IMG/VR virus record: IMGVR_UViG_3300043409_001213
Span: 1 to 25,047 of that record
Source: a virus
DNA length: 25,047 nucleotides
Reading direction: 5' to 3' (one strand)
Positions 1 through 25,047 of the stretch are shown in pieces. Numbering within the stretch: the stretch's first letter is position 1; each line of letters starts with the position of its first letter. A model generated the notes under the pieces. The model saw only the letters and a program-made list of their open reading frames with translations, searched no databases and was not told the DNA's origin. The translations under genes and the position numbers were made by a program.

Positions 1-1350
1 TCCTTCCTTTAGGAACATGCCAAAATTTTGAATTCCTATAGCAACTTTGTCAATAATAGGAACTACATTTCGTAGTTTCGAGAATAGGCTACCAATAGCC
101 CCTGTTGATTTGAACAGATCGACAATTTTCTTGATAGTTTCTACGACGATTCCGACGATCACTCCCGAAATTAAAGCCAACACCACAAAAATTTTGGTCA
201 AAATTCCACCACGACCATCTCGCATGTCCGTGAGGATAGCAATTTGCATATCGGCAGCACTAACCAAATTCTTTGCCCACTCAGGTATGTCGGAATCTTT
301 CTCTTTTTCTGCTTCTATTCTTGCTTGATAGTCTGCTTCCACCAAAGTGGTTTGAAAGCGTTGGGTCTCGTCCATGCTCTTGAAGATTTTGATCTGTTCA
401 TCAACATCTTTTTGTCGTTTTGTAGTTTCCTTTTCGGCGTTCTTAGCCGCCTTGATTTCAGCCACCGCCGCACCAGTTCCCTGCTTGATATACAACTCTT
501 GGAGTTCTTTCTTGACGGTATCTTTTTTGATGTTCTCTCTTGAGATGATCAGTTCCTTGACAATGCTGTCACGAACTTTGATGTCACTTGCTTGTCCCAT
601 CTTGAAACGATCTACGGCTTCTTTGTCTGTCCGATCAACCCCTGCATCGTTCATAGCACCTGTGACAGTTTCGTTGATGATTTTCAATGTCTCTAATGCA
701 AGCCCTGTCTTTTCCATACCACCAACGCCCGAAGACGCTGCTGCGATGTTTTTATCGAGGGAGGCCATTTTGTCTGCGACAATCTCTTGTCCTGCTTTTT
801 GCTTCAATGCAAAGTCATTAACAAACTCGATGAATTCGCTTGTGGATTTCTCAGCATCTTTTGCCAACAGTTCCAATTTAGACGCTATGTTTTTGTCGCC
901 GTCTGTGGTGGCTTTGAGGAGAATTCTGGCTTCTCTGACAGTCACCTCAGAATCGTCAGCCAAAATTTCGAGACTATAGTCTATTTCTTTTTGTAGAGTT
1001 TTGATTGCGGTTCCAACAAGACCCATATTCTTTTGGTTGTCTTCTTGCATCCGCAATGTTGTCCATAGTTCTTTTTCGGCTACTTCTAACGCTTCCTTGT
1101 CGTTTTCTTGTACCGCTATAAAACTTTTCTCTTGGGCAGCATCTATGCTTGTCTGATTGGTTTTCAGTCTCTCTGTGAGTTTTTCAAGTTGATCTGTTTG
1201 TTCTTGTTGTATTTTCAGTTGCTTCTCAAGAACATCAACCATTCCTTGGTCAAATCCCCCTGGAGGCATGCGAACATCAAGAATACTTCTCTTGTTGTCG
1301 CTTCCTGGTGCGGTGGTTCTGTTGTTGTTTGTTTCGCCTTGTTCTGCCAT
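1..1350 (-). CDS. Tape-measure-like tail protein, N-terminal part (runs off window)
   Basis: The frame is open from an ATG at 1350 to base 1, giving 450 residues of the N-terminal part. AGGA lies 8 bases before the start. Residues about 30-130 are rich in Gln, Glu and Lys and look like coiled coil. The middle is helical and Ala/Lys/Asp-rich. A hydrophobic segment at about residues 387-403 (IFVVLALISGVIVGIVV) could be a membrane span, followed by a Lys-rich amphipathic stretch. Long helix plus a hydrophobic segment is usual for tape measure proteins, which fill the tail tube and set its length. Position supports this: it follows the tube-type protein gp54, gp26 and a possible frameshift partner. 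The T4 counterpart would be gp29, but I see no recognisable gp29 motif, so the role is inferred from layout and composition. The C-terminal part is outside the window. Confidence 0.6.
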   Translation of the reverse strand, partial: MAEQGETNNNRTTAPGSDNKRSILDVRMPPGGFDQGMVDVLEKQLKIQQEQTDQLEKLTERLKTNQTSIDAAQEKSFIAVQENDKEALEVAEKELWTTLRMQEDNQKNMGLVGTAIKTLQKEIDYSLEILADDSEVTVREARILLKATTDGDKNIASKLELLAKDAEKSTSEFIEFVNDFALKQKAGQEIVADKMASLDKNIAAASSGVGGMEKTGLALETLKIINETVTGAMNDAGVDRTDKEAVDRFKMGQASDIKVRDSIVKELIISRENIKKDTVKKELQELYIKQGTGAAVAEIKAAKNAEKETTKRQKDVDEQIKIFKSMDETQRFQTTLVEADYQARIEAEKEKDSDIPEWAKNLVSAADMQIAILTDMRDGRGGILTKIFVVLALISGVIVGIVVETIKKIVDLFKSTGAIGSLFSKLRNVVPIIDKVAIGIQNFGMFLKEG

Positions 1351-1371
1351 TTGGGGAGTCCTAATTAAATG

Positions 1372-1536
1372 TTAGTGTCTACTTTTTTCTTGCTCCATCT
1401 GTTCCTTTTCGTCCTTTAGGTGCTGTATCAGAAGTTCGATGTAGATTCGACGCTCCCAAGGAATCATGTTCTCAATTTCTTCGAGTGAATACTTGTGATG
1501 CTGAATCATCGCAAAATTCGTCTCGAAGTAGTTCAT
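1372..1536 (-). CDS. Small 54-codon frame after gp26, probable -1 frameshift extension
   Basis: The frame from ATG 1536 to TAA 1372 encodes 54 residues, starting MNYFETNFAMIQHHKYSLEE, with a central PWERRIYIELL motif and a charged Lys/Glu tail. PWER/YxxLL motifs are typical of downstream partners of phage tail-assembly chaperones (inference from general likeness). Nothing resembling a good ribosome-binding site precedes the ATG. The frame is open upstream past the ATG to the slippery TTTTTTC at the end of gp26 and lies exactly in the -1 register. The frame can therefore be made as a 63-residue extension of gp26, giving a fusion of about 298 residues. Independent initiation at 1536 is the alternative. 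It ends 21 bases before the tape-measure-like gene. Confidence 0.75.
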   Translation of the reverse strand: MNYFETNFAMIQHHKYSLEEIENMIPWERRIYIELLIQHLKDEKEQMEQEKSRH

Positions 1537-1559
1537 GAGTCCGTCATGAGAGGTCGATA

Positions 1560-2267
1560 CTAGAAAAAATCTTGAGCACCTCTTAAGGTGACGGGATCAA
1601 CATTGCCGCACTTGCACTTGTATTCGACTTCCTTCCGCAACTGAGGCATCGTCTCAAAGAATCCTGATAGTTCCTTGAACTGTGATTGTGTGAGATTGTC
1701 CAAGAACTCCCCCACTTCAGTTTCTTCAAGATCCTTCGTGGTGAATGTTCCCTTCGGGGTGTGAATCTTGTCGATACAAAGTGCCATGAGTCGAAATAGT
1801 CTTTGTGCTTCGGATTCCGTCTCTTGAATCTTCTCGATGTCTGAGAATTGAGGGTATCGCATATCGAGAATAACTTCCTTGGTGATCTCTACTGTGGATT
1901 TGTGGTTGCTGTTTCGTGTCGGCTCAACCAAAGAGAGATCAACCACAACTTCGTTGGTTACTCCACATTTCGAGCATTTGATCATCGGTTTTGCTGTCTC
2001 ACCTACAGACTTGCTGCGAATTTTCACAAAGAGATATTCAATGTCCATCATGGGAGATTCGGACATAGCCATCTTTCCAAACGTGCATGCGTTTACAACG
2101 TCCTGCATCGCTCGAAACATTTCTTTTTCGTTCTTGGATTCTGAAGCAATGAGGAGAATCTTTTCCTCTCGTACCAAAAATGGTCTATAGATGATTTTCT
2201 TGCCGTTGCTGGGCAAAATCAGTTCATGTGTTGGTGTTGCGGCAATTATGCCTGTCAATGTTCCCAT
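1560..2267 (-). CDS. 26: gp26-like baseplate hub assembly protein
   Basis: This 235-residue protein belongs to the T4 gp26 baseplate family (Pfam T4_baseplate). The family mark is seen near the N-terminus: a short beta region, then YRPFLVREEKILLIASES (residues 27-44). Cys98-x2-Cys101 and Cys218-x-Cys220 could bind one metal ion. In T4, gp26 is needed for hub assembly, and it may act as a chaperone rather than as a lasting virion part. AAAGGAG lies 10 bases before ATG 2267. The gene follows gp54 by 35 bases. Its last codons form a canonical -1 slippery sequence right before TAG, with the downstream small frame in the -1 register, so both a 235-residue product and a fusion of about 298 residues are likely. 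Confidence 0.88.
   Translation of the reverse strand: MGTLTGIIAATPTHELILPSNGKKIIYRPFLVREEKILLIASESKNEKEMFRAMQDVVNACTFGKMAMSESPMMDIEYLFVKIRSKSVGETAKPMIKCSKCGVTNEVVVDLSLVEPTRNSNHKSTVEITKEVILDMRYPQFSDIEKIQETESEAQRLFRLMALCIDKIHTPKGTFTTKDLEETEVGEFLDNLTQSQFKELSGFFETMPQLRKEVEYKCKCGNVDPVTLRGAQDFF
1563..1569 (-). promoter_or_regulatory. Candidate -1 ribosomal frameshift slippery site (T TTT TTC)
   Basis: The last codons of gp26 read GAT TTT TTC TAG, so the heptamer T TTT TTC fits the X XXY YYZ rule in the correct phase and is followed at once by the stop. After a -1 slip the ribosome reads CTA GTA TCG and continues without a stop through 54 further codons beyond ATG 1536. Downstream there are two possible stems: TCATGA-CGGAC-TCATGA (6 bp, 5-base loop, 1533-1549), beginning 13 bases after the heptamer, and CTTCGAG (1522-1528) with CTCGAAG (1479-1485), 7 bp around a long loop. 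Neither is strong, so the stimulator is uncertain. Confidence 0.65.
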
Positions 2268-2302
2268 AACGAGTTAACTCCTTTGTTGATTGTTGTTTGA
2301 TA

Positions 2303-3313
2303 TCACCACCCAAGAAATCCTTGTCCCTGCGACACAAATGCCAATCCCTGTGTGAACAGTTGTGAAATTTCATCGTTTGGATTTTGTGCAGGAAGCCCGT
2401 CCCGTTGTGGATCGAAGACGTTTCCTTCAATTCCTCGCAAGGTGCTGTTTTTACGGAAGTTTTTGTTTCGGTATTCTATCTTTTCAAGGTTCGATTCTGT
2501 CTCTGTCCTTTGAAAGTATTGATAGTCCTGAGCAGAATCCGTAATCAATGCGTCTGAAATCCCAGGAATGTTGAATTTTTTGTCGATATTTCTCAACAAA
2601 CCAACTCTGGCAGATATGCTTTTTGCAGTTTCCTTGACCATTTCCCGAGTGAAGTTGCCGTTTTCGTCTACGATCTTCATATCTTCGGTGATTCCTGGGA
2701 TTTTTGGCTCTCCAAGTTTGGTGATTTCTCGAAACATGAAATCTACTTTGACCTTTAGGGGTTCACTCACAGCGGCGTATGATTGATTGCCTCCGTTGAT
2801 GGTGAAGTTATACGGGTAGATCTCTGTTAGGCGTACTCCAGAAATTCGATTTTCGAACACGATTGATGCCAATGCTGCATCCAAAGATGGAACCATATTT
2901 GGAAGTTCGGCGATCACAATCGAGGATCCCTTTGTGTAGTCATCGTAATATGATTGTTGTTTACTGACAGGATCGATGATGATATTCTGCCACATCTCGA
3001 AGATGTTCTTTTCGAACATGTCCCCAAGGACATGGAACTCAATCGAGGCTCCTGCTGAGTTGTTGGAGTTGATCGCATACGGAACAAGTCGTGCTGGTTG
3101 TGTGATCGATATGTCGTGTGTCATGAATGATTTCGACGGCAAGGCCACCGAAGAGCATGTGAGAGCAAGTCGTTGTTTTATTTCTTCGGAGTTATACCCA
3201 AGAGAAGAAGCAACAAATTGGTTTGGTTGAATGAGAACAAGGTAGCGGTTTGCTTTCGCCAACCCCTTCCCACGCAAGTTTGACATGAATCCGTCGATAA
3301 AGTTTACAGGCAT
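2303..3313 (-). CDS. 54: gp54-like baseplate tail tube initiator
   Basis: The 336-residue length agrees with T4 gp54 (about 320). The opening MPVNFIDGFMSNLRGKGLA, then ANRYLVLIQPNQ, a CSSVALPSKSF segment at about residues 53-63 and a FHVLGDMFEKNIFEMWQ segment at about 93-109 are the features shared by T4 tail-tube-fold proteins (gp19/gp54). gp54 sits on the central hub and starts polymerisation of the gp19 tube. The start lies 6 bases after the stop of the upstream gene, with only a weak AAGT-type ribosome site, which suggests translational coupling. A CTAAATA box ends 17 bases upstream and may give extra late transcription. The C-terminal third, after the tube fold, is hydrophilic and Asn/Glu/Arg-rich. 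Confidence 0.85.
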   Translation of the reverse strand: MPVNFIDGFMSNLRGKGLAKANRYLVLIQPNQFVASSLGYNSEEIKQRLALTCSSVALPSKSFMTHDISITQPARLVPYAINSNNSAGASIEFHVLGDMFEKNIFEMWQNIIIDPVSKQQSYYDDYTKGSSIVIAELPNMVPSLDAALASIVFENRISGVRLTEIYPYNFTINGGNQSYAAVSEPLKVKVDFMFREITKLGEPKIPGITEDMKIVDENGNFTREMVKETAKSISARVGLLRNIDKKFNIPGISDALITDSAQDYQYFQRTETESNLEKIEYRNKNFRKNSTLRGIEGNVFDPQRDGLPAQNPNDEISQLFTQGLAFVSQGQGFLGW

Positions 3314-3319
3314 AGCAGT

Positions 3320-3925
3320 TTACTTAGAATATTTAGCCGACCATTTCCAAACATCTTCACGGGATGCCCCCTTAAATTTCTCCAACGGCATAAAGGTCGT
3401 GATTTGCCACTCATCGGAGGGGATCAAATTTACCTTTGACACAATGTTCGAGAGGTAATACATCTTCAGGGCAGACCGAAAAGGTTTCAGTTTCGTTGCC
3501 GCCTTCAGATAGTTATATGTTGCTTTGAAGCGAGATGGGGGATTGTGAACATAGTCTGGGTTGGTCACGAATTTTAATAGGTTGTTCAAGAAGTTTGCAC
3601 GGACGGACGGGGAGAGGTAGTGGAGATTTAGCCCAAGAACGTTGTTTCCTCTCTTGTGGAGGAGAATCACAAGGGGGAAAGCATCCCAAAAAGGCAACGT
3701 GTTTTTTGTCCTTGGGTCATATCCGAAGAATAGCATTGAACCTTCCATAAGAGCAGAAGGTTGTTTGTTTGTCTTGGGATTGCTTTTGATAAAGTGCTGC
3801 GGATTCATCTGTGTTTGGATATTTGACAGATTTTTTGCCAGCCATCTGGTAGCCTGTTCGGATTGAAGATCCTTCCCCGAGCGGTCAAACTGACGCAATA
3901 CCCCTTGCACTGCTCTTTTCGTCAT
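3320..3925 (-). CDS. Conserved virion-cluster protein of unknown role (201 aa)
   Basis: ATG 3925 is chosen over ATG 3982 because it overlaps the upstream stop as ATGA and has GGAGGAG 6-7 bases before it. The product begins MTKRAVQGVLRQFDRSGK and has 201 residues. The centre holds GSMLFFGYDPRTKNTLPFWD, then a hydrophobic FPLVILL strand and LGLNLHYLSPSVRANFLNNL. I recall this block (FGYDPKxKxxLPYYDxFPLV, GxNxHYLxPxxR) in unassigned proteins of T4-like and other large phages. I do not know its biochemical role. It lies between the head-completion nuclease and gp54, so a virion or assembly job is likely. There are no membrane segments. Confidence 0.75.
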   Translation of the reverse strand: MTKRAVQGVLRQFDRSGKDLQSEQATRWLAKNLSNIQTQMNPQHFIKSNPKTNKQPSALMEGSMLFFGYDPRTKNTLPFWDAFPLVILLHKRGNNVLGLNLHYLSPSVRANFLNNLLKFVTNPDYVHNPPSRFKATYNYLKAATKLKPFRSALKMYYLSNIVSKVNLIPSDEWQITTFMPLEKFKGASREDVWKWSAKYSK

Positions 3926-4395
3926 GTCACTCCTCCAGTTTTCGCAAAGAGATTGTCTTCGGTTAGTAGTTTGAACTCCCACCCCCGAGTCTCACATACC
4001 TTCTGTGCGGCACTCCATTTTGCGCTATTAACCAACCAATTCTTCATCTGCAATATTTTGGACTTCGAAGTCTTCTTTGTCTTTGGTGGTTCTGGTTTCT
4101 TCGTTTGGGCTTTTGGTTTCACTTCAATTAGGTATTCCCGAGTTTTTCCGTCCTTCGACACCACTTTAACCCAAAAGTCAACAAAGTATCGGTGCATCCG
4201 ACCGTCAATGGGAGACATATATGGAATGATCACTTCCTCAGAAGACCATTGAATTATTGAGGACGTGTCATCACAAAAAACCATAAACTTCCGCTCCCAC
4301 AAAGACCTGTAGAAGCATGTTGTTGAGTCTCCTTTGTACTTTTCAGGATGCTTGGGTCGATACTTTCCTTTGTAACTCGTGTTTGAGTGCTTGAT
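3922..4395 (-). CDS. 4: gp4-like head completion nuclease, probable AUC start
   Basis: The core matches T4 gp4: FYRSLWERKFMVFCD, then SSEEVIIPYMSP, GRMHRYFVDFWVKV and YLIEVKPKAQ. T4 gp4 finishes packaged heads and is described as having a TnsA-like nuclease fold. The visible E...D...ExK pattern (E53, D73, E91, K93 if counted from 4395) fits that. The conserved family sequence clearly extends upstream of the only conventional start, TTG 4302, which would remove SYKGKYRPKHPEKYKGD and YRSL. The in-frame upstream stop is TAG 4423-4425, and no ATG, GTG or TTG lies between. AUC at 4393-4395 follows AAGGAG (4401-4406) by 5 bases and gives 157 residues, near T4 gp4's 150. A sequencing error converting ATG to ATC is the alternative. 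Confidence 0.85.
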   Translation of the reverse strand: MKHSNTSYKGKYRPKHPEKYKGDSTTCFYRSLWERKFMVFCDDTSSIIQWSSEEVIIPYMSPIDGRMHRYFVDFWVKVVSKDGKTREYLIEVKPKAQTKKPEPPKTKKTSKSKILQMKNWLVNSAKWSAAQKVCETRGWEFKLLTEDNLFAKTGGVT

Positions 4396-4400
4396 ATGGT

Positions 4401-4406
4401 CTCCTT
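4401..4406 (-). promoter_or_regulatory. Strong ribosome-binding site of the gp4-like gene
   Basis: AAGGAG on the minus strand lies 5 bases before ATC 4393-4395. It also lies just after the position expected for transcription start from the TATAAATA box. It decides the start: upstream in-frame ACG and ATA codons would fall outside the predicted transcript, and TTG 4302 is about 100 bases away from this site. Confidence 0.7.
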
Positions 4407-4412
4407 GCTTCG

Positions 4413-4420
4413 TATTTATA
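4413..4420 (-). promoter_or_regulatory. T4-type late promoter box TATAAATA for the minus-strand block
   Basis: The minus strand reads TATAAATA exactly, the consensus late promoter of T4-like phages recognised by the gp55 sigma factor. With the usual spacing, transcription would start near 4407. That leaves a leader of about 12 bases that contains AAGGAG before the gp4-like start. It lies in the divergent gap, where a promoter is needed. Confidence 0.75.
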
Positions 4421-4431
4421 TTCTAACGATC

Positions 4432-4440
4432 ACTAAATAC
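4432..4440 (+). promoter_or_regulatory. Late-promoter-like box ACTAAATAC before gp48
   Basis: ACTAAATA matches six of eight bases of TATAAATA. The 11 bases CTAAATACGAA (4433-4443) recur before the gp8-like gene, and TAAATACGAA also occurs inside the opposing minus-strand promoter. By T4 spacing the transcript would start at about 4445, the A of the gp48 ATG. There is no ribosome-binding site between box and start. Confidence 0.6.
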
Positions 4441-4444
4441 GAAT

Positions 4445-5578
4445 ATGCCTCAGCCCTTATTTCCAGGTTCCTTCAACGCCAACTATGGACAATTCCAAGA
4501 TGGTTTTGGTGTTGGTATCATAAAAGACAAGTTTCAAGCGATACTTGATGCTGCTGGAGAAGTTTCCGCACCACTATTGACATACCCGATAGATTTGGGT
4601 AATTCTGCTGAGGATCAATTTATGATTCGTTTTGATATCCGTGAAACTGGGGGAGCCTCAATAAACAACACGAGAGCCGTACAGAATTTTGCTGTGGATC
4701 TGACAAAGTTGGGTTCTGCGGAGGGTGGGGTGCTAGGTGCGCTGAAACAGGTTGGGGGATTTGCCGCCGCCGCCGTCGCTCCAGCGGTCGATGCGTTGCT
4801 TGCAGGTTCGGGAGGGACTAAGGGGTCAGGACTAAGCGACACAGACAAATTTGGGAAGGGGAGAGATTCATTCATTGAAGAATCGTTGGGTATTAGTAAT
4901 CTCACCACCCATGTTGCTTCTCTCTACTTGTACTTGCCTGGGAATATAGCCATCGGATACAAGTTCGAGTACGAAGATGCAGACCTCTCAGGGATGGACA
5001 TTCTCAAGGGGTTGCGTAGCCTAACCGAAACGAGTGGGGCTGGGGCAGCAGCACAAGCAGCGATTGCAAGAAAGATCGGAATGTCTGCTTTGAGTGCTGC
5101 CGACAGCGTTACTGAGTTGATTGGAGGCAAAGATACTCTCATCAACTCAATCAAGTCAAGTTCCCGCCAAGTAGAAAACCCATTCGTAGTTCATATGTTC
5201 AAGGGAGTGGGAAGAAGAACTTTCAAATTTACGTTTTCTATGATTGCTCGATCCGAGAAAGAAGCGGTAGCAATCGACAACATAACAACGATGTTTCGTA
5301 AGTATGCCCACCCCAAGCGTTCCGAAGGTGGTCGTTTCCTAGATTTCCCAGCAGAGTTTGGTATCTCTTTTCTATACAAACAAAACGAAAGCATACGAAT
5401 GCCCAAAATTCGTAAGTGTGCCTTGGCGGGAATCAATCTAAACTATGGGGAAAATACCTTCACGACTACCAAGGCAGACGCAAACGGTATGGTAACTCCA
5501 ACAAAAATTGTTATGGAACTTGAGTTTGAGGAACTTGAAATTCTCACCCAACAAAGCATAGCAGAACAGGGAGCATAA
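4445..5578 (+). CDS. 48: gp48-like baseplate tail tube cap
   Basis: The product has 377 residues (T4 gp48: 364). The tube-type core includes MIRFDIRETGG near residue 60 and, in the C-terminal half, FVVHMFKGVGRRTFKFTFSM, a FRKYAHPKR...FLDFPAEF segment and ALAGINLNYGENTFTTTK, all in the order of the gp48 family. gp48 sits on gp54 at the top of the hub and continues the tube. Residues about 95-135 are Gly/Ala-rich and residues about 195-215 Ala-rich; these probably lie between strands. The ATG follows the CTAAATAC box by only 4 bases with no Shine-Dalgarno sequence. The next in-frame ATG is too far inside to serve as start. Confidence 0.85.
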   Translation: MPQPLFPGSFNANYGQFQDGFGVGIIKDKFQAILDAAGEVSAPLLTYPIDLGNSAEDQFMIRFDIRETGGASINNTRAVQNFAVDLTKLGSAEGGVLGALKQVGGFAAAAVAPAVDALLAGSGGTKGSGLSDTDKFGKGRDSFIEESLGISNLTTHVASLYLYLPGNIAIGYKFEYEDADLSGMDILKGLRSLTETSGAGAAAQAAIARKIGMSALSAADSVTELIGGKDTLINSIKSSSRQVENPFVVHMFKGVGRRTFKFTFSMIARSEKEAVAIDNITTMFRKYAHPKRSEGGRFLDFPAEFGISFLYKQNESIRMPKIRKCALAGINLNYGENTFTTTKADANGMVTPTKIVMELEFEELEILTQQSIAEQGA

Positions 5579-5581
5579 TCT

Positions 5582-6469
5582 ATGGCATACTTCTCTAACA
5601 TGCCTGTTTTCAACTATCCGTTTGTCGTGAATGAGCGAACTGAATATATCAATTCTCGAAATATCATGGTTCGGGCAAAGTTTCTTGATTATGTCAAGAA
5701 CACACAGACTGCTTATCTGAATTATATTGTTCGTGATGGAGAAAGACCCGAAACCTTGGCGCAACGTGTCTATGGTTCTTCTGATTTGCATTGGGTTATT
5801 TTGTTGTTTAATGAGATTCTCGATCCGTTTTTTACATTTCCTATGTCTTCTGCTGATCTTGCAAGGGCTGTGGACAAAAAATATGCGGGGGTAACTCTTT
5901 TTGTGAACATGAAAAATATTCAGTTCACGAGGAATGGGGTGGTGAATAAAGCAAACGAGGAGTTGTGGTATGAGGTTGGATCTACAATCACTCAAGGGGA
6001 TGCAACAGGAATTGTAAAAATGTGGGATCCAAATCTCTACAAGATTGTTGTTGAACAAACAAGTGATCGTGAGTTTTCCATATCAGAAGGAGTTCAAAAC
6101 CCAACAAACACCAATCTAGATCTGATACAAGTACGCAATGATGGTGTCACAATCTATTCGGCTGTTGGTCGAGTGGTAGCAGAAGACAAATATTCGGTTC
6201 ACCATTTCGTAGATTCTGAAACAGGAGATGTCGTAGATCACCATGCATTGATCACCGATGAACTTGGAGATTTGGTTGATAGTAGCGTCATCAATCGGTA
6301 CGCAGTTTTTGGGCAAGAAGTCATTGCCCTTGCCAATTTGGTTGCGGTTGCTGTCTCGAATTTTCAATATGAAACAGATAAAAATGATGCTCTCCGCAGC
6401 ATAAAGATGATGCGCCCCGAATTAATGGATCTCGTCATCAAGGATATGCGAAAGGTTTTCGTTGGCTAA
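5582..6469 (+). CDS. 53: gp53-like baseplate wedge protein
   Basis: The product has 295 residues. Residues about 10-100 carry the gp53 pattern: FNYPFVVNERTEY, NIMVRAKFLDYVKN, RPETLAQRVYGSSDLHWVIL and NEILDPFFTFP. The end, DALRSIKMMRPELMDLVIKD, also matches the C-terminal helix of T4 gp53. gp53 joins wedges to the hub during baseplate assembly. T4 gp53 has 196 residues; the extra 100 or so lie between the two conserved parts and look beta-rich. AGGGAG lies 8 bases before the ATG, inside the end of gp48. The stop overlaps the next gene by 8 bases. Confidence 0.85.
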   Translation: MAYFSNMPVFNYPFVVNERTEYINSRNIMVRAKFLDYVKNTQTAYLNYIVRDGERPETLAQRVYGSSDLHWVILLFNEILDPFFTFPMSSADLARAVDKKYAGVTLFVNMKNIQFTRNGVVNKANEELWYEVGSTITQGDATGIVKMWDPNLYKIVVEQTSDREFSISEGVQNPTNTNLDLIQVRNDGVTIYSAVGRVVAEDKYSVHHFVDSETGDVVDHHALITDELGDLVDSSVINRYAVFGQEVIALANLVAVAVSNFQYETDKNDALRSIKMMRPELMDLVIKDMRKVFVG

Positions 6470-7766
6470 AAAATCCACTGAGAAAATCTATAACGCAGGT
6501 GATGTCATTGTCGATGAGATCAAACTAGTTTCGTATTCAGGGTTTGAACTAGATCTTCGCAAGATTGTTGGAGACTTTTCGATCTACGAAGACCTCTACT
6601 CAAACACTTTGTCGGGGTCTATTGTGTTCCCTGACTCCATGAACCTCGTTAGAAACACTCCCATCATCGGTGATGAGGATCTCTATATCACCTTCTACAC
6701 ACCTGGAGTTGACACAAAACCACGAAGAGTTCGGTTCAAGGTGTTTAAGATTTCTTCATTTGTTCGGGGAGTAGGTAGTGCCACAGTTGTAGTTCGTTTG
6801 GAGTTTGTCTCTCACTTGGCAGAACTTTCGGCTCGAACCAAGTTGAATCGTTGTCTTCGAAGAATGACATTTCAGGAAATGGTGTTGGCTGTGTATTCCG
6901 ACATGAAGATACAAGATCCTGCTTTGCCCGACATTCGGGGGGTGGCGACGTTTGGGCAATCGACGGTGATTGTTCCAAATTGGTCTCCTTTATATGCGAT
7001 AAATTGGTTTGCTCACCGATCAGTTTCTGTTGAGAATCAACAGGTTGCCGATTATCTGTTTTACGAAACACTTGATGGTGCTAGATTCTTTCCTCTCTCA
7101 AAACTCAAAGAAACTTTTCCTGTAGCAAAATACAAATCTGCACCAGGAGGGTTCAGATCTGCTAGTGGTGAGCGAATGATTGAGTCTGAACTTCGCAATA
7201 TCACAAGTTATGCCATACGAGATATGGGAGACAAACTACGAGAAACCAAACTCGGAATGTACGCATCCACCATGCTCGTGCACGAAACAACAACCAAGTC
7301 GTATTACACAACACCCTTTAGTTATCGGGATTCGTTTTCAGATACTCCCCACATGAACAAAGGGAGAATGATTCCATATGACGCTCCTGTGCAAGACAGG
7401 TATGCAGCACATGTGAAATACTACGACAAATCTCACTTCATGTTTGATGGAGTTGATGACACAAACTACATCGACAAGGCACAAAACCGACAATCATTGC
7501 TGAATCAGATGAATGCAATGACTATGGTCATAGATGTCTATGGAGACACAACTCTTCGTGTGGGCAACATGATTGAGGTTGAGTTTTTCTCACAAGAATA
7601 CACTAAGGGTAAGGACGATTTTCTTGATCCGTATTTGTCTGGAAACTACATGATAACGGCAATCATGCACAATGTTGTTTCAGGAGTTCACACGATGAGT
7701 GTCACGATCTCTCGTGATTCATACAGCGAACCCCTACCCGACAAGAAAGCAAAGAACATATCATGA
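6462..7766 (+). CDS. gp27-like baseplate hub protein
   Basis: The product has 434 residues. The start is TTG 6462, overlapping the gp53 stop; no nearer ATG preserves the N-terminal conserved part. Residues about 20-110 hold LDLRKIVGDFSIYEDLYSNT, then SGSIVFPDSMNLV and PIIGDEDLYITFYTPG, a pattern seen in hub proteins of T4-like marine phages. The last 80 residues form a beta domain with YGDTTLRVGNMIEVEF and a GNYMITAIMHNVVSGVHTMS run, as in gp27/gpD-type hubs. The protein would be the trimeric ring that carries the gp5 spike and meets the tube. The next gene, gp5-like, starts in an ATGA overlap, as expected for hub partners. Sequence likeness to T4 gp27 itself is not visible by eye. Confidence 0.75.
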   Translation: MAKKSTEKIYNAGDVIVDEIKLVSYSGFELDLRKIVGDFSIYEDLYSNTLSGSIVFPDSMNLVRNTPIIGDEDLYITFYTPGVDTKPRRVRFKVFKISSFVRGVGSATVVVRLEFVSHLAELSARTKLNRCLRRMTFQEMVLAVYSDMKIQDPALPDIRGVATFGQSTVIVPNWSPLYAINWFAHRSVSVENQQVADYLFYETLDGARFFPLSKLKETFPVAKYKSAPGGFRSASGERMIESELRNITSYAIRDMGDKLRETKLGMYASTMLVHETTTKSYYTTPFSYRDSFSDTPHMNKGRMIPYDAPVQDRYAAHVKYYDKSHFMFDGVDDTNYIDKAQNRQSLLNQMNAMTMVIDVYGDTTLRVGNMIEVEFFSQEYTKGKDDFLDPYLSGNYMITAIMHNVVSGVHTMSVTISRDSYSEPLPDKKAKNIS

Positions 7767-8917
7767 ACAACGAACGAGCAGATTATGTTGGCCTAGATCA
7801 GTTTGTTTGGTGGCATGGTGTGGTGGAGAACATCGACGATCCTTTGAAATTGGGTCGTGTGCGTGTGCGTATTTTGGGTTGGCACACCGACAACAAAACA
7901 AACTTCGGAATTCGAACCGAGGATCTCCCGTGGGCGCAGGTGATGCAGCCCGTGACAAGTGCGTCAATGTCGGGTATCGGCAGATCTCCTACTGGGATGC
8001 TTCAGGGAACATGGGTAATTGGATTCTTCTTGGACGGGAGAAATGCACAGCAGCCATTGGTCATGGGGACATATGGTGGGATTCAAAAACCCGACAACAT
8101 CAAGCAGCCAAGACGTGAGTCAACCATTGACGAAGTTGCTGCATTTGGGACATCTCCGACAATAGAGGAGGACATCCCACAAACACCCTATGACGATCTG
8201 AACACAGGCAAAACGAACAACCGATTGATGAATCGTAACTTGGGGTTTCGTGACCCCGACAATGTCTATCCTGTCGAAGGTAGAATGAACGAGCCTGACA
8301 CCAATCGCCTCGCACGAAACGAGAATGTGGAATGGACGGTGGTGCAAAAAAAGAAGGATAGTTTGGTTGGATGTGACTCTGCGCTGTATGGGTATTGGGA
8401 GGAGCCTGTGACTCCATACGCAGCCAAGTACCCACACAACCATGTGACAGAAACAGAATCGGGTCACATTTTCGAGGTCGATGACACCCCAGGACATGAA
8501 AGATTGCACACCTATCATAAGTCAGGATCATTCACAGAGATTCACCCCAACGGAAGCGAAGTCCACAAGGTTGTTGGCAACTGTTGGGATATCGTCCTTA
8601 ACGATAGGATGACCCTCGTGCGTGGGCATTTGGCATTCAATGCAGACAAGACTGTAAAAATTCGGGCAGGAAAGCATCTAGAGGTTGAGACTGATGGTGA
8701 GATGAGAATTCTTGTGAAGGGCAATGCCATCATTGAAACTCAAGGCAATTTTCTTCACAAATGTGGCGGCAAATACACCGTAGCAAGTGAAGGCAACATG
8801 CTTTTTGTTGCACCGAGAATTGACCTCAATCCATCGGGATCGTCAGCCACAAAAATCAATACGCTGCTTTCTAAACTACGATCAACAATCAAAAAGGTAT
8901 TCAATCGAGATCGCTAA
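7763..8917 (+). CDS. 5: gp5-like baseplate spike protein without lysozyme domain
   Basis: The product has 384 residues. Residues about 16-106 form a gp5-type OB fold: WHGVVENIDDPLKLGRVRVR, LGWHTDN, EDLPWAQVMQP, TGMLQGTWVIGFFLDG, QQPLVMGTYGG. Residues about 235-365 resemble the start of a spike beta-helix (HVTETESGHIFEVDDTPGHE, then repeating strands such as NADKTVKIRAGKHLEVETDG). T4 gp5 has a lysozyme domain between these parts. Here the 110-235 linker is Asn/Asp/Pro-rich and shows no lysozyme catalytic pattern, so this is a puncturing spike without its own muramidase. It overlaps the hub gene as ATGA and the next gene as TAATG. Confidence 0.88.
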   Translation: MNNERADYVGLDQFVWWHGVVENIDDPLKLGRVRVRILGWHTDNKTNFGIRTEDLPWAQVMQPVTSASMSGIGRSPTGMLQGTWVIGFFLDGRNAQQPLVMGTYGGIQKPDNIKQPRRESTIDEVAAFGTSPTIEEDIPQTPYDDLNTGKTNNRLMNRNLGFRDPDNVYPVEGRMNEPDTNRLARNENVEWTVVQKKKDSLVGCDSALYGYWEEPVTPYAAKYPHNHVTETESGHIFEVDDTPGHERLHTYHKSGSFTEIHPNGSEVHKVVGNCWDIVLNDRMTLVRGHLAFNADKTVKIRAGKHLEVETDGEMRILVKGNAIIETQGNFLHKCGGKYTVASEGNMLFVAPRIDLNPSGSSATKINTLLSKLRSTIKKVFNRDR

Positions 8918-9543
8918 TGATTGGACCAACCCCATACAAATCCCTTGCTCCGAAGTCATCGGACACTAAGCCACCTCTTCCTGCTGTTGGGGGAATTGTT
9001 GCTCCTGCGTCCTTGAAACTGAGGGGCGAGGAGTTTCTTGGGTTGGCTGAAGCCCCAGAGGTAGAGGTTCCGTCCACATATGACGAGGCTTTGCGAAATG
9101 ATGAACTCCTCGAAAACATAGAACTACTCAACGAAAACACTCTAGAAGTGTTCCCTAACGAAGGAACCAAAGATGAGATTGCATTCGGGGTTTCATCCGC
9201 AAAACAGACAGATGTGAGAGCCTTTGGTGGCAATGTGGGAAAATCTGTTTCCTCGCAACCAATATCCGCCACGACTCCACTCACGACAGAAGAGAAGCGG
9301 GTTGTCTTGCAGAACAGCGTAGTCGTTGCTAAGACTTCGGAAATCGTAGCAGGACTAACAGGGTTTGTCCGAAGAGGAAACGATCTAGGGTCAAAATTGC
9401 ACGGAGTCGTAGCAGGACAGACACTCCTTCAGACGATTCTCACAACCACCATAGATTTAGACTCTCCTGCTGCGGACATAATCGAGCCTGAGGAGTTTGT
9501 TTTCCCAATCACACCAACTATCATTGATGGGGGGGATTTCTAA
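8917..9543 (+). CDS. Hypothetical protein between spike and tip genes (208 aa)
   Basis: I do not recognise this protein. It overlaps the gp5-like stop as TAATG and ends one base before the next ATG, so it is clearly co-translated with the spike genes. The N-terminal 55 residues are Pro-rich. Residues about 60-85 are acidic and Leu/Asn-rich (DEALRNDELLENIELLNENT) and likely helical. Residues 125-170 are Val/Thr/Gly-rich (VVVAKTSEIVAGLTGFV). There is no signal peptide, no membrane span and no Cys. A baseplate or spike accessory role is inferred only from location. Confidence 0.7.
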   Translation: MIGPTPYKSLAPKSSDTKPPLPAVGGIVAPASLKLRGEEFLGLAEAPEVEVPSTYDEALRNDELLENIELLNENTLEVFPNEGTKDEIAFGVSSAKQTDVRAFGGNVGKSVSSQPISATTPLTTEEKRVVLQNSVVVAKTSEIVAGLTGFVRRGNDLGSKLHGVVAGQTLLQTILTTTIDLDSPAADIIEPEEFVFPITPTIIDGGDF

Positions 9544-10221
9544 ATGCCAATGACTCATAGCGGGGCGCACCCCATTGAGCATTACTACCCTGGTGGGTTT
9601 GGGAGTGCAGGATCAGACTGCTCCTTCACATGGGTTCCGATTGTGCAGACAATCCCAAATGACATATTCGAGTACGAAACTGTGGGGGAAAACAAATGTA
9701 TTCAGATGGCTATTCATGCTGATTACACCGAATGTCTTGAAGACATACTCGCCGAGACCTATGTGACCCCACCAGGAACGAGTTCGATCTCCCCCTCATG
9801 TTGTGATGGAGGGGTGGGCGCACTCAAGTACGCCGTACTTGGTGGAGAGTTTCCTCCTAGCCTCTATCTCAACATAGACACAGGTGAGATGGTGGGAGTG
9901 ATAGACGGCATCGAGGTTTCTGCCGCCAAACGGTTGGGGGTTCCTCCAAACTTCAAGTTTGATGAGACCAACTATGCACAATATGCAGTTTCGGGGTTGA
10001 GCCTGATCTGTCAATTTCGGGTATTTGATTCAGGAAACACCTCATCTTACAACGACATCGAAGCCCTAATCCCAATTAGCACAAACTGGAGTGCGAGGCG
10101 TGATAAGTTTGTCCTAAATATCGAGAATCAGTTTTACCTCGATGGCAAGCCTGTGACAAACAAGACTTACATCAAAGGTGTCAAATCAAAAGGTTATTAC
10201 CCAGGTCCTGGGTGTTCGTAG
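9544..10221 (+). CDS. Structural protein with putative Ig-like (He_PIG type) domain
   Basis: The product has 225 residues. Residues 93-123 contain GALKYAVLGGEFPPSLYLNI followed by DTGEMVGVIDG. This fits the LPxGLxLxxxTGxIxG pattern of putative Ig domains of the He_PIG/cadherin-like type, which occur in phage structural proteins. The N-terminal half has five cysteines (positions 26, 52, 64, 86, 87). The rest is beta-rich with many Asn and Tyr. It lies between the spike hypothetical gene and the PAAR tip. The start follows a G-rich stretch (GGGGGGG, 9529-9535) that may serve as ribosome site. It may decorate or extend the spike; the exact role is unknown. Confidence 0.7.
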   Translation: MPMTHSGAHPIEHYYPGGFGSAGSDCSFTWVPIVQTIPNDIFEYETVGENKCIQMAIHADYTECLEDILAETYVTPPGTSSISPSCCDGGVGALKYAVLGGEFPPSLYLNIDTGEMVGVIDGIEVSAAKRLGVPPNFKFDETNYAQYAVSGLSLICQFRVFDSGNTSSYNDIEALIPISTNWSARRDKFVLNIENQFYLDGKPVTNKTYIKGVKSKGYYPGPGCS

Positions 10222-10224
10222 GAG
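10219..10224 (+). promoter_or_regulatory. Ribosome-binding site fixing the TTG start of the PAAR gene
   Basis: TAGGAG ends 7 bases before TTG 10232-10234. It favours this start over ATG 10178, which lies inside the previous gene and would add 18 residues unlike any PAAR protein. Confidence 0.65.
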
Positions 10225-10231
10225 TTTCACG

Positions 10232-10519
10232 TTGCCATCAGTTCATCGATTACGAGACATATGTACGGGTCATGCATGCTATCCCCCACGAAAGAACCGC
10301 TCTGCTTCGGGGAATGTCATCGTGAACAGTCGGGGATGGCACAGAAAGGGTGATGGCTGGCAAGCGCATTGCTGTTGCTGCTCGTGTCACTCTAGTGTGA
10401 CAGCAGAGGGATCATCTAGTGTTTTCGTTAATAGTCGGGCTGCTTCCCGAATCGGAGACCCAATTCGGTGTGGTTCGGCGGCGGCTACAGGTTCAACTAA
10501 TGTCTATTGTGGAGGATAA
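10232..10519 (+). CDS. PAAR-repeat spike tip protein
   Basis: With TTG 10232 as start the product has 95 residues, matching T4 gp5.4 (97). The pattern is typical: MPSVHRLRDICTGHACYPPR, NVIVNSRGWHRKGD, HCC..CH, SSSVFVNSRAASRIGDPIRC, GSTNVYCGG. PAAR proteins form a sharp cone on the gp5/VgrG spike and hold a zinc ion by three His and one Cys; His14, His37, His46 and Cys80 are candidates. The protein is Cys-rich around residues 47-52 (CCCCSC), more than the metal site needs. The stop lies two bases before the next ATG. GGAGG inside its last codons serves the next gene. Confidence 0.88.
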   Translation: MPSVHRLRDICTGHACYPPRKNRSASGNVIVNSRGWHRKGDGWQAHCCCCSCHSSVTAEGSSSVFVNSRAASRIGDPIRCGSAAATGSTNVYCGG

Positions 10520-10521
10520 TA

Positions 10522-11151
10522 ATGAGTAATTTGTTAGACACATTCTCTTCTTGGCCTATATGGTTTGATTTTGGTGGAGCATTGACTACCTTGTTGCTTG
10601 GTGTTTGGGGAGGAATACGATATTCCAACAAGAAACTGAAGGACAATGATCACAAGGAAGCAGAAATTTCCCCAAAATTTCAACAACAACAAAATATCGT
10701 ACACGATTCTTTGGTTGCTTTGTGTGTGCGAGCGAATGCAGATAAAGTGAAGATTGGGCAGTTTCACAATGGCGGGAAGTTTCTTGATGGCAGTTCCATG
10801 AAGAGGTTCTCGGTGACACATGAATCTTGTGATATTGGGGTTCCGTTTGATGGAACTCACCTTCAGAACATCGTGGTGACGGTTTTGTGGGATTTGATTG
10901 TGTGTTTGAAGCAAGATGCCCCCAAACTTCGGTTCACAAAAGATTTGCCTGAAGGACATTTTCGTTCATATAACAAGGCTCACGGAATTGATGCTTTTAT
11001 GGTGCTTCCTATTCACAAGCACGATTTGATAACTGGGTTTCTGATGGTTGAGTGGTGTGATTTGGACAAGATTCCTGAACACACATCTAGGGCAGAAAAC
11101 TATATTGAGGAATACAGATCAATTATCGAGGTAGAACTTCTCCTCAAATAA
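10522..11151 (+). CDS. Membrane-anchored GAF-like domain protein
   Basis: ATG 10522 follows GGAGG by 6 bases and is preferred to ATG 10507, which overlaps PAAR. The product has 209 residues. Residues about 17-34 (FGGALTTLLLGVWGGIRY) are a probable membrane span followed by a basic stretch, so the C-terminal part would be cytoplasmic. Residues about 65-200 resemble a GAF-like sensor fold: a SLVALCVRANADKVKIGQFH helix and strand, HNGGKFLDGSSMKRFSVTHE, DAFMVLPIHKHDLITGFLMV, then EW and a long C-terminal helix. I recall this FHNG...SMKxFSxTHE family in phages and mobile elements, without known function. It sits between PAAR and gp25, an odd place for a host-membrane protein. A virion part is possible but not shown. 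Confidence 0.7.
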   Translation: MSNLLDTFSSWPIWFDFGGALTTLLLGVWGGIRYSNKKLKDNDHKEAEISPKFQQQQNIVHDSLVALCVRANADKVKIGQFHNGGKFLDGSSMKRFSVTHESCDIGVPFDGTHLQNIVVTVLWDLIVCLKQDAPKLRFTKDLPEGHFRSYNKAHGIDAFMVLPIHKHDLITGFLMVEWCDLDKIPEHTSRAENYIEEYRSIIEVELLLK

Positions 11152-11154
11152 CCT

Positions 11155-11547
11155 ATGCCAAAGTTTAACGAAAATTTTGCTGATCTAGACCTCAACTTTG
11201 AGCGCAACATCTTCACGGGTGATGTGAACCTAAAGACAGGGGAGGAGGCAATTCGTCGTGCATTGAAAAGCCTAGTGCTTTTGAAGGCAAACGAGAAGCC
11301 GTTTCATCCAGAAATTAACGCAGGGATTTCTGATCTTCTATTCGAGAATGCTACACCAATCTTGATGGAAGAGATCAAGCGCAGAATCAAACAAACCATC
11401 CTTCAATTTGAACCTAGAATCTCAGGATTGAAGATTGACATGGAACACAACATCGACAAGAACGAGGTGTCTGTGAAAATCTTGTACACCATTCGGAACA
11501 TTCAACAGGTATTCAACACAAGTCTATCACTTCAGAGGACACGCTAA
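11155..11547 (+). CDS. 25: gp25-like baseplate wedge sheath initiator
   Basis: The 130-residue length agrees with T4 gp25 (132). The fold order of the gp25/GPW family is present: ETG-like LKTGEEAIRRALKSLVLLKA (residues 27-45), KPFHPEINAGISDLLFE, then the EPR motif at Glu86-Pro87-Arg88 in LQFEPRISGLKI, and a final beta pair. gp25 starts sheath polymerisation and clamps the gp6 ring. The EPR motif is conserved across contractile injection systems. The next gene, gp6, is directly adjacent (TAA then ATG), consistent with their physical contact. No clear ribosome site precedes ATG 11155, so coupling to the upstream gene is likely. Confidence 0.92.
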   Translation: MPKFNENFADLDLNFERNIFTGDVNLKTGEEAIRRALKSLVLLKANEKPFHPEINAGISDLLFENATPILMEEIKRRIKQTILQFEPRISGLKIDMEHNIDKNEVSVKILYTIRNIQQVFNTSLSLQRTR

Positions 11548-13470
11548 ATGGCAAACACCCCAATCCGTGATCTCGATTTCGATCAAATCAAAAACAGCCT
11601 AAAGGACTTCCTGAGAGGGCAGGATAAGTTCAAGGACTACGATTTTGAGGGTTCAACCATGAACATCCTCCTCGATCTCCTAGCGTACAATACACACTAT
11701 CAGGCATTCTATGCCAACATGGTTGCCAACGAAGCCTTCCTTGACTCTGCTGTGGTTCGCAACTCTGTGGTGTCGCTTGCCAAGCAGTTGGATTACCGCC
11801 CAAGATCAAAGAAGGCGGCACGGGTGCAGGTCAACATACAACTCAGCCCAAATTCCGACAACAGAGACATACCAGCATTGACTTCGGTTTTGAGTGGAAA
11901 AGAATACATCGAAAGTGGAACAACATTCTCAGCAAGAAACTCTTTGGGTAAGTCTATTTCCTTTGTTGTTTTGGATAACTACATTTTTCGTGTCGTAGAT
12001 GGCAAATACTTTGTTCTTGGTGCAACTTTGTATGAAGGAAGCCTGAAAACTGCATCATTTATTGTGAACTCCAAGGATGTATTGCAAAAATTCATCATTG
12101 AAGATCCCAACATCGACATCGACACGTTGACGCTACGAGTTCAGCGTTCTGTGACAGACACCAGAGGAATTTCTGACCTATGGGTTCGTGTTGCCGATGT
12201 TAATAGATTGACATCGGATTCTACCTCGTTCTTCGTTCAGGAGAGCGAAAATGGGAAGTGGGAGGTTTATTTTGGGGACGGAATCATGGGTCGGTCTGTC
12301 GAGAACGGCAACCTCATTTCTATGGTCTATCTCCGAACAAATGGTGTGGATGGTAACGGAATTGGGGCAACAGATTCATTGCAGAATGCCACCTTCTCCA
12401 CAACCAACTCCGAACATATGGTTAGAGTTGTCGCCAACGCAGAGGGCGTTCCACAACCATCTTTCGGAGGAACAGAACCTGAAAGCATAGATTCGATCAA
12501 GTACTATGCTCCTCGTAACTATCAAGCACAAGACCGAGCAGTCACCGCCGATGACTATCTTGCCATCCTTGCTAGGGAGTATGCTATGAAATCCGAATCG
12601 TTCCTTGTGTGGGGGGGCGAAGAAAACGACCCACCAAAATATGGGAAAGTGTTCATCTCTATCAAGCCAAAAAACTCAGCCAAGTTGTCAATTACAGAGA
12701 AGCAAGCAATCTCCAACACGATTTTGGGGCAGAGAAATATCCTCACCGTCACCCCAGAGGTGGTGGATGCTGATGTGACGTACATCAACCCAAGTGTCAC
12801 GGTGTATTATGATCCGAAGGCAACCACGGCAACTTCTGAGATTCTTGTGGTGGGTATCAGAGACAAAATTACAACATTTGGGGACACATATCTCGATCAG
12901 TTCGGAAAGAATTTTCGACAGTCAAAGTTTAACTCATACATCGATGGTTTAGATCCTTCTATCAATAGTAGCAGGACAACCATCTTGCTAGAGAAGAGAA
13001 TCGAGCCTCAGTTTGGTAAATCCCTTCCCTACACAATCAAATACGACAACAAATTGTCTCATCCTGTTGATGGGTATCCGTCGATTTTGGACTCCACCGA
13101 ATTTTTTCACGCAGATATGACCTCGAAGTTGGTGATCAAGCCGACAGTTTCTGCCAAACTTGACGATGATGGTTATGGGAATGTTCGCATCTACAAGAAG
13201 ATCGGCGAGAATCGCATTTACATGAATCGTAAGGCAGGAACAATCAACTATGAACTGGGAATCGTTGAACTTAAAGCATTCTCTCCGTTGGGTATTCCTG
13301 ACGGATCCGTGGAAATAGAAATGACAGTAATCCCTGATCGTAATGACATCTTCGTCCGAAGAAATCAGGTTCTAGTCATCAATCCGTACAAGATTGGTGT
13401 GTCTGTTGTTCAGGAAAAGACAAACATTGATCGAAAAGCAAGTGATTCTGGGTTCCCGTTTGCAACATAA
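11548..13470 (+). CDS. 6: gp6-like baseplate wedge protein (BaseplateJ family)
   Basis: The product has 640 residues (T4 gp6: 660). The N-terminal part shows MANTPIRDLDFDQIKNSLKD, STMNILLDLLAYNTHYQAFY, NEAFLDSAVVRNSVVSLAKQ and LDYRPRSKKAARV, all standard for gp6. Residues about 315-345 hold APRNYQAQDRAVTADDYLAI, the gpJ-type core helix region. gp6 dimers form the inner ring of the wedges and bind gp25 and gp53. A GAGGAC ribosome site lies within the end of gp25. The frame contains a G7 run at 12611-12617 and is intact. Confidence 0.92.
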   Translation: MANTPIRDLDFDQIKNSLKDFLRGQDKFKDYDFEGSTMNILLDLLAYNTHYQAFYANMVANEAFLDSAVVRNSVVSLAKQLDYRPRSKKAARVQVNIQLSPNSDNRDIPALTSVLSGKEYIESGTTFSARNSLGKSISFVVLDNYIFRVVDGKYFVLGATLYEGSLKTASFIVNSKDVLQKFIIEDPNIDIDTLTLRVQRSVTDTRGISDLWVRVADVNRLTSDSTSFFVQESENGKWEVYFGDGIMGRSVENGNLISMVYLRTNGVDGNGIGATDSLQNATFSTTNSEHMVRVVANAEGVPQPSFGGTEPESIDSIKYYAPRNYQAQDRAVTADDYLAILAREYAMKSESFLVWGGEENDPPKYGKVFISIKPKNSAKLSITEKQAISNTILGQRNILTVTPEVVDADVTYINPSVTVYYDPKATTATSEILVVGIRDKITTFGDTYLDQFGKNFRQSKFNSYIDGLDPSINSSRTTILLEKRIEPQFGKSLPYTIKYDNKLSHPVDGYPSILDSTEFFHADMTSKLVIKPTVSAKLDDDGYGNVRIYKKIGENRIYMNRKAGTINYELGIVELKAFSPLGIPDGSVEIEMTVIPDRNDIFVRRNQVLVINPYKIGVSVVQEKTNIDRKASDSGFPFAT

Positions 13471-13480
13471 CTACTAAGTC

Positions 13481-16400
13481 ATGGAACAAGACTCTTTTAA
13501 TCAACTTTCGAGCCTCGTTGAGGGTCGCCTTCCCGAATTCGTTCGTGTGGATCATCCCACACTTGTTGCGTTTTTGGAAGCATACTATGAGTGGTTGCAG
13601 ATCAAGGATCGGTCTGGTATTATCGTTAGTCCGATGGTACTTCGGGATGTCATTGACATCGACTCAAGCATGGATGAGTTTCTCACTCATTTCAAGCGAG
13701 AGTACCTTCTCGATTTCCCTGAACAACTAGCCATAGCAAAATCAACAGGAAAGCCCGTTGATGTCCGTAAGTTGATGAAAAACATCAAGTCTTTCTATCA
13801 GGCTAAGGGAACAGAGAAATCCTATGAGTTCTTGTTTCAAATTCTGTACAACACATCTGTAGAATTCTACTATCCAAAGAAGGACATCTTGCGGGTGTCT
13901 GATGGTAAGTGGTATGAGAAAGTGTCGATTAAGATAACAAACGCCATCGGAGATCGTATTTTCGATTCCGTTGGAAGAATAGTCTATCAGAAAAATTCAG
14001 AAGGGAAAATCGTATCATCTGCAAAGGTGATAGATGCGACTCTTTATCAGCAAGGACAGTACGAAGTTGCTGAACTGATTCTCACAGGGAGAAACGGAAC
14101 ATTTTCTATCGGTAGAGAGATTTCTTTTGATATCGAGAACGAAACATTACAAGAACTTCGGGTTTATAGTGTAATTGGTTCGGTCACAATCAATGATGGC
14201 GGCACAGGATATGCTGTTGGGGACAGAGTTCTCTTCTCATCGGTGGGTGGGGACAGCGGTGAGGGGGCGATTGGTACGGTCTCTCTTGTTACGGCTGCGG
14301 GAGCAATCCGCCGTCTTCGGATGGATAACTTTGGTATCAACTACACAGCAGTTCCGACAGTACAAATACAATCGTTTGGGGGTAGCGGATTTTCTGGAAC
14401 AGCAGTTGTTTCCTCGACATGTCAGTCAGAAGGATATTACCTCAATTCTGATGGTCGTATTGGAACAAATAAGGTCTTGCAGGACAACCACTATTATCAA
14501 GACTATTCATATGTCCTGAAAACTGAAGTCGTGGTTGATGAGTATCGGGATACACTTCGCCGTCTCATCCATCCTGCTGGCACAGCAATGTTTGGTCAGG
14601 TTCTCATCAAGAGATGCTCACGGGAGGATGTGTTCAATTCCTCGGCACTCATTCGATATGAAGTTCCGATTATCGGACATTACATCCCATATACCTTCAC
14701 AACATATGAAAATTTGCAGGATTGGTTCTCTACTCCAGGCACAGGAAACAACACAGGCACAAATGTTGTTGCTGGGTATGATCCGACACTTCACGATGGA
14801 TATATTCATTGGGGAGGAAATGATGATTTTGGGATTCCACTCAGCGGCAATCCGTTTAGGTTTAATGCACCGTTCATAAATGCAACAGGACCAACATATT
14901 CGCCGCTTGGTCTTAGTGGATTCCAAAATGCAGACCCATTTTGGATTGTATACGAACATCCAAACAGGAAAATATCTGAGAGAGTTATCGCACAGATTTG
15001 GAGAGGTCAGTTAGCAGATTTTTCTAGGTGGAATGAGCGAGTCACTGTCACGGGCGGACAAATGGCCGACAGTTGGTGGGACGAATTTGAGAACGATCCA
15101 ACACTCAACAAGAAATATGCGTTCCTTCAATACGACAAAAACTCAGCATTCCGAAAGATAACAGCCAGATCATTTTTCAATATGCCAATCGGAGAGGGGT
15201 TTGATTGTAGGACAGAATCTGTTGAAAAATGGGCAAAACCTTTGGTGAAGATACACAATCCACTCAATGGAGAAACGATCACAAGTGTGATCAGCGCAGA
15301 TTCTCCGTTGAATGTCCAATTTACCATTGAAAACTTTGAAAATCTTGCGCTTCGTTTTGGTGGTAAGTTTGTTCGTGTTTGGTTGGATGGGTCACATCTT
15401 ATTGTGCTAAATTTGGGTGTTTTCACGACACCAATAACAACCTTGTCGGGAGGAGTGCATAACATTTTGGTTGAGGTTCTTGACGAGAATTACGTTCCCC
15501 TTATGGGAATGTCTGATAGTGTTGTTTTTGGTATTGATTCCTTTGTTTCGTGTTGTTCAGCGGATGGGAATGTATGTGCCAACAAAACAGTCAGCGATTG
15601 TGTTGCTTCTGGTGGAAGAGTGTTGTCAAATTGTGCCGATTGTTTCCCGCCTTCGATTTGTTGTAATTCCCTTTTGGGTTTGTGTGTAAAAGATCTGTCT
15701 CCGACAAAATGTTTGCAGAATTTGGGAACTGTATTGCCTGGGACAAATTGTGATGATTGTGCGACTGCACCTTCTATCCTGTGTTGCATTCCCCCTAATG
15801 CGACGTGTGTGAGTGTATCTACCAACGGAGAATGTGTCCTTATGGGGGGGGTGGTTGTGTCTTCATGTGTTGATTGTGTTCCTATTGCTCCTGTGGTTGG
15901 TGTTTGTTGTGATTCAACTCAGGGCGATTGTGTGATCAATGTTTCCCCTTTCGTGTGTGAAACCATTTTTCAAGGAACATCACTTCCAGGAAACACATGT
16001 GATGTTTGTGATACTTCACGCAACGTAAACTGTTGCAGCGGAGATGCGACAGGAATATGCACAAGAGATCAAGACGCAGAAGAATGCGAACAAATCGTCA
16101 ATGGATGGGTTGTTGATGATTGTTTGAGTTGTTTTACCACATGTTGTTTGCCAAACGAAACGTGCCGATTGAACCTAAGTCCTGAAGAATGTGCAGGATT
16201 AACTGGAACCTTTTTTGCCCGACAAGCAGATTGTTCGTTGTGTACTGCTGTTGAGGTTGAGTGCTGTTTATCCGATGGATCTTGTGTGCCTGACACAGGA
16301 GGCGGAATATCATGTTCTCAAGCAGGGGGCAGTACCACAATACCATGTGCCGAATGTATGAATAACAGAATTGTGAACTGTTGTAAGCCTGGTTTTGTGT

Positions 16401-17821
16401 GTGCATCTGATGAGACAGCAATAGCATGCACCACTTCAGGTGGGACTGTCCTCAAAGAGAATGAAAGTTGTGAGAACGATTGTTTTTCGCCTGAATTTAA
16501 GATCTTGGTTGACTCAATCCCAACCACAGGTGATTTGATTATCGACAACACATACCGCAGCATGTTCGCAAACTTGGGTGTGGGGATGGTTCACACTATC
16601 AATGTGGGAGATGTTATTGCCGTAGGAGGCTTTCCCACACAAGTTATGCTTGTGAACCCTTCTGTCCTTGGTGTGGGTGGTGTTGTCCCAAATATTAGTG
16701 CGATTATGAATTTTCTTTTGTCTCGGGGGATAGAACTCAATTCACCCACTACACATTATGTTTCCTTCAATTTCAGCAAAACTGTGTGGGAATCTTTGGT
16801 GTTGGGTGTGGGAGATGATGTTGTTAATGGGACTAATAGTACCAGTATCATGGATGCTGTGAGGCCACTTATTGCTATTTTAACCTCTATTTTTGGTGCG
16901 AATGTTCATTTTTCGGTTTCAGGATATCCCTCCGTGCAGATTTTTTCGGGCAATTATGGGGGAAGTCCTAACGACCCTAACGGAGGGTGGTATCAGACAA
17001 CATCGGAACTACAACAAGCAAGAATCGATTGGTCTGCTCAACAATTTGAGCCAGCATATGTCCCAACATCATTAAATGGAGTGGGACTTGGTTGGTCGAA
17101 TCCTCAGTTGGTTGACTATTCCCCAACACAGGCATCGTTTAATGGTGGACTCTTGATTCCCTCAGATAACGGATTTGATGGGGTTGATTTGGAATATCAA
17201 TTTGATAGACAGGGACAAAGGTTCTACAAATTCCGAAGGGCAAATGTACAATCTTCTAATATCATTGAGGCAGAATTGGCTCTTGGTTTGAATTATGAAA
17301 CAATCCCAATGGTTGATCGGTATTTCTCAGGGAACAGTAATGATGCAAACTTTTACTACAAGGACGGGACAGGTAGACTAATCCCATCTGATGATGTGGT
17401 TGGCTTTGTTGGAGAATTGAAGAGTGACCCTTTGGTCAATATTAATGGAATTTTTCTCCACACACAAACAAAATACATGGCAGCAGATCTCGCATGTATG
17501 CCAACAATTTCTGTGCCTGGAGATGTTGACTTTGTGGTTCCTCTATCAATCCCAGAATGGGGATCGTGGTTTACAGGAACGGTAGCCCAATGGCAAAGTT
17601 ATTATTCAACATTCTCAATTGAACAAAAGAAAGTTCAAGAGAGGATTCGAGAATCTTCTGTGCTTCTTTTTTATGCTGGTGTCCCTCCCTTTGATGTTAG
17701 TGGGACTGCTGCCCCCTTGTTGTTTAGTGGGTGGGGCGATCCTGAATTTAAGGTTGACTTGATTATGAAATACAACGATTACACTCTAAACATAATTCAA
17801 AGGATCAGAAACCTTCCATAA
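13481..17821 (+). CDS. gp7-like giant baseplate wedge protein with Cys-rich repeats
   Basis: The product has 1446 residues, longer than T4 gp7 (1032). The N-terminal region begins with LPEFVRVDHPTLVAFLEAYY and VVLRD-type motifs, then KSFYQAKGTEKSYEFLFQIL, as in the gp7-position proteins of T4-like marine phages. Residues about 330-380 hold YYQDYSYVLKTEVVVDEYRD and HPAGTAMFGQVLI. Residues about 587-688 form an Ig-like domain (FVRVWLDGSH...LSGGVHNILVEVLDENYVPL). Residues 691-1001 are eight six-cysteine repeats. Residues 1002-1446 are a separate unassigned domain with GFDGVDLEYQF near 1230, possibly an alpha/beta enzyme-like fold. In T4, gp7 starts wedge assembly. That role is inferred from place (after gp6, before gp8) and the N-terminal pattern. 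Confidence 0.8.
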   Translation: MEQDSFNQLSSLVEGRLPEFVRVDHPTLVAFLEAYYEWLQIKDRSGIIVSPMVLRDVIDIDSSMDEFLTHFKREYLLDFPEQLAIAKSTGKPVDVRKLMKNIKSFYQAKGTEKSYEFLFQILYNTSVEFYYPKKDILRVSDGKWYEKVSIKITNAIGDRIFDSVGRIVYQKNSEGKIVSSAKVIDATLYQQGQYEVAELILTGRNGTFSIGREISFDIENETLQELRVYSVIGSVTINDGGTGYAVGDRVLFSSVGGDSGEGAIGTVSLVTAAGAIRRLRMDNFGINYTAVPTVQIQSFGGSGFSGTAVVSSTCQSEGYYLNSDGRIGTNKVLQDNHYYQDYSYVLKTEVVVDEYRDTLRRLIHPAGTAMFGQVLIKRCSREDVFNSSALIRYEVPIIGHYIPYTFTTYENLQDWFSTPGTGNNTGTNVVAGYDPTLHDGYIHWGGNDDFGIPLSGNPFRFNAPFINATGPTYSPLGLSGFQNADPFWIVYEHPNRKISERVIAQIWRGQLADFSRWNERVTVTGGQMADSWWDEFENDPTLNKKYAFLQYDKNSAFRKITARSFFNMPIGEGFDCRTESVEKWAKPLVKIHNPLNGETITSVISADSPLNVQFTIENFENLALRFGGKFVRVWLDGSHLIVLNLGVFTTPITTLSGGVHNILVEVLDENYVPLMGMSDSVVFGIDSFVSCCSADGNVCANKTVSDCVASGGRVLSNCADCFPPSICCNSLLGLCVKDLSPTKCLQNLGTVLPGTNCDDCATAPSILCCIPPNATCVSVSTNGECVLMGGVVVSSCVDCVPIAPVVGVCCDSTQGDCVINVSPFVCETIFQGTSLPGNTCDVCDTSRNVNCCSGDATGICTRDQDAEECEQIVNGWVVDDCLSCFTTCCLPNETCRLNLSPEECAGLTGTFFARQADCSLCTAVEVECCLSDGSCVPDTGGGISCSQAGGSTTIPCAECMNNRIVNCCKPGFVCASDETAIACTTSGGTVLKENESCENDCFSPEFKILVDSIPTTGDLIIDNTYRSMFANLGVGMVHTINVGDVIAVGGFPTQVMLVNPSVLGVGGVVPNISAIMNFLLSRGIELNSPTTHYVSFNFSKTVWESLVLGVGDDVVNGTNSTSIMDAVRPLIAILTSIFGANVHFSVSGYPSVQIFSGNYGGSPNDPNGGWYQTTSELQQARIDWSAQQFEPAYVPTSLNGVGLGWSNPQLVDYSPTQASFNGGLLIPSDNGFDGVDLEYQFDRQGQRFYKFRRANVQSSNIIEAELALGLNYETIPMVDRYFSGNSNDANFYYKDGTGRLIPSDDVVGFVGELKSDPLVNINGIFLHTQTKYMAADLACMPTISVPGDVDFVVPLSIPEWGSWFTGTVAQWQSYYSTFSIEQKKVQERIRESSVLLFYAGVPPFDVSGTAAPLLFSGWGDPEFKVDLIMKYNDYTLNIIQRIRNLP
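15551..16483 (+). repeat. Eight tandem six-cysteine repeats inside the gp7-like protein
   Basis: Each unit of about 39 residues reads CC-x(4-7)-C-x(7-9)-C-x(9-13)-C-x(2-3)-C, for example CCLPNETCRLNLSPEEC in unit six. The eight double-Cys starts are spaced evenly over residues 691-1001 and give 48 cysteines. Units differ in sequence, so this is an old protein-level repeat, not a recent DNA duplication. Most cysteines use TGT. The pattern resembles CC-x-G-x-C-x(7)-C-x-x-GG repeats that I recall from secreted bacterial proteins. Confidence 0.85.
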
Positions 17822-17826
17822 AGGTA

Positions 17827-17834
17827 TCTAAATA
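17827..17834 (+). promoter_or_regulatory. Late-promoter-like box TCTAAATA before the gp8-like gene
   Basis: TCTAAATA followed by CGAA (CTAAATACGAA at 17828-17838) repeats the 11 bases found before gp48. It fills most of the 20-base gap between the gp7-like stop and the gp8-like ATG at 17842. By T4 spacing, transcription would start near 17840, two bases before the start codon. Confidence 0.55.
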
Positions 17835-17841
17835 CGAAGCC

Positions 17842-20172
17842 ATGGCATATTGCGATCCATTTCGACAAAATCATAAGCGTTTCATCGTCAATACGATGAT
17901 TGATCAATATAACGATCTCTCAGACGAAAACTTGTTTTTGTCTATTGGAAAGGTGACTCCATGGGGAGCAACAGCAGGAAACGACATTCCTGTTTCTTCG
18001 GTTGATTCGACAAAGGACGAAATTGATTTTTGGAGAGGAATGGTAGCAACAAAACGAATCAATCGGTCGGATGTTTCGTTGGTGATTCGTAGAGTGGAGT
18101 GGACATCAGGAACTTCATATTTTCCATACAGAGATGGGTTGGATCTGTTTGACGATGCTCAACCCGCAGATTTTTATGTGTTGGTTGACGAAGAACGTGT
18201 GTATGTGTGTATTGATAACAATTACAACGCAATATCTCTGATACCGCCTACACATACCGACAGCATTGTTCGTAAACTTTCTGACGGGTATCGTTGGAAG
18301 TTTTTGTATCAAATTCCTGAATCTAAGCGCAAGTTTTTGACTCGAAGTCGATCTGGTGTTCTTGGATATATGCCAGTCGAGTTTGTAGAATCTCTAAAAA
18401 CAAACGACGATAGAACTCTTCAATGGGGTGTGCAACAAGCGGCTGTCGGGGGAAAGATCGACTTCGCATACATCGACGAGGGGGCAAAACAATATTGGAT
18501 AACTACTCCCTCTTGTGTCCTTCCCAATATTGGGAACTTGGTGGTTGCAAATGTTGCTCCAGGAGCAACATCTATTCAAATATCATCCTCAGAATTGACC
18601 GCATCTCATACTCTTTATGAAGGAATGCTTCTTTCTATTGATGGAGGGCCTGGCCAAGGACAACGTAGAATCATTGATCAGTATACTTGGTTGGGTTCTA
18701 CCGCATTGGTTGTTGTGTCGCCTCTTGTGTTGGGTCTTTCTGGAGCGGTAGTCCAAGAAACTCAATCATATTTCAGCATTGTTCCAAATGTTGTGGTGGA
18801 TGGAGACGGATCGTCAAACAATAACACAAATAACCCATCATCAAAAACCGCAGAATTTATGTTGAAGTTTGGTGCGACATCAGAAGGAGAAGGAGACTGT
18901 CAGAACTTCACTCCCAAATTTGTCACAGGCATAGAGATTGTCGATGGCGGAAAAGAATATACATTTGCAAATCTGAGTGTTCCTATCGGACTTGCACACA
19001 TCCAAAACACACCATCAGAATTCCTAGATTTCTCGCAAAGTTTGCATGCAGTTATACCTCCCGTAGGAGGACACGGGGCAAACGCACCACGGGAACTTGG
19101 ATCTTCTAGTTATATGGTAGTCAAGGAATACAATCAAGACGAAGATGGTAATGTGGATACCGATAATGATTTCCGACAATTTGGAATTCTTCGAAATCCG
19201 TTGTTGAGCGACACACGAAAACAAGTGAGAATCAAGTTCTATCAGCCAGGATTGTCTGGAACGTTTGCAGTTGGTGCAACAGCAGCACAGGTCGGTGGTC
19301 CCGTTGGAGATGTTGTTTCTTGGTGTCAAGGAGCGGTTGGTACGACAGCAACAAGCGAATTGCTCCTCAACAACATCAGAGGGGGAACTTTTTCCGCTAG
19401 TGGTGTGATGAATGGTTTGACTGTGTTTGATGTGGTAACAAACACTTATGCAGGAACAGAAGGCAGACATCTGCTGAAGTTGACTCTATCTCCCGTTAAT
19501 GGAGAGTTTTCGTCGAGTGGTACAACCTATCTGAAGAAACACTTCGCTCACGGTGTCGGTGATATTGCAACAAATATCCCACAATCGAGATCGTCGGGGG
19601 AAATTTATTGTTGGGAACCCACTCTCGGGTCGAACCTATCAGGATCTCTTTACTTGGAAAATTCTAAGGGAAATTTCACAATAGGGGAAGGGGTTCTCCA
19701 AACCGACCCATATTTTGGTGGATCTAACGGTTTGTCTGGTAATGGAAAAGTAACAGCATACTCGACCTCACTTGAGCATGTGCCCGAAGTATACGATCTC
19801 ACCACAAAGGTCACGTTGGTTGGAGAGAATTTCACATCACAGACATTTATTCGGGACGGAAGAGTAACTCTTGTTTCTGGATTGACCTCCGCAAGTGGCC
19901 ATATCGTTGATTGGATATCCGCACAAGGGGGAACAAATGGAACAATGTTGCTTAGTGGAGTTCATGGAAGTGTTTTAACAGGACAGAATGTTACCTATGC
20001 TGAATATGGATTGACTGGAGCATTGATCGATAAGGATGCTTTGGTGCAATCGATAGACCACCTAAGCGACCTGAAGTATAGGTCTGGTGAGGTTCTATAC
20101 ATACAGAATATCAAACCAATTTCGAGAAATATTGAGCAAAGAGAAGAGATTAAACTCGTAATAGAGTTGTAA
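17842..20172 (+). CDS. gp8-like baseplate wedge protein, extended
   Basis: The product has 776 residues against 334 in T4 gp8. Residues about 33-115 keep the gp8 pattern: ENLFLSIGKVTPWG, DSTKDEIDFWRGMVATKRIN, SDVSLVIRRVEWTSGTSYFP and FYVLVDEERVYVCIDNN, then SDGYRWKFLYQIPE. These match T4 gp8 blocks such as GKVTPW and WRDMIAAKRV. gp8 dimers in the wedge bind gp7, gp10 and gp6. The second half has several related beta units (about residues 505-735), each with a hydrophobic strand, then Gly-x-Phe/Val and Gly. No Shine-Dalgarno sequence precedes the ATG; a CTAAATACGAA box does. Confidence 0.82.
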   Translation: MAYCDPFRQNHKRFIVNTMIDQYNDLSDENLFLSIGKVTPWGATAGNDIPVSSVDSTKDEIDFWRGMVATKRINRSDVSLVIRRVEWTSGTSYFPYRDGLDLFDDAQPADFYVLVDEERVYVCIDNNYNAISLIPPTHTDSIVRKLSDGYRWKFLYQIPESKRKFLTRSRSGVLGYMPVEFVESLKTNDDRTLQWGVQQAAVGGKIDFAYIDEGAKQYWITTPSCVLPNIGNLVVANVAPGATSIQISSSELTASHTLYEGMLLSIDGGPGQGQRRIIDQYTWLGSTALVVVSPLVLGLSGAVVQETQSYFSIVPNVVVDGDGSSNNNTNNPSSKTAEFMLKFGATSEGEGDCQNFTPKFVTGIEIVDGGKEYTFANLSVPIGLAHIQNTPSEFLDFSQSLHAVIPPVGGHGANAPRELGSSSYMVVKEYNQDEDGNVDTDNDFRQFGILRNPLLSDTRKQVRIKFYQPGLSGTFAVGATAAQVGGPVGDVVSWCQGAVGTTATSELLLNNIRGGTFSASGVMNGLTVFDVVTNTYAGTEGRHLLKLTLSPVNGEFSSSGTTYLKKHFAHGVGDIATNIPQSRSSGEIYCWEPTLGSNLSGSLYLENSKGNFTIGEGVLQTDPYFGGSNGLSGNGKVTAYSTSLEHVPEVYDLTTKVTLVGENFTSQTFIRDGRVTLVSGLTSASGHIVDWISAQGGTNGTMLLSGVHGSVLTGQNVTYAEYGLTGALIDKDALVQSIDHLSDLKYRSGEVLYIQNIKPISRNIEQREEIKLVIEL

Positions 20173-20186
20173 GGTAAGAAGAACAT

Positions 20187-23100
20187 ATGCCATCATATAT
20201 CCCCGAACTTTTCAACACAGATCCATACTACGACGATTTTAACGAGAACAAGAAGTTCCTTCGCATCATGTTCCGTCCTGGTTATGGTGTTCAGGCTCGT
20301 GAACTGACCCAAATGCAGACTCTTCTTCAGAACCAAATCGAGAGATTTGGTGGTCATGTCTTCGAAGAAGGTAGTATGGTTCTTGACGGCAAGATCACCG
20401 TCAACAGTCTTCGATATGCCCGTGTGACGGGACTTTCAGGAACATCAGACATCACAGATTTCATTGGAACGGTGATTGGTAGCCCTGATAGAGCAAGTGG
20501 AAAGATTGTGTATGCAGAGATGGGGTATACTTCGTCTTCGGTTGATAACATCCCTGTCATCTTCTACGAGCACCTAGAGGGGGGCACAGGCTTCGTTTGG
20601 GGAGACATGATTGGAGGTACTGCTCCGAACGGAACTTACCTCACAGCAAGCCTCACAGGGGCAACCTCGGGGTCTTTGCCTAGCGTTGGTGGTAATGCGT
20701 TGGTGGTTTCTGTTGATCGTGGAGTTCGTTTCGTTGAGGGCTTCTTTGTTCTCAACGACAGACAGTCTATGGGGTCTTATTCTTTGTCGGGTGATGTTGG
20801 TAGTGAGGTGCGTGTTTATGAAACCCCAACCACTCGTCTCGGGTTTGACGTAAACAAAACATTCATGCAGTCGGAGGAAGATGGAACTCTGAATGATCCT
20901 GCCTTCGGTTCGTACAACTACAATGCTCCTGGTGCGGATCGTTTCTTGATTGACTTGAACATCTCACAGAAGACATTCGATCCAACCGACACAAGTACAA
21001 CAGACAATTTTGCCCGTAAAGATTTCATTGAGTTCCTTCGTCTTGTTGACGGATCTCCGATCAAGATTGAGAAGTATCCTGACTATGCAGCGTTGGAAGA
21101 CACTCTCGCTCGTCGTACCTATGATGAGTCGGGCAACTACACAGTTCGTCCGTTTGAAGTAAATCTACAAAATGGTCCTGGCGCAACAAGTGACGGTACA
21201 ACAGGAAATTTGTTGGCAGAATTGGAGCCAGGTAAGGCTTATGTTTTCGGCTATGAGTTCGAGACTCAAGGCATTACTCGCCTTCCTCTTAGTGTTGCTC
21301 GTGGGGATGACCATGTCCGAACGATTGATGACAAATACTTCAACCGTTCTCTTGGTCCTTATTGCCGTGTGCAATTCACGGGGCTAAGTGCTTCGCTGAC
21401 TGCTCATGTGGGGCTTGAAGAAGAACAAACGGTCTATATCAGTCGAGGCGCAACAGGAACAGCACAAAACCAAATTGGAACGGCTCGTCTTCGTTGGATT
21501 GAACCATACACCGCCAGCGTGTATAATCTACATCTCTTCAATGTTGAAATGTCGGGAACAGCATCTTTCGACGAAGCCACCCGACTGTTTCTTTCTCCGA
21601 CAGGTTCGACTCATGCGTTCTCACTTACAGGCTCTGATGGGCTGATCAATCTACAAAACGGCAATCTTCTCTACGAGTTCCCAACAGGGACTCGGGGCAA
21701 GACCGTATCTGATGCAAGTTACGCTATCGGCGGGTTCTTTGAGGTCACAATCGGGGCAGGAGAATTCTCCACGATGGGTATCGTTGGTGGGAACGGTGTG
21801 TCTCGGGGAACCCTCAATGTTACCGATTACACGCTCAGTTCAACGGATGTTTCTTTCTCTGTTCCTGCGGATTACACATCGCTTCCTGATGGCGACATTA
21901 TGGCATTCAATCGCAACGGGGTTGCAATCGGCGGTACTGCATTCCGTACATCTACGCAGCAACTTGATCTTACCCTTTCGGGCAATGGAGTTACCAATGG
22001 AGAGAAGATCTTCATTGTGGCTAGCATTGATGTCAACTCGGTTGCATTTCCACACAGTCGTAGAGACAAGACTAAGATCACCGAAGAAATTACTTACGGG
22101 GCTGCGGGATTCACGGGAACATTCCAAGGACTGACATCTGATCAGTACGGGAACACCGTTCTCTATCTTGCAGGAAAGGTGGATGCGGTTGAAGTTCTGT
22201 CGATTACAGGAACGAAGGACACCCCAATTCAACTCAGTCAGTACTTTGCCTTTGATAGCGGACAGAGGGACAATCTCTACGATTGGTCTAGACTTGTTCT
22301 TAGTGTGGGTGTGACGGGTGTAACGGGACCATACCAAGCGACCGTTGTTCGATATGAAAGAGCAGGAGATCGTGGACCCTTCACAGTCGATTCGTATCCT
22401 TCGCCTTACTCCGACATTCCAACCTACATCAGCAAGACAACAGGAAAATCTTACGATCTTGCAGATGTCGTTGACTTCAGACCTGACCGTGGGCCAAGCG
22501 GAAACATCGTCGGAAACCCATGGTTCCCGATCAACACGGCAGCAAACGATCAACTGTTTTCGTACCAACACTATCTGTCCCGCACCGATAAGATCGTCTT
22601 GACTCGTGATCGTGCGTTCAATGTTATCAAGGGAATTCCAAGCCTCGATGGGCAGACTCCTCCAGATGACCCAAATGCAATGACACTCTACACAGTTACG
22701 ATGAATCCGTACACTTTCAATGCGAAAGATACCTCGATTCGTTTCGTGGAAAACAAGCGATACACGATGCGAGACATCGGCGAACTTGAAAAGAGAATCG
22801 AAGCGGTTGAATACTACACCACTCTTACGCTACTCGAACAAGAAGCAAAATCACTTTCCATCGTTGATGCTAGCAATATCGAGATCCCAAAGAAGGGTAT
22901 TCTCGTTGATCAATTCAAGGGACACAACATTGGTGATGTAACCAATTCGATGTACGCATCGGCAGTTGATTTTGAAAGAAATGAATTGCGTCCTGCCTTC
23001 ACCTCCCGTGTGTTTGGTCTGACGGGTCCAATCGGAACCATCGGACTGACATCATCAGGTGATGGCATTCTCACCCTGCAATACACAACATCGGCTGACA

Positions 23101-25047
23101 TTGCACAGCCTCTAGCAACGACATCTCTGACGATTAATCCGTCGAGTGTTTTCAATTACCTCGGATCTCTCTCGTTGTCTCCCGCAGGGGATTATTGGTT
23201 TGACTCAGGTATCACTCCATCAGTCAAGGTCAATGTTGATGGCGAAAACGATGCATGGCAGTCTGGTGAAGGATTTGGTTCGCAATGGAACGATTGGGAA
23301 TCTCTTTGGTATGGGCGTGAGATTGCAAATGAAGCAAATACCAAGCAAAACAGCCCAACCAAGAACTCGATTGTTGCGGGAACAAAGGGTCTGAGCCTCG
23401 GCAACACCTTCAAGTCGGGCGTTCCAGAGGGCATTAAGCGCAAGTCGGCATCGAAGATCATTAATAAAAATGTTGTTCCGTTCATGCGTGATCAGGAGAT
23501 CACAATGAATGCGAAGGGCTTGAAGCCAAACACCAAGTTTTATGTGTTTGTTGACGATCTTGACATCACAGCGTTTTGTACGGGTGGTTCGCAGATCACT
23601 TCGGCCAAGGGAGAGGTGAGTAATCTTCGCTACCTGATGAATCAGGACACAGAGAATGATCTGTTGACAGGTCGGCGTGTGTTCCGAATCACAGATAGTA
23701 TCACAAACACTCCATCAAACACGACTATGGCAGCAGATGCCATCTTCAACTCGGCGGGGTCGGTTGATACTCTTGCAGAGGACAACATTCTTGCTACTCG
23801 TTCCGCAGAGATTCGCCGCCGAACGGTCAATTCGAACAAGGTTCAATCCAATCTTATCGAATTACTCTCAACCGATTTCTTCGGGTTCGTGGAGCCATTG
23901 AGCCAAACCTTCTATGTTGATCCTGTCAAGTATCCTGACGGAATCTATGTGAAGAAGATCGGGATTGCATTCTCGGCTAAAGATACGAACGGAAACACAC
24001 CTGTCATGGTGATGCTCAAGCCGACACTTTCAGGCTACCCACACCCATCGAAGATTCTTCCGTTCGGACAATCAACCGTCTATGCGGAAGACATCACAAC
24101 AAGTGAAGATGGATCTATCGAGACGCTGTTCTCATTCTCAAGTCCGATCTATCTTCTTTCGGGAAATGAATACGCAGTTTCGCTGATCACCAATAGCAGC
24201 AGTTTCGCTGTGTTTGGCGCAGCCATCGGCAATGAAATTATTCGGCTGTCTGAAGGAGAAATCGCAAAGAAGGCAACAAAGCAACCTGCCATCCGCAGTT
24301 TGTTCCTGCCGCAAAACTCAGGCTCCTTGACCAAGAAGGACACGGATTGTCTCAAGTTCTCGGTGCATCTGTGTAAGTTTTCACCACAATCTGGAAATAT
24401 GACTTACGAAAATAGTCGTGAGACATATGCAACCGACACGAACTTCGATGTCATGCGTTTGAATGTGAACCATATCACCCCATCAAACACAACAGTCAAT
24501 GTCAGCGAACGAGGATTGGTTGGTGACATTGGTGGATCGTTCATATCATCACAACCAAACAAGAACATTGATCGACCAACAAATCGTTCAAACCGAACGA
24601 AAACGGCGGCATCGAAATTCTCTGAGGTGACCATCAACATGGTGGGCAATTCTTATGTTTCTCCTGTGGTTGATTTGCAGACTTCCCACTACACCGTGAT
24701 CAGCAATCAGATCAACAACAACTCAGTTCTTGGAACAAACAATGAACTGTTCCCAACCAATCTTGGAGCAACTGCACCAAGCGAAGCACGGTACATCACC
24801 AAGCAAGTGACACTTGAGCCTGGATTTGAGGCAACTGACATCCATGTGCAAATGTCTCTCTGTAATCCCTATGAATCAAGCATCCAAGTTTTCATTCGAC
24901 CTCTTCCTGTGGGAGAATCTGATCACAGTAGCATTGGTTACACTCAGTTGACCGCAAATGATTCGGGGTACTCACAGAACACAGATGATTTCCGTGAGGT
25001 GTCGTTCACAACATTAACGAGTTTGTCGAAGTTCCGTGCCTTCGCTA
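20187..25047 (+). CDS. Giant DUF4815-like baseplate/tail structural protein (runs off window)
   Basis: The frame is open from ATG 20187 to the window end, giving 1620 residues with no stop. I checked the reading frame at several points along it. The N-terminus matches the DUF4815-type opening of T4-like marine phage structural proteins: MPSYIPELFNTDPYYDDFNE, FLRIMFRPGYGVQARELTQM and QTLLQNQIERFGGHVFEEGS. At about residues 1236-1290 is a VEPLSQTFYVD block followed by GIYVKKIGIAFSAKD, another element shared by such proteins. The last residues in the window still look like beta structure (TLTSLSKFRAFA). Its place after gp8 suggests an outer baseplate or fibre-attachment part, as gp9/gp10/gp11 in T4. 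The ribosome site is AAGGTAAGAAG, 4-14 bases upstream. Confidence 0.85.
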   Translation, partial: MPSYIPELFNTDPYYDDFNENKKFLRIMFRPGYGVQARELTQMQTLLQNQIERFGGHVFEEGSMVLDGKITVNSLRYARVTGLSGTSDITDFIGTVIGSPDRASGKIVYAEMGYTSSSVDNIPVIFYEHLEGGTGFVWGDMIGGTAPNGTYLTASLTGATSGSLPSVGGNALVVSVDRGVRFVEGFFVLNDRQSMGSYSLSGDVGSEVRVYETPTTRLGFDVNKTFMQSEEDGTLNDPAFGSYNYNAPGADRFLIDLNISQKTFDPTDTSTTDNFARKDFIEFLRLVDGSPIKIEKYPDYAALEDTLARRTYDESGNYTVRPFEVNLQNGPGATSDGTTGNLLAELEPGKAYVFGYEFETQGITRLPLSVARGDDHVRTIDDKYFNRSLGPYCRVQFTGLSASLTAHVGLEEEQTVYISRGATGTAQNQIGTARLRWIEPYTASVYNLHLFNVEMSGTASFDEATRLFLSPTGSTHAFSLTGSDGLINLQNGNLLYEFPTGTRGKTVSDASYAIGGFFEVTIGAGEFSTMGIVGGNGVSRGTLNVTDYTLSSTDVSFSVPADYTSLPDGDIMAFNRNGVAIGGTAFRTSTQQLDLTLSGNGVTNGEKIFIVASIDVNSVAFPHSRRDKTKITEEITYGAAGFTGTFQGLTSDQYGNTVLYLAGKVDAVEVLSITGTKDTPIQLSQYFAFDSGQRDNLYDWSRLVLSVGVTGVTGPYQATVVRYERAGDRGPFTVDSYPSPYSDIPTYISKTTGKSYDLADVVDFRPDRGPSGNIVGNPWFPINTAANDQLFSYQHYLSRTDKIVLTRDRAFNVIKGIPSLDGQTPPDDPNAMTLYTVTMNPYTFNAKDTSIRFVENKRYTMRDIGELEKRIEAVEYYTTLTLLEQEAKSLSIVDASNIEIPKKGILVDQFKGHNIGDVTNSMYASAVDFERNELRPAFTSRVFGLTGPIGTIGLTSSGDGILTLQYTTSADIAQPLATTSLTINPSSVFNYLGSLSLSPAGDYWFDSGITPSVKVNVDGENDAWQSGEGFGSQWNDWESLWYGREIANEANTKQNSPTKNSIVAGTKGLSLGNTFKSGVPEGIKRKSASKIINKNVVPFMRDQEITMNAKGLKPNTKFYVFVDDLDITAFCTGGSQITSAKGEVSNLRYLMNQDTENDLLTGRRVFRITDSITNTPSNTTMAADAIFNSAGSVDTLAEDNILATRSAEIRRRTVNSNKVQSNLIELLSTDFFGFVEPLSQTFYVDPVKYPDGIYVKKIGIAFSAKDTNGNTPVMVMLKPTLSGYPHPSKILPFGQSTVYAEDITTSEDGSIETLFSFSSPIYLLSGNEYAVSLITNSSSFAVFGAAIGNEIIRLSEGEIAKKATKQPAIRSLFLPQNSGSLTKKDTDCLKFSVHLCKFSPQSGNMTYENSRETYATDTNFDVMRLNVNHITPSNTTVNVSERGLVGDIGGSFISSQPNKNIDRPTNRSNRTKTAASKFSEVTINMVGNSYVSPVVDLQTSHYTVISNQINNNSVLGTNNELFPTNLGATAPSEARYITKQVTLEPGFEATDIHVQMSLCNPYESSIQVFIRPLPVGESDHSSIGYTQLTANDSGYSQNTDDFREVSFTTLTSLSKFRAFA

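Follow-up and report, generated by a model that had tools for sequence, protein, structure and literature searches.

A predicted -1 frameshift at the end of gene 26 that would join a gp51 segment to a tail-assembly chaperone in T4-like phages

Short and long tail-assembly chaperones in phages

A tail chaperone whose long form is made by frameshifting is a switch of a kind known in phages, and the principle is already in the literature. The slippery sequence in lambda is G_GGA_AAG. The tail assembly chaperone genes of T4-like phages were reportedly the subject of Vladimirov, Gautam & Davidson 2022 (Virology 566:9-15). In a review of T4, gp26 and gp51 are both described as hub assembly chaperones, and gp51 is needed for assembly and absent from the particle (PMC3004832). 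In the paper on PRFect (PMC10885494), Vladimirov, Gautam & Davidson 2022 is the citation given for T4-like phages that have two genes, one short and one long and fused, instead of frameshifting. No paper naming a gp26/gp51 frameshift in cyanophages was found in the literature accessible to us, which excluded Vladimirov et al. 2022.

The gp26-gp51 junction in the window

The window, the whole 25,047 nt stretch that was analysed here, contains both features of the gp26/gp51 family, a PF12322 domain and the C-terminal segment of gp51 (Table 1). The gp26 gene product matches PF12322 (E-value 9.4e-57) and PHROG 150, 'baseplate hub' (6.6e-59), while a 54-aa part of the small downstream frame matches PHROG 634, 'baseplate hub assembly catalyst' or gp51 (1.6e-23), as well as the far C-terminus of PHROG 150 (1.4e-5). 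By homology, the small frame encodes gp51's C-terminal segment. At the junction the minus strand reads AAGAGGTGCTCAAGA TTTTTTC TAG TATCGACC. The final codons of gp26, GAT TTT TTC TAG, place the heptamer T_TTT_TTC (1569-1563) in the phase of gp26 as X XXY YYZ, with the TAG stop (1562-1560) immediately 3' of it. The -1 frame runs without interruption from 1596 to a stop at 1374-1372, and after a slip it would consist of LVSTSHDGL followed by the 54-aa ORF that begins at ATG 1536, 63 codons in all. The predicted fusion is 235+9+54 = 298 aa. The initial annotation had described a phased heptamer touching the gp26 stop, a following frame at exactly -1 with 63 open codons and a fusion of about 298 residues, and the window sequence agrees on each point. 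No second in-phase T_TTT_TTY was found among the 16 main genes of the window.

Table 1. Coordinates of features at the gp26-gp51 junction in the window
Feature	Position	Strand	Basis
gp26, putative short tail-assembly-chaperone form, 235 aa, T4_baseplate family	1560..2267	-	PF12322, PHROG 150
Purine-rich SD-like AAGAGGTG, putative stimulator	1577..1584	-	SD-like tetramers at -15 to -12 in most relatives
Slippery heptamer T_TTT_TTC	1563..1569	-	Sequence; kept in relatives; synonymous constraint
Predicted -1 frame extension, 63 codons, gp51 C-terminal segment	1372..1563	-	PHROG 634, open frame
6-bp hairpin downstream of slip site, not conserved	1533..1549	-	Predicted fold; no consensus structure, 30 relatives
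Downstream gene, at least 450 aa, runs off window edge, probable tape measure	1..1350	-	Position only

Upstream of gp26 is a tail-tube-like gene (PHROG 45 and 3629), and the ORF downstream of the gp51 segment had no family match in Pfam or PHROG searches. Elsewhere in the window, the head-closure protein (gp4-like, PHROG 218) encoded at 3922-4302 on the minus strand matches a TnsA-like endonuclease N-terminal Pfam model (1.6e-23), and a very long ORF of 1446 aa at 13481-17821 on the plus strand carries, within its middle third, numerous Cys-rich repeats of a CCxxxGxC-like kind.

Family, gene position and T4 genetics support the proposal that gp26 is a tail-assembly chaperone, as does a structural match of weak-to-moderate strength. 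For the window gp26, an AlphaFold2 model built on 57 relatives had a mean pLDDT of 92.7. Foldseek returned no significant match to this model in the PDB (E > 1), and a PDB sequence search with the gp26 profile likewise gave no match and no similarity to solved chaperones. When VIA-align was applied to Foldseek's top 1000 chains, the best match was 3fgx (Z 7.9, 85 residues, 4.0 A), followed by the HK97 tail assembly chaperone 2ob9 (Z 7.8, 87 residues, 4.6 A) and 3klu (Z 7.0), the structure of YqbN, an XkdN-like phage chaperone; the next entry had a Z of 4.2. As Z values below 8 are middling, the chaperone fold is supported rather than proven.

Conservation of the slippery site and expression of the gp51 segment

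Related loci were gathered from viral contigs, using four gp26 queries, and from annotated phage records. Both pieces, as defined by HMMs for gp26 and gp51, were present in 219 loci. One near-duplicate of the window was set aside ahead of redundancy removal, and removing loci at >=80% nucleotide identity left a nonredundant set of 105; as the loci share ancestry, neither count represents independent events. Isolates with this layout include Kyanoviridae, KVP40-like Straboviridae, Aeromonas phage 65, Sinorhizobium phage phiM7 and Pseudomonas phage Milchi. The gp51 segment is in the -1 frame in 219/219 loci, and a phase-correct T_TTT_TTC or T_TTT_TTT was found shortly ahead of the gp26 stop in every one of them. 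Relatives that keep both proteins but lack the heptamer or the -1 register had been named in the initial annotation as evidence that would count against a frameshift, and there were no such exceptions among the 219 loci or the 105 nonredundant ones. Ackermannviridae are a partial counter-case, in that gp26 is followed there by a -1 frame weakly like gp51 and a canonical heptamer is absent.

In the nonredundant set the heptamer is T_TTT_TTC in 84/105 loci and T_TTT_TTT in the other 21/105, and the distance from its start to the gp26 stop is 7, 10, 13 or 31 nt. Elsewhere in the gp26 genes of the relatives an in-phase T_TTT_TTY occurs at 2.6e-4 per codon, against 105/105 at the slip site. The codon that precedes FF is GAT, AGT, TCT, AAT, GCT or ACT, encoding D, S, N, A or T, and ends in T in 105/105 loci where 69.5 were expected from synonymous usage. 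The first Phe codon is TTT in 105/105 (77.7 expected). Because the residue before FF varies while its third base is fixed, and the first Phe is always encoded by TTT, we conclude that the constraint acts on the DNA and not on the protein alone.

An independent start for gp51 is wanting in much of the family. In 58/105 relatives, including the nearest relatives of the window (L001-L003), the first 16 codons of the -1 frame contain no ATG, GTG or TTG, while the peptide at the start of this frame is conserved (FFRIALSHDSLENYYxTNFALM-like); an ATG is found within the same 16 codons in 34/105. The initial annotation gave ATG 1536 no ribosome site of its own, and the anti-SD pairing before it is indeed weak (-3.2 kcal/mol, compared with -7.5 at the gp26 start), though several other window genes likewise begin without a good ribosome site. 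In the S-PM2, P-HM1, phiM7 and ValKK3 records gp51 is annotated as a separate gene, with starts that differ between records. It is unannotated or annotated in truncated form in the S-BM3, Aeromonas 65 and DSL-LC02 records, and was missed altogether in that of S-BM3, apparently because it has no normal start codon.

As the segment is in the -1 frame in all 219 loci, the heptamer is held at synonymous positions and more than half of the nonredundant relatives have no start codon ahead of the conserved gp51 region, gp51 looks like a frameshift extension. On sequence evidence, the end of gp26 very probably carries a -1 frameshift site that gives a short and a long tail-assembly chaperone, with the gp51 segment as the extension. 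In this scheme gp26 would be the short form. A minority of ribosomes, on reaching T_TTT_TTC immediately ahead of the stop, would slip back by one base and continue as FF-LVSTSHDGLMNYFETNF, and the added gp51 segment would bring the long form to about 298 residues. If lambda gpG/gpGT is a guide, the short form would be present in many copies and the long form in few, and these may bind the tape measure and the tube protein while the tail is assembled; the chaperone copies would be absent from the virion.

The alternative that survives best combines the frameshift fusion with some free gp51 tail made by reinitiation at nearby start codons, and we regard it as unlikely. In some lineages the -1 frame has kept an ATG, at its codon 5 or 11, a TAATG overlap without a heptamer is present in some Ackermannviridae (L250-L252) and in Vibrio phage D507, and a free 54-aa product could be made from ATG 1536 in the window; however, start codons are not conserved family-wide and the pairing before ATG 1536 is weak. 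It is less probable still that gp51 is simply a separate small protein with its own start codon and the heptamer an accident of codon usage. ATG 1536, the ATG found in 34 of the relatives and the four records with gp51 as its own gene fit such an arrangement, but most relatives have no start codon ahead of the conserved segment, the start positions vary among those that do, the heptamer is invariant at synonymous sites and gp51 of T4 is fused in full. That one gene was split by a sequencing or assembly error, a base missing from a homopolymer, is barely conceivable and was ruled out: the break falls within a run of six T, but the identical -1 split occurs at the same run in the 219 loci, drawn from different assemblies, as well as in isolate genomes that are finished.

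Two candidate stimulators of the predicted frameshift were considered. The two small downstream stems described in the initial annotation are present in the predicted fold of the window, a 6-bp stem (1549-1544/1538-1533, minus strand) and a 7-bp stem (1528-1522/1485-1479, minus strand), and this fold has a z of -2.5 over 103 nt, with 1/200 shuffles equally stable. Neither is conserved across 30 relatives, for which RNAalifold predicted zero pairs, so they cannot count as part of the signal and a conserved stimulatory RNA structure was rejected. Strong single folds were found in ValKK3 (z -4.4), S-PM2 (z -2.5) and Milchi (z -2.8), but the closest relatives, L001 and L002, have no strong single fold downstream of the slip. 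Such a stem may thus be lineage-specific, and is not a feature of the family. Upstream, the GAGG of AAGAGGTG begins 13 nt before the heptamer, and the anti-SD energy at the purine tract 12-15 nt upstream averages -6.2 kcal/mol, compared with -3.1 for windows elsewhere in gp26. Synonymous resampling accounts for most of this signal (mean z -0.8, mean rank 0.39), and T4 gp26 keeps the conserved Gly codon of the tract without a frameshift. The enrichment at the right spacing is mostly explained by that Gly codon and the conserved (E/K/R)G residues, so an internal Shine-Dalgarno stimulator was left out of the main reading, though a stimulatory role for the purine tract is possible.

T4 paralogues and comparison with known systems

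In T4, gp51 (249 aa) matches PF12322 over residues 1-201 (3.9e-52), contains the PHROG 634 segment over residues 147-246 and matches PHROG 150 over residues 3-248, while gp26 (208 aa) matches PF12322 alone; gp26 and gp51 of Acinetobacter phage AbTZA1 have this domain make-up too. The T4 gp26 gene ends GAG TTC TTT GAG TTA CTA TAA, in which FF is retained and the heptamer lost. Judged by these matches, T4 gp51 is an in-frame version of the predicted fusion, and T4 gp26 corresponds to the short form but has no heptamer. Searches of whole records found two PF12322 genes in T4, AbTZA1 and another T4-type genome, and one in S-PM2, Mosig, P-HM1, DSL-LC02, phiM7, ValKK3, Aeromonas 65 and Milchi. The two chaperone forms would thus have either of two origins, a single frameshifting gene or a pair of genes, one short and one fused in frame.

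In Ackermannviridae (Kuttervirus and others; L236-L253 and L038) and in Vibrio phage D507, the PF12322 gene also has a -1 frame with weak similarity to gp51 behind it, but the heptamer is absent. The Ackermannviridae junction is conserved as GARATTTTCATYTAATKTTTGAA, with TAATG in some genomes and TAATT in others; at TAATT, an AUU start or other recoding is possible. The genomes in these two groups that were tested whole have a single PF12322 gene. A broader scheme, possible but on balance doubtful, is that a bare T_TTT_TTY with no conserved structure drives the shift in marine T4-like phages, that T4 gp51, an essential protein that has long been a puzzle, is the frozen in-frame product of the same event and that in Ackermannviridae another way of joining or co-translating the two parts has taken the place of the slip site.

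If the predicted frameshift operates, the annotation of genes 26 and 51 in cyanophages, pelagiphages and related T4-like phages would change from two genes to one gene with two products. Public records list gp51 as its own gene or miss it, as opposed to a frameshift extension of gp26.

T4 gp26 and gp51 (Straboviridae) belong to the same families as the products of the window locus, with PF12322 in gp26 and in residues 1-201 of gp51 and PHROG 634 in the gp51 tail, but in T4 the short and the long form each have a gene of their own, the two genes being divergent, where the window has one gene with a slippery site. The SD-like purines at -15 to -12 upstream of the heptamer recall the internal Shine-Dalgarno of dnaX-type frameshifts, in which it is combined with a slippery site and a stem-loop, although at the gp26 site the SD is in weak excess over synonymous resampling and there is no conserved stem. 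With lambda G/GT, HK97 gp13 and other -1 chaperones the locus shares a slippery site at the end of the short frame and a -1 extension and, if the downstream ORF is the tape measure gene as its position suggests, also the layout before that gene. The gp26 model gave a weak-to-moderate fold match to HK97 gp13 (2ob9), but gp26 has no sequence similarity to solved chaperones and the slippery sequence is a different one. In Vandenendeviridae and Andersonviridae (PMC12846349), a slip at poly-T close to where the short form ends, an open -1 frame and a misannotated downstream part are all found as here, though in other phage families and with a GTTTTT motif in place of the T_TTT_TTY of the window.
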